The notes under the pieces are model-generated. The model saw only the letters and a list, made by a program, of their open reading frames with translations. It did not search any database and had not been told where the DNA came from. From a virus: DNA of 64,000 nucleotides. The stretch is taken from the IMG/VR virus record IMGVR_UViG_3300027704_000008, positions 1-64,000 of that record; one strand, given 5' to 3'. Shown here in pieces: positions 1 to 64,000 of the stretch. Both the position numbers and the translations under genes were made by a program. The stretch's first letter is position 1. The number at the start of each line of letters is the position of its first letter.

Positions 1-131
1 CCCGTGATCAAGTCCGCATAACACAAGATTGTTATCCAGCCGATCATATCGGAGGTGTTCCGGTGTATAATGCTGTACACCTGACTTCCGGACAAGGCAT
101 ATATGTAACTGCTGGAGAGCTCACTAAATGA
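1..131 (+). CDS. C-terminal end of an unidentified protein (partial)
   Basis: An open frame enters from the left edge (first full codon at base 3) and ends at TGA 129-131, overlapping the next ATG as ATGA. About 42 residues are visible, ending VYNAVHLTSGQGIYVTAGELTK. No family is recognised. The ATGA overlap indicates it is the upstream gene of the same operon as the leader-bearing proteins that follow. The start and most of the protein lie outside the window. Confidence 0.7.
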   Translation, partial: RDQVRITQDCYPADHIGGVPVYNAVHLTSGQGIYVTAGELTK

Positions 132-703
132 AGACATTTTCCCAGTTTATGCAAGAAGGTTTCCTCGATGACATGCTCGCAGACTTCGAACCCGTTTCCA
201 AGTCAGAGATAGATGCGGTGATGAAGAAGTCGGATGCTGTACTCGCAAAGTATTCCAAACAAAAACGGTATAAACCACGGAAGTACAGTGGTCAGAAACA
301 AGAAGGTTTCTCTACATATGTTCGTTCACAAGGCGAACTAAAAAAAGCGATTGGTGGTAAGGTAACTCTTGATGGCATTATCAAGATATTCGCAAACGGT
401 AACGTGAAGGTTGCCGATAACTTCCAACCCATGATTAGCATAAGCGAGTTGTGGAAGGTAAGAGAATACGACCGCAAGATGGTCGGGGGATTCACTGGTA
501 AGAACACCGAGTCTGAAATGAAGAAACTCAAAGCAGACATAAAGAAGAACGGCATCAAAGAGTATGGACATGTCAGCATTGACCGAAGAAAGAACGGTGA
601 CGTTGAGGTGCTGCTCGGAGAGGGCAACCATAGACTGGGTATCGCAAAGGAAGTAGGGATCAAAGAAATGCCAATATCATTCTCATATGGTAATCTACGA
701 TGA
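128..703 (+). CDS. Putative capsid-targeted internal protein with ParB-like C-terminus
   Basis: 191 aa. It begins MKTFSQFMQE, which closely resembles the ten-residue capsid-targeting leader of T4 internal proteins (MKTYQEFIAE), a leader that prohead protease gp21 removes after Glu. The C-terminal third, around residues 150-180, reads like a ParB/sulfiredoxin-type nucleotide-binding core (GHVSIDRRKNGDVEVLLGEG then NHR), so the mature protein could bind nucleotides or DNA. It is rich in Lys and Asp/Glu. It overlaps its neighbours by ATGA at both ends and is the first of five consecutive genes with this leader. Packaging and ejection into the host are inferred from the leader; the ParB resemblance is by motif only. 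Confidence 0.75.
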   Translation: MKTFSQFMQEGFLDDMLADFEPVSKSEIDAVMKKSDAVLAKYSKQKRYKPRKYSGQKQEGFSTYVRSQGELKKAIGGKVTLDGIIKIFANGNVKVADNFQPMISISELWKVREYDRKMVGGFTGKNTESEMKKLKADIKKNGIKEYGHVSIDRRKNGDVEVLLGEGNHRLGIAKEVGIKEMPISFSYGNLR

Positions 704-1212
704 AATCCTTCTCACAATTCAGTGAAGCATTTGATTCCCCATATAAGATTGATATGGTATCGTATAACGACAGGGACTATAAGGGAAAGGTGAAACTGAA
801 AGACGGTTCAATGTTGGTTGTTCGTGCCGACCGAGAAACAATTGGCACTGATAAATATTCTTGGGATATATCCTTTCAACGATCAGAAAAGCAGAGCGTG
901 ACTGGTGAAGGCGACCAGATGAAAGTCTTTGCCACTGTCATTGATGCCATCCAACAGTTTATAAAAAAACAAGATCCCGACGAATTCTCCTTCATTGCTG
1001 ACAAGGCAGTCCGTAACGACGACGCAGATCCAAAAGAATTACAGAGTCGCGAGAAGTTGTACAGTCGCCTTGTCAAGAAGTATTTCTCAAAGGGATATAA
1101 AGTAGAACAAGACACTAACAAACTCGGTACTGCTTGGATTATCAAAAAGCAAAAGGCAGTGAAGAAGGGACGGGTAAAACGATACGGGAGCAGACACAGG
1201 TCACGACTATGA
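700..1212 (+). CDS. Putative capsid-targeted internal protein, paralogue of the gene at 1823
   Basis: 170 aa, starting MKSFSQFSEAFDSPYK. The leader matches the T4 internal-protein type. The body aligns with the product of 1823-2344: both have AFDSxYK after the leader, a central W-DI-F-R stretch, TGxGDxxKxF, then a long helix ending in REKLYxRxxKKxF. They are therefore two copies of one family separated by a single unrelated gene. The C-terminus is very basic (KKQKAVKKGRVKRYGSRHRSRL), as expected for a protein packed with DNA. No catalytic motif is visible and the function is unknown. Start and stop overlap the neighbours by ATGA. Confidence 0.75.
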   Translation: MKSFSQFSEAFDSPYKIDMVSYNDRDYKGKVKLKDGSMLVVRADRETIGTDKYSWDISFQRSEKQSVTGEGDQMKVFATVIDAIQQFIKKQDPDEFSFIADKAVRNDDADPKELQSREKLYSRLVKKYFSKGYKVEQDTNKLGTAWIIKKQKAVKKGRVKRYGSRHRSRL

Positions 1213-1826
1213 AAAGATTCTCACAATTTATAGAAGAAGATGTCTCGCAAAGAGAGATCAATGATCTTGAGAAGTTTGCAGACAGACTGCTGAATAAATT
1301 TGATGTGGACATTGAATTCACCAAGCACTTTGCAGACCGTGTAAACGACAAGCGCAACAAACCTGGAATCGCTATCGAAGAGTTGCAAAGTCTGTTCAAG
1401 AAGATGGCGGCAAACAAGGGTAAGAAGATCAAGAAGCATGGCAACAGCGAAGCAATCCTGAAAGACATGCAGTCTGATTTGAACCTACCTGTCGTGGTGA
1501 ACTGGAAGAATGGCGAGTTTGAAGTTGTCAACAAAACCATAATGAGAAAGAAAGCATTCAAGTCTCCAGACCCAGCGATCAGGTATGAGTCTCAAGTCAA
1601 CGAAGGTTATGGTGGTCCAGGCATGTGGATGCCGAAACAGAAAGACGGCAAGAACTGGATTGTCTCGTACTCCGCTGTAATAAACGGTAAGACCGTTAAT
1701 GTTGATAGAAAATTCAGAGTCAAGTCAGACGCATTGGATTTTATAAAGGATTCTACAAAAATCTTAAAGAAAGACGATAGGGTGACCTCCTTTAAATTTG
1801 ATAAACCGAAGCCATATAAGAAATGA
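1209..1826 (+). CDS. Putative capsid-targeted internal protein
   Basis: The frame is open from 1134, but ATG 1209 is chosen because it overlaps the previous stop as ATGA and gives the leader MKRFSQFIEED shared with the neighbouring genes. The protein is about 205 aa and highly charged. Residues about 10-110 are helical and Lys/Asp-rich, with a KKHGNSEAILKDMQSDLNLPVVV segment that resembles small toxin-like or RelE-like folds only vaguely. The last 70 residues include YESQVNEGYGGPGMWMP and an SYSAVINGKTVNVDRKFR strand pair. No family can be named with confidence. Its role as an ejected protein is inferred from the leader. Confidence 0.72.
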   Translation: MKRFSQFIEEDVSQREINDLEKFADRLLNKFDVDIEFTKHFADRVNDKRNKPGIAIEELQSLFKKMAANKGKKIKKHGNSEAILKDMQSDLNLPVVVNWKNGEFEVVNKTIMRKKAFKSPDPAIRYESQVNEGYGGPGMWMPKQKDGKNWIVSYSAVINGKTVNVDRKFRVKSDALDFIKDSTKILKKDDRVTSFKFDKPKPYKK

Positions 1827-2344
1827 AATCGTTTATACAATTCAGTGAAGCATTCGATTCTTCTTATAAGTTCAATGGAAAGAAAGTTTCCGAGGATGAA
1901 TACTCATATGGGTTTGATTCAGAATATACCGACCTCAAAGGAAAAACGAAAAAGAGCAGGATACAAGTCGATATAGTCGGTAGTGAAAACGCAAACGATG
2001 AAGATCATTATATATGGGATATTGGTTTTAGTCGAAGACTAACACCGAACATGACTGCTGGCAAGATGATAATTCCTGGACAACCATCATACGGTATGAC
2101 TGGCGATGGTGATGGTCTGAAGATATTCTCCACTGTCATGAAGATCGCTCAAGAGTTTGTGAAGAAAGAAGACCCGAAATACGTTTCGTTTGCAGCAGAG
2201 AAACCCGAGGGCGCACCCAGCAAAGTAATGGCGACCAGAGAGAAACTCTATCTCCGTATGGCGAAGAAATTCTTTGGAAGCAAATTTAAGATAACATCAA
2301 AGTCGAGTTCCACTGGAACAGTATTCTATTTGGACAGAAAATAA
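1823..2344 (+). CDS. Putative capsid-targeted internal protein, paralogue of the gene at 700
   Basis: 173 aa, starting MKSFIQFSEAFDSSYKFNGKK. It shares with 700-1212 the AFDSxYK junction, the TGDGDGLKIFSTV segment, a helix with FVKKEDPKYVSFAAEK, and TREKLYLRMAKKFF near the C-terminus. It carries an extra insert around residues 75-95 (LTPNMTAGKMIIPGQPSYG). The conserved core suggests one compact alpha/beta domain of unknown function. It overlaps the previous stop and directly abuts the next start (stop 2344, next ATG 2345). It is likely co-translated with the other four leader genes. Confidence 0.75.
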   Translation: MKSFIQFSEAFDSSYKFNGKKVSEDEYSYGFDSEYTDLKGKTKKSRIQVDIVGSENANDEDHYIWDIGFSRRLTPNMTAGKMIIPGQPSYGMTGDGDGLKIFSTVMKIAQEFVKKEDPKYVSFAAEKPEGAPSKVMATREKLYLRMAKKFFGSKFKITSKSSSTGTVFYLDRK

Positions 2345-2857
2345 ATGAAAACATTCAAGCAGTTTACAACTGGTAAGACAAAAAGAAGCCCCGATTGGGG
2401 TACGCCGGAATCTGTTAAAACCGCAAAATATTTAACACCAGGGCAAGATGCCAACGAGCCCGCGGACAAGTTAACCGAACGGAGTCCTAGTGAAATTGCT
2501 AAGTTTGCTCTTGGCGGGGTTGTATTTAAGAAGCAGTATAAACTAGCCCTAGACGCATTGAAATCGGTCCTTGCTAGAAAAGGATCCAATCAAGTGGCAG
2601 GGCAACGTAAAGGTTCTCCTAAACATTCTATAGGATATTACGCTGCACAAATAGCAAAGAGCTATAGCCACGTTGATGGAAAAACTTTAGAGAAAATGAT
2701 ACCCAAAAACTTTGTGTTTGAAGAAGTTCCAGCTACTAGCACAGCATCTATTCCTGATAGTACCAATATTGGTCCTATGAAAGGCAAGCGTAAGAAGGCG
2801 CCTGTAACCAGACGCTATATAGAAATAATGGGCAAGCGAAGGAAGCAACAGCTATGA
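2345..2857 (+). CDS. Putative capsid-targeted basic internal protein
   Basis: 170 aa, starting MKTFKQFTTG. The leader is the weakest of the group because residues 8-10 lack the E at the expected gp21 cut site. The rest is strongly basic, with a Lys/Arg-rich end (PMKGKRKKAPVTRRYIEIMGKRRKQQL) and a central helix region (KYKLALDALKSVLARKG-like). No known domain was recognised. It follows the previous stop without any gap and overlaps the following membrane-protein gene by 4 bases. Packaging with DNA is inferred from the leader and charge. Confidence 0.7.
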   Translation: MKTFKQFTTGKTKRSPDWGTPESVKTAKYLTPGQDANEPADKLTERSPSEIAKFALGGVVFKKQYKLALDALKSVLARKGSNQVAGQRKGSPKHSIGYYAAQIAKSYSHVDGKTLEKMIPKNFVFEEVPATSTASIPDSTNIGPMKGKRKKAPVTRRYIEIMGKRRKQQL

Positions 2858-3321
2858 TATCAACTACTATTTTAGGATCCATATTAGGATTCGCTGGCTC
2901 TGCGCTGGCTCCTATTGTGGGATATTTTGAAAAGAAAAACTCTGCCAAGCATGAGATTGCTAAGCTGGGGAAGGCCGCTGAAATGATTCAAGCTGGGTTT
3001 GAGCAAGATCAAGTTATGTACGCTCTCACCGCTCGTAGCGATGAACATAAACGCCTCCTCGACCACGACATTGCTATAAGTAAAGGGACGGGTTTCACAT
3101 CAGGTCTAGCAAAGATGGTCCGTCCAGTATTGACATACTCATTCTTTGCCTTGTTTGCTGTTGTGGAGATGTCTACTCTCAATCATGCTTTATCAGCTGG
3201 TACAGAGTTTAATACTGCTATTTTAACTGTATGGGATCAAGACACCCAAGCCATATTTGCCACTATAATAACTTTCTGGTTTGGTAATAGGGTGTTCGAG
3301 AAGCGAAATAAACTGCCATAG
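2854..3321 (+). CDS. Holin-like membrane protein (GTA-holin / 3TM type)
   Basis: 155 aa. A hydrophobic N-terminus (residues about 4-24, ILGSILGFAGSALAPIVGYF) is followed by a charged helical middle of about 65 residues and two C-terminal membrane segments (about 90-110 and 128-146). It ends in TFWFGNRVFEKRN, and an FWFG-R ending is characteristic of the 3TM holin family found in gene transfer agents and many phages. A holin would let the M15 endolysin (10375-10794) reach peptidoglycan. It is the last gene before a strong sigma70-like promoter. An alternative is a non-lytic membrane protein of unknown role. Confidence 0.55.
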   Translation: MISTTILGSILGFAGSALAPIVGYFEKKNSAKHEIAKLGKAAEMIQAGFEQDQVMYALTARSDEHKRLLDHDIAISKGTGFTSGLAKMVRPVLTYSFFALFAVVEMSTLNHALSAGTEFNTAILTVWDQDTQAIFATIITFWFGNRVFEKRNKLP

Positions 3322-3324
3322 CAG

Positions 3325-3353
3325 TTGACATAATACCCCGGTTCAAGTATAAT
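3325..3353 (+). promoter_or_regulatory. Sigma70-type promoter for the nrdA operon
   Basis: A perfect TTGACA (3325-3330), 17-nt spacer and TATAAT (3348-3353). The spacer contains CGGTTCAAG, which recurs upstream of the promoter at 21040. It precedes nrdA by about 55 nt and should be read by host RNA polymerase early in infection. Confidence 0.85.
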
Positions 3354-3370
3354 AACAACTTAGTTTTCAC

Positions 3371-3391
3371 TGAGGGGGATTCCTTCCCTCA
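3371..3391 (+). promoter_or_regulatory. Leader hairpin upstream of nrdA
   Basis: TGAGGG (3371-3376) pairs with CCCTCA (3386-3391) across a 9-nt loop, and the stem can be extended by G-U pairs. It sits just downstream of the predicted transcription start and 18 nt before the nrdA ATG, next to the GGAG ribosome-binding site. It could protect the 5' end or modulate translation; no U-tract follows, so it is not a terminator. Confidence 0.45.
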
Positions 3392-3408
3392 CATATAATG
3401 GAGCCAAT

Positions 3409-5208
3409 ATGGCAAAGCAACAATATATGGGAATAGAGATTGACCTATCAAGAGATGGTCTATTCGACGCCCTCGGCAAACAGCGGCTAAATGAAAGCTA
3501 CATGAGGGAGGATGAGTCTTCCCCGCAGCACAGATTTGCTCATGTTAGTAAGACGTTTAGCTCCAACCCCGAACACGCTCAAAGGTTATATGATTACTCT
3601 AGCAAGCATTGGCTGTCGTACTCAACTCCTATATTATCTTATGGTCGATCTGCCCGAGGGATGCCAATTAGCTGTTTCTTAAATTACATTGACGATAGCA
3701 GTCATGGATTGGTTAATAACCTATCTGAGACCAATTGGCTTTCTATGCTGGGGGGCGGTGTTGGAATTGGGTTCGGTATTAGGTCGTCCGATGAAAAGTC
3801 GACTGGCGTGATGCCCCATCTCAAAACATATGACTCTTCGTCGTTGGCCTATCGACAGGGTAAGACGCGTCGAGGTAGCTACGCTGCATACTTGGATATA
3901 AACCATCCGGATATTATATCGTTCCTTGAAATGAGGAAGCCAACCGGCGATCAAAACATGCGATGTTTGAATCTACATCATGGTATTAATATCACAGATA
4001 GATTTATGAGTCTTGTAGAGCGTAGCATGCAAGATAGCGAAGCGGATGATGGTTGGAACCTAAGCGATCCATTCAGCGGAGAGGTAAGGGAGACGGTTAG
4101 TGCAAGAGCCCTATGGGCCAAGATACTAGAATTGCGAATGGAGACGGGAGAGCCGTATATACACTTCATAGACACCTCTAATAGAGCGCTGCCACAGTTT
4201 CAAAAAGATCTGGGCCTCAAGATCCATCAAAGCAATCTATGCAGCGAGATCATTCTCCCAACTTCCGAAGACCGCACTGCCGTGTGTTGCCTATCCTCCC
4301 TTAATATGGAGTACTATGACGCTTGGTCTAAAGATCACAGCTTCATTAAAGATGTAGCCGAGATGCTCGATAATGTATTACAGTTCTTCATCGACAACGC
4401 TCCTCCAGAGGTCAATAGAGCTATATACTCAGCAAAACGCGAGCGCTCTATAGGCATAGGCGCCCTGGGATTGCATGCATATCTCCAACGCAAGGGTATA
4501 GCGTTTGAGGGTGTATCGGCTAAATTAGCTAACAACCGCATGTTTAGGCTCATCCGTAGTCGCTGCGATGAAGCTAGTTTAGCCCTTGGAGCGGAAAGGG
4601 GAGAAGCTCCTGATGCTAAGGGCACCGGTAAGAGATTCTCTCATGTTATGGCCATCGCCCCCAATGCTAGTAGCAGTATTATTATGGGCAACACTTCCCC
4701 ATCGATCGAGCCATATCGTGCAAACGCATACCGACAAGACACACTAAGTGGCAGCTACCTTAATAAGAATAAGTACCTCGACGAGACCATATTGCAATTG
4801 TGCGCAGGTGATACAAAGAATGACTATGATGAGATATGGTCGTCAATTATAGCGAATGACGGATCCATTCAACATCTGAAGATATTTAATGAGGAAGAGA
4901 AATACGTATTCAAGACAGCAATGGAAATAGACCAACGTTGGATCATAGAACATGCTGCCGATCGGCAGCAATACATTGACCAGGCACAATCATTAAACGT
5001 ATTCTTCCGACCAGATGCTAATATAAAGTATCTCCACGCCATTCACTTTATGGCGTGGAAGCAGGGAGTTAAAACAATGTATTATTGTAGGTCAGAGAAG
5101 CTTGGTAAGGCAGACAAGATTTCCAAGAAGGTGGAACGACAGGCCATAAAGGAGATAGACTTTCAAGCATTAATTGATGATAGTGGTTGCATGGCGTGTG
5201 AAGGATGA
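3409..5208 (+). CDS. nrdA: Ribonucleotide reductase class I alpha subunit, short form
   Basis: 599 aa. It reduces ribonucleoside diphosphates to deoxy forms with NrdB. Visible catalytic features: SCFLN with Cys89 (equivalent of E. coli Cys225), the N-x-C-x-E radical triad NLCSE (Asn276, Cys278, Glu280), the paired tyrosines MYYC (558-559) that relay the radical, and the C-terminal CMAC pair (594-597) for re-reduction. It is about 150 residues shorter than T4 or E. coli NrdA and starts almost directly in the catalytic barrel, so the N-terminal ATP cone is absent and dATP feedback inhibition is probably lost. GGAG precedes the ATG. It is separated from nrdB by a homing endonuclease gene. Confidence 0.97.
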   Translation: MAKQQYMGIEIDLSRDGLFDALGKQRLNESYMREDESSPQHRFAHVSKTFSSNPEHAQRLYDYSSKHWLSYSTPILSYGRSARGMPISCFLNYIDDSSHGLVNNLSETNWLSMLGGGVGIGFGIRSSDEKSTGVMPHLKTYDSSSLAYRQGKTRRGSYAAYLDINHPDIISFLEMRKPTGDQNMRCLNLHHGINITDRFMSLVERSMQDSEADDGWNLSDPFSGEVRETVSARALWAKILELRMETGEPYIHFIDTSNRALPQFQKDLGLKIHQSNLCSEIILPTSEDRTAVCCLSSLNMEYYDAWSKDHSFIKDVAEMLDNVLQFFIDNAPPEVNRAIYSAKRERSIGIGALGLHAYLQRKGIAFEGVSAKLANNRMFRLIRSRCDEASLALGAERGEAPDAKGTGKRFSHVMAIAPNASSSIIMGNTSPSIEPYRANAYRQDTLSGSYLNKNKYLDETILQLCAGDTKNDYDEIWSSIIANDGSIQHLKIFNEEEKYVFKTAMEIDQRWIIEHAADRQQYIDQAQSLNVFFRPDANIKYLHAIHFMAWKQGVKTMYYCRSEKLGKADKISKKVERQAIKEIDFQALIDDSGCMACEG

Positions 5209-5222
5209 GTTAGTGACATCGT

Positions 5223-5912
5223 ATGTTCTACCTGTACCTAAAGACCCACGCCCGCACTAATATAAAATACCTTGGACAGACCTGCGAGGACCCACACACA
5301 TACGCTGGATCGGGGGCGCGATGGCTCAATCACTTGCGGAGGTATGGCGACGAGGTGGATACAGAGATATTGTGGGTCGGAGAAGATCGTAATGAGATGG
5401 TGGTGACTGGGATTAGATTCGCCAAGATGTTTAACGTTGTAGCTTCAGATGAATTTGCTAATGATGCACTGGAATCCGAATTGGATCACCATCAAGCTGG
5501 TAATGCAGAATGGCTTACGGCAAATCAACTTCCGGCAGTCCAAGAACGTCGAAGACGTGCAGCTCTTGGTAATACCAACACCCGCGGCAAGAAGTGGTGG
5601 TATAAAGCTGACACCAATAAAAGAGCCAGAGCTGAAGTGTCGCCAGGTATGGGATGGGTGAATAAGTGTCCAAAAGAATGGAGCTCAGATGGTCGAAAGA
5701 GAATATCGGAATCTTCATCTCGACCTAACACCAAAGAACATAACCGAAACATAAGCCTGGGCAAATCCGGACGCCCCAATAACAATAAAGGGACAATCTG
5801 GATAGTCAATGATACCACCGGACAACGAAAACGTGTCCAACCTGGAGCAGTGCCAGAAGGATACACAACTCTTACAGAAATTAGTGCTAGCAAAAAAAAG
5901 GATAATATATGA
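5223..5912 (+). CDS. GIY-YIG homing endonuclease between nrdA and nrdB
   Basis: 229 aa. The N-terminus has the GIY-YIG pattern as FYLYL then KYLGQT, followed by YAGSGARW with the catalytic-region Arg. The C-terminal half holds DNA-binding NUMOD3-like repeats around residues 170-190 (KEHNRNISLGKSGRP), as in Seg/I-TevI-type phage endonucleases. It overlaps the nrdB start by 4 bases (ATGA) and begins 14 nt after nrdA, so it sits as a free-standing mobile gene inside the nrd operon, not as an intron. T4-like phages commonly carry such genes next to nrd genes. Its target is probably the nrdA-nrdB junction of related phages. Confidence 0.88.
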   Translation: MFYLYLKTHARTNIKYLGQTCEDPHTYAGSGARWLNHLRRYGDEVDTEILWVGEDRNEMVVTGIRFAKMFNVVASDEFANDALESELDHHQAGNAEWLTANQLPAVQERRRRAALGNTNTRGKKWWYKADTNKRARAEVSPGMGWVNKCPKEWSSDGRKRISESSSRPNTKEHNRNISLGKSGRPNNNKGTIWIVNDTTGQRKRVQPGAVPEGYTTLTEISASKKKDNI

Positions 5913-6895
5913 CAAAAAGTTTAATCACGGAAGAACGCAGTTACTTTAAACCATTTAACTATGCATGGGCATACGATGCATGGCTAGCCCACGAGCAAAG
6001 TCATTGGATTCACACTGAGGTGCCGATGGCAGAGGACGTTAATGATTGGAAGCGTAAAATAACAGATGCCGAGAAATCATTCTTAACTAACATATTTAGA
6101 TTCTTCACTCAAGGTGACATTGATGTTGCCGGAGCCTACGTCAATAACTATCTTCCTAACTTTCCCCAACCAGAAGTGCGTATGATGCTTATGGGTTTTG
6201 CTGCCAGAGAGGCATTGCATGTTGCAGCATACTCCCATCTAATAGAGACGCTAGGGATGCCTGAGAGCACGTATAACGAATTCTTAGAGTATGATGCTAT
6301 GGCAGACAAGCATTCTTACATGACTGACATGTCATCTAAGAAAGACGACAAAGACGACATCGCGATGAACATAGCGGCGTTCTCTGCATTCACTGAGGGG
6401 ATGCAGTTGTTCAGTTCATTCATTATGCTTTTGAACTTCCCTAGACACGGTAAGATGAAAGGTATGGGTCAGATCATCACATGGAGTATTGTTGATGAGA
6501 CGCAACACGCTGAGTCTATGATTAAACTATTCCGAACATACATAGAAGAGAACATTGAGATTTGGAATGATGGATTGAAAGGCAAGATATACACAATAGC
6601 CGAGAAGATGGTTGAACTGGAAGATAAGTTTATCGATCTAGCATTCGCCATGGGAGATATGGAAGGTCTAACATCCGATGAAGTCAAGAAGTATATCCGA
6701 TACATATGTGACCGGAGGTTGATCAGCCTGGGAATGAAAGGTATTTTCAAGGTAAAGAAGAATCCTCTACCGTGGGTAGAAGAAATGATTAATGCGCCTA
6801 CCCACACAAATTTCTTCGAAAATCGTGCAACTGATTACGCGCGCGGGGCTTTATCGGGAGACTGGGGTGAGGTATGGGGTGTAGCTCATGCATAG
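5909..6895 (+). CDS. nrdB: Ribonucleotide reductase class Ia beta subunit
   Basis: 328 aa. It supplies the diiron-tyrosyl radical for NrdA. The ligand pattern fits E. coli NrdB: Asp70, Glu101 and His104 (EALH), the radical Tyr108 four residues later, Glu163 (FTEG), and Glu197-His200 (DETQH). The spacing Asp70 to Glu101 equals that of E. coli (31), and the tyrosine is present, so this is a normal class Ia enzyme. The ATG overlaps the endonuclease stop, so translation is probably coupled to it. Confidence 0.97.
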   Translation: MTKSLITEERSYFKPFNYAWAYDAWLAHEQSHWIHTEVPMAEDVNDWKRKITDAEKSFLTNIFRFFTQGDIDVAGAYVNNYLPNFPQPEVRMMLMGFAAREALHVAAYSHLIETLGMPESTYNEFLEYDAMADKHSYMTDMSSKKDDKDDIAMNIAAFSAFTEGMQLFSSFIMLLNFPRHGKMKGMGQIITWSIVDETQHAESMIKLFRTYIEENIEIWNDGLKGKIYTIAEKMVELEDKFIDLAFAMGDMEGLTSDEVKKYIRYICDRRLISLGMKGIFKVKKNPLPWVEEMINAPTHTNFFENRATDYARGALSGDWGEVWGVAHA

Positions 6896-6904
6896 GAATA
6901 ATTA

Positions 6905-7048
6905 ATGGAAATTTTTAACTGGTCAGTCATATGTGAAATATGTGACACCGAAACTGATGTGTTGGTATATAATGAAGACGAAAAGCCCGTATTCTGTGCC
7001 ATGTGTGGAGAGAGCGTAACCACAGTTGAGTTGAGCGATTCTCTTTAA
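6905..7048 (+). CDS. Small zinc-ribbon protein
   Basis: A 47-aa reading frame with two Cys pairs, CEIC (residues 10-13) and CAMC (31-34), separated by about 17 residues and otherwise acidic. This is a minimal zinc ribbon. It starts 9 nt after nrdB and its TAA overlaps the ATG of the next gene, which supports it being real. Similar tiny zinc-ribbon peptides occur in T4-like phages without a known role; in this operon it could bind DNA or RNA polymerase. Confidence 0.75.
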   Translation: MEIFNWSVICEICDTETDVLVYNEDEKPVFCAMCGESVTTVELSDSL

Positions 7049-7470
7049 TGTGGACATATAATGGAACAATGTACGATCCATCTCAAGAGGATCTACAAAT
7101 TTATATTGGATTTGTTTACTTGCTCACCGAGGTAGACACTGACATGAAGTACATTGGGAAGAAGTTTTTCTGGAAGAAGGTTACCAAGCCACCTTTGAAG
7201 GGCCGCAAGAACAAACGGCGCAGCTTAGTTGAATCGGACTGGAAGACATACTATGGGTCCAACGACAAGATAAAGGCATTGGTTGAATCTGGATTGGCTG
7301 ATAAATTTGATAGACAAATCCTTAGGTTATGTGAGACTAAAGGGGAATGTTCTTATTATGAAGCCAAGTATCAGTTCGATAATAGTGTTCTGCTGCGTGA
7401 TGACTATTATAATGGTATCATCAGTTGTCGTATTAATCAATCTCATGTGAGGGGTATAAAGGATGTATGA
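7048..7470 (+). CDS. GIY-YIG-like nuclease family protein of T4-like phages
   Basis: 140 aa. GFVYLLT (residues about 21-27) and KYIGKK (35-40) form a GIY-YIG pair, followed by a basic stretch (PPLKGRKNKRRSLVESDW) and YYGSND. ECSYYEAKYQFD near residue 105 supplies the conserved acidic residue. T4-like phages often carry this short family beside nrdB. It may be a structure-specific nuclease rather than a homing enzyme, since no DNA-recognition tail is present. It overlaps the zinc-ribbon stop and the following nuclease gene. Confidence 0.75.
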   Translation: MWTYNGTMYDPSQEDLQIYIGFVYLLTEVDTDMKYIGKKFFWKKVTKPPLKGRKNKRRSLVESDWKTYYGSNDKIKALVESGLADKFDRQILRLCETKGECSYYEAKYQFDNSVLLRDDYYNGIISCRINQSHVRGIKDV

Positions 7471-7939
7471 TTATAAGTTCTACCTGAGGAGAGTTATAGA
7501 CGGAGATAGTATAGAGGGGGATATCGACCTAGGGTTTGATACGTATCTGCGAAAGGTGATTGTTCGCCTGCAGGGCATAGACGCCCCTGAGATCCGACGA
7601 TTAAGTTATATCGACGATGACGAGCTGAACGACAGAATCAAAGCGTATGGCAAGCATGTGAAGCGATGGCTTGAACAAGAGTTACAGGATAAGATATTGT
7701 ACATACAGACAGAGTACGATGATGAAAAGGACAAGTACGGGCGGATCCTCGGAGACCTGTACGTTATTAATGATGGACCTCCTCTTCAAAGTGTTAACGA
7801 GAAGATGGTTGACAATAGCCTTGCGGTGGTGTATAATGGTTCTTCTAGTAGGGAAGAACTGTACAGCGTTCATGTTAGAAATATGAACGAGCTTATACTC
7901 AAGGGTTTATACGAGGAACAATCCGGTGATACTAATTGA
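7463..7939 (+). CDS. Thermonuclease-like (staphylococcal nuclease fold) protein
   Basis: 158 aa. The SNase OB-fold motifs are present in order: RVIDGDS (9-15), VRLQGIDAPE with the catalytic Arg, Asp and Glu, GKHVKRWLEQ, and DKYGRILGDL with the second catalytic Arg. There is no signal peptide, so it acts in the host cytoplasm, perhaps degrading host DNA or RNA to feed the reductase encoded upstream. It overlaps the preceding gene by 8 nt and the RNase H-like gene by 14 nt, consistent with a compact DNA-metabolism operon. Confidence 0.9.
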   Translation: MYDYKFYLRRVIDGDSIEGDIDLGFDTYLRKVIVRLQGIDAPEIRRLSYIDDDELNDRIKAYGKHVKRWLEQELQDKILYIQTEYDDEKDKYGRILGDLYVINDGPPLQSVNEKMVDNSLAVVYNGSSSREELYSVHVRNMNELILKGLYEEQSGDTN

Positions 7940-8774
7940 CTACAACGCAATAGCAATATCAAATGTCATAGCTACAAAACTTCAAGTCGACGAGAACATG
8001 ATTCGACATCAGATACTGAACAGTATCCGAATACATAGAGCCAAGCACACCGCAAAGTGTGGTGAGGTAGTTATATGCTGTGATGCTGGTAACTACTGGC
8101 GCAAGGATGATTTTCCTCAATACAAGCACTCTCGCGGTAAGACCCGCGATACAGATAAGTTAGACTGGGATGAACTGTTCCGCATCATCGAGCTTGTTTT
8201 GGCGGAGCTACGAGACAACTTTCCATACAAAGTAATTCGTATAGATAGATGTGAGGCTGATGATATTATTGCTGAGCTATGTGAGTACACTCAGGAGTTT
8301 GGACAGTATGAGCGCATGATGATTATATCGGGAGATAAAGACTTTGCGCAACTACAGAAACATGATAACATTGCCCAGTACGCCCCAGTGCAACGCAAGT
8401 TTATCAAGGAGGATAACGCTAAGGGGTTTTTAGCAGAACACATTCTCAAAGGAGACGCTGCTGACGGTATTCCTAATGTGTTATCCCAGGACGATTGCTT
8501 CGTTGAAGGGATTAGACAGACACCCCTCCGTAGAAAAGTTGTTGATCAGCTTCTGGCTGATCCTAATGCTCTTGGAGAAGGTGTATATCGTAATATTCAG
8601 CGCAACGCAAAGCTGATAGATTTAACACAAATACCCGTTTCTCTAAAGGAGCAGATTATAAATAGTTTTAATAGCCAACGGCCAGCGGCGAATAAGGGTA
8701 AGGTATTGAACTACTTAATAGAAAAACAATGTAGACTTTTGATTGAAAGCGCAGGAGATTTTGTAAATGGCTAA
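7926..8774 (+). CDS. rnh: T4 RNase H-like 5'-3' exonuclease (FEN family)
   Basis: 282 aa from a GTG start that lies inside the end of the nuclease gene. Acidic metal ligands of the FEN/PIN fold appear in order: ILIDYN (Asp5), CCDAG (Asp53), CEADDIIAE (Glu110, Asp112, Asp113), SGDKDF (Asp137, Asp139) and GDAADGIPNV (Asp177, Asp180). This matches T4 RNase H, which removes lagging-strand primers and adjacent DNA. Length is close to T4's 305. Overlap with the next gene is 8 nt. Confidence 0.93.
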   Translation: MILIDYNAIAISNVIATKLQVDENMIRHQILNSIRIHRAKHTAKCGEVVICCDAGNYWRKDDFPQYKHSRGKTRDTDKLDWDELFRIIELVLAELRDNFPYKVIRIDRCEADDIIAELCEYTQEFGQYERMMIISGDKDFAQLQKHDNIAQYAPVQRKFIKEDNAKGFLAEHILKGDAADGIPNVLSQDDCFVEGIRQTPLRRKVVDQLLADPNALGEGVYRNIQRNAKLIDLTQIPVSLKEQIINSFNSQRPAANKGKVLNYLIEKQCRLLIESAGDFVNG

Positions 8775-9201
8775 TTTCAGTAAGCCCCTAGAAATACACG
8801 AAATGATGGCTAAAGTATCCGCAGCGAAGACCCGCTTGGATAAAATTACGCTACTAAAAAGTTATAACCACCACGCTATGCTAGATGTGATGCGCGGTGC
8901 TTTTGATGATGCTGTTCAATGGAACCTTCCGGAAGGGAAGCCTCCATATAAAGCCAATGTTCCAGAATCTGTACCTTCTAGCCTTCTAAAGCAAAATCAG
9001 AAATTTAAGTATTTCGTGAAAGGCCCACTAAGCGAAAGCCTGACCACGGTCAAGCGCGAGCAAATTTTTGTTCAGGTATTGGAATCCATCCACCCCGCCG
9101 ATGCTGAGGTTGTTATCAATATGATCAACAAGAAGTCGCCCGGCAAAGGAATAACCAAGAAGTTGGTACAGGAGGCGTACCCAGATTTGATTAGACTATA
9201 A
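8767..9201 (+). CDS. DUF6433-type conserved T4-like phage protein
   Basis: 144 aa, all-helical in appearance. The pattern EIHEMMAKVSAAKTRLDKITLLKSY ... LPEGKPPYKANVPE ... FVKGP ... KREQIFVQVLESIHPADAEVV ... VQEAYPDL is that of a family widely conserved among T4-like phages of marine hosts. Its function is not known to me. It overlaps the exonuclease gene by 8 nt, suggesting a role tied to replication. Confidence 0.78.
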   Translation: MANFSKPLEIHEMMAKVSAAKTRLDKITLLKSYNHHAMLDVMRGAFDDAVQWNLPEGKPPYKANVPESVPSSLLKQNQKFKYFVKGPLSESLTTVKREQIFVQVLESIHPADAEVVINMINKKSPGKGITKKLVQEAYPDLIRL

Positions 9202-9224
9202 TGTTCTATTAACAAGGAGAAGCG

Positions 9225-9389
9225 ATGCTACAGCAGCAATTGCAGCGTTTGCAGCAAGATTCAAAACAACTTGAACATTACATCCACCGATTGAATAAAC
9301 AAGGGAATAAGGCCCTAGCTTGCAATATGATTAAAAAAGCGGAGTTTTTAAATCAACACATTGCTAATATACAGCAAACAATTCAATAA
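9225..9389 (+). CDS. Small coiled-coil protein
   Basis: 54 aa, found only as a short frame. A good ribosome-binding site (AAGGAG) lies 5 nt before ATG 9225. The sequence is Gln- and Leu-rich (MLQQQLQRLQQDSKQLEHYI ...) with a heptad-like pattern over most of its length, ending at TAA 9387-9389. Likely a helical dimer; function unknown. Confidence 0.65.
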   Translation: MLQQQLQRLQQDSKQLEHYIHRLNKQGNKALACNMIKKAEFLNQHIANIQQTIQ

Positions 9390-9409
9390 GGAAGGTGATC
9401 ATATCTGCT

Positions 9410-9429
9410 CAGCCCCAGCAATGGGGCTG
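9410..9429 (+). terminator. Hairpin between two small genes
   Basis: CAGCCCC (9410-9416) pairs perfectly with GGGGCTG (9423-9429) around AGCAAT, followed by TTCTATTT. The U-run is interrupted, so this is either a weak terminator or attenuator, or an mRNA-processing or stability element in the leader of the gene at 9451. Confidence 0.5.
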
Positions 9430-9450
9430 TTCTATTTACGGAAACTAATT

Positions 9451-9684
9451 ATGCCTATATACACATTACGCAATAAAGACACTGGGGAAACACAAGAACG
9501 TCAGATGTCAATATCAAGCAAGGAAGCTCTCATTGAAGAAGGAGAGTTTGAGCAAATTCATACCAAGTTAGCTAGCATTGTTTCTAGCCGGGGCAGCACG
9601 CTTGGACAAACTTCGGGCGACTGGAAAGACCTGTTAAAGCGAACCAAAAAAGGGTCTGGTAAAGGGAATACCATTAACACATGA
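9451..9684 (+). CDS. Conserved small T4-like phage protein (FmdB-like start)
   Basis: 77 aa. The frame is open from 9361, but ATG 9451 is chosen because family members start MPxYxxRNKDTGE and because the hairpin at 9410-9429 lies in the upstream part. The N-terminal MPIYTLRNKDTGETQE resembles the first strands of FmdB-type zinc ribbons, but the cysteines are missing. The C-terminal DLLKRTKKGSGKGNTINT is basic with the conserved GxGNTINT ending. Its stop overlaps the phoH start. Function unknown. Confidence 0.75.
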   Translation: MPIYTLRNKDTGETQERQMSISSKEALIEEGEFEQIHTKLASIVSSRGSTLGQTSGDWKDLLKRTKKGSGKGNTINT

Positions 9685-10373
9685 GTAGACGATCAGAGAC
9701 CAACCCCATTCATATCAAAATAGATCAACTCAGAGTATTTGATCCATTAACCCCACACCAAAAGGAAGCATTCGATGCATGGAAGCAGGGAAATCATCTT
9801 ATCCTATCTGGGTCAGCTGGAACCGGTAAAACCTTCATAGCCTTATATCTTGCTCTGCAGGAGTCGTTAGATAAGTCAACTCCATATGAAGAGGTTCGTA
9901 TCATACGATCAATTGTGCCCACACGAGACATTGGACACTTACCTGGTACAGCAGAAGAAAAGCTACAGGCATACGCCGGACCTTACAAAGGAGTGGTCAG
10001 TCAACTGTTCGAAAGATCAGATGCATATGATACACTTGTACAGCAGAGAGATATAGCATTTGAGTCAACATCTTACCTACGAGGAGTCACCTTCGATAAC
10101 AGCATCGTTATCGTAGACGAGCTGCAGAATCTTAACTTCCACGAATTAGATAGTGTTATAACTCGTATAGGTAATAATAGTAAGATAATCTTCTGCGGTG
10201 ATTATTATCAAACAGATTTTAAAAGGGAAGGTGAAAAGAAAGAGTGCCTAGAGTTTATTGATATCGTGGAGCAGTTGAGAAACTTCTCCCACATAGAATT
10301 TACTTGGGACGATATCGTAAGAAGCGACTTCGTTAGAGACTATATAATGACGAAGGAGATGAGGAGAGCGTAA
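9681..10373 (+). CDS. phoH: PhoH-like ATPase
   Basis: 230 aa. Walker A is GSAGTGKT (44-51) and Walker B is IVIVDELQNL (from about 142), followed by a sensor-type ISRIGNNSKIIFCGD-like stretch. This is the PhoH branch of SF1 helicase-like ATPases, common in marine phages and often called phosphate-starvation related, although its biochemical role in phages is unsettled. It overlaps the previous gene (ATGA) and is followed by the endolysin after 1 nt. Confidence 0.92.
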   Translation: MSRRSETNPIHIKIDQLRVFDPLTPHQKEAFDAWKQGNHLILSGSAGTGKTFIALYLALQESLDKSTPYEEVRIIRSIVPTRDIGHLPGTAEEKLQAYAGPYKGVVSQLFERSDAYDTLVQQRDIAFESTSYLRGVTFDNSIVIVDELQNLNFHELDSVITRIGNNSKIIFCGDYYQTDFKREGEKKECLEFIDIVEQLRNFSHIEFTWDDIVRSDFVRDYIMTKEMRRA

Positions 10374-10374
10374 G

Positions 10375-10794
10375 ATGTATAAGCCGGACAATTTTATTAT
10401 CCAAGAGCTAGTTGATCCTGAACTATATGAAATGTTTAAGGACAATGAAGATGTTATGTGGAGGATGTTTGATGAGGAGGCTTTGCGGGGTCTGCAGTGG
10501 CTTAGAGACCGGTTCGGATCAGCTACAGTTAATAGCTGGGAGATGGGTGGCGATCGAAAGTGGTCTGGTATGCGAACAACTAAAAGTCCATACTATAGCC
10601 AGGGCTCTATGCACAGCTGTGGTAAAGCGTTTGATATCATCTTTGATAACTACACTGCCGAAGAGGTCCGTGAAGAACTCAAGCTACTTGGAAACACTCC
10701 CCATATAACTCGATATGAAGATGACGTTTCTTGGACACATATGGATACCAAACCAACCAACACTCCAGACAAAGACTACTACTTTAAAGTTTAG
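10375..10794 (+). CDS. M15-type peptidoglycan peptidase (endolysin)
   Basis: 139 aa. Zinc-site motifs of the M15/Hedgehog-DD-peptidase fold are present: GSMHSCGKAFDI (His80, Asp87) and SWTHMD (His122, with Asp124). This fold includes the T5 endolysin and cleaves stem peptides of peptidoglycan. There is no signal peptide or membrane segment, so release would need a holin; the EF-hand membrane protein two genes downstream and the 3TM protein at 2854 are candidates. The gene starts 1 nt after the phoH stop. Confidence 0.85.
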   Translation: MYKPDNFIIQELVDPELYEMFKDNEDVMWRMFDEEALRGLQWLRDRFGSATVNSWEMGGDRKWSGMRTTKSPYYSQGSMHSCGKAFDIIFDNYTAEEVREELKLLGNTPHITRYEDDVSWTHMDTKPTNTPDKDYYFKV

Positions 10795-10806
10795 GATGAT
10801 TAAATA

Positions 10807-10938
10807 ATGGCTAAATATACGCGCCACGATCAGCGTAATAAGAAGCGAAATAAACACAAGTGCGAGTCGAGGGATGGACGTCACTCCCCAAAAGTTAAGC
10901 GGGTAGGAAAAACCCCAACGGGAGTGCTAGCCGCATGA
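10807..10938 (+). CDS. Small highly basic protein
   Basis: 43 aa, more than one third Lys/Arg/His (MAKYTRHDQRNKKRNKHK ...). The stop TGA overlaps the next ATG as ATGA, and the start lies 12 nt after the endolysin stop, which supports translation. No family was recognised; it may bind nucleic acid. Confidence 0.6.
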   Translation: MAKYTRHDQRNKKRNKHKCESRDGRHSPKVKRVGKTPTGVLAA

Positions 10939-11219
10939 AGATTGATCTTAACGACGATGATGTCATAACTGAAAAGGAGTTGGACCTTTCACGACAGATA
11001 GCCGATCTAAGAAATGATCAGCTCAAGTGGGACGCGCAACGACATATGGCGTGGGTGGCTTTGTGGTCAATGGTACTCACTGTTGCTCTGATATTAACAG
11101 CTTTCATTAGCAACGAGCGAGTCACTTCTATTCGACCAATCATAGAAGTATTCATATTTGCTCAGAGTGGAGTGGTAGCGTTCTTCTTTGGTTTCTCAGC
11201 GTGGCTAAATAAAAAATAA
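10935..11219 (+). CDS. EF-hand two-TM membrane protein, holin candidate
   Basis: 94 aa. Residues 4-15 (DLNDDDVITEKE) form a canonical 12-residue EF-hand loop: acidic or Asn at positions 1, 3 and 5, Ile at 8, Glu at 12. A charged helix follows, then two membrane segments (about 40-60 and 70-90), ending in GFSAWLNKK. T4-like phages of marine bacteria carry similar proteins. Position right after the endolysin suggests a holin or lysis regulator, possibly calcium-responsive; this is inference. Confidence 0.7.
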   Translation: MKIDLNDDDVITEKELDLSRQIADLRNDQLKWDAQRHMAWVALWSMVLTVALILTAFISNERVTSIRPIIEVFIFAQSGVVAFFFGFSAWLNKK

Positions 11220-11224
11220 AGTAG

Positions 11225-11253
11225 TTGTATATGTACTGGAAATACAGTATAAT
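11225..11253 (+). promoter_or_regulatory. Sigma70-type promoter for the sugar cluster
   Basis: TTGTAT (11225-11230), 17-nt spacer, TATAAT (11248-11253). It lies in the only real gap before the glycosyltransferase block, 33 nt upstream of the first ATG. The -35 is weaker than at the other sites. Confidence 0.7.
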
Positions 11254-11285
11254 ATACATCATATGTTGACGTAGGATTTTTTGTA

Positions 11286-12035
11286 ATGAAGAACTTAGTT
11301 TATCAGTATTACATTCCATATGAAGCTGGTGATAAAGACATCGGCGGCGCTTCAATGCCTAATTGGGCATTATCCGGATCCACTTCAGCTAAATCATATG
11401 CTGCACATTGTGGCGCAGATTATATGTTGAGTCACGATCGACTCTACCCTCACCTCGACCCTCGACTAGAATCCCTCCAGTTAATTCACGATCCAACATT
11501 TGAACAGTATGATCATATCCTGGCTCTCGATCTTGATATGATTATTGCTACTCGTGAAAATATATTTGAACTGCCTATACAAGACATTGCTATGGTACAC
11601 GAGCTTGGTGTTTTCACAGGAAATTCAGCTGGTTGGATTAACAAGATTATGAATCATCCCATGGAGCAGAGAGGTGTCAGAGCTTATGGCCGTCATCTAT
11701 TTGGATCCGATTGGGATTTTCCTAAATCAACTTTGTATCCACAAGAACAGTTTCGATACATGAATGGAGGTCTGCAACTTTGGTCCGCTGCAGGTAGATT
11801 AAAAGCCAGAGAGAACTTCAGATGTGTTAATCATTATTATGCCCACACTCGATACACGGAGCAGATGTATATCAACATACAATTATCTCAACCAATGTTC
11901 AACGTCACAGAATTAGATACTTCGTGGAACCGGCTAGCTTATCAATGGCCCGGAAAAAAACCTGATGGTAAGATTAATCACTTTCTCGGACAGTCTAAGT
12001 CAATGATGAGTCAATATGGGAACTTGCACCAATGA
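11286..12035 (+). CDS. GT-A-type glycosyltransferase, MKNLVYQY family
   Basis: 249 aa. It starts MKNLVYQYYIPYE and carries a DxD metal and sugar-nucleotide motif in LALDLDMII (Asp82, Asp84), as in GT8-like retaining enzymes. FRYMNGGLQLWSAAG resembles the NxG acceptor-side motif. It is the first of four related genes (also 14763, 15587, 16246) that share the N-terminal strand, an aligned QYDxxLxLDxD block and a C-terminal HF-type segment. The acceptor is unknown: host surface glycan, virion protein and DNA are all possible. Confidence 0.75.
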   Translation: MKNLVYQYYIPYEAGDKDIGGASMPNWALSGSTSAKSYAAHCGADYMLSHDRLYPHLDPRLESLQLIHDPTFEQYDHILALDLDMIIATRENIFELPIQDIAMVHELGVFTGNSAGWINKIMNHPMEQRGVRAYGRHLFGSDWDFPKSTLYPQEQFRYMNGGLQLWSAAGRLKARENFRCVNHYYAHTRYTEQMYINIQLSQPMFNVTELDTSWNRLAYQWPGKKPDGKINHFLGQSKSMMSQYGNLHQ

Positions 12036-12622
12036 GCAATTACCTTGAAGTAGGCGCATCTAAACAAAGAGGATTGAACTGGATGTTGATTGGATTCAAT
12101 GTCCACGATATGACAAATCTACCAATACCGATGGTATCAGATAATGAGTTTGATGGTGTATATTCTGAGCACTTCATTGAGCACTTATACAAGTATCAAG
12201 GTATTAATTTTTTGAAGGAGTGTATGCGAATACTCAAGCCTGGTGGCACTATTCGAATCTGCTGGCCAGCATACGAATACGTTGAACGGTTGGTTGGTCC
12301 CGAGGATTTGACTAAGGACGAGTTTGTTGATGAGTATTACAATTTATATATCAAACCTAAACAGCATGATGAGTTTAAAGAGCATATGCATAGATCGCCT
12401 CAAGAACAAGTCGCGTTGAATATTATACATCAAGCTGGTCAGCATTTGCACGTTTGGGCCAAGACAGAATTGATGCAGGAGCTTTCGGACTTGGGATATG
12501 TGAACGTAGTCGATTGTGAATATGGTAAGAGTTCTATTATTGACTTCAATAATATTGAGACACCAGGAAGACTCAGAGAACTCCATTCCAGTCAAATTGA
12601 AGCTACAAAACCTAGGAATTAA
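12032..12622 (+). CDS. Class I SAM-dependent methyltransferase, copy 1
   Basis: 196 aa. The core is NEFDGVYSEHFIEHL ... LKECMRILKPGGTIRICWP, the motif post-I to motif III pattern of small-molecule or sugar methyltransferases. It starts YLEVGASKQRGLNW, a reduced motif I. The C-terminal SSIIDFNNIETPGRLRELHS is shared with the next gene. It overlaps the upstream transferase by 4 nt. Probably methylates a sugar of the glycan built by this cluster. Confidence 0.78.
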   Translation: MSNYLEVGASKQRGLNWMLIGFNVHDMTNLPIPMVSDNEFDGVYSEHFIEHLYKYQGINFLKECMRILKPGGTIRICWPAYEYVERLVGPEDLTKDEFVDEYYNLYIKPKQHDEFKEHMHRSPQEQVALNIIHQAGQHLHVWAKTELMQELSDLGYVNVVDCEYGKSSIIDFNNIETPGRLRELHSSQIEATKPRN

Positions 12623-12624
12623 TT

Positions 12625-13227
12625 ATGGCCACTTATTTAGAAATAGCAGCAGCCCGTAAACGTGGTCTCAATTGGGACGGCATTAGAGATGTTCCAATGG
12701 ATGGTTGTATGGTATATGATATGACCAACCTACCTATGAAGGGTGTGCAAGATAATACTTATGATGGTGTATATTCTGAGCACTTCATTGAGCACCTGCA
12801 CAAATATCAAGGCATCAATTTTCTAAAAGAATGTCTCCGTGTAATGAAACCAGGCGGCACCGTGCGCACATGCTGGCCCCCATATGATATTATAAAACGG
12901 TTAACCAGTAACGAAGATCTTTCTACTGATGAGTTTGTACAACACTATTACAACTTCTATGTTCAGAAACATAAGTTTGCTCCTCCAGGTAATGAGCACC
13001 GGAGCATGCAAGAACAAGTGGCTTTAGGTTTATTGCATCAATCTGGTGAACACAAATATCTCTGGGGTAAGCAAGAACTGATCGATACGCTTGGGGGGTT
13101 GGGTTTTGTTAATGTCAAGGAGTGCTCTTATAATAAAAGTTCTATATTAGATTTCAACGGTATAGAAACACCAGGTAGGATAAGAATGTTACATTCAGTG
13201 ATAGTAGAGGCATGTAAGCCGTGCTAA
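12625..13227 (+). CDS. Class I SAM-dependent methyltransferase, copy 2
   Basis: 200 aa and a tandem paralogue of the previous gene: DGVYSEHFIEHLHKYQGINF matches it nearly residue for residue, as do LKPGG/MKPGG and SSILDFNGIETPGR. A 34-nt DNA stretch is identical between the two (12151-12184 and 12762-12795), pointing to a fairly recent duplication. Differences cluster in the N-terminal 30 residues and at 115-125, so substrate choice may have diverged. Confidence 0.78.
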   Translation: MATYLEIAAARKRGLNWDGIRDVPMDGCMVYDMTNLPMKGVQDNTYDGVYSEHFIEHLHKYQGINFLKECLRVMKPGGTVRTCWPPYDIIKRLTSNEDLSTDEFVQHYYNFYVQKHKFAPPGNEHRSMQEQVALGLLHQSGEHKYLWGKQELIDTLGGLGFVNVKECSYNKSSILDFNGIETPGRIRMLHSVIVEACKPC

Positions 13228-13760
13228 CCATAATTGTATTGTATAAAGACACACCGGACATATTTAAAGAATATTGGTTACCCTTGATATACAAACATGG
13301 AGGGCAAGGGGCTCTACACGGAGCATGCTTGGAGTTTATTATTGTCGATAACGGATCAGATAATCCGTTGCCGGATCAAGGAATAAAAAATCTAAGAATA
13401 TACACCGCAGCAAAAACATTGCCTAATGATCAAGCCATCGGCATGGCGATTAGATATGCTCAAAATGAGTTAATACTTATTACGGATATTCATTCGTTGC
13501 CCACATATCAAACCATGACATTACTACAAGACCTATATAATAAGAATCAAACAATTTGGCCAGTGTGGTTTGACGCTCCCGACGTTAAATGTGAAAATGC
13601 CTTCTCTATACTGAGATCCGATTTTAAGAAACATAATGATATCCGAAAATGCGCCCAGCTAACTCAATCCTCGGTAGACTCTACAGCTAGTATGTATCGG
13701 GTTCCGTGGAGCATAATTATAGACAAAAACGCCGCTCGAATAAAAGCTCTTTATGAATAA
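13221..13760 (+). CDS. Short GT2-like glycosyltransferase
   Basis: 179 aa. The N-terminus LTIIVLYKDTPDIF and LEFIIVDNGSDNPLPD are the GT2 nucleotide-binding strands, and ILITDIHSLP replaces the usual DxD. It is much shorter than typical GT2 enzymes (over 230 aa) and lacks the C-terminal membrane-association region. It overlaps both neighbours by 7-8 nt. It may be a minimal or degenerate transferase. Confidence 0.62.
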   Translation: MLTIIVLYKDTPDIFKEYWLPLIYKHGGQGALHGACLEFIIVDNGSDNPLPDQGIKNLRIYTAAKTLPNDQAIGMAIRYAQNELILITDIHSLPTYQTMTLLQDLYNKNQTIWPVWFDAPDVKCENAFSILRSDFKKHNDIRKCAQLTQSSVDSTASMYRVPWSIIIDKNAARIKALYE

Positions 13761-14766
13761 TATACTTGTTGTGGGCGCAGGATTATCTGGGGCAGTTATT
13801 GCTAGGGAACTTGCTGAATTTGGTTGTAATGTGCATGTTATAGACAAGAGGGATCATGTTGCCGGAAACGCTTATGATTATCAAGATTCGTATACCGGTA
13901 TACGAATACATAAATATGGTCCTCATATATTTCACACCAATAACAAAAAAGCCTTCACTTGGTTCACTCGCTTTGGTGAGTGGGTTAATTATAAACATAA
14001 GGTGAAGGCTAAGTTGAAAAATGGTCAAATGGTGACTCTACCCGTCAATCTGACTACAAAAAGGATTGTCGGCGAAAATAATTTACTCGATGTTTTATTT
14101 CGCCCATATACAAAGAAGATGTGGAACAAAGAAATAGAAGAGTTGTCTCCCACTATTCTAAACCGGTTACCCACCCGAGACGATGATAACGAGTACTATT
14201 TTCCTAATGATCAATATCAATTTATGCCTAAGTCTGGATACACATCTATATTCAAAGAAATATTTGATCACAAAAATATCAAAGTTAGTCTGAACACCCC
14301 TTTCCATAAACATATGAAAAAAGATTATGATCATATATTCAACTCAATGTCTATAGATGAGTATTTTGACTACAGATATGGAAAGTTACCATATAGATCC
14401 ATAAAATTTTTAACGTCCACTTTAGGAGAAACTCAATATTACGGTTTGCCGGTAGTAAATTTTACAGACATGGGACCATTCACGCGCGTAACAGAGTGGA
14501 AGTGTTTTCCATCACACGGTGAAAATAAAAACTGCACAGTCGTGACCTTTGAGGAACCCTGCGACTATATGGACAACAATCTAGAAAGATATTATCCAGT
14601 AAAAGACATAGATGGATCAAATAGAAGGACATATCAATCTTATAAATTATTAGTAGAAGATAATATGACTTTCATCGGTCGGTGTGGAATGTATGTCTAT
14701 ATCGATATGGATCAGGCGATACATTCATCGCTAATAACAGCGCAGAAATTTAAGGATACAATATGA
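13753..14766 (+). CDS. glf: UDP-galactopyranose mutase
   Basis: 337 aa. FAD-binding GAGLSGAVIARELAEFG (8-24) is followed by VIDKRDHVAGNAYD, the hallmark YGPHIFHTN, PYTKKMWN, a substrate-side RVTEWKCFP, and a C-terminal GRCGMYVYIDMDQAIHSSL FAD/GR motif. These order and motifs are those of bacterial Glf, which converts UDP-galactopyranose to UDP-galactofuranose; usual length is about 370 aa, so this is a compact version. Its presence among glycosyltransferases implies the cluster uses Galf, a sugar common in bacterial surface polysaccharides. It overlaps both neighbours. Confidence 0.93.
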   Translation: MNNILVVGAGLSGAVIARELAEFGCNVHVIDKRDHVAGNAYDYQDSYTGIRIHKYGPHIFHTNNKKAFTWFTRFGEWVNYKHKVKAKLKNGQMVTLPVNLTTKRIVGENNLLDVLFRPYTKKMWNKEIEELSPTILNRLPTRDDDNEYYFPNDQYQFMPKSGYTSIFKEIFDHKNIKVSLNTPFHKHMKKDYDHIFNSMSIDEYFDYRYGKLPYRSIKFLTSTLGETQYYGLPVVNFTDMGPFTRVTEWKCFPSHGENKNCTVVTFEEPCDYMDNNLERYYPVKDIDGSNRRTYQSYKLLVEDNMTFIGRCGMYVYIDMDQAIHSSLITAQKFKDTI

Positions 14767-15587
14767 AGAATTTGATATATCAATACTGGGCAGGACCAGA
14801 TAAACCAGGAGTAACAGCCAGCACCGAGAAGATGGCAGAATACGCCAAACGCATCGGCGCGCAATATAGATTTGATAATAATATAATCATTGCTGGACAT
14901 AAGTGTGATGTGCCTATCTATTATGAACCAGCTAATCCGTTGGTGGATGATTCGTTCGATCAATATGATAATGTCGCTTTAGTTGACATTGATGTATTTC
15001 CAATTGATTCACTATCGGAAAATATATTTGAACATTTAAGCGGAGAAGACGCTGGTATATGCACTGAACCCATGCAACCATACTGGAGACAGATATATAA
15101 CGTAGCTAGCATAACAAACACCAATGATATGAGGTGGTGTAGTATACTAAAAGATAATTGGGGTGTAAATTATTCCTTTGATAATGAAGGACGACCAATG
15201 GTATATAATACCGGAGTGGTCGTCATTTCTAAAAAAGGACTGCAAAAGATTAAGAGTACTTGGCCGTCCTTTCAAGAATATATTAATGCTATGCGGCGCG
15301 CTGGCTTACCAAATTTTTACAACTTGTTTCAAGATTATTTCTCGGCCTTTATACATAAAGAGGGTTTTGAGTTCAAGTCTATGCATAATGGTTGGAATTC
15401 GTATGTACATAAACTTGGTGCACGTCCAAATGCTATAGCCAATGATACCAGAACCGATGAAACAAAACTGGTTCATATCATGTTTCGTAATGCAGATAAT
15501 TGGCCAGCAGATGCTCTTTGGCGAGTAACAAATCTACCCGTAACTCTCTGGAATTTACCAGTGCATTCTAACTGGCCAAATGATTGA
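14763..15587 (+). CDS. GT-A-type glycosyltransferase, MKNLIYQYW family
   Basis: 274 aa, starting MKNLIYQYWAGP. The DxD motif is VALVDIDVFP (Asp75, Asp77). PMVYNTGVVVISKKG gives the NTGV acceptor-region signature of GT8-like folds. Asn/Trp-rich C-terminal motifs (HNGWNSYVHK, FRNADNWPADALWR) are distinctive. It overlaps glf by 4 nt, so the Galf donor and this enzyme are probably made together; it is a candidate galactofuranosyltransferase, by context only. Confidence 0.72.
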   Translation: MKNLIYQYWAGPDKPGVTASTEKMAEYAKRIGAQYRFDNNIIIAGHKCDVPIYYEPANPLVDDSFDQYDNVALVDIDVFPIDSLSENIFEHLSGEDAGICTEPMQPYWRQIYNVASITNTNDMRWCSILKDNWGVNYSFDNEGRPMVYNTGVVVISKKGLQKIKSTWPSFQEYINAMRRAGLPNFYNLFQDYFSAFIHKEGFEFKSMHNGWNSYVHKLGARPNAIANDTRTDETKLVHIMFRNADNWPADALWRVTNLPVTLWNLPVHSNWPND

Positions 15588-16249
15588 TGAAAAATATTAT
15601 ACTTCAACATTTTACCGGAGAACTAAGACCGCTTGATAGATTATCAATATCAAACATAACAAGGTATTGTCATAAGATAGGCGTGGAATATGAATTAGTG
15701 TTGGGTCAAGCATTTCGGGAGCACCTCACTCCCCCGTGCCAAAAGGTATGTTTATTAGATGAACGTTTCGATCGATATGATAACGTTTTAATGCTAGACA
15801 TAGATATGTTTGCTACTAGAGATCTTTCCGATAATGTATTCGACATCGAGCCCGGAATAGGATTGCACGTTCAAACGCAACAAATGCTGCTGAGTCGTAT
15901 GGTGAGTCATTATAGGTTGCGTCCTCAATCGGCATATTGGGGTGGATCTTTCTATAAGATGGATCGAGAAACTAGGATAAAACTTCGCTCATTTATTCCC
16001 AAGGACGATAGTTGGATGGACTTATATAACAAACCATATCATTTTGAAGACGAAGGTATCATGGCTGAATTGTACCATAAGGCCGGATACACAGATACGA
16101 AATACATAGATAGACGTTGGTGCCAATGTAGTTTTTTACCCGAGCACGTGCCAGGCTTCATACACATCAGAACCAAGATAACTCCAGCTGGTCCAAAAAG
16201 AGAAAAGCTGGCTAACTATGACCACCTGGTATCAAAGGAAATAATATGA
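15587..16249 (+). CDS. GT-A-type glycosyltransferase, MKNIILQH family
   Basis: 220 aa from ATG 15587, which overlaps the previous stop (TGATG); the in-frame TTG one codon earlier is not needed. The sequence MKNIILQHFTGEL ... YDNVLMLDIDMFATRD (Asp71, Asp73) aligns throughout with the next gene. HFEDEGIMAELYHK and a C-terminal HIRTKITP segment hold the likely catalytic acidic residue and His. Paralogue of 16246-16965. Confidence 0.75.
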   Translation: MKNIILQHFTGELRPLDRLSISNITRYCHKIGVEYELVLGQAFREHLTPPCQKVCLLDERFDRYDNVLMLDIDMFATRDLSDNVFDIEPGIGLHVQTQQMLLSRMVSHYRLRPQSAYWGGSFYKMDRETRIKLRSFIPKDDSWMDLYNKPYHFEDEGIMAELYHKAGYTDTKYIDRRWCQCSFLPEHVPGFIHIRTKITPAGPKREKLANYDHLVSKEII

Positions 16250-16965
16250 ACAATATAATACTACAACATTGGAATGGAGACTTACCTAGCTGGGCATCTG
16301 TAGCTAGACAGACCATGGAAAATTATGCACAAGCTATAGGGTGTGATTATGAATTGGTCACAGGACATCCTGTGGGAAAACAACATGGTCCATGGAGTCA
16401 GAAGTTGTGTCACCTTGATGAAAAGTATGATAAATATGATAAGGTGTTAATGTTAGATATGGATACCATTGCCACTAGAAAGAACGCTAATGTTTTTGAT
16501 AGGCCTGAGGTTGGTGTGATACACGAACGCGCGATGATGGGGCCACACCGCGCCCGAACACCTAAAGGGGCTCCAGGTTTATATAATCGCGGCGAGTTAG
16601 TGTTCTTTGGTAACTTTATAATGTTGAAACGGGGTCAAAGATTGGCTCTTCGTGAGCATTTAGATTGGAACTTATTTGAAAAAGAAATAATAGATCATTA
16701 CTGTGGTGATGAAATTATTATGCATTATCTACTCGACAAGTCTGGTATACTGAAAGGTAAACCGTATGAAGAAATTTGTATGAGGTGCGGTGGAACTACA
16801 ATTGATAATGTGTATTTTAGAGAGTCTGGTACATATGATAAATTATTCTGCAATTTACCAGATGTGGGTCACACCGATCCTGATGGAAATGCTACCTTCG
16901 TTCATTTTTGTTCAAATCGAAAAAATAATTTAGAGTCTTTTGTTTCACAGCATAACATACTGTAA
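16246..16965 (+). CDS. GT-A-type glycosyltransferase, MNNIILQH family
   Basis: 239 aa. MNNIILQHWNGDLPSW ... YDKVLMLDMDTIATRK (Asp71, Asp73) aligns with the preceding gene; CGDEIIMHYLLDKSG corresponds to its DEGIMAELYHK. Compared with the upstream copy it has a central insert (HERAMMGPHRARTPKGAPGL) that could shape the acceptor site. It overlaps the previous stop (ATGA). Confidence 0.75.
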   Translation: MNNIILQHWNGDLPSWASVARQTMENYAQAIGCDYELVTGHPVGKQHGPWSQKLCHLDEKYDKYDKVLMLDMDTIATRKNANVFDRPEVGVIHERAMMGPHRARTPKGAPGLYNRGELVFFGNFIMLKRGQRLALREHLDWNLFEKEIIDHYCGDEIIMHYLLDKSGILKGKPYEEICMRCGGTTIDNVYFRESGTYDKLFCNLPDVGHTDPDGNATFVHFCSNRKNNLESFVSQHNIL

Positions 16966-16976
16966 GGAGAAATATT

Positions 16977-17555
16977 ATGATGTTTGGTCGCAACCCTGGT
17001 TCAGATAGAACCGTAGATCATATACCATTGGGTTCCACAGGCGCCGAGTTGGGTGTTTGGAAAGGTGATACATCCGCAAAGTTTTTAACTCGGGCTGGAC
17101 ACCTGCACCTAGTAGATTCGTGGAGTCCTATCCCGTATGAGGAATCTGGAGAATGGGGTACCTATCAGAATTATCTAGACAGATATTCCTGTCTAGTTGG
17201 AGGAGAAACAACCGAAGATTTTAATCAATTCTATGATCAAATATGTGAAGGTGTTAAAGCGAGATTTCTCTCTAGTAATGTAACAATACATAGAATGAGC
17301 ACAGATTCTTGGTTTGATAGAGCAATCAATAAGTATACCTTAGACTGGATATATGTTGACGCAAGCCACGCATACGAACAAGTATTAAAAGATCTTAACA
17401 ACAGTCTGCGGGTAGTTAAATATGGAGGATTTATTATTGGAGACGATTACTCTGATAAGAAACCTGGAGTGAAAGCGGCCGTGAACGATTTCATCTCATC
17501 GACGGACTATGTGCTTGACAACTTTTATGATGATCAATATAAAATAAACTTATGA
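16977..17555 (+). CDS. Class I SAM methyltransferase (Methyltransf_24-like)
   Basis: 192 aa. GAELGVWKGDTSAKFL is motif I, HLHLVDSWSP motif II, WIYVDASHAYEQVLKDLNNSLRVVKYGGFIIGDDY covers the metal-site DASH and the GG motif. This pattern is typical of the Methyltransf_24 / TylF-like group that methylates sugar hydroxyls or rhamnose. AAGGAG precedes the start by 5 nt (16966-16976 region). It differs in type from the tandem methyltransferases at 12-13 kb. Confidence 0.85.
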   Translation: MMFGRNPGSDRTVDHIPLGSTGAELGVWKGDTSAKFLTRAGHLHLVDSWSPIPYEESGEWGTYQNYLDRYSCLVGGETTEDFNQFYDQICEGVKARFLSSNVTIHRMSTDSWFDRAINKYTLDWIYVDASHAYEQVLKDLNNSLRVVKYGGFIIGDDYSDKKPGVKAAVNDFISSTDYVLDNFYDDQYKINL

Positions 17556-17644
17556 ACATAGATACCGCTAACATGCAATCTGGTGATGATAAACAACGCA
17601 TTGCAACAGCCGTAGAAAAGGCTATAAAGATTAACAACGGTTAA
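17552..17644 (+). CDS. Possible 30-aa peptide
   Basis: ATG 17552 overlaps the preceding stop (ATGA) and the frame runs 30 codons to TAA 17642-17644, filling nearly the whole gap to the next gene. The peptide (MNIDTANMQSGDDKQRIATA ...) has no recognisable domain. Translation is supported only by the overlap. Confidence 0.4.
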   Translation: MNIDTANMQSGDDKQRIATAVEKAIKINNG

Positions 17645-17650
17645 TACATA

Positions 17651-18376
17651 ATGATAAAGATATATATTATTACGACGAAAACTGACACGGCCACTAATCA
17701 AAGCCGCAAATTAATACACTCTATGTCCAAAAACAACATTGATACAGAGTGTATACTTGTTGAGGCGACTACTCCAGAAACGTTGACTTCACATTCGGCT
17801 GCGTCTAATCGCTTGTCCTCCTTCAAATGGAATTGGCCACTAACACCCCAGCAGAGTGGTATTGACATGGCGTCAGGGCTTTATAAGAACGCCTATGCCG
17901 CGCAAAATCAACAAAAGGTCATCGCCTGTGCAATCTCTCATGCTTTATTGTGGGAAAAATGTGTTGATATGGATGAGGATATAATGATACTCGAAAGTGA
18001 TTCTGTATTCACTCGTCATTTCGACTATAACGATGTCAAGGATAGCAAGTGGGGTGCACTTGGATTAAACGATCCACGAGGGACAACACGAAAGGCTTCG
18101 GTTTTTCATTCCATTGCTACAGCCAATAGGAAGCCGGGCGTATATAGTGTTCCGAAAGTTGATGAAATAGGAAGCGTTCCTCAACCACAGGGCTTAGCTG
18201 GGAATAGTGCATACCTGATACGTCCATATGCAGCAGCCCAGCTGCTAGACGCTATTGATACATATGGACTATGGCCCAACGATGCTTTGATGTGTCAAGA
18301 AATGTTTTCGTGGTTACGGATCACACAACCGTTTTATACTCGTGTGCAAGGTGGTGGATCGTCCACTAAAGGATAA
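17651..18376 (+). CDS. GT25-like glycosyltransferase, copy 1
   Basis: 241 aa. KIYIITTK at the start, ACAISHALLWEKC (about 92-104) and EDIMILESDSVF (109-120) match the SH-LW and LExD pattern of family 25 lipooligosaccharide glycosyltransferases. NSAYLIRPYAAAQLLD corresponds to the family's GxxAYlis segment. The following gene is a relative. GT25 enzymes usually add hexoses to LPS cores, which suggests surface-glycan modification. Confidence 0.75.
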   Translation: MIKIYIITTKTDTATNQSRKLIHSMSKNNIDTECILVEATTPETLTSHSAASNRLSSFKWNWPLTPQQSGIDMASGLYKNAYAAQNQQKVIACAISHALLWEKCVDMDEDIMILESDSVFTRHFDYNDVKDSKWGALGLNDPRGTTRKASVFHSIATANRKPGVYSVPKVDEIGSVPQPQGLAGNSAYLIRPYAAAQLLDAIDTYGLWPNDALMCQEMFSWLRITQPFYTRVQGGGSSTKG

Positions 18377-18384
18377 ATTATATT

Positions 18385-19047
18385 ATGAAAGCATTTGTTA
18401 TAACTATTATGAAGATGCGGGAGTCATATGACTGCGCGCAGAGGTGTATTAGGTCAGGCGCAAAATATGGTATTGATATAACACCGTTCTCTGCTATCAC
18501 GCCTTCAGATGGTCCAGTTAAGTTACTGCGTAGAGAAGGTATTGATTCTGAGCCGTTCACTAATAATGAATACTCTAAAGATCTCAATGCTATGTCGTGT
18601 TTTTTATCTCACTATCATTTGTGGAAGCGTTGTGCCAACGGTGACGAACCATATATGATACTGGAACACGATGCTGTGTTTACTGCCCCGTTACCGACTC
18701 TTATGTTTGATAAGGTCGTAAGTGTCGGCGCTCCAAGCTTCGGATCGTTCAACACCCCCACAACCCTTGGAGTGGGTCCGTTGGTTAGTAAGCGATACTT
18801 TCCAGGAGCCCATGCGTATCTTGTTAACCCACGAGGCGCAAAAGAACTGGTTGACCAGGCTAAGGTAACAGCAGCTCCCACAGACGTATTTCTTCATATA
18901 GGTACCTTCCCTTGGTTGCAAGAGTGCTACCCATGGGTAGCTGAGGTAAGAGATACTTTTACCACCGTTCAGGTGCAACGAGGATGTGAAGCTAAGCATA
19001 GTTATCGTAAGTCGGCTGCGGACTATAAAATTATGGATATTAAATGA
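18385..19047 (+). CDS. GT25-like glycosyltransferase, copy 2
   Basis: 220 aa. KAFVITIMKMRESYDCAQRC, AMSCFLSHYHLWKRC (69-83), EPYMILEHDAVF (88-99) and GAHAYLVNPRGAKELVD follow the GT25 pattern in order, with LEHD at the catalytic acidic site. It ends with an aromatic-rich region. It starts 8 nt after the previous gene and overlaps the next by 4. Confidence 0.78.
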   Translation: MKAFVITIMKMRESYDCAQRCIRSGAKYGIDITPFSAITPSDGPVKLLRREGIDSEPFTNNEYSKDLNAMSCFLSHYHLWKRCANGDEPYMILEHDAVFTAPLPTLMFDKVVSVGAPSFGSFNTPTTLGVGPLVSKRYFPGAHAYLVNPRGAKELVDQAKVTAAPTDVFLHIGTFPWLQECYPWVAEVRDTFTTVQVQRGCEAKHSYRKSAADYKIMDIK

Positions 19048-19769
19048 AACTCAATTTATTAACAGTGTGCACAGATTGGTATCCGTTAGAATACGCTAAC
19101 AAGCTGGTTAACCGTTTAAACGAAGTATCTCAATATGATATATCAAACTATTGCATAACAGATCGCGACATACAGTTTGCCGAACCAATCAAACCCAAGC
19201 TACCTCCAGGATCAGGCTGGTGGAATAAAACTCAGTTGTTTGACATTAATGGCCCATCCGGATGGAATTTATACATGGATATCGACATAGTCATTATAAA
19301 AGAGTTTGACCATGTGATAGATCATGTGATGCGTGAGGATAAACGAGACACAATAACTTGTGTCAGCGACGCCATCGGCTGGATGGATAATAAGTTTAGT
19401 TCGTCGTGGATGATGTTTTATAGAGGAGCGGGAGCAGATATTCCTACAACGTTTATGACCGACTCAAATAATATTATGAAACAACCTGGCGGTGATCAAG
19501 TGTGGATAGGTAAAACCATGCAGCCTAAGATAGAATACATTGATGATACCTTTCCACACTTAAAGAAGAACTTAAAATATGATCTGGGTTCAAAAATATT
19601 CGCCCCTTTGTCATCCACCCACCCTGTCAGATTGCCGGGGAGTAAATGGCAGTTCCCGACCGTCCTAGATAAAAGAGTATCTCTAGTTGACTGTGGAGGC
19701 AAACCTAAGCCACATGATCTCGAACAACTCGACTATATAAAGCGCAACTGGCACGACGTGAGGATATAA
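19044..19769 (+). CDS. GT8/GT-A-like glycosyltransferase
   Basis: 241 aa. GWWNKTQLFDI and GWNLYMDIDIVIIKEFD place a DxD at Asp79/Asp81. SSSWMMFYRGAGADI and PGGDQVWIG follow, as in GT8-like enzymes where the second motif contacts the acceptor. It is not closely related to the MKN-IYQYW family because the N-terminus and spacing differ. Overlaps both neighbours by 1-4 nt. Confidence 0.72.
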   Translation: MKLNLLTVCTDWYPLEYANKLVNRLNEVSQYDISNYCITDRDIQFAEPIKPKLPPGSGWWNKTQLFDINGPSGWNLYMDIDIVIIKEFDHVIDHVMREDKRDTITCVSDAIGWMDNKFSSSWMMFYRGAGADIPTTFMTDSNNIMKQPGGDQVWIGKTMQPKIEYIDDTFPHLKKNLKYDLGSKIFAPLSSTHPVRLPGSKWQFPTVLDKRVSLVDCGGKPKPHDLEQLDYIKRNWHDVRI

Positions 19770-20374
19770 TGTCAATAGTACACTTATTAGGAAACGGCGA
19801 CAGCGCCCAAATATTTAACAATGTCGAGAGGGAGCCAAAGGACAAGGTATTAATTTGCAATGTCCCACCGTTCACTGTCCGAAAAGTATTTGCGTGTATC
19901 ATGGTAGATTTCAAAATGATGGCAGCTCTTTCGGAAGGTAGTGTCAATTTAAATGCGTACGATTGGGTGTTGGGTACCAGACCACAGAGATATATGGAGA
20001 TGTTCCCTTCCTTCTATCTACAGTATGCCCCCCGCATCAAGGATTTTTATACCACAGTTCCTCCGTACGCTGGATCCGCCACCGACTTCAATTGTGGGCA
20101 TATGGCTGCACACTACGCTTGCTCTAAGTTGAAGTGCTCTGAGCTTCATATGTACGGTTTTGATAGCATATTCGATTACAGCCTGCGTAGCTCGTCGGAT
20201 CTGTTTCTGGAAAGCGATCGGGGTCAAATGAACAACCACCGTCTGATCAACATATGGCGGCCAATATGGGAAGGTATATTCAATGAGCACCCACAGGTTA
20301 AGTTTGTATTGCATCACACTCACAATAACGCTAAAATAGCCTTCCCCGACAACGTTGAAGTACGCACTCCCTAA
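19769..20374 (+). CDS. Unidentified Rossmann-like protein ending the sugar cluster
   Basis: 201 aa. It starts SIVHLLGNGDSAQIFN, a GNGxS loop after a hydrophobic strand like that seen in some sialyltransferase-type and DUF115-type folds. ATDFNCGHMAAHYACSKLKCSELHMYGFDSIF is a second Rossmann-like half with GFD, a motif found in phage and bacterial glycan-modifying proteins. The sequence is consistent with a GT-B-like or sialyltransferase-like enzyme, but I cannot name it. Last gene of the operon. Confidence 0.55.
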   Translation: MSIVHLLGNGDSAQIFNNVEREPKDKVLICNVPPFTVRKVFACIMVDFKMMAALSEGSVNLNAYDWVLGTRPQRYMEMFPSFYLQYAPRIKDFYTTVPPYAGSATDFNCGHMAAHYACSKLKCSELHMYGFDSIFDYSLRSSSDLFLESDRGQMNNHRLINIWRPIWEGIFNEHPQVKFVLHHTHNNAKIAFPDNVEVRTP

Positions 20375-20419
20375 AATGTTATAAGAAACACGATTCTTAT
20401 GCCAAAATGTTCTAAGAAA
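20373..20419 (+). repeat. Direct repeat with hairpin after the sugar cluster
   Basis: AAAATGTTATAAGAAA (20373-20388) recurs with one change at 20404-20419, 31 nt apart. The first copy also overlaps a 7-bp hairpin, ATAAGAA (20381-20387) with TTCTTAT (20394-20400). It lies just upstream of the promoter at 20439 and may be a tandem regulator-binding site. Confidence 0.55.
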
Positions 20420-20438
20420 GATCGTTTATTTTGTCGTA

Positions 20439-20467
20439 TTGACCCTTATAAATCAACAAGTTACAAT
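20439..20467 (+). promoter_or_regulatory. Sigma70-type promoter
   Basis: TTGACC (20439-20444), 17-nt spacer, TACAAT (20462-20467). It precedes the zinc-binding protein gene by about 90 nt. A second TATAAT at 20516 without a well-spaced -35 may add weak initiation. Confidence 0.65.
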
Positions 20468-20554
20468 CCCGCACTATCAGCGGGGTGACAAGTAGCACAT
20501 TTCCCGGATCCAGTGTATAATAGCTACATTGAAACGAGAAATGAAGGGAAGATT

Positions 20555-21016
20555 ATGGCAGCGCACAACCCCAGCAAATATAACGCAATTCAGTCAGTAT
20601 ACGACGATCCAATTGATCAACAGTATTTTGACGATTACGGTTTTGTGTATTGTCCGGACCCTCAATGTCAGGTTCATCTTGACAACGGTATGTCAGTACA
20701 CGACCCGCTCGAGGAGAAGCGGTTTCAACACAAGAAATATCAGTACTGTTGCTTAGGTTGTTGTGGAGAGTTTGGTCCTCCGATCGACAAGGGACCTTTT
20801 GTCAAAATTGAGAAGAAGAAAGGAAAAGCCCACCCCAAGAATATGTCACTGCGAGCCCTCGTTATTGCTTACTTGAACGAGTTTGGTTTGTGTATCGTCC
20901 GCGGCCGTCGACCAGTATCTCACTTAGTGAACGAGATTGCCATGGAGTTTGACATCAGTAAAGCTAACGCTCGATATTACGTTTCTCGAGTGTGGGTGGG
21001 ACCAGCATCTAAATAG
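20555..21016 (+). CDS. Zinc-binding protein with C-terminal HTH-like region
   Basis: 153 aa. ATG 20555 is chosen because AAGGGAAG lies just upstream; the frame extends to GTG 20513 but that overlaps the predicted -10. Two Cys pairs, CPDPQC (residues about 34-39) and CCLGCC (about 67-72), suggest a zinc finger. The last 45 residues (LRALVIAYLNEFGLC ... EIAMEFDISKANARYYVSRVW) look like a helix-turn-helix. A sequence-specific regulator is plausible; it has its own promoter. Confidence 0.65.
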   Translation: MAAHNPSKYNAIQSVYDDPIDQQYFDDYGFVYCPDPQCQVHLDNGMSVHDPLEEKRFQHKKYQYCCLGCCGEFGPPIDKGPFVKIEKKKGKAHPKNMSLRALVIAYLNEFGLCIVRGRRPVSHLVNEIAMEFDISKANARYYVSRVWVGPASK

Positions 21017-21039
21017 GAATAATATTCGGTTCAAGAGTG

Positions 21040-21068
21040 TTGACCCCTATTTAAAAGTCGTGTATAAT
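21040..21068 (+). promoter_or_regulatory. Sigma70-type promoter
   Basis: TTGACC (21040-21045), 17-nt spacer, TATAAT (21063-21068), 27 nt before ATG 21095. CGGTTCAAG lies just upstream at about 21027-21035, the same 9-mer as in the nrdA promoter spacer. Confidence 0.8.
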
Positions 21069-21094
21069 TACATCTTAACTATCTAGGAGATACT

Positions 21095-21316
21095 ATGAAT
21101 ATTCCGCACATGGCAATAGTCGATGGTCACATCGGTGATCCTGTAATCGTTACTCAAGGAGAGATTGGTTTTAAGGAGTTGCACGGAGAGATGACGGGAG
21201 AACGTATCTCGAAGTTCAATGAGACTATGGGGGCAGATACATTAGAGAAGCTGGAAGCAATGAAAGCTGCATCGATGTTTGGATGGGAAATCCCAATGCT
21301 TGATGTGTTTAAGTAG
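21095..21316 (+). CDS. Hypothetical 73-aa protein
   Basis: It starts MNIPHMAIVDGHIGDPVIVTQGEIG, with a good ribosome-binding site (AGGAG) 7 nt upstream. It is acidic, with a final helix (SKFNETMGADTLEKLEAMKAASMFGW). No family recognised. It is directly under the promoter at 21040 and 5 nt before the metallopeptidase-like gene. Confidence 0.7.
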   Translation: MNIPHMAIVDGHIGDPVIVTQGEIGFKELHGEMTGERISKFNETMGADTLEKLEAMKAASMFGWEIPMLDVFK

Positions 21317-21321
21317 TCACG

Positions 21322-21753
21322 ATGGACATACAGTTCGGCAAGAGAGTTACACTCAATATGAGGGCGTACGCTAAATTCTGCGCCGACTTGATTGGATTGG
21401 ATGGGGATGTGCTGATAAACTTATGCGAGGGCACACTTGAGGGGGGTTCGTACGGTCTTTGTTGGGGTGACACTCGCCCCGTAGAGATCATTATATCGTC
21501 TAGATCAGACGATTACTTTCTTACTCAGGAGGACATATTGAGGACCTTGGGGCACGAGCTAGTACACGCTAAACAATATTTATCTGGTAACTTAATTCCC
21601 CCCGAGGACCCAACGGGTTTTGATACCTGGAGAGGTGTCATATATGAATATGCTCCTGAAGAGGAGATAAATATGCCGTGGGAGATCGAAGCGGCATATC
21701 TTGAGCAAGAGATTTATAGCAGATACATAACTCAGCAACAACAATGTGAATAG
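21322..21753 (+). CDS. SprT-like / small zinc metallopeptidase-like protein
   Basis: 143 aa. LGHELVHAKQYLSG contains HELVH (HExxH) at about residue 75, and PWEIEAAYLEQE near residue 124 provides the downstream Glu typical of gluzincin-type phage proteins. There is no signal peptide or membrane segment. Its target is unknown; small HExxH proteins are common in T4-like accessory regions. Follows the 73-aa gene closely. Confidence 0.72.
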   Translation: MDIQFGKRVTLNMRAYAKFCADLIGLDGDVLINLCEGTLEGGSYGLCWGDTRPVEIIISSRSDDYFLTQEDILRTLGHELVHAKQYLSGNLIPPEDPTGFDTWRGVIYEYAPEEEINMPWEIEAAYLEQEIYSRYITQQQQCE

Positions 21754-21829
21754 ACACCTAATAATTATAATACTAATGCTCGCGGGTGCAATTGAGTTGT
21801 CGTGGTACTGGAATGTATACCCGATATGA
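21746..21829 (+). CDS. Possible 27-aa single-TM peptide
   Basis: GTG 21746 overlaps the end of the metallopeptidase gene, and the frame runs 27 codons to TGA. The peptide, VNRHLIIIILMLAGAIELSW and onward, is almost entirely one membrane helix. Weakly supported: no ribosome-binding site beyond coupling. It might be a lysis- or membrane-associated micropeptide. Confidence 0.3.
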   Translation: MNRHLIIIILMLAGAIELSWYWNVYPI

Positions 21830-21891
21830 GTAACACCAAAAAAGATCACCGCCAATAATTATAATATGGCGATAATAATGTTATAAATAGA

Positions 21892-21899
21892 TGCACAAT
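21892..21899 (+). promoter_or_regulatory. T4-type late promoter
   Basis: TATAAATA, 27 nt before the ATG of the first beta-helix protein. It indicates expression with the virion genes. Confidence 0.8.
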
Positions 21900-21925
21900 A
21901 CACCCACTTGCATCTTGAGGGATAC

Positions 21926-23278
21926 ATGGCTTATACTAAACCAGTTCTAACCACGACATCCATAATCTGCCAATCAAACATGGTATATGATGGTCATGGT
22001 CAAACCATCTACGGCCGGATCATCGATGATGATGGTAACATTATATCTCAACATAATCATAGTAGTAATTCTACTCCGGATTATAGATTCACAGCTTTCA
22101 AAATTCCTGCGGGTACTGAGAATGTCACTATTAAAAACTGGAATTTCGTTAACGTCAGCATGGTCGTTCTTTTTCAGTCCCCCCCCGGTAATAATTCCAC
22201 CCAGAACCAGGTGCCGTGGCCATACAGCAGCAACATCCACATAGACAATTGCACATTGCACTCGGATCCAGCACCGTTTCCATTTATCAATTACTGGGGA
22301 CAATCTGTGCTATTTGACGCCGCGGGGAAAAAACTGTATGACACCAACTCGGGGATGTTTGTATATGGTGGAACTGGAATACGGCCCAGAAACTGTTCAC
22401 TTACCAGCTGTCGAGCTACTGGAAATGCGCGGTTGCTAATTGGAGGCCAGCATTCTATGGGATGGCTGATTGCCGATAATTATTGCAAGGGTGCTGAAGA
22501 CACTTGCATATACATGAAAGGAAATTTTAATAGGATTTATCGCAACACTATTATAAATTCTGGTAAGGATGGTATAAAGGTGTTGCAGAATCCTTACATA
22601 GATCCGGTGACTGGTCTCAGATCAGTTACTGTTGCCGGAAGTGCAACAGTAACTCCAGATAACGGTGCGTTGGACGTTAACCAGTTATGGAGCTACAGCC
22701 ACATAGCCGGCAACTACGTTGAAAACCATAGTCAAATAAAACCTGATGGTGGGGGGTGCATCATGATATGGACTCCAGGGAACCTTATAGAAAATAACGT
22801 AGTAAAAAACACCGTCTGGGGTAACACCGGCGACAAGCTCGATCCAGATTCATATACTGGTGGTGACGTTACAAATGCCAACCACATCGCGCAGGCGGGA
22901 GGTAAGCATAATGTAACCGGTGTTGAGATCGCCGGCGGCGTCACCGCTGGCGGCGACAAAAATGGCATTAACGTCACGAATAAAGGTATATGGAATACTT
23001 TGAGAAATAATATAAACATCCTACCTCACCCAGACAGTAACATCTATCGTGCCAACAAGTGGACCGGTGTAACAGTTAATACTGAATATGCCAAACCCGA
23101 CCCCGCCGACAATACCGAACCTCACCCAACTGATTCGTTTTGGCCTGACGCGTGGAATGCCTATTCAACCTTCGATAGTCAAAACAACGAGGAAATACGA
23201 ATAGTGCTTGACGAAGAACAGTATAACGATCCAGATAAGCATGACTTTCTCTTTTTAGCTAAAAAGAGATACTCATAA
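21926..23278 (+). CDS. Right-handed beta-helix spike-like protein 1
   Basis: 450 aa from ATG 21926 (GAGG upstream); an earlier in-frame start at 21908 is less likely. After an N-terminal module with SIICQSNMVYDGHGQTIYG comes a long series of short strands with N-xI/xV turns (NVTIKNWNFVN, NIHIDNCTLH, WLIADNYC, FNRIYRNTIINSG, NLIENNVVKNT), the pattern of PbH1 pectate-lyase-like coils. The late promoter points to a virion part or a secreted depolymerase acting on host surface glycan. No catalytic residues can be assigned. The N-terminal module is shared with the next gene. Confidence 0.75.
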   Translation: MAYTKPVLTTTSIICQSNMVYDGHGQTIYGRIIDDDGNIISQHNHSSNSTPDYRFTAFKIPAGTENVTIKNWNFVNVSMVVLFQSPPGNNSTQNQVPWPYSSNIHIDNCTLHSDPAPFPFINYWGQSVLFDAAGKKLYDTNSGMFVYGGTGIRPRNCSLTSCRATGNARLLIGGQHSMGWLIADNYCKGAEDTCIYMKGNFNRIYRNTIINSGKDGIKVLQNPYIDPVTGLRSVTVAGSATVTPDNGALDVNQLWSYSHIAGNYVENHSQIKPDGGGCIMIWTPGNLIENNVVKNTVWGNTGDKLDPDSYTGGDVTNANHIAQAGGKHNVTGVEIAGGVTAGGDKNGINVTNKGIWNTLRNNINILPHPDSNIYRANKWTGVTVNTEYAKPDPADNTEPHPTDSFWPDAWNAYSTFDSQNNEEIRIVLDEEQYNDPDKHDFLFLAKKRYS

Positions 23279-23311
23279 TAGTGTATACAAATAAATGTTT
23301 TTTTATTTTTC

Positions 23312-23319
23312 AATAAATA
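23312..23319 (+). promoter_or_regulatory. T4-type late promoter, one mismatch
   Basis: AATAAATA (consensus TATAAATA), 32 nt before ATG 23351, in the AT-rich gap between the two spike-like genes. Confidence 0.55.
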
Positions 23320-23350
23320 GAAGAAGAACCACAAATAGAGAGAGAGTAGT

Positions 23351-24490
23351 ATGGCAAGCATAATATGCGAATCCAACGTTGTTTATGACGGGCGAGGGCA
23401 GGTGATTGAAGGTGAAAATATAGCCTTTGTAATTAACGCTGGAGTGAGCAACGTTGTCATTAAGAACTATGTTTTTAAGAACTGTAAATATGGCATTCGC
23501 GGGGCGCGGACATTTAGTGGAAGCGCCATCTACTTAGGAGCAGAATCTACCAACATTGCTGTTGAGGATAATGAATATCATAATGACTACCACACGCCGG
23601 AGATACCCGCGGTGCCCTTTTTCTCTCCATCAGTACCAGCATATGCACCCGTTCCTGGTTCCAGTACTGGGGAGGGGTGGTTAGTCGCGGGCGGTGGTAT
23701 AATGCACGATGTTCGGATAACGAACAATAGATGCACGGGGGGAGCTAATATTGCCGCTACGGGCACGTTTACAGCCCCCGACTCCGACGGAACCGGCAAC
23801 GGGATCTCGGGCCCCGCTGGCAGACTCGACTGGTTCAGGAGCCGAACGTGGGATATATCATCCAATAGCAGCGATGGGTGTCTGGGCAGTTCTATAAAGC
23901 TCAACGGATGGGGGCATCAAATTACGGGGAACCATATTAAGAATAGCGGCAAGGAAGCTATATCGGTTAACCCAATGCAGAAGGATATTGAGAAAGAATA
24001 TCCCAGCCTGACGAAAAACGTAAATCACTGGGACGTTGCACAAGGTGCACACTTCATTGCCTACAACAACATCCAAGAATATGGGCTTAAAGATTCTTCC
24101 TCTGAGGGAGCTATTTCCATTAGACAACCGATGACCAGGGTTGAAAACAACATCGTTAAGGTGACATCACGGGGACTACAAGATTCGGATGTGTTCAAGA
24201 CAGCATACTTTTACAGTAACATGGCGCCCTTTTTATTCAGCTATGATAACATTGCTAGGATGGGAGGCGACTCCGCAACGAGCTTTTTCCGCCCATATAC
24301 CCTGCAAGCGGGCGTAGTGCCGTCCAATTACCCCGATGACTCTCCGGGTGGTACACAGTACTCTACAATATGGCCAGTGACAAAGATGATTGTCAACGAT
24401 GATTCAGCCACTTACGCGGGCTGGTCATTACTTGAAAGAAATGACCGCTTCTTCGATAGTGACTATATTATTCCTATTATTAAGTTATGA
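23351..24490 (+). CDS. Right-handed beta-helix spike-like protein 2
   Basis: 379 aa. Starts MASIICESNVVYDGRGQVIEG, a close match to the first spike's N-terminal module, followed by PbH1-like coils (NVVIKNYVFKNCKYGI, NIAVEDNEYHN, DVRITNNRCTGG, HQITGNHIKNSG, TRVENNIVKVTS). The middle 190 nt are markedly GC-richer than the flanks and encode a Pro/Gly-rich loop (AYAPVPGSSTGEG). Probably an alternative receptor-binding or glycan-degrading protein sharing the attachment module. Late promoter variant upstream. Confidence 0.75.
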   Translation: MASIICESNVVYDGRGQVIEGENIAFVINAGVSNVVIKNYVFKNCKYGIRGARTFSGSAIYLGAESTNIAVEDNEYHNDYHTPEIPAVPFFSPSVPAYAPVPGSSTGEGWLVAGGGIMHDVRITNNRCTGGANIAATGTFTAPDSDGTGNGISGPAGRLDWFRSRTWDISSNSSDGCLGSSIKLNGWGHQITGNHIKNSGKEAISVNPMQKDIEKEYPSLTKNVNHWDVAQGAHFIAYNNIQEYGLKDSSSEGAISIRQPMTRVENNIVKVTSRGLQDSDVFKTAYFYSNMAPFLFSYDNIARMGGDSATSFFRPYTLQAGVVPSNYPDDSPGGTQYSTIWPVTKMIVNDDSATYAGWSLLERNDRFFDSDYIIPIIKL

Positions 24491-24501
24491 CAATTTAATG
24501 G

Positions 24502-24530
24502 TTGACTATAATCCCTTATTCAAGTATAAT
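24502..24530 (+). promoter_or_regulatory. Sigma70-type promoter within an inverted repeat
   Basis: TTGACT (24502-24507), 17-nt spacer, TATAAT (24525-24530), 43 nt before ATG 24573. The 13 nt next to the -10 box are one arm of a perfect inverted repeat. Confidence 0.8.
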
Positions 24531-24565
24531 ATATGGTATTAACGTAAAAGCGCTTGAATAAGGGA
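24512..24565 (+). repeat. Perfect 13-bp inverted repeat around the -10 box
   Basis: TCCCTTATTCAAG (24512-24524) and its exact reverse complement CTTGAATAAGGGA (24553-24565) flank a 28-nt centre that holds TATAAT and the expected start site. The left arm is entirely in the promoter spacer, the right arm in the leader. It could be a pair of operator half-sites or a 5'-leader structure. Confidence 0.8.
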
Positions 24566-24572
24566 CTACATT

Positions 24573-24890
24573 ATGAACGACATAGTATACGTGGGTAGCT
24601 CAGCTGCGGGCCTAGCAAAGCTCGAAAACAATCACAGGAACGCCCATCAAATAGAGGGGTACACTGTCACTAAGTTCCGTGCCAATAAATGGCTCCAGGA
24701 AGGACAAGGTTGCTTCGAGTGGCTGGTATCTCCGGCAATGAGAACAGAGTTAGAGGTGCTGCAGCTAGAAAAAGCATTGATACAAAAATGGCTACCCAGA
24801 TATAATGAACAGTATGATCCTATCACTATCAAGAAAAATAAGTTTGATATGACCGTTAAGTATAGAGGTGTATACGGGGTGACATTGTGA
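24573..24890 (+). CDS. Short GIY-YIG-like protein
   Basis: 105 aa. IVYVGSS gives the YIG strand near the N-terminus, NNHRNA the following helix, and LEKALIQKWLPRYNEQYDP the end-of-domain motif common to GIY-YIG nucleases. The first GIY strand is missing or merged, so the protein may be a reduced or inactive nuclease domain. It overlaps the next gene by 4 nt and is transcribed from the promoter bracketed by the inverted repeat. Confidence 0.62.
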   Translation: MNDIVYVGSSAAGLAKLENNHRNAHQIEGYTVTKFRANKWLQEGQGCFEWLVSPAMRTELEVLQLEKALIQKWLPRYNEQYDPITIKKNKFDMTVKYRGVYGVTL

Positions 24891-25453
24891 AGTGGGTATT
24901 TTGTGACATTGAAACATTCAGCGTTAGAAAGAATGCCGTCATCCCTTCCCTGGGGATACTATCAATTGAGATAAATGATGAGGCTCTGGATTATACATAT
25001 AAGGATTGCCTCGCTCTAGCTGACTCTGTCAAGTTAGACATGGATGAGCAATTGACCGCGGGTCGACACATTATGAAAGAGACCATGGATTGGTGGAGCA
25101 AGCAAGATAAGGCTGCGCTGGCTAGTGTCACTCCTGATGGCAGTGAAGTTTCCATACTCGAGTTTCACAAGTGGCTAGACCAGTTTGGTGATATCAAAAA
25201 TGCTACCTGGTGGTTCAGAGGACCACATTTCGATGCCGCTATCATGGAGTCGCTATTTGAAGACTTTAACATCAGAGCGCCATGGAACTTCTGGGCAGTT
25301 AGAGACACACGCACGTGGTTTGAGTGTTATACGGACCATGCTAAGATACAAGGGGATCCTCCTAAGGCATTTGTAGCCCATGATCCAAAACATGATGTCG
25401 CATTAGACTGCTGGTCTATGCTTCAGGTGATGAAAGAACGGATGAGAGACTAG
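24887..25453 (+). CDS. DnaQ-like 3'-5' exonuclease (DexA type)
   Basis: 188 aa. VFCDIETFSV is ExoI (DIE), WWFRGPHFDAAIM is ExoII (Asp in FD), and VAHDPKHDVALDCW is ExoIII (H-x-A-x-D-like). The arrangement fits the DexA / Rv2179c-like exonuclease group found in T4-like phages; T4 DexA is 227 aa. It probably degrades DNA or RNA 3' ends during host takeover or recombination. ATGA-type overlap with the GIY-YIG gene. Confidence 0.85.
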   Translation: MKWVFCDIETFSVRKNAVIPSLGILSIEINDEALDYTYKDCLALADSVKLDMDEQLTAGRHIMKETMDWWSKQDKAALASVTPDGSEVSILEFHKWLDQFGDIKNATWWFRGPHFDAAIMESLFEDFNIRAPWNFWAVRDTRTWFECYTDHAKIQGDPPKAFVAHDPKHDVALDCWSMLQVMKERMRD

Positions 25454-25489
25454 TCCTATATAATTAGTGTTCGCAAACAGGAGTATATA

Positions 25490-25750
25490 ATGAGAAAGCA
25501 ACAAACGGCAGCGCGTAAAGCAAGATCCACCCGCAACCGCCACAACGGCAAGATCAACCTTTGGAAGAATCATGTTATACAACATGGTAAGACGTACACG
25601 GACAACGCTGGACAGATATTTCACGCATTGCCGAAGTCTGAGTGGATTCAAGACCCCACCGCTATTAATGGCGATGGTGAATTAGATACAACAAAAGGCA
25701 AGTGGAAAATCACCTCGTCAATTATAAAGGTCAACGGCGAGGTTCAGTGA
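25490..25750 (+). CDS. Hypothetical basic 86-aa protein
   Basis: Starts MRKQQTAARKARSTRNRHNG, a strongly basic N-terminus, then a mixed domain ending WKITSSIIKVNGEVQ. CAGGAG precedes the start. No family recognised. The stop overlaps the next GTG start. Confidence 0.65.
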   Translation: MRKQQTAARKARSTRNRHNGKINLWKNHVIQHGKTYTDNAGQIFHALPKSEWIQDPTAINGDGELDTTKGKWKITSSIIKVNGEVQ

Positions 25751-26037
25751 GCGGCTTCACCCGCATGCGAGGATGTATCCTAATAGGAATATGGACGGTA
25801 TCAACCCTTTTACTGCTATCATTGATGCCAACCACAACGGCCCATACCCCATACGTCATTGATGAAGATCAATTAGTACCTTTGATTACACAGCTATGTA
25901 CAGCCAAGATTGATGCTGCAATCATTCGAACAAAAACTAATCCATCGAATGATGTTTTAATAATCATGATGAGGGAATGCATACAAGATGAGATTAATAA
26001 CCTAACTGTCCGTACCATCCCCCACGATCATTCATAG
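25747..26037 (+). CDS. Small exported or membrane-anchored protein
   Basis: 96 aa from GTG 25747, which overlaps the previous TGA (GTGA). Residues about 8-30 (RGCILIGIWTVSTLLLLSLM) form a signal peptide or anchor, followed by a short acidic, possibly helical periplasmic part with two Cys. It might be a spanin-like or accessory lysis protein, but no lipobox or partner gene is evident. Confidence 0.6.
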   Translation: MSGFTRMRGCILIGIWTVSTLLLLSLMPTTTAHTPYVIDEDQLVPLITQLCTAKIDAAIIRTKTNPSNDVLIIMMRECIQDEINNLTVRTIPHDHS

Positions 26038-26049
26038 GAGACATTAACC

Positions 26050-26163
26050 ATGTCCGGAAATGATATAATCTTTGGCTATAGTGGATTATGCCTGTTGATT
26101 TATACACTATACACAATTACAAATGATAATATATATCGAGGAAAACATAATGAATATAGGTGA
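26050..26163 (+). CDS. Possible 37-aa single-TM peptide
   Basis: ATG 26050 follows GGAGACATTAACC, and the frame ends at TGA 26161-26163, overlapping the next gene. The sequence SGNDIIFGYSGLCLLIYTLYT includes one membrane segment. No family recognised. Confidence 0.45.
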   Translation: MSGNDIIFGYSGLCLLIYTLYTITNDNIYRGKHNEYR

Positions 26164-26428
26164 CATAACAACACTCGTAACCCCAGCTGGGGAGTTTGTG
26201 GGGAGGCTCAAGTCTGTTAAGGATGACACTGGCGTGTATGTTTTATCTGACCCTCGGATGTTTATGCATGATGACCAACGCGGATCTGGACTAATACCCG
26301 GAGTGTCGATGACTGGGGAACAGGATCCAGCCGAAGCGATATTTCACATGGTAGTGGTTGCTCATAAGTCTTCGAAAGAAACTGAAGAGGCCTGGATGTC
26401 TGCCACATCGGGTATAGTTTTAACATAG
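26150..26428 (+). CDS. Sm-like conserved T4-like phage protein
   Basis: 92 aa from ATG 26150 (GAGG upstream); the in-frame start at 26123 lies inside the previous peptide. GDITTLVTPAGEFVGRLKSVKDDTGVYVLSDPRMF resembles the strand pattern of LSm/Hfq-type small barrels and matches a family I associate with T4-like marine phages. The C-terminal AWMSATSGI is also conserved. Function unknown; RNA binding is possible. Confidence 0.7.
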   Translation: MNIGDITTLVTPAGEFVGRLKSVKDDTGVYVLSDPRMFMHDDQRGSGLIPGVSMTGEQDPAEAIFHMVVVAHKSSKETEEAWMSATSGIVLT

Positions 26429-26616
26429 TGGCTGGTAAGGGTGACAAGAGAATCCCCGCTCAGGTCTCATCGAAACAAGTTTCCGATAACTGGGATAGAG
26501 TATTTGGTAATCGCGGGGAAGAGAAGGTGGTTCGCCCCGATGATGGCAACAGTAAGTCCACCGACAATGAAGCCGAAGCCATACAGGCGGGGCTCGATAA
26601 AGGAGAAGGGCCGTGA
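26428..26616 (+). CDS. Conserved small MAGKGD-type phage protein
   Basis: 62 aa from a GTG that overlaps the previous TAG. MAGKGDKRIP ... NWDRVFG is the start of a small family common in phages, thought disordered. Acidic C-terminus. Function unknown. Overlaps the next start by 4 nt. Confidence 0.7.
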   Translation: MAGKGDKRIPAQVSSKQVSDNWDRVFGNRGEEKVVRPDDGNSKSTDNEAEAIQAGLDKGEGP

Positions 26617-26882
26617 CAAAAAAGAAATATTACAACCTTGATGGTACTGAACGTGATATAGCCAAGCTAAAGGATGAATATGTGGTTTGGTGGGCGGCGG
26701 TAAGGCCAATCTTGTGGGAGTTTATTACTCTCGAGGGCGGTGTGTCTAACATTGGTCATAACTTTACGGACTTATTTGTCGAGGGCCGCAGAGCTAGTCC
26801 ATATTTTAGTGGACACGTTGGAGCGGTAGTTGTTCCAATTGGGATAGTATCGTTCTGTTGGATAGTTGCATATATACTGTAA
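26613..26882 (+). CDS. Hypothetical protein with C-terminal membrane segment
   Basis: 89 aa from GTG 26613. The first 65 residues are mixed and soluble-looking; residues about 68-89 (VGAVVVPIGIVSFCWIVAYIL) form a terminal membrane helix, so it is tail-anchored. No family recognised. Confidence 0.6.
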   Translation: MTKKKYYNLDGTERDIAKLKDEYVVWWAAVRPILWEFITLEGGVSNIGHNFTDLFVEGRRASPYFSGHVGAVVVPIGIVSFCWIVAYIL

Positions 26883-26902
26883 CGCCTAGCGGGTATCTAA
26901 CT

Positions 26903-26910
26903 TATAAATA
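26903..26910 (+). promoter_or_regulatory. T4-type late promoter
   Basis: TATAAATA, 41 nt upstream of ATG 26951, in the gap after the tail-anchored protein gene. Confidence 0.7.
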
Positions 26911-26950
26911 GATTTACGTTCAATCAATTTACTGTTATATCTGGGTACTG

Positions 26951-27202
26951 ATGCATGATATGTATATAATATATGTAAGTTTGTCCGCCGTGTTAATTAT
27001 TTCCGTAATAGGGTTATCCACCGTTCACTTGTTGCGGTGCGAATTAACCAGTCAACTAGACGCGATGGCTTCCCTGGGATATGGTGTTCGAAGTTTGCGA
27101 GAGCTAACATCAGCACGAGAACCTAGCCCAGATATACCAGATGCAGCTTTAGTTGCTGCATACAAAGATGCATCGGAAATAGTGAATGGACCAAAAAAGT
27201 GA
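26951..27202 (+). CDS. Late-expressed single-TM protein
   Basis: 83 aa. Residues about 4-27 (MYIIYVSLSAVLIISVIGL) form an N-terminal membrane helix, followed by a helical, charged tail. With its own late promoter, it could be a lysis factor or a minor virion membrane-contact protein. The stop sits 2 nt before the convergent gene on the other strand. Confidence 0.6.
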   Translation: MHDMYIIYVSLSAVLIISVIGLSTVHLLRCELTSQLDAMASLGYGVRSLRELTSAREPSPDIPDAALVAAYKDASEIVNGPKK

Positions 27203-27203
27203 C

Positions 27204-27458
27204 TTAACCATCTTTGTAAATAGCCGTTAACCTTTTTTCAAATTCCAATACCTTCTCTAGCCTATTTGGCCAAAGAATATACTCATTTTCTGGATTCTTC
27301 TTCAGATTGTCTAAGAGTGGAGCAATAGCCTCATACAATCTATCCGCCCTACCACCCTCACTAGCTAACTCACTGCGGAGTTTTTCGGCTTCTGTGTGAT
27401 CCTGCAATTCACTTTCACTGACTGCTGTGAATCCAAAATCAAAAATATCATCACTCAT
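27204..27458 (-). CDS. Conserved MSDDIFDFGF-type phage protein on the minus strand
   Basis: 85 aa from the ATG at 27458; the frame is longer but family members start MSDDIFDFGFTAV and GGGGC lies upstream. The sequence has an acidic N-terminus, a helical middle and the conserved NPENEYILWPNRLEKVLEFE. It belongs to a family conserved among T4-like phages with no known function. It is the only minus-strand gene among the plus-strand genes of 0-29.8 kb and shares a divergent promoter region with the gene at 27529. Confidence 0.78.
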   Translation of the reverse strand: MSDDIFDFGFTAVSESELQDHTEAEKLRSELASEGGRADRLYEAIAPLLDNLKKNPENEYILWPNRLEKVLEFEKRLTAIYKDG

Positions 27459-27471
27459 ATCATTTGCCCCG

Positions 27472-27500
27472 TTGACTAATGCATTATATATGCGTATAAT
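27472..27500 (+). promoter_or_regulatory. Sigma70-type promoter (plus strand)
   Basis: TTGACT (27472-27477), 17-nt spacer, TATAAT (27495-27500), 29 nt before ATG 27529. Confidence 0.8.
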
Positions 27501-27510
27501 AGATTCTAAA
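27483..27510 (-). promoter_or_regulatory. Divergent sigma70-like promoter (minus strand)
   Basis: On the reverse strand TTTAGA (27505-27510), 16-nt spacer, TATAAT (27483-27488), 25 nt before the minus-strand ATG. It overlaps the plus promoter, so the two would compete. Confidence 0.5.
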
Positions 27511-27528
27511 GTTATGAAGGAGAAGTAA

Positions 27529-27696
27529 ATGAGACATTCTGTCCGCACTAAGTCACAACGTAGGACTCAAGCTATTGCACAAGCTAGAGAATATACCTTT
27601 GAAAACTCGAAGGCAGCTCGCAAAAATATCTCTCAAGAGAAATGGCAAGAGCAACATAACGCTCGTATTCAACACCTGGAATCAATCCGAGACTAG
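27529..27696 (+). CDS. Small basic helical protein
   Basis: 55 aa, with GAAGGAGAA before ATG 27529. Mainly Arg, Gln and Glu in a helical pattern (MRHSVRTKSQRRTQAIAQAR ...). No family recognised. First gene under the 27472 promoter. Confidence 0.65.
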   Translation: MRHSVRTKSQRRTQAIAQAREYTFENSKAARKNISQEKWQEQHNARIQHLESIRD

Positions 27697-27707
27697 AGGC
27701 ATATATT

Positions 27708-28004
27708 ATGACTACTGAATCAAAAGCAGCACAACAGGTCGAGTTCCTTCGTATCATGTTAGAGCAAGGTCCCACAGCCGTATCTTACCTCAAGAAAAAC
27801 GGAGAACTCCGCAACGGAGTGTTCACCCTCAACATGGACTTGATACCGGAGGACAAACGCCCTAAAAATTCTGGGCGGGCTTTATGTGAAGCTGAAATCA
27901 ACGGAACTCTCCTGAGAGCGTACGATACCTATCACGAAGCCTTTCGATCCATCAACGTTGATACTCTTATAAACATGGCCCCATTGACCGAGACTCAATT
28001 ATGA
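27708..28004 (+). CDS. SH3-barrel-like protein (DUF2693 type)
   Basis: 98 aa. TAVSYLKKNGELRNGVFTLNMDLIPEDKRP has the KKxGExR strand-turn pattern of the phage DUF2693 family, thought to be a small beta barrel related to WYL domains. Function unknown. It overlaps the next gene by 4 nt. Confidence 0.65.
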   Translation: MTTESKAAQQVEFLRIMLEQGPTAVSYLKKNGELRNGVFTLNMDLIPEDKRPKNSGRALCEAEINGTLLRAYDTYHEAFRSINVDTLINMAPLTETQL

Positions 28005-28591
28005 CAAGGAAGAAATTGACTGCTCAGCAGCAGAAAGATAAGGTGGCTAAAATGAAGGCTACTAAGGCTGCTAATCGGGCTAAAGCGATGAAAGATATTG
28101 GTTATATTCCCCCTAAGAAGATTAGGAAGAAGCGCGCACCGATGTCGCCTGAGCAGAAGGTTCTTGCTATAGCGAGGTTGGCCAAGGCTAGGGCAGCCAG
28201 AGGAATCACTGGCGATGCTAATGTACATGAGGATGTTAAGGCTCTGCCCGACGATCATCCATTGTGCACGTCTAATGTAAAGGCATGGCTAAAGAAAAAC
28301 AAGACAGAGCTGGCCTCTATCCGAGGTTACAGAGAAAGTAAGGAATACAAGGAAAGGATCCATTGGCAGAATCTCGATACATATGTGAGTAATTTGTCAA
28401 CATATTTGCGTACCGGCGTATGGCTTGATTGTCGGTGGGGAGAGCAAGGAGAGCACTCCATGGGGATCAAAGTCCTCACCAAGGCGTATGAGGCGGATGG
28501 TACTATCAAACGAACCAAGGGGCACTGGTATGATGATATTGGTATCGCTGAACAGTCCAGTGTTCAGGGAGAAGTATATGAGGCGGAGTAG
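28001..28591 (+). CDS. Conserved basic protein upstream of gp33-gp32
   Basis: 196 aa. The first 70 residues are Lys/Arg/Ala-rich (MTRKKLTAQQQKDKVAKMKA, then KKIRKKRAPMSPEQKVL), followed by CTSNVKAWLKKNKTELASIR and a C-terminal Trp-rich domain (WLDCRWGEQGEHSMG, KGHWYDDIGI). T4 has gene 59 (helicase loader) at this position, but I see no clear gp59 signature. It probably binds nucleic acid. Adjacent to gp33. Confidence 0.65.
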   Translation: MTRKKLTAQQQKDKVAKMKATKAANRAKAMKDIGYIPPKKIRKKRAPMSPEQKVLAIARLAKARAARGITGDANVHEDVKALPDDHPLCTSNVKAWLKKNKTELASIRGYRESKEYKERIHWQNLDTYVSNLSTYLRTGVWLDCRWGEQGEHSMGIKVLTKAYEADGTIKRTKGHWYDDIGIAEQSSVQGEVYEAE

Positions 28592-28594
28592 TCG

Positions 28595-28825
28595 ATGACG
28601 GACGCCAAGTTTTTAACGAAGGCTAAATTCAGCAAGCTGGTCGAGATAACCAGCTTACAGACTAAGATGTCTTACATGGATACTATTATACATCTTTGTG
28701 AAAAGAACAACATAGACTTGGAGGATGCACGCAAGTTCATCTCACCAACTCTGAAGGGTAAACTTGAAGCTGAGGCAATGACGTTAAACTTCTTGCCAAA
28801 AAGCAACACGTTGCCTGTTGACTAA
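28595..28825 (+). CDS. gp33: Late-transcription coactivator gp33 homologue
   Basis: 76 aa. KFSKLVEITSLQTKMSYMDTIIHLCEKNNIDLEDARKFIS ... LKGKLEAEAMTLNFL resembles the short gp33 proteins of marine T4-like phages; T4 gp33 is longer (112 aa). gp33 bridges the sliding clamp and the RNA polymerase beta-flap with gp55 so that TATAAATA promoters fire. Its place directly before gp32 is the T4 order. gp55 is not in this window. Confidence 0.72.
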   Translation: MTDAKFLTKAKFSKLVEITSLQTKMSYMDTIIHLCEKNNIDLEDARKFISPTLKGKLEAEAMTLNFLPKSNTLPVD

Positions 28826-28846
28826 ACTCTATAAAATGGGTATAAT
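28818..28846 (+). promoter_or_regulatory. Sigma70-type promoter for gp32
   Basis: TTGACT (28818-28823, overlapping the gp33 stop), 17-nt spacer, TATAAT (28841-28846). First of two promoters before gene 32. Confidence 0.8.
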
Positions 28847-28875
28847 TATGAGCTACACGTGAGAGTTACATTTAT

Positions 28876-28883
28876 TATAAATA
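28876..28883 (+). promoter_or_regulatory. T4-type late promoter for gp32
   Basis: TATAAATA, 58 nt before the gp32 ATG and 30 nt downstream of the sigma70 -10, so gp32 can be made both early and late. AT-rich leader follows. Confidence 0.75.
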
Positions 28884-28941
28884 GTACGTCCGCCAATAAA
28901 GGACATACACACTACATACAAAAAATATACGGAGACAATAT

Positions 28942-29856
28942 ATGGATTTTTCTAAACTAAAGAAAAATAAAACCAACATGGATAAATTGGTATCAGCTGC
29001 TCAAGAAGCTGGTAGTGATAAAAAGAAGGGTGCGGGTCAAGATGACCGGATCTGGAAACCAACCGTCGACAAGATGGGAAATGGATATGCTATTATCCGG
29101 TTCCTCCCCTCAAGTGATAACGATGACTTACCGTGGGCCCGATATTGGGATCATGGATTCAAGGGTCCGACCGGCCAATGGCTATTTGAGAAGTCCCTTA
29201 CCACTCTAGGCCAACCGTGCCCTATATCTGAGATGAATCAGGTTCTGTGGAACAGTGGAGACGATAACGACAAGAAGATCGTGCGTGAACGTAAGCGTAG
29301 GCTACACTATGTCGCCAACATTCTGGTGTTGGAGGATCCTTCTGCACCTGATAATGAAGGTAAAGTATTCCTCTATGACTTCGGCAAGAAAATCTTTGAT
29401 AAGATTATGGATGCAATGCAACCGCAGTATCCAGACGAGAAGCCTATGAACCCGTTCGACCTTTGGGAAGGTGGCGACTTTGTAATGAAGATTAGGAAGG
29501 TGGAAGGATATCGCAACTACGATAAAAGCGAGTTTAAGAAGGCTTGTGAATTGTTAGATGGTGATGACACTAAGCTGGAAGCAACATGCTCTCAGATTAT
29601 GGAACTGTCTGAGTTCACCGATCCATCCAACTATAAAACTTATGAGCAGTTGCAGGCACGTCTTGCACTGGTTTTGGGTGAGGTGTCGCCCAGGACTGTC
29701 ACCGCCCAGGTATCTTTGGAATCGAGTTCTCCCGCTGCGCAACCAGCTGTGGCTGTTGAAGCGAGTGTGGATCTTCCCTCAGCAGATCCAACGCCAGCTG
29801 GGGATGAGGTTGATCCGGATGATCCATTGAGCTACTTTCAGAAGTATGCTCAGTAG
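28942..29856 (+). CDS. gp32: Single-stranded DNA-binding protein gp32
   Basis: 304 aa. It coats ssDNA in replication, recombination and repair. The N-terminal basic cooperativity region (KLKKNKTNMDKLV) corresponds to the T4 LAST motif. The OB-fold includes GNGYAIIRFLPSS, PWARYWDHGF and GQPCPISEMNQVLWNSG ... RKRRLHYVANILVLEDP. Of the T4 zinc ligands only one Cys is evident (PCPIS), so the zinc ribbon is reduced, as in cyanophage homologues. The acidic tail (DEVDPDDPLSYF) is the protein-interaction end. GGAG precedes the ATG. Confidence 0.95.
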   Translation: MDFSKLKKNKTNMDKLVSAAQEAGSDKKKGAGQDDRIWKPTVDKMGNGYAIIRFLPSSDNDDLPWARYWDHGFKGPTGQWLFEKSLTTLGQPCPISEMNQVLWNSGDDNDKKIVRERKRRLHYVANILVLEDPSAPDNEGKVFLYDFGKKIFDKIMDAMQPQYPDEKPMNPFDLWEGGDFVMKIRKVEGYRNYDKSEFKKACELLDGDDTKLEATCSQIMELSEFTDPSNYKTYEQLQARLALVLGEVSPRTVTAQVSLESSSPAAQPAVAVEASVDLPSADPTPAGDEVDPDDPLSYFQKYAQ

Positions 29857-29875
29857 GATTATATAAGAGATTTCT

Positions 29876-29897
29876 AACCCGCTTCGGCGGGTTTTTT
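29876..29897 (+). terminator. Intrinsic terminator after gp32
   Basis: AACCCGC-TTCG-GCGGGTT stem-loop (29876-29893) with UUCG tetraloop, followed by a run of six T (29892-29897). It lies between the convergent gp32 and tape-measure genes. Confidence 0.92.
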
Positions 29898-29898
29898 A

Positions 29899-31911
29899 TT
29901 ACCGCAACTGCCTAGCAGGCTCGGCGTTATCGCGAGGGGACATTGGAGCCGCATTATCGCCACCGCCTCCTCCACCATTAATGGTGGTACTGTTGTTAGT
30001 GGTAGCTCCACCGGTCGCTACGTTCATGGTTGCTTGCTGTTTAGCGGCATTATTTACATCCTGCTCAGTAGCCAACATGCCTGACGCTCCTACCGCTTTA
30101 GGTGTCTGTGGAGGGACCATATCCATATCCATATCTGGAGACTCGAGCACTTGCGCGGACATCCGCGGAGCAGTCTTCTTTCTTCTTTCAAACTCTAAAA
30201 CCGCCAATCTGCCCAATGGACTCAGGGGGCTTCTATCGGCTTTAGATCTAAGTTCATCCATAGACATCGCGGCAACTCTTTGTTTTCTAGCCTCCTGACG
30301 CCTCTCGAAGGCTCGCGCGTGCTCCTCGCGAGCTTTGTCCCCCACGGCCTTCACTATTGCTGCATCCTCTGGGTTGGCAAAACCTCCAGCACCCATTACG
30401 CTAGAACCATCGTCACCAAGGTCTTGCCCGAAGGATTGCTGTTGAGACTGTGTCTCAACAGCGGCTGCAGCGGCGGCTTTGCCGGATACGGGGCTGTCCG
30501 CAATTATAGGAATGCCGTCATCTGTAAAACCCACGACATCAGCAACTGGATCCACAGAGGGGATGTCTTCTCCTGCCGCCCTTTCCTTCCTCTCCTCAGA
30601 CTTGTTCTCTGTGGGCGTCGCACCTGTTTTAATCACTTCTCTCGCTGCTTTTAATAGATCAGATTCCTTCCTTAAAAATGCCGTCCCATCCACCATGCCA
30701 TCTGCCTCAGGATATTCTCGCAGCACATCTGCCATCATGTACGCTGCCTCTTTCTCAGACAACTGCCCATCGAGAACACCGTTTTCTATCTCACTTATAA
30801 TGTCGTCGGCATCGCCCTCTCTCCTGGACTTAAATGTTGCTAACATCTCATCCGCTCGTTTAGAATCAAGTGTTCCGTCAGCCACAGCAGTTTCTATTTC
30901 AGCTTCGGTGTAAGTTTTGCCTCCGGGACCCACAGTATCCATGAGCGTTCGATCGTTGGTATCTGCCGAGAGCCTGCTCTGTTGATCTGTGGCTTCCGTC
31001 TCAAACCCAGCATCACTCAAATCAAAAACGTTGTCACCTCCCACCATTCTGTTAGCTTTGTTTATTGCCTTCATGGCACCCGTCATGAATCCTGCGAAGA
31101 ATTCCTTTATTTTAAATACCACTTCCAACACCCACCCTTCCAAATCCTTCATCATGACCTTGATGGCATCCTGAAAACTAAAGGAATCGAGTTCCTTTTC
31201 TAGATCGGTAAAACCAAACGCTCCAGCAAGCCACGATACTATACTTTTGATTATATCCAAGGGTATCCCAATAAGAAATTCCACCGCTTTCCCTAGCCCC
31301 CGCATGATAGCAGTGGTTACCCTGGTAGTCATGTCCTTACCTTCCGTTTCATTCCAACCTTCAAGTGCTCCTAGGATAAAGCCAATGGCGGCCAACACTG
31401 GAATCCATAATCTACTGACAATAGTAAGGCCTCGTACCAGAGCTCCTTTCAACGCCAGTATTGGTGCCGTGAAGGCCAAAGCAAATGCGGAAATAGTCGC
31501 CATTAGCGTTCGCCACAGCGCGGAGATACCGAGCAGCCCCAAGAGACCTTCCTTCTCCTTCTTTTTGTCCTTCTTGTTGGGTTTGGCTTTAAGTTTACCT
31601 TTATCTTCTTTTTCCTTTTCAGCATCTTCCTGAGCTTGAAACTTCCTCTGCTTGTCTTCCTCCTTTTTGTCATTAATCAAAAACGAAGTCAACTTAAATA
31701 TTGACTCGTCAATGGACATCAGGATATCAACCACAGAGTTTTGCATGGATACTTGTCTGTCGGTATTGGCACCTAGTCCTTCCAAATTACCACTGAACAA
31801 GGTTAACCGCTCGGCCATATCTGCGATCGAGATCGCTGACTCAGCAATACCGTCCGCTATACGGCTATATTGAGTGGAATCTAGTTCGACAGTTAGATCT
31901 TGTAGTGACAT
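29899..31911 (-). CDS. Tape-measure-like / gp29-type tail protein
   Basis: 670 aa. Starts SLQDLTVELDSTQYSRIADGIAES; a Lys/Glu-rich stretch (residues 80-120, KEEDKQRK ... KKDKKKEKEG) precedes two or three long hydrophobic helices (about 120-200: LWRTLMATISAFALAFTAPILAL, LWIPVLAAIGFILGAL) and the C-terminal half is Ala/Asp/Glu-rich and probably disordered, ending in a Gly/Asn-rich tail. Position after gp26 and its probable frameshift product fits the tape-measure slot. Length should set tail length. The last base of the stop is 2 nt from the terminator. Confidence 0.78.
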   Translation of the reverse strand: MSLQDLTVELDSTQYSRIADGIAESAISIADMAERLTLFSGNLEGLGANTDRQVSMQNSVVDILMSIDESIFKLTSFLINDKKEEDKQRKFQAQEDAEKEKEDKGKLKAKPNKKDKKKEKEGLLGLLGISALWRTLMATISAFALAFTAPILALKGALVRGLTIVSRLWIPVLAAIGFILGALEGWNETEGKDMTTRVTTAIMRGLGKAVEFLIGIPLDIIKSIVSWLAGAFGFTDLEKELDSFSFQDAIKVMMKDLEGWVLEVVFKIKEFFAGFMTGAMKAINKANRMVGGDNVFDLSDAGFETEATDQQSRLSADTNDRTLMDTVGPGGKTYTEAEIETAVADGTLDSKRADEMLATFKSRREGDADDIISEIENGVLDGQLSEKEAAYMMADVLREYPEADGMVDGTAFLRKESDLLKAAREVIKTGATPTENKSEERKERAAGEDIPSVDPVADVVGFTDDGIPIIADSPVSGKAAAAAAVETQSQQQSFGQDLGDDGSSVMGAGGFANPEDAAIVKAVGDKAREEHARAFERRQEARKQRVAAMSMDELRSKADRSPLSPLGRLAVLEFERRKKTAPRMSAQVLESPDMDMDMVPPQTPKAVGASGMLATEQDVNNAAKQQATMNVATGGATTNNSTTINGGGGGGDNAAPMSPRDNAEPARQLR

Positions 31912-31917
31912 GATACT

Positions 31918-32109
31918 TTATCCGCTATTATTTTTATTACGTTCGTTTTCTTCTTTTATATGTTGCACTAATAAGGCTATATACACCTCCCTTTCCCACG
32001 GTATCATATTGTTTAGTTCTGTCAAACTATACTTATGATGTTGCATCAGCAAAAAGTTTGTCTTATAATGGTTGACTAAACTTTCGTGAGAAAGGCATAT
32101 TAGAAAAAA
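31918..32109 (-). CDS. -1 frameshift extension of gp26 (tail-assembly chaperone)
   Basis: On the minus strand this frame is open from the slip site to TAA 31918-31920, about 62 codons. The reading after a -1 slip runs LICLSHESLVNHYKTNFLLM, then ... YSLTELNNMIPWEREVYIALL ... HIKEENERNKN. The IPWEREVYIALL-type motif is what T4-like phages place between gp26 and the tape measure. No good ribosome-binding site precedes the only in-frame ATG (LLM), so fusion to gp26 by frameshift is the simpler reading; a separate 42-aa protein is the alternative. Confidence 0.7.
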   Translation of the reverse strand, partial: FFLICLSHESLVNHYKTNFLLMQHHKYSLTELNNMIPWEREVYIALLVQHIKEENERNKNNSG

Positions 32110-32846
32110 TCAGTTAGGCCTTCTAAAACAATCGTTTGATCTTCACCACATTCAACACACTTATATTCTATGGGGTGGCTTAGTTTGGGTACATCTTGAA
32201 TAAAATCAATTATCATCTTTAGCTGAGTGGACTTTAAGTTGTTGAGCCATTCTTCTATATCTTCTTTTGACTCTTCATCAAAGGTGTATATGCTATCCTC
32301 ACTCTGGACAGATACTAAACACCTAGAAATCAGATCAAACATATCTTGTACCGCAATTGTAGCAGCGCCATCTGGTCTTGCTGCTTGTTTCTTGGTTATA
32401 CTGACACCATCTGAATACGATGGCCACCTCATATTTAAAGTATGATCGGGGGTAAGTTGTATTACGGTCGCTGCTGGGTCCACATCAATCGTGATAGACG
32501 ATATATCCACATCCACTTCAGTGAGACCTTTGCACCTCTCACCTTCAATCGCGTTTTGACACTTCAACCTTATAGAGGCAGTTTGTCCGACGCTACTTGC
32601 TCTTACCTGGGAAAATATATACTCAAAGTCAAACAAGGCTAGTTTGTCCACCACAAGAGTCTCTTGACAACACGCTTCCAAGGTACCTTTAATAGCGTCT
32701 AGCATAGACCCCTCATCGCCAGCCTCAATTGCCAATAACAATACTTTCTCTTCAGACACTAAGTATGGTCTAAAATGCAACACCTTGCCAGTAGAGGGTA
32801 CGGTTACTGCGTTATATGCTGTTTCATTAATTTTAGGTAAAGCCAT
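32100..32846 (-). CDS. gp26: gp26-like baseplate hub / tail chaperone subunit
   Basis: 248 aa, starting MALPKINETAYNAVTVPSTGK. This is the T4_baseplate family: VPSTGKxLxxRPYLVxEEKVLLLA, a KLALFDFEYIFSQVRASSVG core, paired Cys near the middle (KCQNAIEGERC) and CVECG near the C-terminus that could bind zinc. It precedes the tape measure, the position of tail chaperones. Its final codons are the slippery GAT TTT TTC TAA. A strong AAGGAG lies 7 nt before the ATG. Confidence 0.87.
   Translation of the reverse strand: MALPKINETAYNAVTVPSTGKVLHFRPYLVSEEKVLLLAIEAGDEGSMLDAIKGTLEACCQETLVVDKLALFDFEYIFSQVRASSVGQTASIRLKCQNAIEGERCKGLTEVDVDISSITIDVDPAATVIQLTPDHTLNMRWPSYSDGVSITKKQAARPDGAATIAVQDMFDLISRCLVSVQSEDSIYTFDEESKEDIEEWLNNLKSTQLKMIIDFIQDVPKLSHPIEYKCVECGEDQTIVLEGLTDFF
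32103..32109 (-). promoter_or_regulatory. T TTT TTC ribosomal slippage heptamer
   Basis: Read on the minus strand the last codons of gp26 are GAT TTT TTC TAA, giving X XXY YYZ = T TTT TTC immediately before the stop. A -1 slip avoids the stop and enters the open chaperone-like frame. Confidence 0.72.
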
Positions 32847-32873
32847 TCATAATCTCCTTATGATATAATAATT

Positions 32874-33704
32874 TTAAAACACATTGAAGTCATCAAGAAA
32901 GTCATCCACAACATCTGTAACGTTGTCCACCACATCTGTTATCGATGTCATTATCCCAGCCCAAAAAGATTCGATACCGGTTCCCTTATCTCCACCCTGA
33001 CTAACTTCTTCTCGGTCATTCCAGTTGGTGAACGACAGTTGAACACTCAATTCTACCATACCATCTAGTTCATTATTCAACTCAACTGATGCTATGGATG
33101 TGGGAAACGCTCCAACCAGGTTGACTGAGTACACAACGTCGTCGCCAGTAACAAAAGCCAGGTCAAGCTCTCCTGTTTTCAGAATATTACCTAAAGGACC
33201 AGGAAGGGTGGGTAGTCTGTTTACAATATTTGATGGAATCTTATCAAGTGTATCCCCAAAAAGATCTACTTTGTATATAGGAAGGCTGAATCCTTTTTGT
33301 AGTTGGCTGATCTGTACGGGGAGGGCATAATCACTGTGGTATCCAACTTCTCCGTTTGCGTAATCAACAGCTAGTCGTTGCCATGCATCGAAGTACTTGC
33401 GTATCTTATAGTTGTTCATTACAATGAATGTTAAAGTGATATCATCTACTTGGTATCCATATGCAACCTTTTGCGTTTGCATTCCAACTCGTCTCTCAAC
33501 CGTATTCAGCTGTCTGCCCGGTAACTGAGTAGCCTTACATAGAACATTAAGCTCTTCTGGAGCAAGGATGGGTACCCTAGCGAAGGCATCTTCCGTACTA
33601 TTAGACTTATATATTGTGGGCAGCTGGATGGCGTACAGATTCGACCGTGCCATTCCGTCGCTCTGAGTTATTAAAGATTTGAGCTGATCGACACTATAGT
33701 TCAT
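32874..33704 (-). CDS. gp54: Baseplate tail-tube initiator gp54 homologue
   Basis: 276 aa. ARSNLYAIQLP, CKATQLPGRQLNTVERRVG, KVAYGYQVDDITLTFIVMNNYKIRKYFDAWQ and the second-half ISQLQKG ... YKVDLFG show the tail-tube fold shared by gp19, gp48 and gp54. With gp48 encoded just across the divergent region, this is best assigned as gp54, which starts tube polymerisation. The end (TDVVDNVTDVVDDFLDDF) is repetitive and acidic. Its ATG overlaps the previous stop (TAATG). Confidence 0.75.
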   Translation of the reverse strand: MNYSVDQLKSLITQSDGMARSNLYAIQLPTIYKSNSTEDAFARVPILAPEELNVLCKATQLPGRQLNTVERRVGMQTQKVAYGYQVDDITLTFIVMNNYKIRKYFDAWQRLAVDYANGEVGYHSDYALPVQISQLQKGFSLPIYKVDLFGDTLDKIPSNIVNRLPTLPGPLGNILKTGELDLAFVTGDDVVYSVNLVGAFPTSIASVELNNELDGMVELSVQLSFTNWNDREEVSQGGDKGTGIESFWAGIMTSITDVVDNVTDVVDDFLDDFNVF

Positions 33705-34300
33705 TAGATCTGTTTCCTAGAGTTTTTATATACCGTATTAGCATTGGCTCCAGACCATGATGCTGTGGGGAGGAATACGGCTACTTCATAGTCGGAGGCT
33801 GATACACGCCCGAAGTGACTAGCCACATGATTATTGAGGTAGTGTTTAAAGCATGGTTTATAAAATTTCATTGAGCCTGCTCTTTGTAAGATCTCATATG
33901 AAATTTTGAATTTAGTTGTATCGTCAAATTTATTATTATTTGTTACTTCCATTAGAGCGTCCAATAGTTTTGCTCTGAGAACTGGCGGTAGATAATGCAA
34001 ATTCAGACCATAAAAGCCCCCTGGCGCTGGGCCAACTATAACAGCAAGAGGAAATTTGTCATAGAACGGCAGGTTCTTTTTTGTCTTAGGATCGTAAAAA
34101 AACATCTGCATGGTACCCACAGCAGTCTTTGAGTTTTTTGTTAACCTTTCGTCTTTCAGTATTTTGCTTCCGCTTATGGTACCTAACTTACCTATTTGCT
34201 TGCGAAACCAAGCCTGTGACTCTTTAGTGCGCGGGGTTATTCCGGCCTTGAGAGCTTTAGCTTCAAGATTCTGAAAAATATTTGATGTCTTCTTCACCAT
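33704..34300 (-). CDS. Conserved T4-like virion protein next to gp4
   Basis: 198 aa. A basic N-terminus (MVKKTSNIFQNLEAKALKAG) is followed by MQMFFYDPKTKKNLPFYDKFPLAVIV, GGFYGLNLHYLPPVLRAKLLDAL, and a C-terminal KFYKPCFKHYLNNHVASHFGRVSASDYEVAVFLPT. I recognise this FYDxFPL ... GxNLHYLPPxLR family from T4-like phages of marine hosts. T4 has gp2 (DNA end protector) adjacent to gp4, so gp2 is one possibility, but this is position-based and unproven. AAGG lies upstream. Confidence 0.6.
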   Translation of the reverse strand: MVKKTSNIFQNLEAKALKAGITPRTKESQAWFRKQIGKLGTISGSKILKDERLTKNSKTAVGTMQMFFYDPKTKKNLPFYDKFPLAVIVGPAPGGFYGLNLHYLPPVLRAKLLDALMEVTNNNKFDDTTKFKISYEILQRAGSMKFYKPCFKHYLNNHVASHFGRVSASDYEVAVFLPTASWSGANANTVYKNSRKQI

Positions 34301-34462
34301 GTTTACCTTGATGCTGTTGTCTATTTACTTTTGAAGGTATATTTAAAGAAATCAATATCTTCCTCATACCGTTGAGCAATTATTTTCCTGGAAGTTTCAC
34401 CATAGTATGCCGAATAATGATCACGGTTCTTTGCTGCGTTTATGTGTCGTAGATTCTTTCTT

Positions 34463-34470
34463 TATTTATA
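34463..34470 (-). promoter_or_regulatory. T4-type late promoter, minus strand
   Basis: TATAAATA on the minus strand, directly after the gp4 stop. It would drive the minus-strand tail genes from 34300 downward through a 160-nt leader. Confidence 0.7.
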
Positions 34471-34986
34471 CTATTTCTTAACAGCTTTACTCTTCTTGAA
34501 TGGTTTATATGGTTTCAGTTTCTTTAACTTGCCGGGAACCTTCTGTGTGCTCTTTGGGAGGATATTCATCTCGTTAAGGTGGTGCTCTGTCCATATTTCA
34601 AACTTCCATCCTCTATCCTTAGCGTATTCAGACGCCGCCAGCCACTTGTTACGGTTCTTCACATAAGTGAGTGACTCCGATATATACCGCTTGGTACGCT
34701 TGTTGCCTTTGGGAGGAAGTGTCTGATGTGCCGGCTTGACTTCTACAAGCATGGTGACACCAGACTTAAAGTTAATCTTGAGATCCATAAAATATCTGTG
34801 GTAGCGCCCGTCGACCTCATATATGTAAGGTATCACAACTTCCTCACTAGACCACGTCTGTATGGCACTATTCGCGTCACACCACCTGAAGCAATGTAGT
34901 TCCCACCCAGAACGATACACAACCTTGCTGGCGTCACCCTGATACTTGTCTTTATTCGGCTTATATGTTCCGGAGTATGTCTTCAA
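34471..34986 (-). CDS. gp4: Head completion protein gp4
   Basis: 171 aa. YKPNKDKYQGDASKVVYRSGWEL, FRWCDANSAIQTWSSEEVVIPY, HRYFMDLKINFKSG and VEVKPAHQTLPPK follow the gp4 family in order; the E-x-D/VEVK arrangement is that of an endonuclease-like fold (D in FMDL, E and K in VEVK). gp4 is a head-completion factor, thought to help join head to tail. T4 gp4 is 150 aa; this has an extra basic tail (KPFKKSKAVKK). Confidence 0.9.
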   Translation of the reverse strand: MKTYSGTYKPNKDKYQGDASKVVYRSGWELHCFRWCDANSAIQTWSSEEVVIPYIYEVDGRYHRYFMDLKINFKSGVTMLVEVKPAHQTLPPKGNKRTKRYISESLTYVKNRNKWLAASEYAKDRGWKFEIWTEHHLNEMNILPKSTQKVPGKLKKLKPYKPFKKSKAVKK

Positions 34987-34991
34987 TTGGT

Positions 34992-34999
34992 TATAAATA
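34992..34999 (+). promoter_or_regulatory. T4-type late promoter for the gp48 operon
   Basis: TATAAATA, 35 nt before ATG 35034. It faces the minus-strand gp4 and its candidate promoter. Confidence 0.8.
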
Positions 35000-35019
35000 C
35001 CTTCAATGAATTGTATACC

Positions 35020-35027
35020 TATTTAGA
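35020..35027 (-). promoter_or_regulatory. Candidate late promoter for gp4, one mismatch
   Basis: TCTAAATA on the minus strand, 34 nt upstream of the gp4 ATG, overlapping the leader of the divergent gp48 operon. Confidence 0.5.
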
Positions 35028-35033
35028 GGATTT

Positions 35034-35936
35034 ATGACAGAAAACATTTTAAGATATCCTATCACCGACGATCATAACTATAAAGGTGTAGTATTTTTCC
35101 AAACGGTTAGAGATACCACAGAGGCTCTCCAATATCAGAATCTTGGAGGCAATGGCTCGGAAGAACAAGATTTCAATTCAGCGAATACTACCGTTACCGA
35201 TGGTTCGCCAGTATCGTATGGCGATGCGTGCATATTATATCTACCATCTGCTATTCAAATATCCGATGCTGCGGTATACGATAATGTATCGCTTGGAGCG
35301 TTGGGAGCGATAACTGAGGCTACACTCAACGCTGGTGTAGGCAATATTGCTGGTGCCATCGCCACCGCCGGTAAGGATGAGATAAAGTCATTTGCTGACG
35401 GGCTGGTTAATAGTTTAGGAACCACCCAGGCAAAACTAGCTGGAGTTCGAATGGCATCCAAGCTTGGAGATCAGATTTCGGGGGCCGTTAAATCTTCTAC
35501 TCGAATAACAACTAATCCTAACGTTAGAGCTATATTTAATCAAGTTCCTTTGCGGGAGTTTTCCTTCACATTCAAGCTCATTGCCAATAGTCCCAAAGAG
35601 GCTCTTGAAATTAAAAAGATAATCAAATATTTCCGCACAGAATTATATCCATCTGATATTCTGGCAGGAAGCGCAAGGTTGTCTTTGGGGTACCACTTCC
35701 CAGACCAGTTTAGAATTGAATTTCACCACCCGGCCGAGGAATTGACACCAAACAAATGGTCTCCTAGTCAAGTTGCCACCAAGTTAAAGGACTGCTACTT
35801 AACCGGATTCAACGCTGTGTATAATGCGACCGGTATGGGACTACACAAAGACGGCAACTTTACCGAGATCGACGTTACATTGTCCTTCAGAGAAGCCTCC
35901 ACATTATCCAAGAAAGATATCGCGGCAGGGTACTAA
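35034..35936 (+). CDS. gp48: Baseplate tail-tube cap gp48 homologue
   Basis: 300 aa. The second half, NPNVRAIFNQVPLREFSFTFKLIANSPKEALEIKKIIKYFRTEL, is the typical gp48 signature and LGYHFPDQFRIEF and LTDxxVTLSF-type strands complete the tube fold. The middle is Gly/Ala-rich (LGAITEATLNAGVGNIAG ...) and may be the flexible linker. gp48 caps the baseplate hub before tube growth. Overlaps nothing; 2 nt from gp53. Confidence 0.85.
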   Translation: MTENILRYPITDDHNYKGVVFFQTVRDTTEALQYQNLGGNGSEEQDFNSANTTVTDGSPVSYGDACILYLPSAIQISDAAVYDNVSLGALGAITEATLNAGVGNIAGAIATAGKDEIKSFADGLVNSLGTTQAKLAGVRMASKLGDQISGAVKSSTRITTNPNVRAIFNQVPLREFSFTFKLIANSPKEALEIKKIIKYFRTELYPSDILAGSARLSLGYHFPDQFRIEFHHPAEELTPNKWSPSQVATKLKDCYLTGFNAVYNATGMGLHKDGNFTEIDVTLSFREASTLSKKDIAAGY

Positions 35937-35938
35937 CC

Positions 35939-36760
35939 ATGAGTAAATATTTCGAAAACTTTCCACTTGTAAAATATAATTTTGGTGACGAAATTAATTC
36001 GTCAGTGTTCCAAAATATTAGCTCGTATGTTGACGTGTTAGACACAACGCGAACAGCTGAGGCGTTCTATCAGAAGCAATATATCCAGGACTATGATCGA
36101 CCCGACACTATGTCGTATAAGCTGTATGGTACTGTAGATTATTATTGGACATTCTATTACATGAATGACCATCTCCGTAGATCCGGCTGGCCCGTCTCGT
36201 ATAATGATTTGATACCATTAGCTAAGGAGGCGTGGCCCCATCAAACTCTAACGACTTCTGATGACATATCGATTATATTTCCTATAGGTACTACCATCCA
36301 AGGCACCAAATCGAAGGCGCTAGGAACAATTGTAGCTAGAAACCTAGATCTCGGCCAGATGATCGTTGAACGGGTAGAAGGGTCACCCTTGTTTATTGGT
36401 GACCGGAATCCGCTAAAATCTGAAACTATCAGATACGCCATTATTCCTGCTACACCGCCCACCTGGAGCGAGATTCAAGTTCTTTACCCCACAAATGGAC
36501 AGGAGGAACTAGCCGCACAAATTACCTCTGCCCCATTACAGTATGAATCGATCCATCATTACGAGGATGTGGATGGAATGTGGATGGACATCGACCCCCA
36601 TAGCGGAGCCATTCCATCATCATTAAGATCAAAGACACATATCAATGTTATGCAAGATAAGAACGATTCTTTAAAAGCTATAAATGTACTATCTAAGGAA
36701 TCAGTAGGTCAGGTAGTTGGGCAGTGGAAGAAATTTATGCAGAATAGAGCACCAACATAG
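35939..36760 (+). CDS. gp53: Baseplate wedge gp53 homologue
   Basis: 273 aa. NFPLVKYNFGDE, AEAFYQKQYIQDYDRPDTMSYKLYGTVDYYWTFYYMND and SGWPVSYNDLI follow the gp53 / LysM-like domain pattern (YGxxxYYWxxxxMND). T4 gp53 is 196 aa; the C-terminal 150 residues here (IFPIGTTIQGTKSKALGTIVAR ...) are an extension. In T4 gp53 joins wedges into a ring. The stop overlaps the next GTG start. Confidence 0.85.
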   Translation: MSKYFENFPLVKYNFGDEINSSVFQNISSYVDVLDTTRTAEAFYQKQYIQDYDRPDTMSYKLYGTVDYYWTFYYMNDHLRRSGWPVSYNDLIPLAKEAWPHQTLTTSDDISIIFPIGTTIQGTKSKALGTIVARNLDLGQMIVERVEGSPLFIGDRNPLKSETIRYAIIPATPPTWSEIQVLYPTNGQEELAAQITSAPLQYESIHHYEDVDGMWMDIDPHSGAIPSSLRSKTHINVMQDKNDSLKAINVLSKESVGQVVGQWKKFMQNRAPT

Positions 36761-38154
36761 TGGCAGAAGAAACCAATTATGGATCAAACTCCCAGCAGTA
36801 TAAAATATCTAAAGCTGATGTAACTGCCGATAGGTTTTCTCTAGGCAAGGTTATAGATATTGCCAACATAATTGTTGAGGTAAACCTGTTTGAGGATATC
36901 GATAAGCCATATATAACTGGGTCATTGGTATTGGTCGATGATAGTGCAATTCTTGATACAATTAACTTTAGTGGGACAGAAACTATTCTCATTGAGATGC
37001 AGGGTGTCGATGACACTAAGACGCTCACACTTCAACGTAAGTTTATTATTACGAGTGCAATAAAAAGCGTGCGCAATAACGACCGCACCGAAGTCTTTGT
37101 ATTATCCTTAATAGATGTCGCTGGATATAACACCCACTCAAAGAGAATAAGTAAATCGTATTCCGGTAAAATAGAAGATATCATCCAGGGCATTATAGTT
37201 AGTGAGTTGGGGGTGTCTGTAGACCGATCATACGCTGCCCCATCTATCCAGGCTCCCGTGAAGGTCATAGTGCCGTATCTCCATCCTCTTCAGGCATGTG
37301 TGTGGCTGCGGGACAAGATGACTAGGTCAAACGGTTCGCCTTACTTTGTTTACGCTTCTATTCATGATGAGAACATTCGTATCGGCGACTTCGATACCAT
37401 GATGTCTCAAGTCCCGTTCAACAGCCTCCTACCATATCACTATTCATCGTCTACCACTAATGCTGCTGAACGTGCTGGTGTTGATAAGTCCGGTAATAAG
37501 GAGGTGGACAGAGCTTTTACCATCAACACCGTTACAAAAACCAACATGGAAAATACCCTTGCCATGATAAAAAGGGGAGCGGTTGGATCTACATACAGCA
37601 ACACTGATATCAGTGGGGGGCTCACAAAGCAATCGCAACATAAGATAGAGGTTGCGTTAGAACAGCTAAAGGTTTCTGATGTTATCAAATCGTATCAGCA
37701 ACAAAATGTATATGATACTGCGACTCTAATTGACCTGGGGCCGAAAGGTAAAGAGTTGGCGTCAGAACACTCATCAAGGCAATTTCACGAGATATCTTCT
37801 AGCAATACTTATGCAACAGCAAATAGCCTAGGTGAAGATTTCAATGAGGCGGGGATTAGTAATAAGGCTATGGCAGAATGTATACATAGTATGCTATACA
37901 AGAATGCTATTGACATTGAGATTCCTGGCACCGCTTTTATGGTACGAGCTAAGGTATCCGTGGGAGATGTGGTAAATATATCTTTCCTAAATGGAAACGT
38001 TGGATTGAATCCTGAATCAGGACAGGACATTATTGATAAGAATAGATCAGGAGATTATTTGATCCTTGCAACACGACATATGTTTAAAGATACCACTCAC
38101 ACTGTATCTGTAAACATATCTAAAATAGCGAGAGGTTCTCTGTCCGATGGATAA
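36760..38154 (+). CDS. gp27: Baseplate hub gp27-like protein
   Basis: 464 aa from GTG 36760. IVEVNLFEDIDKPYITGSLVLVDDS, KFIITSAI, HSKRISKSYSGKIEDIIQGII, and a central PYLHPLQACVWLRDKM followed by MVRAKVSVGDVVNISF and YLILATRHMF are the hub fold shared by gp27, gpD and VgrG. The trimer forms the ring under the needle. T4 gp27 is 391 aa. Overlaps the downstream gp5-like gene by 8 nt, as expected for a hub pair. Confidence 0.85.
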   Translation: MAEETNYGSNSQQYKISKADVTADRFSLGKVIDIANIIVEVNLFEDIDKPYITGSLVLVDDSAILDTINFSGTETILIEMQGVDDTKTLTLQRKFIITSAIKSVRNNDRTEVFVLSLIDVAGYNTHSKRISKSYSGKIEDIIQGIIVSELGVSVDRSYAAPSIQAPVKVIVPYLHPLQACVWLRDKMTRSNGSPYFVYASIHDENIRIGDFDTMMSQVPFNSLLPYHYSSSTTNAAERAGVDKSGNKEVDRAFTINTVTKTNMENTLAMIKRGAVGSTYSNTDISGGLTKQSQHKIEVALEQLKVSDVIKSYQQQNVYDTATLIDLGPKGKELASEHSSRQFHEISSSNTYATANSLGEDFNEAGISNKAMAECIHSMLYKNAIDIEIPGTAFMVRAKVSVGDVVNISFLNGNVGLNPESGQDIIDKNRSGDYLILATRHMFKDTTHTVSVNISKIARGSLSDG

Positions 38155-39091
38155 GCCAGAATTTTACGGCGACTCTACCAGGTGGTTTATTGCCTCCGTT
38201 ATTGATGGATCTCCTCCAGCGGGCATGGAGGGGTCTGTGCGCATACGCATACACGGAATTCATAGTGGTAATACAAATGATATTCCCCAGGGAGATCTAC
38301 CGTGGGCCCAAACGGTTATTCCTAGTACAGAGCCTGGTGTGTCTGGTTTAGGGGGGGCTTGTAGACTTCTACCAGGAGCTCAGGTATTTGGAGTGTTTAT
38401 GGATGGAACCAATTCCCAAACTCCTCTCGTTTTGGGATCAATTACTAAGAATGAGTTCCCCTCATCAGTTCAATCAATGGGGAGAGACGACATCGCTACC
38501 AATCCTTTTGCGTATGCTATGAGAGATCAACGCACGGACGCGGTGTATCCGTTTGCGTTGGATGAACGCGATGATGGACCCCTTATCTTTGACCTTGAGC
38601 AGATAGTCATTAAGTTCTTTATTGATAACGGATACACCTTCTTACAATCAGTATGCATTGCTGTGGTAATGAAATTTATTTCAGAGTTTAGCCCAACCAA
38701 ATATGAGACGAATGAGGAATATGGGATAATGGGTTGGGTAAAAGGATCCAGTAGGTTCAAGAGCCTTCAAGAGTTCTCGAGGGGCATAGACGAATTTAGT
38801 TCATGGGATCGGTTGGATATTCAGCTTCTGTTTGTGTTACATGAGCTGAGGACAACACACACTGCCGCCCAAGGGTATATTCGTAGAAGTGATAATTACT
38901 ACGGCACTGCTGGTGATAATGTTCTTCGATGGGCCAAGGGTGGTGGGTATAGGGGAAATAAGTCGGGGATAGAAGCCGTTATAAAGTATTATATACCGAA
39001 TAACCGCCAGCGCGCGGCTTTATTGGGCAACGACTCGCTACTGAGTCAACTAGGTGAACAAGGCATAGAGACTGAAAAGTGGTTTATATGA
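38147..39091 (+). CDS. gp5: gp5-like hub protein with tail lysozyme domain, no needle
   Basis: 314 aa. Residues about 10-115 (WFIASVIDGSPPAGMEGSVRIRIHGIHS ... GDLPWAQTVIPSTEPG ... FGVFMDGTNSQTPLVLGSI) form the gp5 OB-fold. Residues about 150-300 (LEQIVIKFFIDNGYTFLQSVCIAVV ... YGIMGWVKGSSR ... LDIQLLFVLHELRTT) resemble the phage tail lysozyme family (Phage_lysozyme2), not T4's T4L-type domain. The C-terminal beta-helix needle of T4 gp5 is missing; a needle-like protein is encoded by 40895-42517. It digests peptidoglycan locally during infection. Confidence 0.82.
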   Translation: MDKPEFYGDSTRWFIASVIDGSPPAGMEGSVRIRIHGIHSGNTNDIPQGDLPWAQTVIPSTEPGVSGLGGACRLLPGAQVFGVFMDGTNSQTPLVLGSITKNEFPSSVQSMGRDDIATNPFAYAMRDQRTDAVYPFALDERDDGPLIFDLEQIVIKFFIDNGYTFLQSVCIAVVMKFISEFSPTKYETNEEYGIMGWVKGSSRFKSLQEFSRGIDEFSSWDRLDIQLLFVLHELRTTHTAAQGYIRRSDNYYGTAGDNVLRWAKGGGYRGNKSGIEAVIKYYIPNNRQRAALLGNDSLLSQLGEQGIETEKWFI

Positions 39092-39774
39092 CAATTAATA
39101 AAATTAACAATTTGGTACTAAACGCGTCCAACCAACTGAGATATGATAGGGTTAGTGATGCGGCCGATACATTGGTGCAGGCTTATCTCGAAACAAATGT
39201 AACTAAAATTGGATTGGTTAACCGCGGCCAATTTGGCGGGTTTCAGTCTATAACAAAGCAAACTGATTATCCACTACAAAAAATAGTGCTAGGAAACTCA
39301 ATAGCATTGTTTAGCGAAGAAGCTGCCATCAAAAATATTTCAATAGATCCAGGTGAGGCAGGTGAAGAGGGATTTAGATTTTACGAAGCACCAGCGCCAG
39401 CGTGGCAATCCAATCACGCTGGCGCTGGTGCTAATGGCATTAGTGGGGATGGGGTGGTAGGGGCTAATCCTCATTTTGGGACTAAGGCCGATGTGGTTGA
39501 CAACCCAGTTACATATCCAGCATCTTCGATGAATGTTCGTAATATTTCAGAAAATCCTAACAGAAATATTTCGTCTGGAAGTTTGCAATCTATCAGCGAT
39601 GTGTTAAATAATCTAAATGGCTCTGTAGGTCCATGGACAATAGACCAATGGGGGTCGCTCCGAGGGTCATCAGATACAGAAAAGCTCGATACACTGTTCC
39701 CACCGGATACCTATGTCGAAGTGACCGATACAGACGTTCAAGCGGTACAAGAATCAGCATCCCCAATTCTTTAA
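39088..39774 (+). CDS. Hypothetical baseplate-operon protein
   Basis: 228 aa from ATG 39088, overlapping the previous TGA (ATGA). N-terminal NKINNLVLNASNQLRYDRVSDAADTLVQAYLETNV is helical; a Gly/Ala/Pro-rich linker lies at about 100-135 and is encoded by the perfect 18-bp inverted repeat (APAPAW ... HAGAGA). No known family. Its position between the gp5-like lysozyme and an amidase suggests a hub or spike component. Confidence 0.65.
   Translation: MTINKINNLVLNASNQLRYDRVSDAADTLVQAYLETNVTKIGLVNRGQFGGFQSITKQTDYPLQKIVLGNSIALFSEEAAIKNISIDPGEAGEEGFRFYEAPAPAWQSNHAGAGANGISGDGVVGANPHFGTKADVVDNPVTYPASSMNVRNISENPNRNISSGSLQSISDVLNNLNGSVGPWTIDQWGSLRGSSDTEKLDTLFPPDTYVEVTDTDVQAVQESASPIL
39387..39432 (+). 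repeat. Perfect 18-bp inverted repeat inside a coding region
   Basis: AGCACCAGCGCCAGCGTG (39387-39404) and its exact complement CACGCTGGCGCTGGTGCT (39415-39432) flank a 10-nt loop. There is no following T-run. In mRNA it forms a very stable hairpin within the translated sequence. Confidence 0.9.
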
Positions 39775-39827
39775 TAGCAGCAACAGAGTTTTTTTAACAT
39801 AGCAATACCTAAAGTGGACACGAACTA

Positions 39828-40895
39828 ATGTCATCTATATCACCATCGAACATAACATCTACCATAACCGACTCGTTTAACATATCTGAAGGTTCAGGTA
39901 TAGGAGCGATTGCCGACAGTGTGCAAGATGCGGCCGGCGATCTTATTGACGCCGTTATCGAGTTTGGTGAAGATCTATTTGATTTATTTGATACAGGCTT
40001 TTCGGGTTTTTTACAAAATCTCCAAGAAAAGGCAGACGGCACCATGGCGTCTATAATAAGTTCCATTTCTGCCCCCGACAAGCCAGTTCCCGAGGTTGTG
40101 CAGAAAGAAATATCTGCAGCAGTGGAATCAGGTGATATTGCTAAAGCTACGGTTTTGATGGCCCCATTCTCCGATGAGGAACCGGACCGGATTGCGGCCA
40201 CCTTTTCTGCGTTGACCTTTACTATAGCTGGAACGGTCGTTGTAGACGGATCTTCATCAGTCTTTCCCGCACCTTATGTTATAACCGATAATCAAGCTTT
40301 GTGGGCAGGGGCCAACAGCGACGACTACACATTTTCTTACATTAGCAGCGTTGAAGAGTTGATTGCTGAATTTAGATCGATAGATAGAGAAGTATCAGAA
40401 ATGATAGTTCACTGGACAGATAGTTTTACCAATAAGAACTTATCCGCCGAAGACATAGATGAATACGACACTGCCGTAGGACATGATGGTATAGCCTATC
40501 ACCTTGTTATTAGGAGAGATGGTACTTTACAGAGAGGCCGCTCAATAAACGAAGCGGGTGAGCATGTGGGTGGCGGTAGAGATGATACGTCCGTCGGGGT
40601 GGTTTTTGTTGGTGGATTTAACGTCCCAACGGGTACCACAAACCCCGTTACATATAGGTCGGCCGCGTCATTAACTCGGGAACAGTTTAACACATTCGAC
40701 GTGATAGTTAGATCCTTTTATTCGCGGTTTCCTGGTGGGCAAGTGCTTGGCCATAATGACATAGACCTCACTACAGATGATCCGGGGTTTGACGTTAGAG
40801 AATATTGCGTAAGCCGATTCAATAGGACTTACTCTGAAGTAGCATCCCCATCATCAGCCAACGACGTACTAACAACTGAAATTGGACTTAATTAA
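39828..40895 (+). CDS. Baseplate-operon protein with N-acetylmuramoyl-alanine amidase domain
   Basis: 355 aa. The C-terminal half (about 185-340) is amidase_2/PGRP-like: EMIVHWTDS (His195), GIAYHLVIRRDGTLQRGR (Tyr224), SVGVVFVGGF, LGHNDIDL (His309) and DDPGFDV (Asp322) reproduce the zinc ligands and the catalytic Tyr. The N-terminal 180 residues are unlike known domains and may mount it on the baseplate. Together with the gp5-like lysozyme this gives two tail enzymes cutting different peptidoglycan bonds. Confidence 0.85.
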   Translation: MSSISPSNITSTITDSFNISEGSGIGAIADSVQDAAGDLIDAVIEFGEDLFDLFDTGFSGFLQNLQEKADGTMASIISSISAPDKPVPEVVQKEISAAVESGDIAKATVLMAPFSDEEPDRIAATFSALTFTIAGTVVVDGSSSVFPAPYVITDNQALWAGANSDDYTFSYISSVEELIAEFRSIDREVSEMIVHWTDSFTNKNLSAEDIDEYDTAVGHDGIAYHLVIRRDGTLQRGRSINEAGEHVGGGRDDTSVGVVFVGGFNVPTGTTNPVTYRSAASLTREQFNTFDVIVRSFYSRFPGGQVLGHNDIDLTTDDPGFDVREYCVSRFNRTYSEVASPSSANDVLTTEIGLN

Positions 40896-42517
40896 TGACC
40901 ACATCTAAAGACGACTTCATATCTAGGACTTCTAGTGACGAGTATGGGGATGGAAAAGAAGCCACAGTAGGAGTCACTATTGACGGGTTTGCTGATCCTA
41001 CCGGTGAATTCCCTAAAAGGGATTACTTTTATGGATCGTCAGTAAATGAGGCCGCTAGGGGAATAAAGGTAAACAGCCTCAGCTTGAAAGGAGGAGATTT
41101 ATCCGTATCAATAGAGTTGCCTCCACAAAAGGCCTCCATATTTCCTTTCAATGACGTTAGAGAATCGTCGTCTGGGCACGTGTGGGAGATAGATGATACA
41201 CCTGGGGGAGAGAGGATACTTATCAAACACAGGCTCGGCGGCGGTATTGAATTACGCGCTGACGGCTCGTTCTCTTCTTCTTCTCCAGGATCTAGGGTTA
41301 CAGTAACGGGAGGAGATGATACTGTTATCGTCGATGGACACTGCAACTTGGTATACAAAGGAGACGCCACACTAACAGTGTCTGGTGACTACAACGTCAA
41401 CGTCGGCGGGAATTATAATCTTGATGTGGCTGGATCGGAGAAGGTTAACGTGAGGCAAGCGTCTCGCACTAGGATAGGAACCAATAGAGAATTAGTTGTT
41501 GCGGGTGATAACGATCGCCGCATAGCTGGATATAACAACTCTTTAGTTCTCAAGGAAAGTATTAGTTCCGTGAAGGGCGATAATAAAATATTAACCGGGG
41601 GTGAGTTGGAGATGTGCTCGGACGACATAATGTTATCGGCTAAGAATCGGTGCATAATAAGATCTTATTACATCAGCACCGCCGCCAACTCCCTTTTCAT
41701 CACAGGTGCTACTGGAAGAATTGGTGGAGAAGATCTACACTTTAACGGCAAAGTATTTGCTGGACCTCTAAGGGAGCTTTCTAGAGTTAGTGGAACGGAC
41801 GCGGGCGGTACTAATAATCCTTCTCTCGACGCAACGTTTTATGGCACGTTGGCCGGAAAGGCCTCTGAGGCAGTCACCGCTGAATTTGCTCAGAAAGCCG
41901 ACCGTGCTCACTCTGCTCATTTTGCTCAAGGTGCCGCCACCGCAGCTTATGCTGACTTTGCTTCCATGGCTGGTAACGAGCAGAGTGGTAGCAGTTTTGC
42001 GCAAGGCACCGATACTACCCACGCCGACTGGCTATCCGGTGAGGGTACAGATCACGGAATCAGCGATATCATAGCAGCGCACGATGCTGATATCCCAAGA
42101 TTTAAAATGAACCATACCTTCATCATTGAACCAGCTGCGTTCTGTGATACACGTGAATCGACACTAGCAGCATTAACTATGGGCGCGTGGGCAATTAGGC
42201 AAGTCACAATAGATCAGAATAACGAACTACTTAATCAGATTAAGAGAACGGACAACTACGATGGTGTGTTTGCCCATACCCCAACAACAGCTGAAATTAG
42301 ATCTGAGTTCCACGATCCCAAGAATCGGGAAAAAACAAGTTTGATTAACACACTGTTGGCAGAAGGCCGGTTATCAACAACATGGGCCTCGGCCCTAGGC
42401 GATAGTGTAAAGGTTGGTCGAGTAACCGGGTATGGAGATTCTACCCCCAGATTTGGATACAATGTTATTGGTAACAATCCCATGGATAATAAAAGTAAGA
42501 GGTTTAGTCCATCATGA
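40895..42517 (+). CDS. Needle-like beta-helix protein (gp5 C-terminal type)
   Basis: 540 aa. Residues about 75-130 (SGHVWEIDDTPGGERILIKHRLGGGIELRADGS) are the junction that in T4 gp5 and VgrG leads into the needle, and about 130-230 consists of VxVxGD/NYNLxVxG repeats (LTVSGDYNVNVGGNYNLDVAG) that form the intertwined three-stranded beta-helix. An Ala-rich repeat with AxFAxxA units (AEFAQKADRAHSAHFAQG) and a helical end follow. It is the membrane-piercing spike separated from the lysozyme. Start overlaps the amidase stop. Confidence 0.82.
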   Translation: MTTSKDDFISRTSSDEYGDGKEATVGVTIDGFADPTGEFPKRDYFYGSSVNEAARGIKVNSLSLKGGDLSVSIELPPQKASIFPFNDVRESSSGHVWEIDDTPGGERILIKHRLGGGIELRADGSFSSSSPGSRVTVTGGDDTVIVDGHCNLVYKGDATLTVSGDYNVNVGGNYNLDVAGSEKVNVRQASRTRIGTNRELVVAGDNDRRIAGYNNSLVLKESISSVKGDNKILTGGELEMCSDDIMLSAKNRCIIRSYYISTAANSLFITGATGRIGGEDLHFNGKVFAGPLRELSRVSGTDAGGTNNPSLDATFYGTLAGKASEAVTAEFAQKADRAHSAHFAQGAATAAYADFASMAGNEQSGSSFAQGTDTTHADWLSGEGTDHGISDIIAAHDADIPRFKMNHTFIIEPAAFCDTRESTLAALTMGAWAIRQVTIDQNNELLNQIKRTDNYDGVFAHTPTTAEIRSEFHDPKNREKTSLINTLLAEGRLSTTWASALGDSVKVGRVTGYGDSTPRFGYNVIGNNPMDNKSKRFSPS

Positions 42518-43143
42518 CTGTGTTTTTACCCGATCCCGCATACGACCCAAACGCAGCCCCATTCATCGACAGCGAAACAAAGCTTGGGCCAGAAACTTCT
42601 ATGGCAACATTCTTAGGAAGCTATGGCAACCGTTGTAGTTTAGATTTTATACCGGACCAGGAAACTAGACGATCTATTGCAAGATACTTATACCTTCATG
42701 CTGAGGTTATTAGGCAATTCAATCAGTTAAAGGAATTTGCAGATTATAGGTTGATCGTCGCCGAGTCTTTATCTCCTAATGTGGAGGGTGGGTATGCCTG
42801 GCCGGAAGATAATCCGGAGGATGGCTCTGCTTCTCCCAGCAATTTTTCCAAGAACCAAGGATACGCCGTAGTATACCAGCTGGTCGATCAGTCAGGAAAT
42901 ATTGCCCACAATAAAACATTCGATCTTGCTTCTTTCTGGAGAGATTATATTATGTTTGATTTTATATTTTTAGATTACGATACGTATAATCCAGATGGTA
43001 CATTAACCAGTTCTATCGTGTTATATGTTCCCACGCTAACTGACGCGTTGTATACTATGGATACCCCGAAGAGCCTGTGTGAAACGTTGTTCAATGGCGA
43101 TTGGATCGATGTTAATAATTTGCGAGAAGTGCTCCCCGCATAA
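42514..43143 (+). CDS. Hypothetical baseplate-operon protein
   Basis: 209 aa. Starts MTVFLPDPAYDPNAAPFIDSE and contains TRRSIARYLYLHAEVIRQFNQLKEFADYRL, a helical pair, and an FDFIFLDYDTYNPDG segment. No known domain recognised. Last gene of the first baseplate operon, overlapping the needle gene by 4 nt, so possibly a spike-tip or attachment protein. Confidence 0.62.
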   Translation: MTVFLPDPAYDPNAAPFIDSETKLGPETSMATFLGSYGNRCSLDFIPDQETRRSIARYLYLHAEVIRQFNQLKEFADYRLIVAESLSPNVEGGYAWPEDNPEDGSASPSNFSKNQGYAVVYQLVDQSGNIAHNKTFDLASFWRDYIMFDFIFLDYDTYNPDGTLTSSIVLYVPTLTDALYTMDTPKSLCETLFNGDWIDVNNLREVLPA

Positions 43144-43179
43144 GGTTTGCAAATACTTCATAATAGCTCGACCAACTCA

Positions 43180-43187
43180 TATAAATA
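43180..43187 (+). promoter_or_regulatory. T4-type late promoter for the wedge operon
   Basis: TATAAATA, 30 nt before ATG 43217. Confidence 0.82.
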
Positions 43188-43216
43188 ACGTATACACACG
43201 CGAGATGTAACAGACC

Positions 43217-43750
43217 ATGGCAACGAATAGAGCTTTATCCCAAGAAGATGGTAATCTAAACGCTGCACCGCTAGTATCGTCTCGGTTAAAGACATACTCT
43301 GACATAGATTTATTATTTGTTGGTCCGGCGGCGAGGGCCAAACTGTTATTTGATAGAGAGAATGAAGCGAGGATAAGCCGTGGGGAACCTGCACTCCCTG
43401 CTACAGGTGTTACGGCAGACATATACAAGAAAATTGATGCAGCGGCCGTGAGGCAATCTGTAAAGACCATTCTTTTGACCAGTCATTTTGAGAAGCCGTT
43501 TTTACCTTTGTTTGGGGCAAATTTAAACAGTCTATTATTTGAATTAAACGACAGCCTGTTGGCGCCGATTGCGTCTAGGCAGATACTAGAGAACTTAGCT
43601 ATATACGAACCAAGAGCTACGCCGTTGTCGGTGAATGTCTCAGGTGCTGAACTCATAGACGCAAATGAAATATCTATCACTGTTGTGTTTCAAATTAAAT
43701 CTACTAGGGAACAACAAACAATAACAACCAAAGTAGCAAGGTTACGATAA
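43217..43750 (+). CDS. gp25: Baseplate wedge gp25 homologue with insert
   Basis: 177 aa. TYSDIDLLF, SVKTILLTSHFEKPFLPLFGANLNSLLFE and the conserved EPR motif (Glu131-Arg133 in AIYEPRATPLSVNV) identify the gp25/TssE family, whose EPR contacts the sheath. T4 gp25 is 132 aa; the difference is mostly an insert at about 35-72 (AARAKLLFDRENEARISRGE ...). It probably nucleates sheath assembly. 1 nt from gp6. Confidence 0.92.
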   Translation: MATNRALSQEDGNLNAAPLVSSRLKTYSDIDLLFVGPAARAKLLFDRENEARISRGEPALPATGVTADIYKKIDAAAVRQSVKTILLTSHFEKPFLPLFGANLNSLLFELNDSLLAPIASRQILENLAIYEPRATPLSVNVSGAELIDANEISITVVFQIKSTREQQTITTKVARLR

Positions 43751-43751
43751 T

Positions 43752-45572
43752 ATGACTACGACAATTAAATCTTCGGCGTTAGACTTTAATGCTATTAAGA
43801 ATAACCTTAAAGTATATTTTGAGGGGCAGACTGAGTTTGCTGACTATGACTTTGAGGGGTCGGGTCTATCTAATATATTGGACGTGTTGGCATACAACAC
43901 ACACTTGAATGCGCTGACAGCCAACTTTGCTGTTAATGAATCGTTCCTTGGTACAGCTCAATTGCGAGAGAGTTTAGTATCTCTGTCGGAAGCAATTGGA
44001 TACATTCCATCATCTGTTACATCATCTAGGTGCATTGTTAATCTAGCTGTTGAGGTGCCCGAAGGGCCAGATCAAATTTTTCTTCCTGAGGGGGTCTTGT
44101 TTGAATGTAATATTGATGGAATATCATATACCTTCCAGACTTTAGATTCTCTAGAATCTAGGAACGATGGAACCGGAACATACCAATTCACATCGTCACG
44201 TGATGGTAGCGGTGATATATTCTTATACGAAGGTTTTTTGAGAACCAAGAATTTCCTTGTTGGGGGTGCGGACGATAATACTGTGTATGTTATTCCCGAT
44301 GCCAACATTGACATAGATACAACTACTGTTAAGGCATTTGATACACCCTCATCTGAGCTATATACAGTATTTACAGACTTCAAACACGCAACGTCAATTA
44401 CAGATAACACTAGGTTTTACGTTCTGAGGGAATCCCCCAACGGAAACTTTGACCTGTCTTTTGGCAACGGATCCTCTCTAGGAGTGAGGCCGGTTGCGGG
44501 AAACAAGGTCGAAGTAAAATATTTATCCTCGGCCGGAACTCCAGCCAATGGGGGAGCTATATTTACTCCCTCGGCAGACGTTTCTGTAACGGATAAAGGA
44601 TCGTTTCCACTACTGGTTACCACGAAGAATAAGAGTTATGCAGGTAAGCCCAAAGAGACGATAGAGTCTATTAGGTTTAATGCGCCGTTTACTTATTCGA
44701 GTCAGAATAGAATGGTAACAGCAAGGGATTATGCCGCTGTTATTTTAGAGCGATTCCCAAACTTGATAACAGACATTGTCGCTTGGGGAGGTGAAGATAA
44801 CGTAGACCCACAGTTTGGAGTAACCTATGTCTCTGTATTGTTTAATGGTGATGTGTCCACCGCAGAACAGGTTGTAACAAAGGCTCAGATATCAGCAGTG
44901 GTTGAGCAGTTATCGGTATTGTCCTTTGGGTTGGAATTTGCTGACCCCATCAAGACGTTCATTACAGTTGGTGTAACCTTTGATTTTAACTCAGCCCTAA
45001 CATCCCTTCCGCTAAACACTGTTCAGGCAAACGTGCGCAACGCTTTGACTGCGCACTTCAATACTGCAATTGGAACGGATGGGTCGTTTGGTAGATCGTT
45101 CAGACTATCCAACATGTTGACGGATGTTGATGAAGTGTCCACATCCGTTCTATCTAGTGCTGCTCAGGTTAATATGCAACAGAGAATTGTACCAATTGCG
45201 GACGGCAACACTTTAAACAACTTCTCATTGGTATTTCCATCACCAATCATAACTGCCGACGATGTGTTTTATAGGGTCACTAGCTCGGAGTTTACATACA
45301 ACGGTAAAACCTGTTCCATTAAAAACAAATTATCATCAACGGTCCTTCAAATTGTAGCGGGAATTCAGGTGGTCGTTGATGCTATTGGCACGTACGTACC
45401 AGCCACAGGAAAGGTCAATATAACGGGATTTAAACCTACTAGCATATCAGGCGGTGTCAACTTTATTAAGATTTTGGTTGTCCCAGCCAACTCAAACACA
45501 ATAACCCCAATCAATAATAACGTTTTGCTATATGACGACGATGGATCGTTTGTGTCTGGTGCGGTAATTTAG
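43752..45572 (+). CDS. gp6: Baseplate wedge gp6 homologue
   Basis: 606 aa. FNAIKNNLKVYFEGQTEFADYDFEGSGLSNILDVLAYNTHLNALTANFAVNESFL is the canonical gp6 N-terminus, and PFTYSSQNRMVTARDYAAVILERFP plus TSVLSSAA are the core beta-strand and helix signatures of the gp6/gpJ wedge family. T4 gp6 is 660 aa. It forms the inner wedge ring. Confidence 0.93.
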   Translation: MTTTIKSSALDFNAIKNNLKVYFEGQTEFADYDFEGSGLSNILDVLAYNTHLNALTANFAVNESFLGTAQLRESLVSLSEAIGYIPSSVTSSRCIVNLAVEVPEGPDQIFLPEGVLFECNIDGISYTFQTLDSLESRNDGTGTYQFTSSRDGSGDIFLYEGFLRTKNFLVGGADDNTVYVIPDANIDIDTTTVKAFDTPSSELYTVFTDFKHATSITDNTRFYVLRESPNGNFDLSFGNGSSLGVRPVAGNKVEVKYLSSAGTPANGGAIFTPSADVSVTDKGSFPLLVTTKNKSYAGKPKETIESIRFNAPFTYSSQNRMVTARDYAAVILERFPNLITDIVAWGGEDNVDPQFGVTYVSVLFNGDVSTAEQVVTKAQISAVVEQLSVLSFGLEFADPIKTFITVGVTFDFNSALTSLPLNTVQANVRNALTAHFNTAIGTDGSFGRSFRLSNMLTDVDEVSTSVLSSAAQVNMQQRIVPIADGNTLNNFSLVFPSPIITADDVFYRVTSSEFTYNGKTCSIKNKLSSTVLQIVAGIQVVVDAIGTYVPATGKVNITGFKPTSISGGVNFIKILVVPANSNTITPINNNVLLYDDDGSFVSGAVI

Positions 45573-45576
45573 CGAT

Positions 45577-46572
45577 ATGGCAGATTTAACTCAGGTCATT
45601 CCGTATAGGCAGCAGCTGCAACTGGTGAAACACCCAGTTGAAGATGTGTTGCCCGCCCACTTTGCCGGCGCATATCCAAACCTGATACTGTTCCTAAAAA
45701 AATATTATGAACATGTTGACGCAGTTGGCACCCCTGAAAGTAGCATGCACAAAGTGTTTAATCTGCATGACATTAGCTCGATAGAACCACAATTTCTTTC
45801 TTTTCTTGAGCAACAGTTTCTGCTAGGTAGAACAAACTTTTCCGAGATTAGTGATAAAAGATCTGCGCTGAAGATCAACTCATCTTTGTATAAGGCAAAG
45901 GGTTCTAAATTTTCACTTGAGCAATTTTTCAGAATGTTCTTTGGTGTAGATGCTCAGGTTGAATACACTAAGAAAAATGTGTTTATAGTTGGAGAGTCAG
46001 AAATTGGGGCAGAATCTTTAAGGTATATAACCAATAACGAGCTTTATCAAACATATGCCATCTTAATTAAAACGAGTATTGGTTTAAGCTCTTGGAAGGA
46101 GTCGTATAAGCTGTTTGTTCACCCCGCTGGGATGTTTCTTGGGGCCCAGCTGTCAATTGAAACCACAAATGTTTTAGCTAGGGTAGCTATGCCAGATGTT
46201 GTTCCTTTGGTCCAGAATATTGCGGTAACTGGAATAGGATCCATGATAGGATCAACGTTCACAGCAGATATAACAGGTATAGTAGCACTCAACGATGATA
46301 GCGATTACCGTATTGGATTGGTTAATACAATACGACTATATCAAGACGTTGAATTGCCTTCACTTAGTAATACATCGGACGAACCAATAACGTTGGCTGG
46401 TATTGATGCTCAGTATAATAACATAGCCGAGCTTATGACCGCGACATCTCCTGGAATGGATAATGCCTTAGCCCTTGATGAAGAGGGTAATGTCGTTGCT
46501 GGTACCATTGGTATGTCTAATACTCACGAAACAATGGATCAGGCTAGTTATATTATTTACGATAGCGACTAA
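45577..46572 (+). CDS. Baseplate wedge protein, gp7-like candidate
   Basis: 331 aa. LILFLKKYYEHVDAVGTPESSMHKVFNLHDISSIEPQFLSFLEQQFLLG and KINSSLYKAKGSKFSLEQFFRMFFGVDAQVEY are conserved in wedge or virion structural proteins of T4-like marine phages. It follows gp6, where T4 has gp7, but is much shorter than T4 gp7 (1032 aa); the giant DUF4815 protein downstream may take part of that role. Assignment is positional. Confidence 0.7.
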   Translation: MADLTQVIPYRQQLQLVKHPVEDVLPAHFAGAYPNLILFLKKYYEHVDAVGTPESSMHKVFNLHDISSIEPQFLSFLEQQFLLGRTNFSEISDKRSALKINSSLYKAKGSKFSLEQFFRMFFGVDAQVEYTKKNVFIVGESEIGAESLRYITNNELYQTYAILIKTSIGLSSWKESYKLFVHPAGMFLGAQLSIETTNVLARVAMPDVVPLVQNIAVTGIGSMIGSTFTADITGIVALNDDSDYRIGLVNTIRLYQDVELPSLSNTSDEPITLAGIDAQYNNIAELMTATSPGMDNALALDEEGNVVAGTIGMSNTHETMDQASYIIYDSD

Positions 46573-46579
46573 TATAACA

Positions 46580-46587
46580 TATAAATA
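46580..46587 (+). promoter_or_regulatory. T4-type late promoter
   Basis: TATAAATA, 31 nt before ATG 46611. Confidence 0.8.
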
Positions 46588-46610
46588 CCTTTAAACTTTA
46601 CGGGGTTACG

Positions 46611-48491
46611 ATGACAAAACAAATAATAAACACAGGAGAGCAGGCCAACGATGGTACTGGGGACTCTCTACGTCAAGCCTCCGAAAAGATTAATCAAAAC
46701 TTTGACGAGCTGTATACTCGCACGGCTTCCGAAGCGGCTGGATCCACTGTCACCGGATTGTCAGCTGAACGAATTGCCAGTCTCGATGGGTACATATCCA
46801 CAATCGACAATAACGTCGGCGGAATTGCGATTGGTTTTGATAGCGCGGGGCACGTTCCTTACTATAAACATCCTCTCAGCATTTTTACCAGGGACTCTGC
46901 CCACAATCCCGCGCTTAACTACTCCCTTCCAGCCGGGTTTGGTCACGATTCTCCCGGCGCCGTTTACACTTCGATGCTTAATGCACACGGATATGTGGGG
47001 GCCGGGCACACGATTGCTTTAGGAAACACTAACCCCTCAATTGGGTTTTCCAATAGTATCGAAGGCCCCATCGGTTCGTTCGTCGGCGCCACTGCACTTG
47101 CAGCCGATATAGGATTAATTACCACAGACAACCGAACTCTCGCCGGGACGCTGGACAGTGATGTCAACGCTGGCGATTTGAATATTTCAGCAGACAGAGT
47201 GGTATTCAACACGGGGACACGGTTTGCCAATATCAGATCTTCGCTGGGGACAGCAATGATAATTGATGCTAACGCCGACGTGACGATTTCCAAAAAGCTA
47301 GGAATTGGTGATACAATTAACCCGTCCGTCCAACTGCATGTAACAAAAATCAACATGGACAGTGATATGGGATTGCCGACTCCCAACAATACAACGGTCG
47401 CGGTATTCGAGAGGGAAATTCGATCTGACATTCAGGTATCGGGCGCGCTGAGTTCGGGTATTCAATTTGGATCTGCTATAAGCAATAAACCGGGGGGCAT
47501 TGTTTACACTCACTTAGACAACAACATGCGGTTTAGTACTGATCATTCTGAAGCTATGAGGATTGATGCAGAAGGGCGAGTTGGTGTAGGATCGGCCCCC
47601 ACAGAAAGACTGCACGTTAATGGTAGAATAAGAATTGGTAACCCTGGATCGATAATATTTGATCCACAGGACATACAAACGCCCGCTTTTCCTTCACACA
47701 TTAATCTATTCAACAACACATACGGATTTGGCGTAAGATCAGGATACGACTCAGATGGTGTATACAGTGGATCCCTAGAAGTGTGTAGTGAGCAAGACAT
47801 TAGGTTTAGTCGAGATGGTATCCAACAAGGTATTATGGATAGCGCTGGCACTCTCACTATGTTGGGCGGTTTCGTTGGAACTTCTTTATCCGGAGATGGC
47901 ACTAACGTGACTAGTGTGCGGGATGGTTTGATGCATAAAGTTGGACAATTTGCGCCCGTTGATGGAGTTATAACTATCCCAATACCTGCATATGGCCTGG
48001 CGCTGTCCGGTTTTGATCCCCATTATGATCGAGCTTATATCAGAGGATTGTTGCGGAGCTCAGACTCAGCTTCCCCCAGCAATGTAATTATTGAATTCAA
48101 TGGCGATTCAGCGGTAGGTCGATACCATTCACAAAGCAACGCTGTATATAATGGTGCCTCTATTATAACCGAAACCAACACTAATAAAATTGCGTCTGCT
48201 CCAGGGTTGGGTTCTGGGCTGACTACCACATTCCTCAACGGCACCGTTGATATTAAACTGGAGGGATTTGCTAATGCTTTCAATAAATACAAGACAGCAA
48301 GAACTGAGTATCACACATATAACGTTGACGATGGTCAAGAGATAGGATCGACCGCAGTTGTGTGGAATGATAGCGCTGGAACGTTTGGCGGTGGCTTGAC
48401 CCAAATAACTTCCATTCGCATTAAAGGGAAGGGTCTACAAGACTCCGATTATCCACTGGTCGGCTCTTTATCGCTGTATATGGAACAATAA
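46611..48491 (+). CDS. Fibre-type structural protein
   Basis: 626 aa. The start IINTGEQANDGTGDSLRQAS with EKINQNFDELY is a common N-terminal attachment module in fibre proteins of T4-like phages. The rest is beta-rich with repeated VGSAPTERLHVNGRIRIG-like turns; LGIGDTINPSVQLHVTK and RVGVGSAPTERLHVNGR are sequence-related units. A C-terminal trimeric domain is likely. Late promoter upstream. Confidence 0.78.
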   Translation: MTKQIINTGEQANDGTGDSLRQASEKINQNFDELYTRTASEAAGSTVTGLSAERIASLDGYISTIDNNVGGIAIGFDSAGHVPYYKHPLSIFTRDSAHNPALNYSLPAGFGHDSPGAVYTSMLNAHGYVGAGHTIALGNTNPSIGFSNSIEGPIGSFVGATALAADIGLITTDNRTLAGTLDSDVNAGDLNISADRVVFNTGTRFANIRSSLGTAMIIDANADVTISKKLGIGDTINPSVQLHVTKINMDSDMGLPTPNNTTVAVFEREIRSDIQVSGALSSGIQFGSAISNKPGGIVYTHLDNNMRFSTDHSEAMRIDAEGRVGVGSAPTERLHVNGRIRIGNPGSIIFDPQDIQTPAFPSHINLFNNTYGFGVRSGYDSDGVYSGSLEVCSEQDIRFSRDGIQQGIMDSAGTLTMLGGFVGTSLSGDGTNVTSVRDGLMHKVGQFAPVDGVITIPIPAYGLALSGFDPHYDRAYIRGLLRSSDSASPSNVIIEFNGDSAVGRYHSQSNAVYNGASIITETNTNKIASAPGLGSGLTTTFLNGTVDIKLEGFANAFNKYKTARTEYHTYNVDDGQEIGSTAVVWNDSAGTFGGGLTQITSIRIKGKGLQDSDYPLVGSLSLYMEQ

Positions 48492-48538
48492 TATGAACCT
48501 AAATAAACCCGATAACAAGTTAATGAGAATCCAATAAC

Positions 48539-49972
48539 ATGCCAGCTATAATTACAGATTCGCTGAGGCGAAGGGTTATATCGCAGCTCGTCGCCGATAT
48601 AAGTGACACAACCAATAATCATTATTACATTGCTATCGGTCGAGGAGAAATTTGGGACGCTCAGGATACTATTCCAACCCCCTCCAACTCGGTGCGCGAT
48701 GTGCGGCTCATGCAGAATTCAATGCAGTCTATGATACAGGTTGCTGCGCACTCACAAGTTGTACCTAGAAACAACTGGGCAAACAACTCGTTGTACTCCA
48801 GTTACGATGATGCTACTGTTGAATATCCAATCCATCCTTATTATGTGTTATCTGACGTCAACCGTGTGTACCTCTGTATAAGGCAGGGAACGGATACCTT
48901 AGGAACGACAATCCTTTCCACAGTCCAGCCGACTGGCGTTAGCGTCAATCCATTCGAGACAGGCGATGGTTATATATGGAAATTTTGTTATTCATTAAAC
49001 TCGGTAGATGCCAATAATTTTCTTGCGGCTAACTTTTTCCCCGTACAATATATAGACACTGCTGCGGGAGCGGAAGCGGGTGCCCTTGGGTCGGTGATTG
49101 AACAGGCCACTATCCACAATACAGCAGTCCCTGGTCAGATAAACACTATCCAGGTGACCAATGGGGGATCGGGATACACCTCTGTGCCTGACATCGCTAT
49201 TTTGGGTGATGGTACAGGAGCGCAAGCAACAGCTTTTATATCCAACGGCACGGTTGTTAAAATCGATATTGACGACAGCGCTGGCGTCGCATTCGGCGCT
49301 GGATCTAAAATGGGATCGGGGTATAACTTTGCTAGCGTAGCAATTACTGGGGGTGGCGTTTCAGCCGGAGCTGCTGGCCAGGCAATAGCAAGGGCCACGA
49401 TATCACCAAAACTTGGATTTGGATATGATCCCACAGAAGACTTAAAGGCAACATCTTTAATGTTCGCGGCCAAGCCCTCTGGGTCTCAAAATAATGACTT
49501 TGTCATAGGAAACGATTTCAGACAAGTTGCGTTGGTTCGTAACCCCAAACAATGGATTTCTGCTGATTCGGATTATACAGATGGGACGGGAACGTGTTTG
49601 AAGTATTTGACGTTCTCAACAGTTAGCCAACCTTTCTCACCTGATGCAATTATTTTGGGTGGCAACTCGGGTGCCAAGGCTATAGTAGATACAGTGGTGG
49701 GAAGTAATCTATACTACCACCAGGACGAAACTACTGGATTTGCGGACTTCAACGTTGGTGAGTCTGTATCTGAAACTACAGGTAACGGATCTGGACAGTT
49801 ATTCGGCCAGATGGTTTATACTCTTCCTGATGGCAGTACAGTATCTGGGGCCAAATTCATTCCACCAGATATAAATCCACGCAGTGGTGATTTATTATTC
49901 CTCGACAATCGTGGGGCGGTGGTTCGGTCCGCTGAACAAACAGAAGACATTAAAATAATAGTTAAGGTGTAA
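48539..49972 (+). CDS. gp8: Baseplate wedge gp8 homologue
   Basis: 477 aa. ITDSLRRRVISQLVADISDTTNNHYYIAIGRGEIWDAQDTIPTP, RDVRLMQNSMQSMIQVA, YVLSDVNRVYLCIRQG and GDGYIWKFCYSL are gp8 signatures. T4 gp8 is 334 aa; an inserted Gly-rich beta domain (about 195-290: TNGGSGYTSVPDIAILGDGTGAQATAF, GGGVSAGAAG) and a C-terminal section explain the extra length. A weak late-promoter-like CCTAAATA lies 34 nt upstream. Confidence 0.9.
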   Translation: MPAIITDSLRRRVISQLVADISDTTNNHYYIAIGRGEIWDAQDTIPTPSNSVRDVRLMQNSMQSMIQVAAHSQVVPRNNWANNSLYSSYDDATVEYPIHPYYVLSDVNRVYLCIRQGTDTLGTTILSTVQPTGVSVNPFETGDGYIWKFCYSLNSVDANNFLAANFFPVQYIDTAAGAEAGALGSVIEQATIHNTAVPGQINTIQVTNGGSGYTSVPDIAILGDGTGAQATAFISNGTVVKIDIDDSAGVAFGAGSKMGSGYNFASVAITGGGVSAGAAGQAIARATISPKLGFGYDPTEDLKATSLMFAAKPSGSQNNDFVIGNDFRQVALVRNPKQWISADSDYTDGTGTCLKYLTFSTVSQPFSPDAIILGGNSGAKAIVDTVVGSNLYYHQDETTGFADFNVGESVSETTGNGSGQLFGQMVYTLPDGSTVSGAKFIPPDINPRSGDLLFLDNRGAVVRSAEQTEDIKIIVKV

Positions 49973-49983
49973 TTGGATACTAT

Positions 49984-52900
49984 ATGACAAACTTCAATAT
50001 TTATGGCGGGGAAACAGTTCTCCCAATCCCAACAACATCCGATAATCCTTTAATAGATAACTTATTTCGATCTACATATAAGGATGATTTTTCAGACAGC
50101 GCTGGATACCATCGAGTTTTGTTTAACTCTGGCAAAGCCATTCAGGCTCGAGAGTTAACGCAGCTCCAGACTATTATTCAAAGGGAAATCTCTAGGTTTG
50201 GTAATAATATATTCAAAGAGGGAGCCGCAGTAAACCCAGGCGGTATGACTGTAACTGCCTATGATTATGTAAAAGTAACCAGCAGCAACTGGAACAATGA
50301 CACCTCAGTTTTATTGCGGGGTGGTGTTATTACTGGTGCCAATGGAGCAGTAGCTAAAATACTGGATAAAGTCAATGCCGTAGGAGACGATCCTAATACC
50401 CTGTATATACAATATACCTCAACCCCATCCGGATCAGGTGGGTCAGATACTACAACAGCGCCCAAATTTCAGATTGATGAAGTATTGACTGTTGTAAAGC
50501 CAAATGGCGGTTCAGTAGAGTTAACCTGCGCAAACGAGGCTCCGTCCGGACAAGGATTGGTGGCATCAAGTGCTGCTGGGGATTTCTTTGTTGAAGGACA
50601 CTTCATCTTCGCTCATCCTCATTCTATTATTATCAGTAAATATAGCACAACCCCCACAGCTGTTATTGGTTTTAGAATTATTCAAGACATTGTTACGGTT
50701 GCTGATACCAATGATCTGTATGATAATCAGGGAGCCCTTCCAAACTTCACCTCGCCGGGTGCCGATCGTTATAGAATTAGACTTCAGTTAGCAGATCAAG
50801 CCACCATAGATTCTGACACAAATTTTGTATACGTTGCCAAAATTAGAGACGGGGCAATTGTTACTCAGGTCGAGGGGGATGAAGGATATAATAAGATACT
50901 AGATTTGATGGCTCTGCGAACTAAAGAAGAGTCTGGAGACTATATTGTCAAGCCATTTGATTTTAGTGTATCTCAGGATTCGGCTCTTTCTCCTGCGTTT
51001 AACGTTAAGTTATCGTCAGGGGTTGCATATGTCAATGGATATCGAGCGGAGCACTCCGACAGAGAAGTTAGGCTTTTATCTGAAAAGCCAGTAAGTGTTG
51101 TCCAAATGTCAGAAGAAACTATTCCGATCAACTATGGTAATTATGTATTATTCTCTGTCCAGAAAGGACTTCCAAATATAACTACATTCCCGACCGTTAA
51201 TTTGTATGCTTCGATTGGTGGGACAGGCACTATTATTGGAACGTGTCGGATTAGATCTGTGGCTCGGGATGGGGCGAATTATCGAGCTTACCTGTTTGAT
51301 ATTAAGATGAATGCAGGACAAAGTGCTAGATTGATTAGGAGTATAGGAACTAGCACGACGGACTATATTAATCCACTAATAGAAGCTGATTACGGTCTGC
51401 CAACGATTAGAGGGACGGCTGATCACAGTTTACTATTTCCTATGCCGCGGCTGCGCTCTAAGGTTATGGAAGATGTAGACCTGTTTGTGATGAGAGAGTT
51501 CCCGCTGACGGTGAGTGGTAACTCTGTAACAGTCTCAGTGACCGCCACCGGAGAATCATTAACCCAGACTGCCAGTTGGATCGTCGCCGCCGCTGCTGGT
51601 GATATACTATCGGGCTTTACGGTGACCGTTAATAGCTCCACGTCCATTACTCTTTCTGGAGACGGCACTACTTTACCCAACGGCGCCACCACCATTATGG
51701 CTATTGTAAAAGTGGGCGCCGGCACAGTACGATCTAAAACTTTAACCTCAGCCACAGTAGCGGTAGGATTGGACAGCGATGGGTCTGGCAATAAGTGGGT
51801 ACCTCTAAACCGTGCTGATATATTCTCGGTTGATAGGGTGCGACTGGTAGACAGCGATGGTACAGAAGATAAGGCAAGTTTGTTTGATCTGGATAATGGT
51901 CAACGGGACAACTTTTATAGTCTTGGGCGATTGCTCCTAAAGCCTGGACAGTCAGCGCCGTCTGGGAATATTTTTGCTAGGTTTACTCACTTTGCTCATG
52001 GAGCCGGAGACTTCTTCGCTATTAACTCTTATGCGGCAGGTCCAAATTACGCTGATGTTCCAAAATTTAGAAAGAATACTGCCGAAACCGTCAACCTAAG
52101 AGACGTGTTAGACTTTAGGCCCGTCCAAGATTCAAACGGACAATACCCTGCTGCCAACATTAACCAGTTGCCGTTATCTGGAACGCTGGTAACATCCGAC
52201 ACCACATATTATCAGGGGCGCAAAGATACAATTGTTATTAACGAAAAGGGCGTGGTGTCCATTATTAAAGGAAACGAATCCCTCGCCCCCCAGTTTCCGG
52301 ACACGAACTCCATGACTGGAGTTCTTCCGTTGTATAATGTTGAAATGAACCCCAATACGTTGCACACCAACGACTTGCAAGCAACACGGGTTAGGGCTAG
52401 ACATTATACTATGGCAGATATTGGTGATATAGAAGATGACCTGGTCGATCTAAAACGAACTACAGCCCTTAGCCTTCTTGAAACTAATACAGCTAATTGG
52501 CAAGTGTTCGATAGCGATGGCTTGTCAAGAACGAAATCTGGGTTCTTAGTAGATAACTTTAAAAACTACAGTATGTCAGATTTTACGGGCATCAACGGTC
52601 AGGTTAACCCGAACTATCGAGCAGTGGTCGATCCTCAGCTAGGAATGGTACGTCCATCGTTTGTAGATAATAATATAAAAATGTTTGCGGATGTGGCGGC
52701 AAACGGTAGCAATGTAGTACAGAAAGGGGATAACATATACTTAGCCTATACCCATGAAGTAGAGGTGGAACAACCAATCTGCTCGGATACTGAGAATGTT
52801 AACCCGTTTCAGGTTACGACGGGGGCAGGCAATCTGACCATTAGTCCAACAAGGGATGAATGGGCGAGTATGATAGTCCTTGCTGATGAGGATTTGCCTG

Positions 52901-55221
52901 ATGGAGAAACGGTCTGGGATACCTCTGAAGCCAAATTGTGGAACTGGGCGGCGTTTGGGTGGCACGGTGAGGCGGAGGTCGGCGCCGTTGTTCAGCGTGG
53001 AACAGGTCTTACAAACGAAGTCCGGGGGGGCCGGTGGGGGGTTGTTACAACAACAACCACTAACAGAATTGATTCCATTGATGTTGACCGCAAGTTAGTT
53101 AGCGGCAAAATTGTTGACCGTTTAACAGAAGTAGTGAAATTTTGTCGCTCTCGCCGAGTATTCTTTCAAGCTACTGGGCTTAGATCAAATACACTATTTT
53201 TTCCATTCTTAGACCATAAGGATGTTAAGGTCTGGTGTAGGATGGAGACCTCGTACCTATTAGCTGGCGACGATACTACAGACTATGGTGATCAGGGCAC
53301 AACGGCGTTATCTTCGCCATATACCTGGGGGCCGCTGACGAGTGATGCCAATGGAACTCTGACTGGTTCATTATATGTTCCTAACCAAGAATTTATTGGC
53401 GGCCTCCGGTTTAAGTCTGATGTTGATTTACCGTTTTCCTTATTGGATATTTCTATTTACAACCCCGATATAGCGACAAATCAAGCTCACGCGACATATA
53501 CGTCAAGTGGGATAATAGAGTACTGGCAAAACACCTATCAGACAACTCGCACCGTTAATATTAAAGGAACACAGACGGAGACATTTAGGGTACGGAGCAC
53601 AGATCCGTTGGCACAGTCAATTCACGTTGAAGACGGTGATGGGTATTTTGTAACTAAAGTTGATATATTCTTCGCCAGCAAGCCGGCCGAAGGCAACACA
53701 GTCGTGACGATGGAAATTAGACCTCTAGTTAATGGTGTCCCATCTTCCGAGGAATTTTTGGGATCTGTTTCTAAGGCACCATCAGCCGTCAACGTCAGTC
53801 TGGGACCCAATGTTAGCAATGTACAAGCTACACCAACCACCTTCGAGTTGGCTGAGCCCATTTATCTGTCCCCAGGACAGGGGTACGCTATTGTTCTTCT
53901 TTCAGATGCCTTAGATTACAATGTGTACGTAGCATCTCTTGCTGAGTTTGAGCTCGGATCTACTACCAAGAAAATCACAACCCAGCCTCATATGGGGTCG
54001 TTATTCTTGTCACAGAATGGCAAGACCTGGGAACCTTCGCAGAACCGAGATATGATGTTTAAGCTGTACTCTGCAAAATTTAATACAGCTGGAGGTTATC
54101 AAAAGTTTTACAATCTCAAAGTTCCTGCAATGAGTCTAAGGCGAGACCCATTCCAGATGGATAGTGGCGATAACACAGTATTCGTTCAGCATCCGAATAA
54201 CGGTTTCAAGACGGGTCGAGCGGATACGGTTACTATTAGTCGGTTCCTGCCAGCTGGCGGCGCCTCAGCGGAAGCGGCACTGTATAATAATGTAACGTTT
54301 GGAGGCATGACGTGGGCCGGGTCTATTGAGGGCACACATACTGTTACTCGTGCCGATGGTCACGGGTATTTCTTTGAGGCGGATTCTGCTGCAACCTCAA
54401 CCGGACAATTCGGTGGGACTGGCATGATGGCAACACACAATGCAATGTTTGATATTATCCGACCCGAGATCACAAATATGAATTTTCCCAAAACCTCACT
54501 GTTGTTCGAATCAAAGCTGACCAACGGTAGTTCAATGGCCGGGCAGATAGGATCTTACGCGGTAAAGGATACCTCTTACTCTCCTTTGGATAACCAGCGG
54601 TGGAATTATTTCCAGTCTCCCAAAGTAATACTAGCGAGTGATGTAGGTGGGGCTAACGGCGCCCAAGCGTTTGGCGCCAGGTCAATAGATTTGCAGGTTA
54701 CGTTATCAACTACTAGCGACAAAGTGTCCCCTGTAATTGATTTGCAAAACGCTTCAATGACCTATCTTAACAATATTATTGATCGTCCCGACGCGACTGC
54801 AACAGTTGGATTTAATGCTTCGGTTTCCCCCGCAAAGTTTGTTCCTGAGACCAGTCCAACTGGAGGCTCGACGTTAGCTAAACACATCACTTCTCCGGTT
54901 GTCCTTGCTCAGGATGCCGTTGGTATTAATGTTTTCTTGGCCGTCATGAGGCCATCAGTAACAGAGTTATTCTTATACTACAGGGTAGCTGGAGATGGTG
55001 ATGTATTGAGTGATCAGTCATGGATTAAGCATGATGCAACGGTTGATCCCGGACCATCAGAAAGCCCTAATGATTTCAGAGAGTATGAATATCTGATAGG
55101 AGGGCAGAATGGAGAAATGCTTCCATTCACCGAGTTCCAGCTGAAGATTGTATTCACTTCAACAAACTCGGTATTTGTGCCAATGGTAAGAGACCTTCGC
55201 GCCATAGCGCTGGCCGTATAA
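49984..55221 (+). CDS. Giant DUF4815 structural protein of the baseplate region
   Basis: 1745 aa, the longest gene of the window. The N-terminus YGGETVLPIPTTSDNPLIDN ... YHRVLFNSGKAIQARELTQLQTIIQREISRFGNNIFKEGAAV is the DUF4815 signature. Later parts contain Ig-like Thr/Val-rich stretches (500-590) and repeated beta segments with WKxF and SxxLSRR-type motifs near 1400 (SLRRDPFQMDSGDNTVFV). It is found in virions of T4-like phages that lack a recognisable T4 gp10/gp7; probably a peripheral wedge or fibre-network component. Directly abuts the next gene. Confidence 0.82.
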   Translation: MTNFNIYGGETVLPIPTTSDNPLIDNLFRSTYKDDFSDSAGYHRVLFNSGKAIQARELTQLQTIIQREISRFGNNIFKEGAAVNPGGMTVTAYDYVKVTSSNWNNDTSVLLRGGVITGANGAVAKILDKVNAVGDDPNTLYIQYTSTPSGSGGSDTTTAPKFQIDEVLTVVKPNGGSVELTCANEAPSGQGLVASSAAGDFFVEGHFIFAHPHSIIISKYSTTPTAVIGFRIIQDIVTVADTNDLYDNQGALPNFTSPGADRYRIRLQLADQATIDSDTNFVYVAKIRDGAIVTQVEGDEGYNKILDLMALRTKEESGDYIVKPFDFSVSQDSALSPAFNVKLSSGVAYVNGYRAEHSDREVRLLSEKPVSVVQMSEETIPINYGNYVLFSVQKGLPNITTFPTVNLYASIGGTGTIIGTCRIRSVARDGANYRAYLFDIKMNAGQSARLIRSIGTSTTDYINPLIEADYGLPTIRGTADHSLLFPMPRLRSKVMEDVDLFVMREFPLTVSGNSVTVSVTATGESLTQTASWIVAAAAGDILSGFTVTVNSSTSITLSGDGTTLPNGATTIMAIVKVGAGTVRSKTLTSATVAVGLDSDGSGNKWVPLNRADIFSVDRVRLVDSDGTEDKASLFDLDNGQRDNFYSLGRLLLKPGQSAPSGNIFARFTHFAHGAGDFFAINSYAAGPNYADVPKFRKNTAETVNLRDVLDFRPVQDSNGQYPAANINQLPLSGTLVTSDTTYYQGRKDTIVINEKGVVSIIKGNESLAPQFPDTNSMTGVLPLYNVEMNPNTLHTNDLQATRVRARHYTMADIGDIEDDLVDLKRTTALSLLETNTANWQVFDSDGLSRTKSGFLVDNFKNYSMSDFTGINGQVNPNYRAVVDPQLGMVRPSFVDNNIKMFADVAANGSNVVQKGDNIYLAYTHEVEVEQPICSDTENVNPFQVTTGAGNLTISPTRDEWASMIVLADEDLPDGETVWDTSEAKLWNWAAFGWHGEAEVGAVVQRGTGLTNEVRGGRWGVVTTTTTNRIDSIDVDRKLVSGKIVDRLTEVVKFCRSRRVFFQATGLRSNTLFFPFLDHKDVKVWCRMETSYLLAGDDTTDYGDQGTTALSSPYTWGPLTSDANGTLTGSLYVPNQEFIGGLRFKSDVDLPFSLLDISIYNPDIATNQAHATYTSSGIIEYWQNTYQTTRTVNIKGTQTETFRVRSTDPLAQSIHVEDGDGYFVTKVDIFFASKPAEGNTVVTMEIRPLVNGVPSSEEFLGSVSKAPSAVNVSLGPNVSNVQATPTTFELAEPIYLSPGQGYAIVLLSDALDYNVYVASLAEFELGSTTKKITTQPHMGSLFLSQNGKTWEPSQNRDMMFKLYSAKFNTAGGYQKFYNLKVPAMSLRRDPFQMDSGDNTVFVQHPNNGFKTGRADTVTISRFLPAGGASAEAALYNNVTFGGMTWAGSIEGTHTVTRADGHGYFFEADSAATSTGQFGGTGMMATHNAMFDIIRPEITNMNFPKTSLLFESKLTNGSSMAGQIGSYAVKDTSYSPLDNQRWNYFQSPKVILASDVGGANGAQAFGARSIDLQVTLSTTSDKVSPVIDLQNASMTYLNNIIDRPDATATVGFNASVSPAKFVPETSPTGGSTLAKHITSPVVLAQDAVGINVFLAVMRPSVTELFLYYRVAGDGDVLSDQSWIKHDATVDPGPSESPNDFREYEYLIGGQNGEMLPFTEFQLKIVFTSTNSVFVPMVRDLRAIALAV

Positions 55222-55439
55222 TGTCTAATCTAATTCCAGTCGAAGGTAATGGAAATTTCGCAAGGGATCCGGTTTCTGGCGCGGTGCTTAATATAAATAC
55301 CGCAGAGGTATATCAAGCGAGACTACGCAAGGCGGCTAGGAAACGGGCCATCCTTGCCAATGACAATCGCATCCAAGAGATAAGCGATCGAATGGACTCA
55401 CTTGACCATAAACTAAATTTGATACTAGAGAAGCTATAA
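55221..55439 (+). CDS. Small fibre-operon protein with coiled coil
   Basis: 72 aa. N-terminal ANxPxxxAxxxxRDPxSGAVLNI-type stretch, then a basic helix (RLRKAARKRAI) and a C-terminal heptad pattern (IQEISDRMDSLDHKLNLILEKL), a short trimeric or dimeric coiled coil. It overlaps both neighbours by 1 nt. Possibly a fibre-attachment adaptor. Confidence 0.72.
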   Translation: MSNLIPVEGNGNFARDPVSGAVLNINTAEVYQARLRKAARKRAILANDNRIQEISDRMDSLDHKLNLILEKL

Positions 55440-56818
55440 TGGCCATAGAAATTGTAAACAATCAAGATACTATTGATAACTTCAAGACGAAAGTTAATCG
55501 TCTGTCAAACCTTATTGGCGACTTATCTCAACTCGACACAAAAGATAGTAATGTGATGGATGCGATTAATCGTATTGATTTGACGGCGGCTACGACTGTA
55601 CTTGTAGATCGAATGAATGCGGATTCAGCGGCGCTGGTGGCATATAGAGTTCTCCAAGATTCCGCTACAGCAGCTGATACACTAGCCAGTGTCGCTGGTG
55701 ATAGTGCCAACCTAGCTCTTATAAACGCTAACATTGCTACATTGGCAAAAAGAGATAGCGCTGGTTATATTAAAGACTTAAACTTTACTCATGCCATGCT
55801 AAGCTCTGTCGTAGCAAACCAACACATTGACTGGACCACCGACCAAGGCGGTACCAATATTCACACAGGCAACTATACCAACTCCCAGTCCACCTACGCC
55901 TCTATTCACTCCGGCTTGACCGGCGCGAGTTTGTCAACACAGTCCGGCGCAACCGTAGTAAGTTCGATCACTGTAAATACCAAAGGTCACCTTGTAACGA
56001 CACCGGGAACACGTGAGTTAACCCCAGCTAATATTGGTGCTTTGGCTAGCAATGGAACAGCAGATCAAGCTAACGGGCTGAAAGATGAGAACAGTGATTA
56101 TAGGACTGCTGACTATCTCAGCACTGCCAATACAATTGTGCGGCGCAACGCTGATGAATATATTAGAGTGAACGGAGTTATCTTGGATGCCGCCTACAGC
56201 CAAGCCGTTACCACACCCACAAGCTTTGTCACATTGAACGCCTCCGGCGACGCTAGACACCTTAAAGAGACAACCGTAGCTAACGCAAAAACAACACTAG
56301 CGGCCGATGGGTTTGATGTACCAGCCGGGGAAACTTTGGGTGTGGGTAGTTCCGGGTGGATGCAAACTAACAACACTAACAACGCATGGTTAAGATCTCA
56401 AGGTTCCGCACCAGTATATGTGGATGTTAACATCAGCTCTGGTACGAGAGATTGGCAGGGAGCAGACGCAGTCGGGATTGCAACTAACGGCGACATTGCT
56501 GCAGGTTGGTCCGACATGAGGCTGAAGACAAAGGTAGGTGAACTAGATAATGCTCTAGAAAAAGTTTGTTCTTTATCTGGCTTTCTATATCAGTCCAGCG
56601 ATCTTGCTCTAGAATATGACTTGCCCCCCAAGGATGTCATTAAGGTGGGACTATCCGCTCAAGAGGTGCAGAAGGTTCTGCCCCAAGTTGTTAGTGGTGC
56701 ACCAATGAACATTGACCATGGAACAGACTTTCTGAATGTGGACTATGCTAAAATGGTACCTCTTCTCATAGAAGCAATAAAGGAGCTAAAAGACCAGGTC
56801 GATAGGATTAAAGCATAA
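55439..56818 (+). CDS. Fibre protein with S74 intramolecular chaperone
   Basis: 459 aa. A helical N-terminus (TIDNFKTKVNRLSNLIGDLSQLD) and a beta-rich middle with TKGHLVTTPGTRELTPANIGALAS lead to a C-terminal S74 peptidase/chaperone domain: AAGWSDMRLKTKVG holds the Ser-Asp of the cleavage site and VGLSAQEVQKVLPQVV ... LNVDYAKMVPLLIEAIKEL the Lys/Tyr side. In other phages this domain folds the trimer and then cuts itself off. Probably part of a host-range tail fibre. Confidence 0.85.
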   Translation: MAIEIVNNQDTIDNFKTKVNRLSNLIGDLSQLDTKDSNVMDAINRIDLTAATTVLVDRMNADSAALVAYRVLQDSATAADTLASVAGDSANLALINANIATLAKRDSAGYIKDLNFTHAMLSSVVANQHIDWTTDQGGTNIHTGNYTNSQSTYASIHSGLTGASLSTQSGATVVSSITVNTKGHLVTTPGTRELTPANIGALASNGTADQANGLKDENSDYRTADYLSTANTIVRRNADEYIRVNGVILDAAYSQAVTTPTSFVTLNASGDARHLKETTVANAKTTLAADGFDVPAGETLGVGSSGWMQTNNTNNAWLRSQGSAPVYVDVNISSGTRDWQGADAVGIATNGDIAAGWSDMRLKTKVGELDNALEKVCSLSGFLYQSSDLALEYDLPPKDVIKVGLSAQEVQKVLPQVVSGAPMNIDHGTDFLNVDYAKMVPLLIEAIKELKDQVDRIKA

Positions 56819-57948
56819 TGGCGTATGGGTATAACGGGTATTATCACATGAGGCTGAATCCAGGGGGTCAGCGTCAGGATGGAAGTACAGCAATATTCCT
56901 AGGGAAAGGTGAAGACCGAGTAGCTTGGGGCATTCACTACCATATGAGAAATAGAAATCCAGCCAGCCCAGTGTCAGGTGTCGGCCGCGCTGGGACGCCA
57001 GGCCAGCCCTCCCTGTCCACGCCGGCTGGGCCGGCCGGACCAGCTTTTTTTACTCTAGCGAATACCCAGACAGATCGAAATTATGTATCTCTACGGCAAC
57101 TCTACAATCCAGTTGATCCGCAAGGGATGGTCCAGTATTCTGCCTCTTCGGCGGCGGGAATAACCAACCTTGTCAGCTTTAAACACTACCCCAGCAGCGC
57201 CGACATGGGGCCAAAATATCAAACTAGCGCTATCAACACATATGCTTTGATCCCGGCCATACTCAATAGTACTGCAGATGAAGCAGTGATTACTCCATAT
57301 GGGGATCCCGAGATGAACTACAACGTGTTTGGCGGTTACGGTGTCCTTCGAAGAAGGCAGTATCTGGCATATTCACATCAGGGGTACGTTGCTGGTGGCC
57401 TGTACGGGTGGGTATCGGCTGCAGCTCTCTTTGCTAGCAGAAACCTCACCGCCCCACCCACCAAGACTAACGCCACACTGGGCCTTCCTGGAGGGTCAGC
57501 CCAGACCCCTACGTGGTCCGGTAATATGGATGGATACTCCATTAATGGCAACACCCCTCAATCAATTGAGAGTGCTTCTTATTCCGATAAATCCTTGCGC
57601 AAAAACGGCACCGGCGATTATATATCTAAAGCAGCTTTAATTGAAACTCGATATAGGCAGACGCAGAAAAAAACGCAGCGCAGTGGTTTCACCATATCAC
57701 ACTTTTGCGGATACGTGGATCAGTTTTTTGAGATATACGCTTCAAGGGACTATGTGGCCCGAACCACGTTGCTGAATAAGCGGGTGCCCGCATCGGGGGA
57801 AATCCGTATGAGTCATTTCTATGGTTCGGGCAATGCCGCCTTCCATCATCCAAAGGACTATGCCCAGTCCAGCGCCGGTATTGGATCCATCGCGGGGCAG
57901 ACGGCGTATAGCCCTGGTCCAATCGATGGCGATGGGCAGGGGATATAA
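56818..57948 (+). CDS. Fibre-tip-like protein with G-E-I-R-M-S-x-F-Y-G motif
   Basis: 376 aa. RSGFTISHFCG and SGEIRMSHFYG are two copies of a short motif that recurs in phage fibre and receptor-binding proteins. A short Gly/Pro run at about 55-75 (GRAGTPGQP, TPAGPAGPA) is collagen-like. The beginning YGYNGYYHMRLNPGGQRQDGSTAIFLG has no match I know. Located directly after the S74 fibre gene, so probably the distal receptor-binding partner. Confidence 0.68.
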   Translation: MAYGYNGYYHMRLNPGGQRQDGSTAIFLGKGEDRVAWGIHYHMRNRNPASPVSGVGRAGTPGQPSLSTPAGPAGPAFFTLANTQTDRNYVSLRQLYNPVDPQGMVQYSASSAAGITNLVSFKHYPSSADMGPKYQTSAINTYALIPAILNSTADEAVITPYGDPEMNYNVFGGYGVLRRRQYLAYSHQGYVAGGLYGWVSAAALFASRNLTAPPTKTNATLGLPGGSAQTPTWSGNMDGYSINGNTPQSIESASYSDKSLRKNGTGDYISKAALIETRYRQTQKKTQRSGFTISHFCGYVDQFFEIYASRDYVARTTLLNKRVPASGEIRMSHFYGSGNAAFHHPKDYAQSSAGIGSIAGQTAYSPGPIDGDGQGI

Positions 57949-58175
57949 TGATGGACGATTTTGATATTACTATAGATCACGAGAATGTTATGATGGTGGC
58001 TGGGGGAACCATGATTACGATTGATGTTTCTGGTTTGGATGGCATGACCCCCGCCAAGAAAAGAAAAGAGTTGAAAAAGCGTCGGACGGAGGCCTTGGCA
58101 AGGTACGATCGCACCAATCCGGATATTTCGGTGCAGGTAGCTCACGCTGAAAGTCATCCATCACCCAAGCTTTAG
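57948..58175 (+). CDS. Hypothetical 75-aa protein
   Basis: Starts MMDDFDITIDHENVMMVAGGTMITIDVSG and has a Lys/Arg-rich middle (MTPAKKRKELKKRRTEALARY). No family recognised. It overlaps the preceding stop; 8 nt before the next gene. Confidence 0.62.
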   Translation: MMDDFDITIDHENVMMVAGGTMITIDVSGLDGMTPAKKRKELKKRRTEALARYDRTNPDISVQVAHAESHPSPKL

Positions 58176-58183
58176 GAGATATT

Positions 58184-58939
58184 ATGTCAACGATAGCGCC
58201 TTCGGATTTTTCATATCGCACCTCTATCCCCACCATCGGTTGTGGTCTATGGGATAACAATATCTATGTGAGCCATGCATGCAACACTAAGGGTCAATAC
58301 TATGCAACCCGCACTCCAGATGAAAATACGCGTGAAGCTAATGGAGAGAATCGTCATCCCTATTATCCTTTTATAGTACCAATCGGTCCGATGTGGATAC
58401 ATGGAACGGGAACTATTACCAGGGAGTACTGGTGGAATAGATCTAAAATAGTCGATCAGCAAATAACTAGAGCTAACCTCCAGCGCCACGAGAACCTTAT
58501 TCGAGATTTACTGGGTGATCGTGGTAGTTTCCGTTACGTCGAAAAGAATATGAGTTTGATGTATGCCCGTTCTGAATTAACATTAAAACCTGTCACGGAG
58601 TGGCATGGTCACACATATCCGTGGAGTCTCAATGTCAAAATGAAGTGCACGATTCCTAGAGGCATGGACGTGAATTTTCTCTTTCATCCTCGCAAGTCCA
58701 TGCCCGATAACAAGAAACGTCCAATTTGGGATTCTGCAAGCAGGTCGATATTACCCAACCAAACCGTTTCTATTGATAAACCAGCTGGATCCAAGACGTG
58801 TTACCTAATACCATCCCGTGATATGGTGTGCGGAGATACTAATATGCTGGCTGGAGTGCCATACGAGCAGATAACCCCAACCTTGTCCATTGAGGCGGGA
58901 TCCGAGGGCGGTGCCTTGATTAGGACGTATCAGGTATAG
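58184..58939 (+). CDS. Hypothetical late fibre-operon protein
   Basis: 251 aa. Aromatic and Asn/His-rich (REYWWNRSKIVDQQI, WHGHTYPWSLNV), ending in a beta-rich domain (QTVSIDKPAGSKTCYLIPS). Five cysteines. No family recognised. Last gene before the terminator at 58.96 kb; probably a minor fibre or chaperone protein. Confidence 0.62.
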   Translation: MSTIAPSDFSYRTSIPTIGCGLWDNNIYVSHACNTKGQYYATRTPDENTREANGENRHPYYPFIVPIGPMWIHGTGTITREYWWNRSKIVDQQITRANLQRHENLIRDLLGDRGSFRYVEKNMSLMYARSELTLKPVTEWHGHTYPWSLNVKMKCTIPRGMDVNFLFHPRKSMPDNKKRPIWDSASRSILPNQTVSIDKPAGSKTCYLIPSRDMVCGDTNMLAGVPYEQITPTLSIEAGSEGGALIRTYQV

Positions 58940-58963
58940 TATACTTTACATTGTTACTATCAA

Positions 58964-58986
58964 AGCTCGCTGCGGCGGGCTTTTTT
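58964..58986 (+). terminator. Intrinsic terminator closing the fibre operon
   Basis: AGCTCGC (58964-58970) pairs with GCGGGCT (58975-58981, one G-U) across a TGCG loop, followed by TTTTTT. It ends transcription just before the next late promoter. Confidence 0.9.
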
Positions 58987-58999
58987 GTATTTTTAAACT

Positions 59000-59007
59000 T
59001 ATAAATA
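59000..59007 (+). promoter_or_regulatory. T4-type late promoter
   Basis: TATAAATA, 31 nt before ATG 59038. Confidence 0.8.
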
Positions 59008-59037
59008 GACCCAACATTGCTAACAACGGGACCACTA

Positions 59038-59388
59038 ATGGCACACTCAGAAGATTTCACTATTGACCAGGGAGCTGATGTTACTTTTCAGTTGAGCCTG
59101 ACAAATAAAGACGGGTCCACTAAAAATCTCACAGGTCATACAGGTAAAGGATACATTAAGCAGAACTATGCAGCAGATAGTTCAACCGCTATTACATTCT
59201 CTGTAGCTATACCAACCCCCACTAACGGAATATTAAATCTGGGTTTGACTAATATTCAAACAGATACCATGAAAACGAATGCGCGATACGTGTATGATGT
59301 TGAGCTATCCCATCTTGATAGTGGTGTTAACGTGATAGAGAGATTATTGCAGGGTCATATTACTGTGAACCCTTCCGTCACCAAGTAG
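59038..59388 (+). CDS. Small Ig-like or BppU-like virion protein
   Basis: 116 aa from ATG 59038, the only start a suitable distance after the late promoter. QGADVTFQLSLTNKDGSTKNLTGHTGKGYIKQNY has the strand order of BppU-type N-terminal domains and of small decorating Ig-like proteins in T4-like marine phages, and NARYVYDVELSHLDSGVNVIERLLQGHITVNP completes it. Likely attaches to the neck or fibres. Confidence 0.7.
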   Translation: MAHSEDFTIDQGADVTFQLSLTNKDGSTKNLTGHTGKGYIKQNYAADSSTAITFSVAIPTPTNGILNLGLTNIQTDTMKTNARYVYDVELSHLDSGVNVIERLLQGHITVNPSVTK

Positions 59389-59397
59389 ACATAATTT

Positions 59398-59538
59398 ATG
59401 AAGACATTAGTCAAATCTATTGGGTATGGTAACGCCACTGCGGTTAAAGTAAGTCATGGTAACCAAACACAGGTCAATAAAATAGTGGTTGCCCCGTCAC
59501 AGATTTTAGTTGCAGTTAATATATCAACATCGGTATAA
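59398..59538 (+). CDS. Small 46-aa hypothetical protein
   Basis: ATG 59398 lies 9 nt after the previous stop. The product (MKTLVKSIGYGNATAVKVSH ...) is beta-rich and ends VAVNISTSV. Its stop overlaps the next late promoter. No family recognised. Confidence 0.6.
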   Translation: MKTLVKSIGYGNATAVKVSHGNQTQVNKIVVAPSQILVAVNISTSV

Positions 59539-59541
59539 ATA
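59534..59541 (+). promoter_or_regulatory. T4-type late promoter for the neck-terminase block
   Basis: TATAAATA, 23 nt before ATG 59564, overlapping the stop of the 46-aa gene. Confidence 0.75.
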
Positions 59542-59563
59542 ACCAAAAGGGTTAAAATTAAAT

Positions 59564-60322
59564 ATGGCTTCTATAACATCAAGACAAGGTTTAATCGATC
59601 ATTGCTTACGCAAGCTAGGATCTCCTGTCATAGAAATAAACGTTGATGTCGATCAGATAGAGGATCGGGTAGACGATGCTTTTCTAACATATCAGGAGTT
59701 TCACGGCGATGCAACTAATCGCAGCTACTTGCAATATCTGGTGACCTCGGCTGATGTGACCAACAAATATATATCTGTTCCATCTGAAGTGATATACATC
59801 GTTAATATGTTTAACCTAGCGGGCGGGAACGCCATCAGCAGTAACAATATGTTCTCGTTTAAGTATCAGTTTGCCATGAGTGATTTTCATGCAATGGGAA
59901 GGATTGGTGGCGGGCTAGGTCATTATGCTCAAACCAAAGCCTATATGGAAACACTAGACTTAATCCTTAACGGAACCCCCCAGACCACGTTCTCGCGCAG
60001 GCAGAACCGCCTGTATTTATGGGGCGATATAGACGATAATGATATTAAAGCTGGCGAGTATATAATGTTAGAGTGTTATACGGTCATTGATCCAGAAACA
60101 CACACGTCGGTGTATAACGATATGTTTATGCGAGACATGACAACAGCCCTGATCAAACAACAATGGGGGCAGAACCTTTCTAAGTTTGAAGGAATGCAGC
60201 TTCCTGGTGGAGTAACCATCAATGGAAGAGAGATTCGCGAGGAAGCGAATGGGGAGATTGCTGAGCTGCGGGAACGCTTGAGATCTGAACAAGAGTTACC
60301 AGCAGACTTCTTCATCGGATAA
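59564..60322 (+). CDS. gp13: Neck protein gp13 homologue
   Basis: 252 aa. LIDHCLRKLGSPVIEINVDVDQIEDRVDDAFLTYQEFH and VYNDMFMRDMTTALIKQQWGQNLSKFEGMQLPGGVTING are gp13 family signatures; GPGVxING-type end is conserved. gp13 with gp14 forms the neck that closes the packaged head and receives the tail. Begins the canonical 13-14-15-16-17 order. Confidence 0.93.
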   Translation: MASITSRQGLIDHCLRKLGSPVIEINVDVDQIEDRVDDAFLTYQEFHGDATNRSYLQYLVTSADVTNKYISVPSEVIYIVNMFNLAGGNAISSNNMFSFKYQFAMSDFHAMGRIGGGLGHYAQTKAYMETLDLILNGTPQTTFSRRQNRLYLWGDIDDNDIKAGEYIMLECYTVIDPETHTSVYNDMFMRDMTTALIKQQWGQNLSKFEGMQLPGGVTINGREIREEANGEIAELRERLRSEQELPADFFIG

Positions 60323-60325
60323 AAT

Positions 60326-61213
60326 ATGGCCACTAATCCTTATTTTTCACCTAAGGTAACATCTGAGCAGAATCTATACGAAGACATCGTTATAGAATCT
60401 CTAAAGATGTTTGGGCAAGACGTATACTATATCCCAAGAGAATCCAAGGGATACGATAAAGTCTGGTCTGATGATATCATTAATACGTACAACGATACAT
60501 ATCGGCTCGAAATGTATATCGAAAACATTGAGGGGTTTGATGGAGAAGGTGATCTGTTTACTAAGTTTGGTATAGAGATTCGTGACGCCGCCACATTTAT
60601 AGTATCTCGCCGTAGGTGGAATGCTGAGGTTGCTGTCAATGAGGAGACAGACACTAAACCCTTTTACCGCCCTAGAGAGGGAGATTTAATATATCTTCCT
60701 ATGTCCCAATCTACATTTGAAATACAACGGGTGGAAACAGAAGATCCCTTTTTCCAACTTAACAATTTACCCGTGTTCAAGATGTCGTGTGAGCTGTATG
60801 AGTACTCTGGAGAGGACTTCGACACTGGCATTGAGGATATAGATCGCGTTGAAGAGGTGTTTGGTTATCAATGGCGTATGGTGCTATCTGACTCAGCCTC
60901 GGGGTATATCGTTGGGGAGACGGTGTCTCAGACGCTTGCAACCGGTGCTATTATGTCGGGTGAGGTGGTTAAGTGGGCAGACTCTAGTAATGAAATATTT
61001 GTTGCACACGCCGGAGCCAATGATGGCAAGTATCACGAATTCGCCACAGGCCTTAATGTTGTGGGAGATAAGTCATCGGCATCGTTTGTCCCAAGCCTGG
61101 TACAGCAGATTAATAAGATCCAAGAATCTGATATGAATGCTAATTTTAAAGCCGAGGCTCTGACATTTGTGGATTTCTCGGAGAGCAACCCGTTCGGAGA
61201 CATAGATGTTTAA
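60326..61213 (+). CDS. gp14: Neck protein gp14 homologue
   Basis: 295 aa. NPYFSPKVTSEQNLYEDIVIESLKMFGQDVYYIPR and GDLFTKFGIEIRDAATFIVSRRRW are gp14 signatures. A KPFYRPREGDLIYLPMSQS stretch and the ESNPFGDID C-terminus are also typical. Overlaps the next gene by 8 nt. Confidence 0.93.
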   Translation: MATNPYFSPKVTSEQNLYEDIVIESLKMFGQDVYYIPRESKGYDKVWSDDIINTYNDTYRLEMYIENIEGFDGEGDLFTKFGIEIRDAATFIVSRRRWNAEVAVNEETDTKPFYRPREGDLIYLPMSQSTFEIQRVETEDPFFQLNNLPVFKMSCELYEYSGEDFDTGIEDIDRVEEVFGYQWRMVLSDSASGYIVGETVSQTLATGAIMSGEVVKWADSSNEIFVAHAGANDGKYHEFATGLNVVGDKSSASFVPSLVQQINKIQESDMNANFKAEALTFVDFSESNPFGDIDV

Positions 61214-61982
61214 TCAGTATTTCTACCATGAAAAGACTCGAAAGACAGTTGCTCTATTTGGTTCCTTATTTAATAACATATATGTGATACGAACAGATAA
61301 CAACAACCAAGTGCTCAGCCAAGTAAAGGTTCCTTTAGCGTACGCTCCAAGACGTAAGTATCTTGAGCGAATTCAGCAGATGAATAATGGAGAGGAGTTG
61401 GAAAGGCAGATTGCCATCAAGCTTCCCCGCATGTCGTTTGAGATAGTAGGGTTGTCGCGAGACGATCAAAGAATGTTGCGCTCTACAAATACCGTGAGCC
61501 GCCCAGGAACAACTGCAAATAATAAGATGCGGTTCTATACAGGCGTACCGTATACAATCAACTTCCAGATGAATGTGTACAGTAAAAACCAAGATGATGC
61601 CCTACAAATAGTGGAGCAAATTCTACCATACTTCAAACCTCAGTACAACGTTACCATTAAGCCAATTGATGGGTATGATGATTTTAAAGAGGATATTCCA
61701 ATTACTCTACAAGCTGTTTCTTTCATGGACGATTTTGAAGGATCTATAGAGCAGCGTAGGACTATTATATACACTTTAGACTTTGAAATGAAGACAACGT
61801 ATTATGGGCCCACGGACAGTATATCTAGTATCATTAGGCAAGTTGATGGTATACTGGTGGACAAGGACGGGAGCAGAATGGAAACGTTAAGAGTCACTCC
61901 AACGCCTGTTGGGGTTAGTCCTGATAGCGATTATGGATTTAATGAAGTTATGATATCGGGTCTCGATAGTGCAGGAGCATAG
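61206..61982 (+). CDS. gp15: Tail terminator gp15 homologue
   Basis: 258 aa. FNQYFYHEKTRKTVALFGSLFNNIYVIRTD, APRRKYLERIQQMN, PRMSFEIVGLSRDDQRM and YTINFQMNVYSKNQDDALQIVEQILPYFKPQYNVTIKP are gp15 signatures. gp15 forms the hexameric ring at the top of tube and sheath that docks to the neck. T4 gp15 is 272 aa. Confidence 0.94.
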   Translation: MFNQYFYHEKTRKTVALFGSLFNNIYVIRTDNNNQVLSQVKVPLAYAPRRKYLERIQQMNNGEELERQIAIKLPRMSFEIVGLSRDDQRMLRSTNTVSRPGTTANNKMRFYTGVPYTINFQMNVYSKNQDDALQIVEQILPYFKPQYNVTIKPIDGYDDFKEDIPITLQAVSFMDDFEGSIEQRRTIIYTLDFEMKTTYYGPTDSISSIIRQVDGILVDKDGSRMETLRVTPTPVGVSPDSDYGFNEVMISGLDSAGA

Positions 61983-61983
61983 T

Positions 61984-62349
61984 ATGATTGATGATAAGGG
62001 TGATGGAGAAATTAAATCTGATTTTGATTTTTCTCGAGAGACGTACTATACTCTCGTAGAAAGAGGCCGCGAGGGTATTGACGAGATGATGGAAGTGGCT
62101 AAGAGCTCGGAGCACCCTCGCGCATACGAGGTGCTGTCTAAGCTAATTAAAGATACTGGCGATGTAGCCGACAAGTTAATGGACCTCAACAAGAAGAGTG
62201 TCGAAATTAAAAAAGCCCAGGAAGGTGGCCCTGCTGCTTTACTTCCGGGGCAAACCACTACCAACGTTTTTGTTGGATCTACTGCTGAACTTCAACGGTT
62301 GATCCATCAAGAGCAAGTTAAAGATATAACTCCCCCAAACGAGACATAA
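61984..62349 (+). CDS. gp16: Small terminase gp16 homologue
   Basis: 121 aa from ATG 61984, 1 nt after the gp15 stop. FDFSRETYYTLVERGREGIDEMMEVAKSSEHPRAYEVLSKLIKDTGDVADKLMDLNKK is the typical gp16 helical core that forms the DNA-recognition ring. T4 gp16 is 164 aa, so the C-terminus is shorter, but VFVGSTAELQRLI, a usual family end, is present. Precedes gp17 with one small gene between. Confidence 0.88.
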   Translation: MIDDKGDGEIKSDFDFSRETYYTLVERGREGIDEMMEVAKSSEHPRAYEVLSKLIKDTGDVADKLMDLNKKSVEIKKAQEGGPAALLPGQTTTNVFVGSTAELQRLIHQEQVKDITPPNET

Positions 62350-62351
62350 TC

Positions 62352-62618
62352 ATGAAGTCGTTTAAAAAGTTTACTGAAGCAACGTATCAAGGTAAAAAGG
62401 TTGCGCTGAATAAGCCGAGTGCGGGTGACGTCAAAAAGTCTAAAGTGTTTGTTGACCCGGATGGTGATGGTACGGCGCAGAAGGTAAATTTTGGTGATAA
62501 AAACATGACCATTAAGAAAAACATCCCCTCAAGAAAAAAATCATTCCACGCAAGACACAAGTGTGATACAGCAAAGGATAAAACTACACCAAGATATTGG
62601 AGCTGTAAGGCTTGGTAG
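62352..62618 (+). CDS. Leader-bearing small protein between gp16 and gp17
   Basis: 88 aa, starting MKSFKKFTEATYQGKK, the same leader type as the five genes at 0.1-2.9 kb. The remainder is basic (GDKNMTIKKNIPSRKKSFHARHKC ... TPRYWSCKAW) with two Cys and a short C-terminal Cys/Trp motif. T4 has nothing at this position, but similar small basic genes occur there in T4-like marine phages. Probably a capsid-packaged or DNA-binding protein. Confidence 0.72.
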   Translation: MKSFKKFTEATYQGKKVALNKPSAGDVKKSKVFVDPDGDGTAQKVNFGDKNMTIKKNIPSRKKSFHARHKCDTAKDKTTPRYWSCKAW

Positions 62619-62636
62619 CAATACACTATATATTAT

Positions 62637-64000
62637 ATGCGCAATGATAACAGAAGTGAATCATATAACGGCAATGCCAATATTAAGAAAGAAGGTATAG
62701 AGCAATCCTATACTCAATCTCAGCTGACTGAATATCTCAAGTGTTCCAACGATCCCAAGTACTTTGCTCAAACATACATTAAGGTTATACATCCTGATCA
62801 CGGATTAGTTCCTTTCGATCTATACGATTATCAGAAAGAAATGTTTGATCATTTCAATAATAATTTATTTAATATTGTATTGGCTTGTCGTCAGTCAGGT
62901 AAGTCTATTAGCTCGTGTGCATATCTGTTATGGTATTGCTGCTTTCACTCAGATAAATATGTGGCAATTCTTGCCAACAAGCACGCGACTGCGAAGGAGA
63001 TGTTATCTCGTATAACATTGATGCTCGAAAACTTACCATTCTTTTTGCAACCAGGATGTAAAACTCTCAATAAAAATAGTATTGAGTTTGATAATGAGAC
63101 CACATTAATGGCAGCGGCCACATCCAAGAGTTCCATTCGTGGATTCACAATCAACCTTTTATATCTAGATGAGTTTGCTTTTGTTGAAGACGCAGCTACG
63201 TTCTATACCTCAACGTATCCTGTAATTACAGCCGGCGTGAACTCAAGAGTGATTATTACATCTACGGCCAATGGTATCGGTAATATGTTTCACAGGCTAT
63301 GGACGTCATCGATACAGAAAACCAATACGTATGAACCGTTCAGGGTTGATTGGTGGGATGTTCCTGGGCGAGATGAGGCTTGGAAAGATCGTACAATAGC
63401 CAACACCAGCCAATTACAATTTGACCAAGAATATGGCAATACGTTCTTTGGCACGGGTCATTCGTTGATTAATGCACAGACTCTTATGGGTCTACGAGCC
63501 CAATCCCCAATCGAAGAACGCGAAGGTGGGTTATTTAGAATATATAATCTGCCAACAAGTAATCACGAATATATGCTATTTGCTGATGTCAGCAAAGGAA
63601 GAGGCCAGGACTATTCTACCTTTTCGGTAATCGATATTTCTAGCAGACCCTTTAAACAGGTCGCTGTATATCGCAACAATACTATTTCTCCAATACTCTT
63701 TCCTGATGTTATCTATAAGTATGCGAAATTGTATAATAACGCATATGTGGTAATTGAAGCAAACGATCAAGGAGCTCTAGTGGCAAATGGTTTATATTAC
63801 GATCACGAATATGAAGAATTGCATCAAACTCACAATAAGTCGGGAAAGGCTTCTCACTTGGGTGTGGAGATAAACAGGAAGATTAAGCGCATCGGTTGTT
63901 CTGGGTTTAAGGATGTGTTAGAGTCAGGAAGACTTGATATTGTCGACGAGCACACTATCATGGAGGTGTCTACGTTTGAGGCTAAAGGGCAGTCGTTTGA
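62637..64000 (+). CDS. gp17: Large terminase gp17 (partial)
   Basis: Open from ATG 62637 to the right edge, at least 454 aa. The packaging ATPase has Walker A ACRQSGKS (residues 83-90), Walker B LLYLDEF (Asp178, Glu179) and the coupling motif ITSTANG (about 207-213). The RNase H-like nuclease has its first Asp in LFADVSKGRG (Asp317) and the next acidic pair in VIEANDQG (Glu374, Asp377). This matches T4 gp17 (610 aa), the motor that pumps and cuts concatemers. The C-terminal nuclease part lies beyond the window. Confidence 0.97.
   Translation, partial: MRNDNRSESYNGNANIKKEGIEQSYTQSQLTEYLKCSNDPKYFAQTYIKVIHPDHGLVPFDLYDYQKEMFDHFNNNLFNIVLACRQSGKSISSCAYLLWYCCFHSDKYVAILANKHATAKEMLSRITLMLENLPFFLQPGCKTLNKNSIEFDNETTLMAAATSKSSIRGFTINLLYLDEFAFVEDAATFYTSTYPVITAGVNSRVIITSTANGIGNMFHRLWTSSIQKTNTYEPFRVDWWDVPGRDEAWKDRTIANTSQLQFDQEYGNTFFGTGHSLINAQTLMGLRAQSPIEEREGGLFRIYNLPTSNHEYMLFADVSKGRGQDYSTFSVIDISSRPFKQVAVYRNNTISPILFPDVIYKYAKLYNNAYVVIEANDQGALVANGLYYDHEYEELHQTHNKSGKASHLGVEINRKIKRIGCSGFKDVLESGRLDIVDEHTIMEVSTFEAKGQSF

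Follow-up and report, generated by a model that had tools for sequence, protein, structure and literature searches.

Whether a phage marks proteins for packaging inside its head by a short common leader is the question raised by five consecutive genes at one end of IMGVR_UViG_3300027704_000008, a 138.6-kb record of a T4-like phage known from sequence data alone. The window analyzed here is positions 1 to 64,000 of that record (64,000 nucleotides). The original prediction held that the five genes carry a capsid-targeting leader of the T4 internal-protein type and form a cassette of injected host-takeover proteins. The five open reading frames, at 128, 700, 1209, 1823, and 2345, have the starts and N-termini on which it was based; all begin with MKxFxQF, encode basic proteins, and are translationally coupled. 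Their features are as follows (a slash marks a predicted cleavage site).

1–127, no strand: 127-bp direct repeat, with an exact copy at 138496–138622 of the record
128–157, plus strand: gene 1 leader MKTFSQFMQE, predicted cut after Glu10, at the orthologue boundary
158–703, plus strand: gene 1 body, 181 aa, pI 9.6, with a ParB-like C-terminal region at about 515–676
700–726, plus strand: gene 2 leader MKSFSQFSE, predicted cut FSE/A
727–1212, plus strand: gene 2 body, alpha/beta, paralogue of gene 4, weak DUF6934 match
1209–1238, plus strand: gene 3 leader MKRFSQFIEE, predicted cut IEE/D
1239–1604, plus strand: gene 3 domain A (DVSQ...), ending at predicted VNE/G; mostly cytidyltransferase-fused in relatives
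1605–1826, plus strand: gene 3 domain B (GYGGPGMW...), encoded by itself behind a leader in relative L097
1823–1849, plus strand: gene 4 leader MKSFIQFSE, predicted cut FSE/A
1850–2344, plus strand: gene 4 body, paralogue of gene 2 by body comparison
2345–2365, plus strand: gene 5 leader MKTFKQF, aromatics kept, Glu absent at 9–10
2366–2479, plus strand: remaining gene 5 propeptide, ending at predicted LTE/R (residue 45), aligned with polyprotein junctions
2480–2725, plus strand: gene 5 main module, also found within larger proteins ending in gene 3 domain A
2726–2857, plus strand: gene 5 basic tail (APVTRRYIEIMGKR), after a possible FEE/V, resembling small leader proteins of relatives
62352–62618, plus strand: further leader gene, MKSFKKFTEA, whose body recurs behind other leaders and behind an internal MME/S site

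T4 genetics has assigned capsid targeting to leader residues 4 and 7 and cleavage to residues 8 and 10, in the form L/I-x-E (PMC9026906). Phe occupies both targeting positions in all five cassette proteins. The processing residues are I8/E10 in gene 3 and M8/E10 in gene 1, whose orthologues have I or L at position 8. Genes 2 and 4 have FSE, with Glu9 and with Phe rather than Leu or Ile at P3, and orthologues with YIEE and YLTE conform. The start of gene 5 (MKTFKQFTTG) has no Glu at positions 9–10, and a candidate site, LTE, lies at residues 43–45. Judged by sequence, genes 1 and 3 appear to carry a complete T4-type capsid-targeting sequence, genes 2 and 4 a nearly complete one, and gene 5 the targeting half only. 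The proposed cut after residue 10 thus fits genes 1 and 3; in genes 2 and 4, the Glu is at position 9, and gene 5 does not fit. The same leader type precedes many non-homologous bodies. Mature forms of the five proteins have pI values of 9.3–10.2, compared with a genome median of 5.9 and with 9.6–9.7 for T4 IPII and IPIII.

A degenerate DNA pattern for MKxFxQF matched the 138.6-kb record at the five cassette starts only, and the reversed pattern gave 0 matches. As a control, a pattern search of T4 (NC_000866) gave seven matches, three of which were at annotated starts (ipII, ipIII, and 61.1); none of the other four was at a gene start within T4 1–50000 and 58000–67500, two of them (109899 and 128392) lying outside these stretches. 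The reversed pattern matched T4 once. Because of the non-start matches and the reversed-control match, the DNA pattern alone is unclean, and it is useful at annotated starts. The T4 gene 61.1 (18966–19130, minus strand, 54 aa, uncharacterised) starts with MKTFKEFIKE, similar to a capsid-targeting sequence. Small leader proteins in marine relatives (L096, L016, and L128) resemble its product, which is possibly a further T4 internal protein.

At the protein level, a leader regex including Glu matched seven ORF starts in the 138.6-kb record and 2 of 767 internal Met positions. A rule derived from T4 (aromatics near 4 and 7, Glu near 10) also matched seven ORF starts, against 1 of 761 internal Met positions (binomial P = 9e-5); as the regex limits were set with the five leaders already in view, the P values are indicative. 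One of these seven, the ORF at 49984, looks like chance. Leader enrichment was not found in genome G003. Relatives also have leaders: they are present in L059 and L097, and the same bodies stand behind hydrophobic-x-Glu inside larger proteins.

Comparison of gene 1 orthologues (80–92% identical) revealed that residues 2–9 are variable and that near-invariance begins exactly at Glu10. Mean column identity is 63% in the leader and 93% from Glu10 on, and the leader is the 9-column window of lowest conservation in the alignment. Such a boundary would be expected if residues 1–10 are a separate, removable module. The record also encodes a gp21-type protease (PF03420, E = 5.8e-41), gp22 (PF25623, E = 1.6e-60), and gp23. 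In gp23, the source phage and three relatives have the candidate sites FLTE/T, FLTE/T, MLSE/S, and LME/A; these presumably fall where T4 gp23 is cut and appear to belong to the same class as the leader sites. Leader-like starts occur as well on the small gene between gp67 and gp21 (68864; L006 5864–6052; MKSFQEIREA) and on gp21 (L006 6056–6718; MKLISEFSE).

The 127-bp terminal repeat is exact despite the linear classification of the record. Since the ends are identical over 127 bp, the record is circular as assembled and its ends are adjacent; the operon therefore crosses the join, and the five-gene cassette continues a larger block. A far-end gene reads through the repeat until its stop codon overlaps the start of gene 1, to which it is ATGA-coupled, because positions 1–127 recur exactly at the other end. 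The predicted coupling within the cassette is present, with ATGA overlaps at the gene 1/2, 2/3, and 3/4 junctions and direct abutment of genes 4 and 5 (TAA followed by ATG); gene 5 overlaps the next gene downstream. The block order is DUF6267, cytidyltransferase, repeat "polyprotein", DUF7207, the five leader genes, and nrdAB. DUF7207 and one further gene lie 5' of the cassette, and a small gene followed by nrdAB lies 3'. The cassette is thus five consecutive leader genes, as first described, yet only part of a larger unit. Upstream across the join, the DUF6267 protein bears the leader MKSFKGFVTE, and a basic protein and a cytidyltransferase-like protein (MAIGSFKQYVTEE) are also encoded there. 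A lysine-rich protein of 1035 aa (132715–135822; net charge +72) contains seven EQVDE/ERVDE motifs spaced 60–200 aa, where 0.007 were expected in shuffles, and is a candidate multi-site gp21 substrate.

No near-identical DNA was found among the phage records searched, and neither the name DUF6267 nor the leader strings were found in the literature searched, which omits most subscription journals. Elsewhere in the record, by eye, a possible GIY-YIG-like ORF lies between nrdA and nrdB (5223–5912), and a series of ORFs at 11286–20374 have similar starts (MKNLIYQYW, MNNIILQHW) and are perhaps mutually related. Two ORFs, at 103963–104943 and 105258–106304, have near-identical N-termini (MAWLLIPNN, MAWKGIPNN), with similar proteins in relatives L096 and L098.

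Domain A of gene 3 is fused behind a cytidyltransferase-like region in most of 80 loci. Fifteen upstream contexts were compared: two are N-terminal leaders (the source phage and L059), and 13 are within larger proteins. The residue directly before the domain is Glu in 15/15 and position −3 is hydrophobic in 14/15, hydrophobic-x-Glu being a short motif with a background of 2.2% of positions. Some of the 13 internal contexts are variants of one ancestral region and are therefore not fully independent. The Glu could belong to domain A itself, yet the hydrophobic residue at −3 recurs in unrelated contexts. The junction was not found in two distant gene 3 relatives, phiM12 and immuto. Domain B stands behind VNE/G in gene 3 and in L097 forms a protein by itself, headed by a leader of its own.

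The gene 5 module follows the same scheme, its junction being LTE/R in gene 5 and FISE/R or FAE/R in larger proteins. Three other bodies occur in both states: AYQQF (leader MTE/A, internal LDE/A), RYALY (LDE/K, LEE/K), and ValKK3, whose junction is NLTE/AFD. A tblastn search with gene 5 against phage records gave no match; relatives do occur in viral contigs. As cargo domains stand either behind a leader or behind protease-like sites in larger proteins, the block has the look of a cargo system whose parts can be exchanged.

An independent test was provided by cyanophage S-CREM2, for which a virion proteome has been published; its authors note carry-over of abundant non-virion proteins (PMC10665884). 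All 219 ORFs were translated and the T4 spacing rule was applied. The strict rule selected ORFs 6, 14, 136, and 154, and 4/4 are in the virion mass spectrometry (MS) list (Fisher p = 2.7e-4 among the 193 ORFs that remain once 26 MS proteins with an assigned structural or lysis role are excluded); the association weakens to p = 0.016 among ORFs of at least 200 aa. With a relaxed rule, 5/6 matches were in the virion proteome; the strict spacing comes from T4 positions, the relaxed spacing was chosen after the matches were known, and the whole test comprises 4–6 proteins. A looser leader regex was dropped, its S-CREM2 matches having included chance ones. Between the cytidyltransferase and primase genes, 4 of 9 ORFs (154, 155, 156, and 160) are in the virion proteome, and the related leader proteins found in S-CREM2 virions include a SAM hydrolase and an APH-like kinase. 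The Cas9-like nuclease of this phage (OR473000 7704–10313, minus strand), reported in virions, has an internal leader-like RFASFMAE at residues ~18–25.

Capsid targeting with gp21-type cleavage is well supported, because both targeting positions (4 and 7) are retained, the genome encodes a gp21 homologue, and orthologues have a sharp Glu10 boundary, and because hydrophobic-x-Glu recurs in internal contexts and the rule matches S-CREM2 virion proteins. The original prediction is thereby supported in part. We put at about 0.82 the probability that the five genes encode internal-head-protein precursors and that the system works like T4 capsid targeting. Leader residues 1 to 7–10 would then act as a targeting sequence like that of the T4 internal proteins, in which the aromatics at 4 and 7 attach the precursor to the prohead core formed by gp22. 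The gp21-type protease would then cut after hydrophobic-x-Glu, and the freed basic mature protein would remain in the head alongside the DNA. A second internal site would divide the products of genes 3 and 5 into two pieces each. The cassette forms one end of a block including the leader-bearing DUF6267 protein, the cytidyltransferase, and the lysine-rich repeat protein. Cargo domains pass between two states, as single leader genes or as parts of larger proteins, and hydrophobic-x-Glu is retained at the junction. Cleavage, packaging, and injection in the source phage, and a role early in infection, are what this mechanism would predict.

The same genes might instead encode prohead core or scaffold proteins like T4 gp67 and gp68, which are cut by gp21 and serve head building or DNA condensation with no host action. 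The leader-like starts of gp21 and of the gene preceding it are in keeping with such a role, as are the basic bodies and the highly charged repeat protein nearby. However, cassette content varies strongly among close relatives, unlike that of core head proteins, and related leader proteins include enzymes (a cytidyltransferase, and the SAM hydrolase and APH-like kinase of S-CREM2 virions). We therefore regard a purely architectural role as unlikely.

Two further explanations leave the head aside. If the proteins were early cytosolic effectors whose N-terminus binds a host or phage partner, the position of the block next to nrdAB, outside the head cluster, and bodies without structural-protein family matches would be natural; the presence of S-CREM2 ORFs 154, 155, 156, and 160 in virions and the gp21-like site logic at domain A junctions, however, make this improbable. 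Even less credible is a common N-terminus that merely reflects translation or recombination (coupled ATGAAR starts or a recombination handle) and has no packaging role. ATGA overlaps account for part of the "MK", and a single genome often has closely similar leaders, for example L097, but hydrophobic-x-Glu precedes the same domains internally, where no start codon is involved, leader sequences diverge widely while the pattern and Glu are kept, and the leader is associated with S-CREM2 virion proteins.

For the internal-head-protein precursors themselves, host takeover may be the function, as first suggested. The ParB-like end ascribed to one member is the C-terminus of gene 1, where residues 130–183 weakly match the ParB-like PHROG 723 (E = 6e-4) and no Pfam match was found. 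The two predicted paralogues are genes 2 and 4, 33% identical over the body. Their predicted structure is a confident alpha/beta model (pLDDT 81); top Foldseek rows were mostly GNAT, with modest values (E about 2e-3, TM 0.3–0.44), and VIA-align placed an RNase E DNase-I-like domain above GNAT, also with modest scores (Z 9.8 versus about 7). Domain A of gene 3 gave a low-confidence model (pLDDT 54) without a fold match. The RegB profile matched one distant relative (E = 0.002), short of the curated cut-off, and PF10715 (RegB) had no match in the genomes searched. For domain A, a T4 RegB-like nuclease thus has a single weak Pfam lead, which profile–profile comparison did not support (probability 6.7%). 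Searches of the five genes against PADLOC and NCBIfam returned nothing convincing, and those against sequences of solved structures only weak, unconvincing matches.

The injected internal proteins of T4 have long been a small set known from T-even phages. We lean towards the view that marine T4-like phages use a modular head delivery, in which domains are exchanged between leader genes and multi-domain precursors that the prohead protease cleaves; one protease would then both mature the head and free variable, early-acting proteins entering with the DNA. If the T4-derived rule holds, it predicts which unknown gene products of marine T4-like phages, an abundant group, are packaged and delivered, the candidates including SAM hydrolase, kinase, and nucleotidyltransferase-like proteins. 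The action of these phages on the cell before transcription would thereby become testable. The rule also singles out the unstudied T4 gene 61.1.

Like T4 IPI, IPII, and IPIII, the cassette proteins combine a short leader, two aromatics (positions 4 and 7), and a gp21-type site ending in Glu with basic mature proteins and divergent bodies under a common leader. In contrast to the T4 proteins, they are encoded by five adjacent genes, the Glu is at position 9 in genes 2 and 4 and absent from 9–10 in gene 5, several have a second internal site, and their domains are also segments of larger proteins; no body homology to the T4 internal proteins was detected. Several hydrophobic-x-Glu sites per chain recall T4 gp22 and gp67, which are multi-site gp21 substrates, whereas each cassette segment resembles a domain of its own that is also found as a single leader gene. 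Polyvalent proteins are multidomain phage proteins proposed to enter with the DNA, including ParB- and Srx-like domains (Iyer et al., 2017; PMC5512222). The block yielded no clear instance of the domains typical of them; its own domains, in contrast, are separate leader genes or are joined via predicted prohead-protease sites. In the giant phages SPN3US and phiKZ, ejection proteins carry prohead-protease propeptides (PMC5694885). The likeness lies in propeptides on internal proteins and in gp53 and gp54, which have diverged yet have identical N-termini. Relative to the T4 internal-protein system, the cassette system appears to be larger and modular.

What the first reader, a model, noticed from the sequence alone, without database searches (positions are those of the whole stretch)
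11286..20374. Nine-kilobase sugar cluster including a UDP-galactopyranose mutase
Twelve overlapping or nearly adjacent genes: at least eight glycosyltransferases (MKN-IYQYW family, GT2-like, GT25-like, GT8-like), three methyltransferases and Glf. Glf makes the Galf donor, a sugar used in bacterial O-antigens and capsules, so the phage may rebuild its host's surface (superinfection exclusion or antigen masking), decorate its virion, or glycosylate its DNA. The single sigma70 promoter at 11225 suggests early expression, favouring host remodelling.
Basis: partly seen in the sequence, partly recalled or inferred. Interest (0 to 1): 0.82.

Follow-up and report, generated by a model that had tools for sequence, protein, structure and literature searches.

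The report
Phage sugar-chain building gene cassette
This virus of bacteria carries a thirteen-gene kit that probably builds a sugar chain, one of many mix-and-match versions seen in uncultured viruses, most likely to change its host's surface or to coat its own particles.

Summary
None has a predicted membrane segment. Ten of ten genes comparable with a close relative are under purifying selection. The cluster is one version of a modular cassette in uncultivated phages: a constant 3' end (GT25-GT25-GT-g13) and a highly variable 5' part. g13 matches no Pfam, PHROGs or NCBIfam model and has a Cst-II-like predicted fold. It has at least 557 relatives in viral contigs but only 1 in 50,697 named phage records. 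glf lies directly before 40 of 47 close g06 relatives and none of 33 distant ones, so g06 is the best candidate for the galactofuranose step. The families (GT8-like, GT25, Cst-like) are those of lipooligosaccharide outer-core assembly, so host-surface remodelling is my first choice (0.45). Virion glycosylation is a strong rival (0.35); DNA glycosylation is unlikely. Such clusters in marine T4-like phages are published. The constant module, the g13 family and the glf-g06 pairing are what I found beyond that.

The parts
10935..11219 (+). small membrane protein (EF-hand-like N-terminus by eye, hydrophobic stretches) just upstream of the cassette; conserved neighbour, probably not part of it
   Evidence: cluster c13 with members in 41 loci; hydropathy peak 2.26
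11225..11253 (+). -10-like TATAAT (11248-11253) with a poor -35 (TTGTAT); weak promoter candidate
   Evidence: not listed by the consensus scan
11286..12035 (+). g01, MKN-family glycosyltransferase, DLD motif
   Evidence: relatives of 55% identity or more stand at the 5' side of many sister cassettes
12032..12622 (+). g02, SAM methyltransferase (Methyltransf_11), paralogue of g03
   Evidence: PF08241 E 4.9e-9; 58% identical to g03
12625..13227 (+). g03, SAM methyltransferase (Methyltransf_11)
   Evidence: PF08241 E 5.3e-7
13221..13760 (+). g04, GT2-like glycosyltransferase (weak assignment)
   Evidence: PF00535 E 0.04, below cut-off; cluster c17 with members in 35 loci
13753..14766 (+). g05 = Glf, UDP-galactopyranose mutase
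   Evidence: PF03275 9.4e-54; PDB 1wam E 1.6e-70; catalytic positions conserved in 40 sequences, the window included
14763..15587 (+). g06, GT8-like glycosyltransferase (MKN family), coupled to glf; candidate galactofuranosyltransferase or transferase acting on galactofuranose
   Evidence: glf match ends 0-21 bp upstream in 40 of 47 close relatives and is absent in 33 of 33 distant ones; model pLDDT 91.9; fold matches
15584..16249 (+). g07, MKN-family glycosyltransferase (ATG start at 15587 likely), DID motif
16246..16965 (+). g08, MKN-family glycosyltransferase, DMD motif
16977..17555 (+). g09, SAM methyltransferase (Methyltransf_24)
   Evidence: PF13578 3.4e-13
17585..17644 (+). remnant (last 19 codons and stop) of a capsule-synthesis-like gene that is whole in a near relative; deletion scar
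   Evidence: L003:13857-14870 whole, PF05159 E 7e-7
17651..18376 (+). g10, GT25 glycosyltransferase (constant module)
   Evidence: PF01755 1.3e-13; relative in 65 of 70 g13 loci with at least 8 kb upstream
18385..19047 (+). g11, GT25 glycosyltransferase (constant module)
   Evidence: PF01755 1.1e-12; relative in 70 of 70 of those loci
19044..19769 (+). g12, glycosyltransferase (phrog_1962); this position is held by one of several alternative families
   Evidence: phrog_1962 1.3e-11; alternatives c3, c41, c74
19769..20374 (+). g13, Cst-II-like (GT42/GT29 fold) putative glycosyltransferase without a family model; constant 3' end of the cassette
21882..21889 (+). late-promoter-like TATAAATA, first one after the cassette, 26 bp before the 21908 gene

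Best explanation
The 13 genes are one operon-like cassette of soluble cytoplasmic enzymes that builds a methylated oligosaccharide. Shown by sequence or prediction: Glf with its catalytic residues, nine predicted glycosyltransferases, three methyltransferases, no predicted membrane protein, a constant 3' end and a variable 5' end. Inferred: Glf turns the host's UDP-galactopyranose into UDP-galactofuranose. g06 (GT8-like) either transfers that galactofuranose or adds the next sugar onto it. The other MKN-family and GT2-like enzymes add the variable sugars, and the methyltransferases cap them. The constant module (GT25, GT25, g12, Cst-like g13) makes the part shared by the versions. Inferred and less sure: the acceptor is the host's lipooligosaccharide core, so that before the late phase of infection the cell surface changes and blocks adsorption by competing phages. 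Swapping 5' genes would change the serotype-like tip.
For: The families present (GT8-like fold, GT25, Cst-like fold) are those of lipooligosaccharide outer-core assembly (pathway link recalled): LgtC is among the g06 fold matches (Z 14.3), and Cst-II and Cst-I head the g13 list (Z 11.2, 10.3). All 13 look soluble: highest hydropathy 1.48 over 19 residues, against 2.26 for the membrane protein next door; such enzymes can extend lipid cores without a flippase (recalled). The Glf residues checked are kept. glf and g06 are linked: 40 of 47 close against 0 of 33 distant g06 loci; after merging at 90% identity, 21 of 25 clusters (one of the 21 mixed) against 0 of 18, Fisher p 1.4e-8, not corrected for kinship. 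The late motif lies before the cassette in 0 of 28 distinct upstream stretches of 120 bases, while the window holds 11 against 5.4 expected, with at most 10 in 100 shuffles. Sister viruses carry capsule-synthesis-, epimerase- and sulfotransferase-like genes, one representative of each tested (gene orders). The same virus encodes a PF09694 protein, a kind I recall as an outer-membrane protein of Gram-negatives. Published pelagimyophages carry glycosyltransferases in the tail-fibre region, read there as O-chain modification (PMC7029224, abstract and passages).
Against: No acceptor is shown, and the host is unknown. The best VIA-align match of g06 is the PBCV-1 capsid-glycan enzyme (Z 16.5), not a lipopolysaccharide enzyme. 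Nine transferases and three methyltransferases look like a lot for simple receptor masking. Seven of 47 close g06 relatives have no glf nearby, and none was found in their held, fragmentary records. Conversely glf can stand without g06: of nine loci found with Glf, five have g06, one long locus (L005) has no other cassette gene, three are short contigs. The -35 box of the candidate promoter is poor.
Confidence: 0.45

Rival explanations
1. Virion glycosylation. The cassette builds a methylated oligosaccharide in the cytoplasm on a phage structural protein such as a tail fibre or capsid protein, as chloroviruses and some mycobacteriophages do. The constant end makes the protein-linked part and the variable end the tip.
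For: Best VIA-align match of g06 is the glycosyltransferase of PBCV-1 major-capsid glycosylation (2p6w, Z 16.5, 195 residues, rmsd 3.4). PBCV-1 makes its capsid glycan in the cytoplasm with mostly or wholly virus-encoded enzymes, among them glycosyltransferases and a methyltransferase, around a conserved core (PMC7826918, abstract and passages). Mycobacteriophages glycosylate capsid and tail tube (PMC12363180, passages). All 13 enzymes look soluble. In C48C1 the cassette follows three long genes (1.5-4.4 kb) that may be tail fibres (my reading).
Against: No late motif before the cassette. Foldseek's own list for g06 is headed by a xylosyltransferase, UGGT and LgtC, with the PBCV-1 enzyme fourth, and a shared fold shows no function. 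GT25 and the Cst-like fold point to lipooligosaccharide enzymes. No structural gene was recognised inside the cassettes viewed.
Confidence: 0.35
2. DNA glycosylation: the enzymes decorate hypermodified bases of the phage genome.
For: FolE-, QueD- and QueE-like genes exist in the same virus (L017), so some modified-base or pterin chemistry is possible.
Against: No match to thymidylate synthase/hydroxymethylase (PF00303), QueC (PF06508) or TGT (PF01702) in the held 138.6-kb record, which may be incomplete. Thymidylate synthesis is by a ThyX-type enzyme. I know of no sugar chain of such length on DNA.
Confidence: 0.03
3. A complete new surface polymer (capsule or exopolysaccharide) is made during infection.
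For: A near relative has a capsule-synthesis-like gene (PF05159) in the cassette, of which only a remnant is left here.
Against: No flippase, polymerase or polyprenol-phosphate transferase is recognised, and no membrane protein is predicted among the 13.
Confidence: 0.07

Closest known systems
Glycosyltransferases in the host recognition cluster of pelagimyophages and cyanomyophages (PMC7029224; abstract and passages seen)
   Same: T4-superfamily aquatic phages; glycosyltransferases, GT8 most of all, in a hypervariable region; same proposed role
   Different: The text has 0 occurrences of 'galactopyranose' and of 'methyltransferase', and the passages seen mention no constant GT25-GT25-GT-g13 module. 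The Synechococcus phages of the named collection (377 records with a terminase match) show no g13 at E 1e-5
Phage C48C1 (OQ984149)
   Same: Closest named phage: terminase 63%, Glf 57%; the only named phage with a g13 match (47%)
   Different: glf lies at 52-53 kb beside two unnamed genes, about 50 kb from its g13; its g06 relative is only 26% identical
glf of Aeromonas, Erwinia, Rhizobium and Agrobacterium phages (among 88 records with a match)
   Same: Phage-borne UDP-galactopyranose mutase, 34-42% identical in the rows listed
   Different: In the three stretches viewed no other gene is annotated as a sugar enzyme
Chlorovirus PBCV-1 capsid glycosylation (PMC7826918, abstract and passages; that the PDB entries are A064R domain 1 is recalled)
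   Same: Virus-encoded cytoplasmic glycosyltransferases plus methyltransferase; conserved core; best VIA-align match of g06
   Different: Algal virus; A064R is a three-domain protein that adds rhamnose; 15% identity over the fold match
Lipooligosaccharide outer-core loci with LgtC (GT8), GT25 and Cst (GT42) enzymes of Neisseria, Haemophilus and Campylobacter (recalled)
   Same: Same set of transferase families or folds
   Different: No sequence-level match of g13 to Cst enzymes; viral location; methyltransferases interleaved

Membership tests
UDP-galactopyranose mutase (Glf) | Pfam GLF domain above cut-off and N-terminal nucleotide-binding fold | tested here: met
   PF03275 182.6 bits against cut-off 26.3; PF13450 67.6 against 21.9
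UDP-galactopyranose mutase (Glf) | Catalytic and substrate residues (K. pneumoniae H60, H63, Y155, W160, R174, Y185, R280, Y314, R343, Y349, D351; list recalled) | tested here: met
   All 11 present in the window protein; ten positions alike in 40 of 40 sequences and D351 in 39 of 40 (mapped by hand, counted). GxGxxG glycines in 38 of 40, the other two being gaps there
UDP-galactopyranose mutase (Glf) | NCBIfam equivalog cut-off TIGR00031 (a scoring threshold, not a mechanistic feature) | tested here: not met
   281.1 bits against 303.75; 337 aa, residues 104-140 of the bacterial enzyme not aligned. So 'Glf' rests on Pfam, residues and homology, not on this cut-off
UDP-galactopyranose mutase (Glf) | Enzymatic activity | not testable with these tools
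   -
GT8 (g06, considered) | GT-A-type fold with DxD and similarity to GT8 structures | tested here: met
   DID aligned with the DxD of the other three paralogues; WbbM 280-561 Z 14.8, LgtC 14.3, glycogenin 12.7-13.5 (that these are GT8 is recalled)
GT8 (g06, considered) | Match to a GT8 sequence model or solved GT8 sequence | tested here: not met
   No Pfam glycosyltransferase match; best profile hit in the PDB is LARGE1 at E 0.17. So 'GT8-like', not filed as GT8
GT42 sialyltransferases (g13) | Cst-type fold | tested here: met
   Z 11.2 to 1ro7 over 186 residues, rmsd 4.0; but SteA (10.2), MptE-like HPPK (9.8) and mammalian GT29 (6.8-8.4) are near, and Foldseek alone gave no E below 0.001
GT42 sialyltransferases (g13) | Sequence similarity to Cst enzymes | tested here: not met
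   No Cst chain at E up to 10 with the profile of A4; no Pfam family. Not filed as GT42
GT42 sialyltransferases (g13) | CMP-sialate donor use | not testable with these tools
   -
GT25 (g10, g11) | PF01755 above cut-off | tested here: met
   51.7 and 48.7 bits against 24
T4-type DNA glucosylation | Hydroxymethylated pyrimidine supply (PF00303-type enzyme) | tested here: not met
   0 matches in the own record, which may be a fragment
Marine T4-like phage glycosyltransferase clusters (host recognition cluster) | Variable region with glycosyltransferases in a T4-superfamily phage | tested here: met
   gp32, terminase and baseplate genes; 49 distinct 8-gene orders in 70 loci
Marine T4-like phage glycosyltransferase clusters (host recognition cluster) | Tail fibre genes in the same region | tested here: inconclusive
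   Two proteins at 21908-24490, the first 26 bp behind a late-type motif, look like beta-helix adhesins by eye; no family match

The most novel reading that the evidence does not exclude
A large group of uncultured T4-superfamily phages carries its own glycan locus, organised like a bacterial O-antigen locus: a constant module ending in a new Cst-like glycosyltransferase family (g13) and an interchangeable set of outer sugars, here including galactofuranose. It makes a complex methylated glycan on the virion itself, the tailed-phage counterpart of the chlorovirus glycan coat, so that phages have switchable serotypes.
Probability: 0.28. Interest if true: 0.82.

Novelty: new variant of a known kind. 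Interest (0 to 1): 0.52.

Why it matters
Single phage glycosyltransferases for serotype conversion and a few for capsid glycosylation are known. Here a whole pathway with a constant and an interchangeable part recurs in many viral contigs, yet its hallmark gene matches only one named phage. If true, these phages either rewrite the surface of their bacterial hosts or carry variable sugar coats; both would shape who infects whom. The glf-g06 pair and the g13 family give concrete enzymes to test.

Tried and rejected
Near DNA search of the cluster in named phages: no match. tblastn of g08 in named phages: no match. g11 matched 8 records, none over 80% of its length. Sequence profiles of g13 and g06 against the PDB gave nothing significant. 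Foldseek alone gave no E below 0.001 for g13; the Cst match rests on the VIA-align second look. BFVD shows g13-like folds in viral proteins mostly without a name, a few lower-ranked ones labelled MptE-like or GT29.

Host: not found. One genome-contig scan with g13 gave 5 contigs binned with unrelated groups. Four of the five loci also show a gp32 match, so they look like phage contigs in bins; the fifth (L182) shows only g13 and a nuclease match. This scan uses two short peptide patterns and sees close relatives only. No psbA/psbD-type match in the own record, so no sign of a cyanophage. No held paper has both 'C48C1' and 'phage'.

Rejected: DNA glycosylation; capsule export (no membrane protein); the idea that glf and g06 are always together (7 of 47 close g06 relatives lack glf; 4 of 9 loci found with Glf lack g06, 3 of these on short contigs); the idea that the promoter proves early expression.

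Limits of counts: the search for related loci keeps the best 80 loci (of 160 for g06, of at least 557 for g13), so both sets are picked by similarity. The split between close and distant g06 was set after seeing a gap in identity (39-48% against 60% and more). Distances between glf and g06 are between tblastn match ends. The 70 g13 loci join both sets, and some contigs occur twice (for example L028/L174, L082/L121). In one search six rows at position -1 are the g13 frame itself with an early start, and single genes without relatives are lumped as one kind. One search prints gene orders for 33 loci. Some distant-g06 loci (for example L084) have other neighbours and no g13 in the stretch held, so the slot and the constant end do not hold for all relatives of g06. 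L089 was dropped from alignment A5 because its stretch holds a stop codon.

Literature: 'not in print' is not claimed. Searches were.
Full report
Where it is. The window is bases 1-64000 of a virus record of 138,622 bases, possibly a fragment. The virus belongs to the T4 superfamily: it has gp32 (PF08804), a T4-type terminase and baseplate genes. Its closest named relative by terminase is Phage C48C1, listed under Kyanoviridae (63%). The host is unknown.

What is there. Thirteen + strand genes follow each other from 11286 to 20374. I call them g01 to g13. g05 is Glf (PF03275, 9.4e-54). g02 and g03 (58% identical) and g09 are SAM methyltransferases. g10 and g11 are GT25. g12 matches a phage glycosyltransferase family. 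g04 is GT2-like at best (E 0.04). g01, g06, g07 and g08 are one paralogous family with an aligned DxD. g13 matches no family in Pfam (up to E 1), PHROGs (0.01) or NCBIfam (0.05). The genes are real: dN/dS against a close relative (L003) is 0.00-0.12 for the ten genes that could be compared. The highest hydropathy over 19 residues among the 13 proteins is 1.48, so none looks membrane-bound.

Glf looks active. Eleven catalytic or substrate residues recalled from the K. pneumoniae enzyme are all present in the window protein. Ten of the positions are alike in 40 of 40 sequences, the window included, and the eleventh in 39 of 40 (alignment mapped by hand, counts). The protein is short (337 aa), lacks a match to residues 104-140 of the bacterial enzyme, and scores below NCBIfam's equivalog cut-off (281.1 against 303.75). 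Glf as such is not new in phages: 88 of 50,697 named phage records hold a match, several annotated so, and one paper names it in an Agrobacterium phage (PMC6630229, passages).

Relatives. The g06 profile found 160 relatives in IMG/VR, of which the best 80 were kept. In named phages at E 1e-5, g13 has one match, C48C1, g06 one weak match, also C48C1, and g08 none. A pattern scan of 84,980 bacterial and archaeal genomes with g13 gave five contigs. Four of these stretches also show a gp32 match and so look like phage contigs in bins; the fifth shows only g13 and a nuclease match. So far the family looks viral, within what that scan can see.

A modular cassette. In relatives whose contig reaches far enough, the cassette is followed by gp32 (for example L095, L118, L139) and preceded by phoH and often the small membrane protein (for example L028, L060, L063). 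Of 70 loci with g13 and at least 8 kb upstream, 70 have a g11 relative and 65 a g10 relative. The three positions before g13 hold 6-7 gene families each, positions 5 to 8 hold 20-23 each, and 49 distinct 8-gene orders occur. So the 3' end (GT25-GT25-GT-g13) is constant and the 5' part variable. A group of loci with distant g06 relatives (for example L084) has other neighbours and no g13 in the stretch held. Sister viruses also have epimerase-, sulfotransferase- and capsule-synthesis-like genes, one representative of each tested. Change is recent: the near relative L003 has a whole capsule-synthesis-like gene between g09 and g10, of which the window keeps only the last 19 codons and the stop, so the window's lineage probably lost it.

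The glf-g06 pair. The glf match ends 0-21 bp before g06 in 40 of 47 loci whose g06 is close to ours, and glf is absent in all 33 loci with a distant g06. After merging at 90% identity it is 21 of 25 clusters (one mixed) against 0 of 18 (Fisher p 1.4e-8, not corrected for kinship). The seven exceptions show no glf in their held records, which are fragments of 7.6-53 kb. In the other direction the link is weaker: of nine loci found with Glf itself, five have g06, L005 has glf with no other cassette gene in 21 kb, and three short contigs show none; C48C1 has no g06 relative in the 41 kb around its glf. The simplest reading is that g06 uses UDP-galactofuranose or adds a sugar onto galactofuranose.

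Folds. The g06 model (pLDDT 91.9) matches the PBCV-1 capsid-glycan glycosyltransferase best by VIA-align (Z 16.5), then WbbM residues 280-561 (14.8) and LgtC (14.3); Foldseek's own order is a xylosyltransferase, UGGT, LgtC, then the PBCV-1 enzyme. I recall that this part of WbbM is its galactopyranosyl part, so the fold does not prove galactofuranose transfer. The g13 model (pLDDT 92.6) matches Cst-II (11.2) and Cst-I (10.3), with SteA (10.2) and an MptE-like pterin kinase (9.8) close behind and mammalian GT29 enzymes at 6.8-8.4. Foldseek alone gave no E below 0.001, and no sequence similarity to Cst enzymes was found, so I call it Cst-like and do not file it as GT42.

Timing. TATAAATA, the late motif of T4-like phages (recalled), occurs 11 times in the window against 5.4 expected. 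Eight of the 11 lie 17-66 bp before a gene start, one of them before gp32. None lies between 8664 and 21882. It is absent from the 120 bases before g01 in all 28 distinct stretches compared, the window included. The proposed sigma70 promoter has a good -10 and a poor -35; TATAAT occurs in 7 of the 28. Expression is thus probably not late; more cannot be said.

What it does. Three acceptors were weighed. Host lipooligosaccharide fits the families (GT8-like, GT25, Cst-like), the soluble enzymes and the lack of a late motif, and agrees with the published reading of glycosyltransferases in pelagimyophages (PMC7029224, abstract and passages). Virion protein fits the PBCV-1 match and the interleaved methyltransferases (PMC7826918, abstract and passages), and mycobacteriophages are precedents (PMC12363180, passages). 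DNA is unlikely, since no hydroxymethylase, QueC or TGT match was found in the held record, though FolE-, QueD- and QueE-like genes are present. I put host surface first at 0.45 and virion at 0.35; the data do not separate them firmly.

Verdict. The kind of thing is known; the constant module with a Cst-like family that has no model, the glf-g06 pair and the spread in uncultured viruses make it a new variant worth following.

Noticed in passing
L017:6315-9284 (own record 90315-93284): QueD-like, QueE-like (Fer4_12 match; QueE by eye) and FolE genes, but no QueC or TGT match in the held record; purpose unclear (7-deazaguanine or pterin).
   Followed up: partly
L017:17498-18079: A further sugar enzyme: Pfam GT29 sialyltransferase match (E 8.7e-8), far from the cassette.
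   Followed up: no
L016:8393-9100: Phage-encoded Gcw_chp (PF09694) protein, E 3.1e-31, with a signal-peptide-like start by eye; possible envelope protein.
   Followed up: no
L018:3726-4946: Reprolysin-like metallopeptidase (PF13582, E 1.7e-11); the start of the frame reads like a lipoprotein signal by eye.
   Followed up: no
L018:14830-15900: BspA-type leucine-rich repeat protein (LRR_5, E 4.3e-73).
   Followed up: no
21908-23278 and 23351-24490: Two beta-helix-looking proteins without family matches, the first 26 bp behind a late-type TATAAATA; possible receptor-binding or depolymerase proteins.
   Followed up: partly
13886-13907: Perfect 22-bp palindrome inside glf, kept in L003 and in none of the loci from L022 on.
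   Followed up: partly
10935-11219: EF-hand-like protein with hydrophobic stretches; its cluster has members in 41 loci, often just before the cassette; function unknown.
   Followed up: no
L012:17555-21002 and L020:20185-30383 (Phage C48C1): C48C1 has glf beside two unnamed genes in a stretch with several tRNAs, and a separate stretch from the g06 relative to g13 that holds a Nol-like carbamoyltransferase and an annotated glycosyltransferase.
   Followed up: partly

Follow-up and report, generated by a model that had tools for sequence, protein, structure and literature searches.

The gp26 locus

The stretch of viral DNA analysed here, called the window, is 64,000 nucleotides long (positions 1 to 64,000 of IMG/VR record IMGVR_UViG_3300027704_000008). 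Its genes include, in order, a tail tube gene, gp26, an open reading frame shifted by -1 relative to gp26, and a probable tape measure gene. The features discussed below are as follows.

32874..33704, minus strand: tail tube gene (gp19-like), upstream of gp26 and on the same strand (phrog_45 tail tube, 3.2e-33)
32100..32846, minus strand: gp26, 0 frame, 248 aa, the putative short form TAC-N (PF12322, phrog_150, AlphaFold)
32115..32127, minus strand: position of the SD-like element (AGAAGG; Glu-Gly codons GAA GGC) 5' of the slip site, weak in the window phage
32103..32109, minus strand: slippery heptamer T TTT TTC, abutting the gp26 stop (sequence and homologous loci)
32102-32100, minus strand: gp26 stop TAA
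31918..32103, minus strand: -1 extension (gp51, putative TAC-C), 61 codons and a stop (phrog_634, phrog_150 C-terminus, tblastn)
32047..32100, minus strand: ATG-free stretch of the -1 frame, from the gp26 stop to the first in-frame ATG (substitution pattern, start-codon scan)
32045..32085, minus strand: candidate downstream RNA hairpin (MFE, shuffle z)
31918-31920, minus strand: stop TAA of the -1 frame
29899..31911, minus strand: probable tape measure gene, 670 aa, downstream (weak tblastn match to phiM12)

The 3' end of gp26 reads CTA ACT GAT TTT TTC TAA TATGCC on the minus strand. An earlier sequence-only reading had proposed a programmed -1 frameshift at this point. The gp26 ending it gave, GAT TTT TTC TAA, and all of its coordinates proved correct when the minus strand was read again. 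It had put the -1 frame at about 62 codons, open to the TAA at 31918-31920; we count 61, and the motif it named, IPWEREVYIALL, is present. After a slip, the -1 reading would run D-F-F-L-I-C-L-S-H-E-S-L-V-N-H-Y and onwards. Across the window, in-frame T TTT TTN occurs eight times in 88 mechanical ORFs of at least 100 aa (21,553 codons), and only the gp26 site has a -1 extension of at least 30 codons.

The next ORF starts at 31911. The naming of that ORF as the tape measure gene stands on a weak match only. Its 670-aa protein aligns with a tape-measure-like protein of phiM12 (28% over 138 aa, 3e-4, tblastn), and a Pfam search with it returned no hit. We regard it as probably the tape measure.

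Homology of the two frames

Both parts are homologous to the T4-like gp26/gp51 family (PF12322, phrog_150/634). The gp26 protein matches Pfam family PF12322 T4_baseplate at 3.7e-50 and phrog_150, a baseplate hub family, at 3.2e-55. Searched by itself, the -1 frame hits phrog_634 (gp51, "baseplate hub assembly catalyst") at 3.6e-27, the C-terminus of phrog_150 (4.6e-06) and, weakly, that of phrog_23772. Proteins with both halves in a single frame are included in phrog_150. T4 gp51 aligns with this family over 13-280 of 282, spanning the N and C parts in one frame. A tblastn search with the -1 segment found 644 phage records, mainly cyanophages, and the matches mostly begin at query residue 1, right after the slip.

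The window phage is uncultured, and its gp26 is at most 40% identical to the aligned sequences, two near-identical contigs excepted. A confident AlphaFold model of gp26 (pLDDT 92) has other phage baseplate hub proteins as its structural matches. Among PDB hits, the HK97 tail assembly chaperone 2OB9 had the top probability (0.63) and was not significant (E 1.0, 63 columns). A gp26 profile searched against the sequences of solved structures gave chance-level hits only.

Conservation of the slip site

Homologous loci were gathered by protein similarity alone, with annotated isolates added. In 154 of 154 distinct loci, which share phylogeny so that the counts are not independent events, the gp51 segment is read in the -1 frame, and the overlap contains an in-frame T TTT TTN. 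The heptamer is TTTTTTC in 112 loci, TTTTTTT in 28, TTTTTTA in 11 and TTTTTTG in 3; one codon separates it from the stop in 127 and none in 23. Elsewhere in the gp26 genes of these homologues, T TTT TTN is found at 17 of 34,482 codon positions. The codon before the heptamer is variable (AGT, GAT, TCT, AAT, GCT). That codon nevertheless always ends in T, and the heptamer may close with any of the four bases and encode either FF or FL; it is thus the nucleotides of the heptamer that are conserved and not the peptide. The site is retained in the distant phages KVP40, ValKK3, phiM12, P10VF, Atu_ph04, Ah1, AS-yj, Mendera, PhiW-14 and SRB7757.

The alignment of homologues proposed in the sequence-only reading therefore finds the slip site conserved, and the case named there as contrary, a second frame that has its own good ribosome-binding site but no slip site before it, is absent from all 154 loci, which were found through second-frame similarity. 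Comparative evidence across many lineages supports the proposed slip site, the -1 fusion at the end of gp26 and the arrangement likened earlier to that of lambda G/GT.

The same frame relation without the canonical slip site is seen in relatives from the Ackermannviridae and in Vibrio phage K364. In the Ackermannviridae (L100, L101, L192-L209), a gp51-like segment follows gp26 directly in the -1 frame, and the junction is a conserved AUU UUC AUU UAA (one AUC variant) instead of T TTT TTN. A TAATG overlap is present in the Limestone-like members only. In K364 (L098), gp26 ends ACG CTT TTT GCG TAATG, and the second ORF overlaps the stop.

Initiation and coding constraint in the second frame

One alternative is that gp51 is an independent small gene, translated after gp26 termination from an internal start (TTG 32052 or ATG 32046). 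Many records, those of cyanophages in GenBank for example, annotate a separate CDS. A few relatives have an ATG 2-4 codons from the gp26 stop, with TAATG or TGATG in KVP40, P10VF and PhiW-14. Against this, 120 of the 154 loci have no gp51-frame ATG before codon 18-19, which lies within conserved sequence and mostly lacks an SD. Of the first ATGs, only 12% are preceded by an SD whose duplex reaches -4.5 kcal/mol. In the window, a TTG is present at 32052, and ahead of the conserved core the -1 frame has a single ATG, codon 19 (32046-32044), where SD pairing is absent (+0.5 kcal/mol).

Coding constraint also acts on the 15 codons that separate the first ATG from the gp26 stop. In nearest-neighbour comparisons within the family, substitutions at codon positions 1, 2 and 3 number 145, 127 and 402, and conserved columns are L (92%), H (90%), L (93%), N (96%) and F (94%). 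Sequence constrained in this way before the first ATG is expected to be read only by a ribosome already in that frame. The pairing energy agrees with the earlier claim that the internal ATG lacks a good ribosome-binding site. Homology and constraint reach up to the gp26 stop, 5' of any start codon, and this argues strongly that the second frame would not be initiated independently. A free gene would also leave the T TTT TTN of all 154 loci without a purpose. In view of the coding conservation 5' of any usual start, an independent gp51 was rejected, and we hold it very unlikely.

Termination-reinitiation, or coupled translation, would instead yield a separate second polypeptide in some lineages, the window included. 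TAATG or TGATG overlaps in Limestone-like Ackermannviridae, Vibrio phage K364, schizotequatroviruses and Rhizobium phages could be read this way. However, lineages with these overlaps keep the slip site too, except the Ackermannviridae and K364. The window junction reads TAATATG: it has an ATG, but in the wrong frame, and no start for the -1 frame. We consider this route to the second product extremely improbable.

That the second frame is the unprogrammed, decaying remnant of a fused ancestor, broken at a mutational hotspot, is scarcely credible: poly-T runs are prone to indels and a stop codon interrupts the -1 frame of the close relative L091, but the -1 relation and the heptamer are kept in 154 divergent loci and the extension is under purifying selection. 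In L091, a contig near-identical to the window, TGG has become TGA (PWERE to P*ERE; window 31998-31996), which truncates the extension. The change may be a polymorphism, a sequencing error or a defective variant.

Gene copy number and comparison with T4

Whole records were compared for the number of PF12322 genes. Two are present in T4, IME13 and GEC-3S, where the long gp51 is in a single frame, and one in each of the other 21 isolates checked. The 138.6-kb record from which the window comes, possibly incomplete, holds one PF12322 gene, gp26, and not the two of the T4 type. T4 gp26 covers PF12322 fully and has no extension; T4 gp51 has the extension. This pattern implies two ways of obtaining the short and long forms: a single gene that has a second frame, or a pair of genes.

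As in the window, both T4 proteins belong to PF12322 and the same C-terminal extension is found, borne in one frame by T4 gp51. Unlike in the window, the short gp26 and the long gp51 of T4 are separate paralogous genes on opposite strands, and T4 gp26 ends GAG TTC TTT GAG, with no slip site. The earlier remark that T4 itself is not described as frameshifting agrees with this, since T4 has two separate genes instead.

A frameshift remains the preferred reading of the window locus. Given the sequence, the homology, the conservation, the lack of an alternative start and the single gene copy, gp26 and the -1 frame are very probably one gene, encoding TAC-N and, by a -1 slip, TAC-NC. Several observations speak against this reading: the weak SD-like element and modest hairpin of the window, the truncated extension in L091, the non-significant match to 2OB9, and the relatives that lack a canonical slip site.

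Signals around the slip site

Candidate stimulatory signals were measured against synonymous-codon shuffles. Upstream of the slip site, pairing to the anti-SD in relatives averages -6.0 kcal/mol versus -4.5 kcal/mol in the shuffles, which supports an SD-like stimulator in most of them, and the best anti-SD 8-mer begins 15 nt before the heptamer. The usual form is GAG GGN: the Glu codon before Gly at this site is GAG in 51 of 72 representatives versus 26% elsewhere. An SD-like stimulator is unsupported in the window itself, where the codons are GAA GGC and the pairing (-3.3 kcal/mol) is weaker than the synonymous expectation (-5.2 kcal/mol).

Downstream, the RNA of 14-codon windows placed 2-5 codons past the slip folds more stably than its synonymous shuffles (z of about -1.2 to -1.4 across 113 representatives); control regions of gp26 give z of -0.06 to -0.35. 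Because no helix is common to all, the downstream structure is lineage-specific at most. A universal pseudoknot or hairpin was rejected, the best recurrent helix being complete in 21 of 31 members of one subgroup and 5 of 64 of another. The stem that the earlier reading suggested looking for downstream of 32103 is present as a tendency of the family; the window hairpin is only moderately stable. This candidate hairpin, GAAAGUUU.GUC / GAC.AAACUUUU, begins about 17 nt past the heptamer and has an MFE of -9.3 to -10.3 kcal/mol (z -1.5 to -0.9 versus dinucleotide shuffles, window alone). Another, smaller fold is possible from about 8 nt past the heptamer (CUUUC-UCAC-GAAAG).

Very stable perfect or near-perfect hairpins lie just 3' of the slip site in S-PM2 (L004), L035 and L060. 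That of S-PM2 is GUUCUAUAAUAAU / AUUAUUAUAGAAC, and L060 folds to -24.8 kcal/mol.

In E. coli dnaX, a -1 frameshift occurs at A AAA AAG with an upstream SD-like stimulator. Most relatives resemble dnaX in having an SD-like GAGG about 9-13 nt before the heptamer and a downstream structure. The two systems have no common ancestry, and the element is weak in the window. We see an even chance that frameshifting T4-like TAC genes slip on a signal of three parts, as dnaX does: codon choice would hold an internal SD-like GAGG about 9-13 nt ahead of T TTT TTN, and a lineage-specific RNA structure would follow. In T4 and its close relatives two genes take the place of this signal, and the Ackermannviridae have a non-canonical junction.

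Proposed mechanism and relation to known systems

From these data we infer the slippage itself, its rate and the chaperone action. Most ribosomes would end at TAA 32100 and release the 248-aa short form (step 1). A minority would slip one base back on T TTT TTC, with both tRNA-Phe re-pairing on TTT TTT (step 2). The slipped ribosomes would then read 61 more codons, giving a long form of 309 residues with DFF-LICLSHES... at the join (step 3). The short form would be TAC-N and the long form TAC-NC, comparable to lambda gpG and gpGT. Both would bind the tape measure protein, probably the product of the next gene, and deliver it for tail-tube polymerisation (step 4). Layout and homology suggest that gp26 and the -1 product act as such a tail assembly chaperone pair.

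The -1 frameshift of the lambda G/GT tail assembly chaperone was reportedly described by Xu, Hendrix and Duda in 2004. Compared by layout, the proposed pair of the window resembles that of lambda: a -1 slip near the 3' end would yield a short and a long form directly 5' of what is, in the window, a probable tape measure gene. They differ in the slip site (G GGA AAG in lambda, T TTT TTC here), and the window phage is a T4-like myovirus.

In 2022, Vladimirov, Gautam and Davidson reportedly assigned the TAC genes in T4-like phages, which by our own reading are gp26/gp51. Two later papers cite that study as follows: some T4-like phages do not frameshift but have two genes, one short and one a long fusion (PRFect paper, PMC10885494), and T4-like TAC-N genes contain poly-T slip sequences (phage Adele paper, PMC12846349). 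Since T4-like TAC genes had reportedly been identified by 2022, the frameshifted chaperone is not a new strategy. The test of the SD-like stimulator may be an addition to that work. The locus links T4 gp26/gp51 to the strategy of lambda G/GT. It is, besides, a clean system for comparison: most lineages would produce the short and long pair by frameshifting, and T4 produces it from two paralogous genes.

Annotation of gp51

Our results suggest that the free-standing gp51 "baseplate hub assembly catalyst" in many records of cyanophages and other relatives is the latter part of a protein made by frameshifting. Annotation of gp51 is inconsistent, which is probably an artefact of the frameshift. 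It is annotated as a free gene in L001, L002, L003, L004 and L106, with internal and differing start codons, and left unannotated in L007, L107 and L097.
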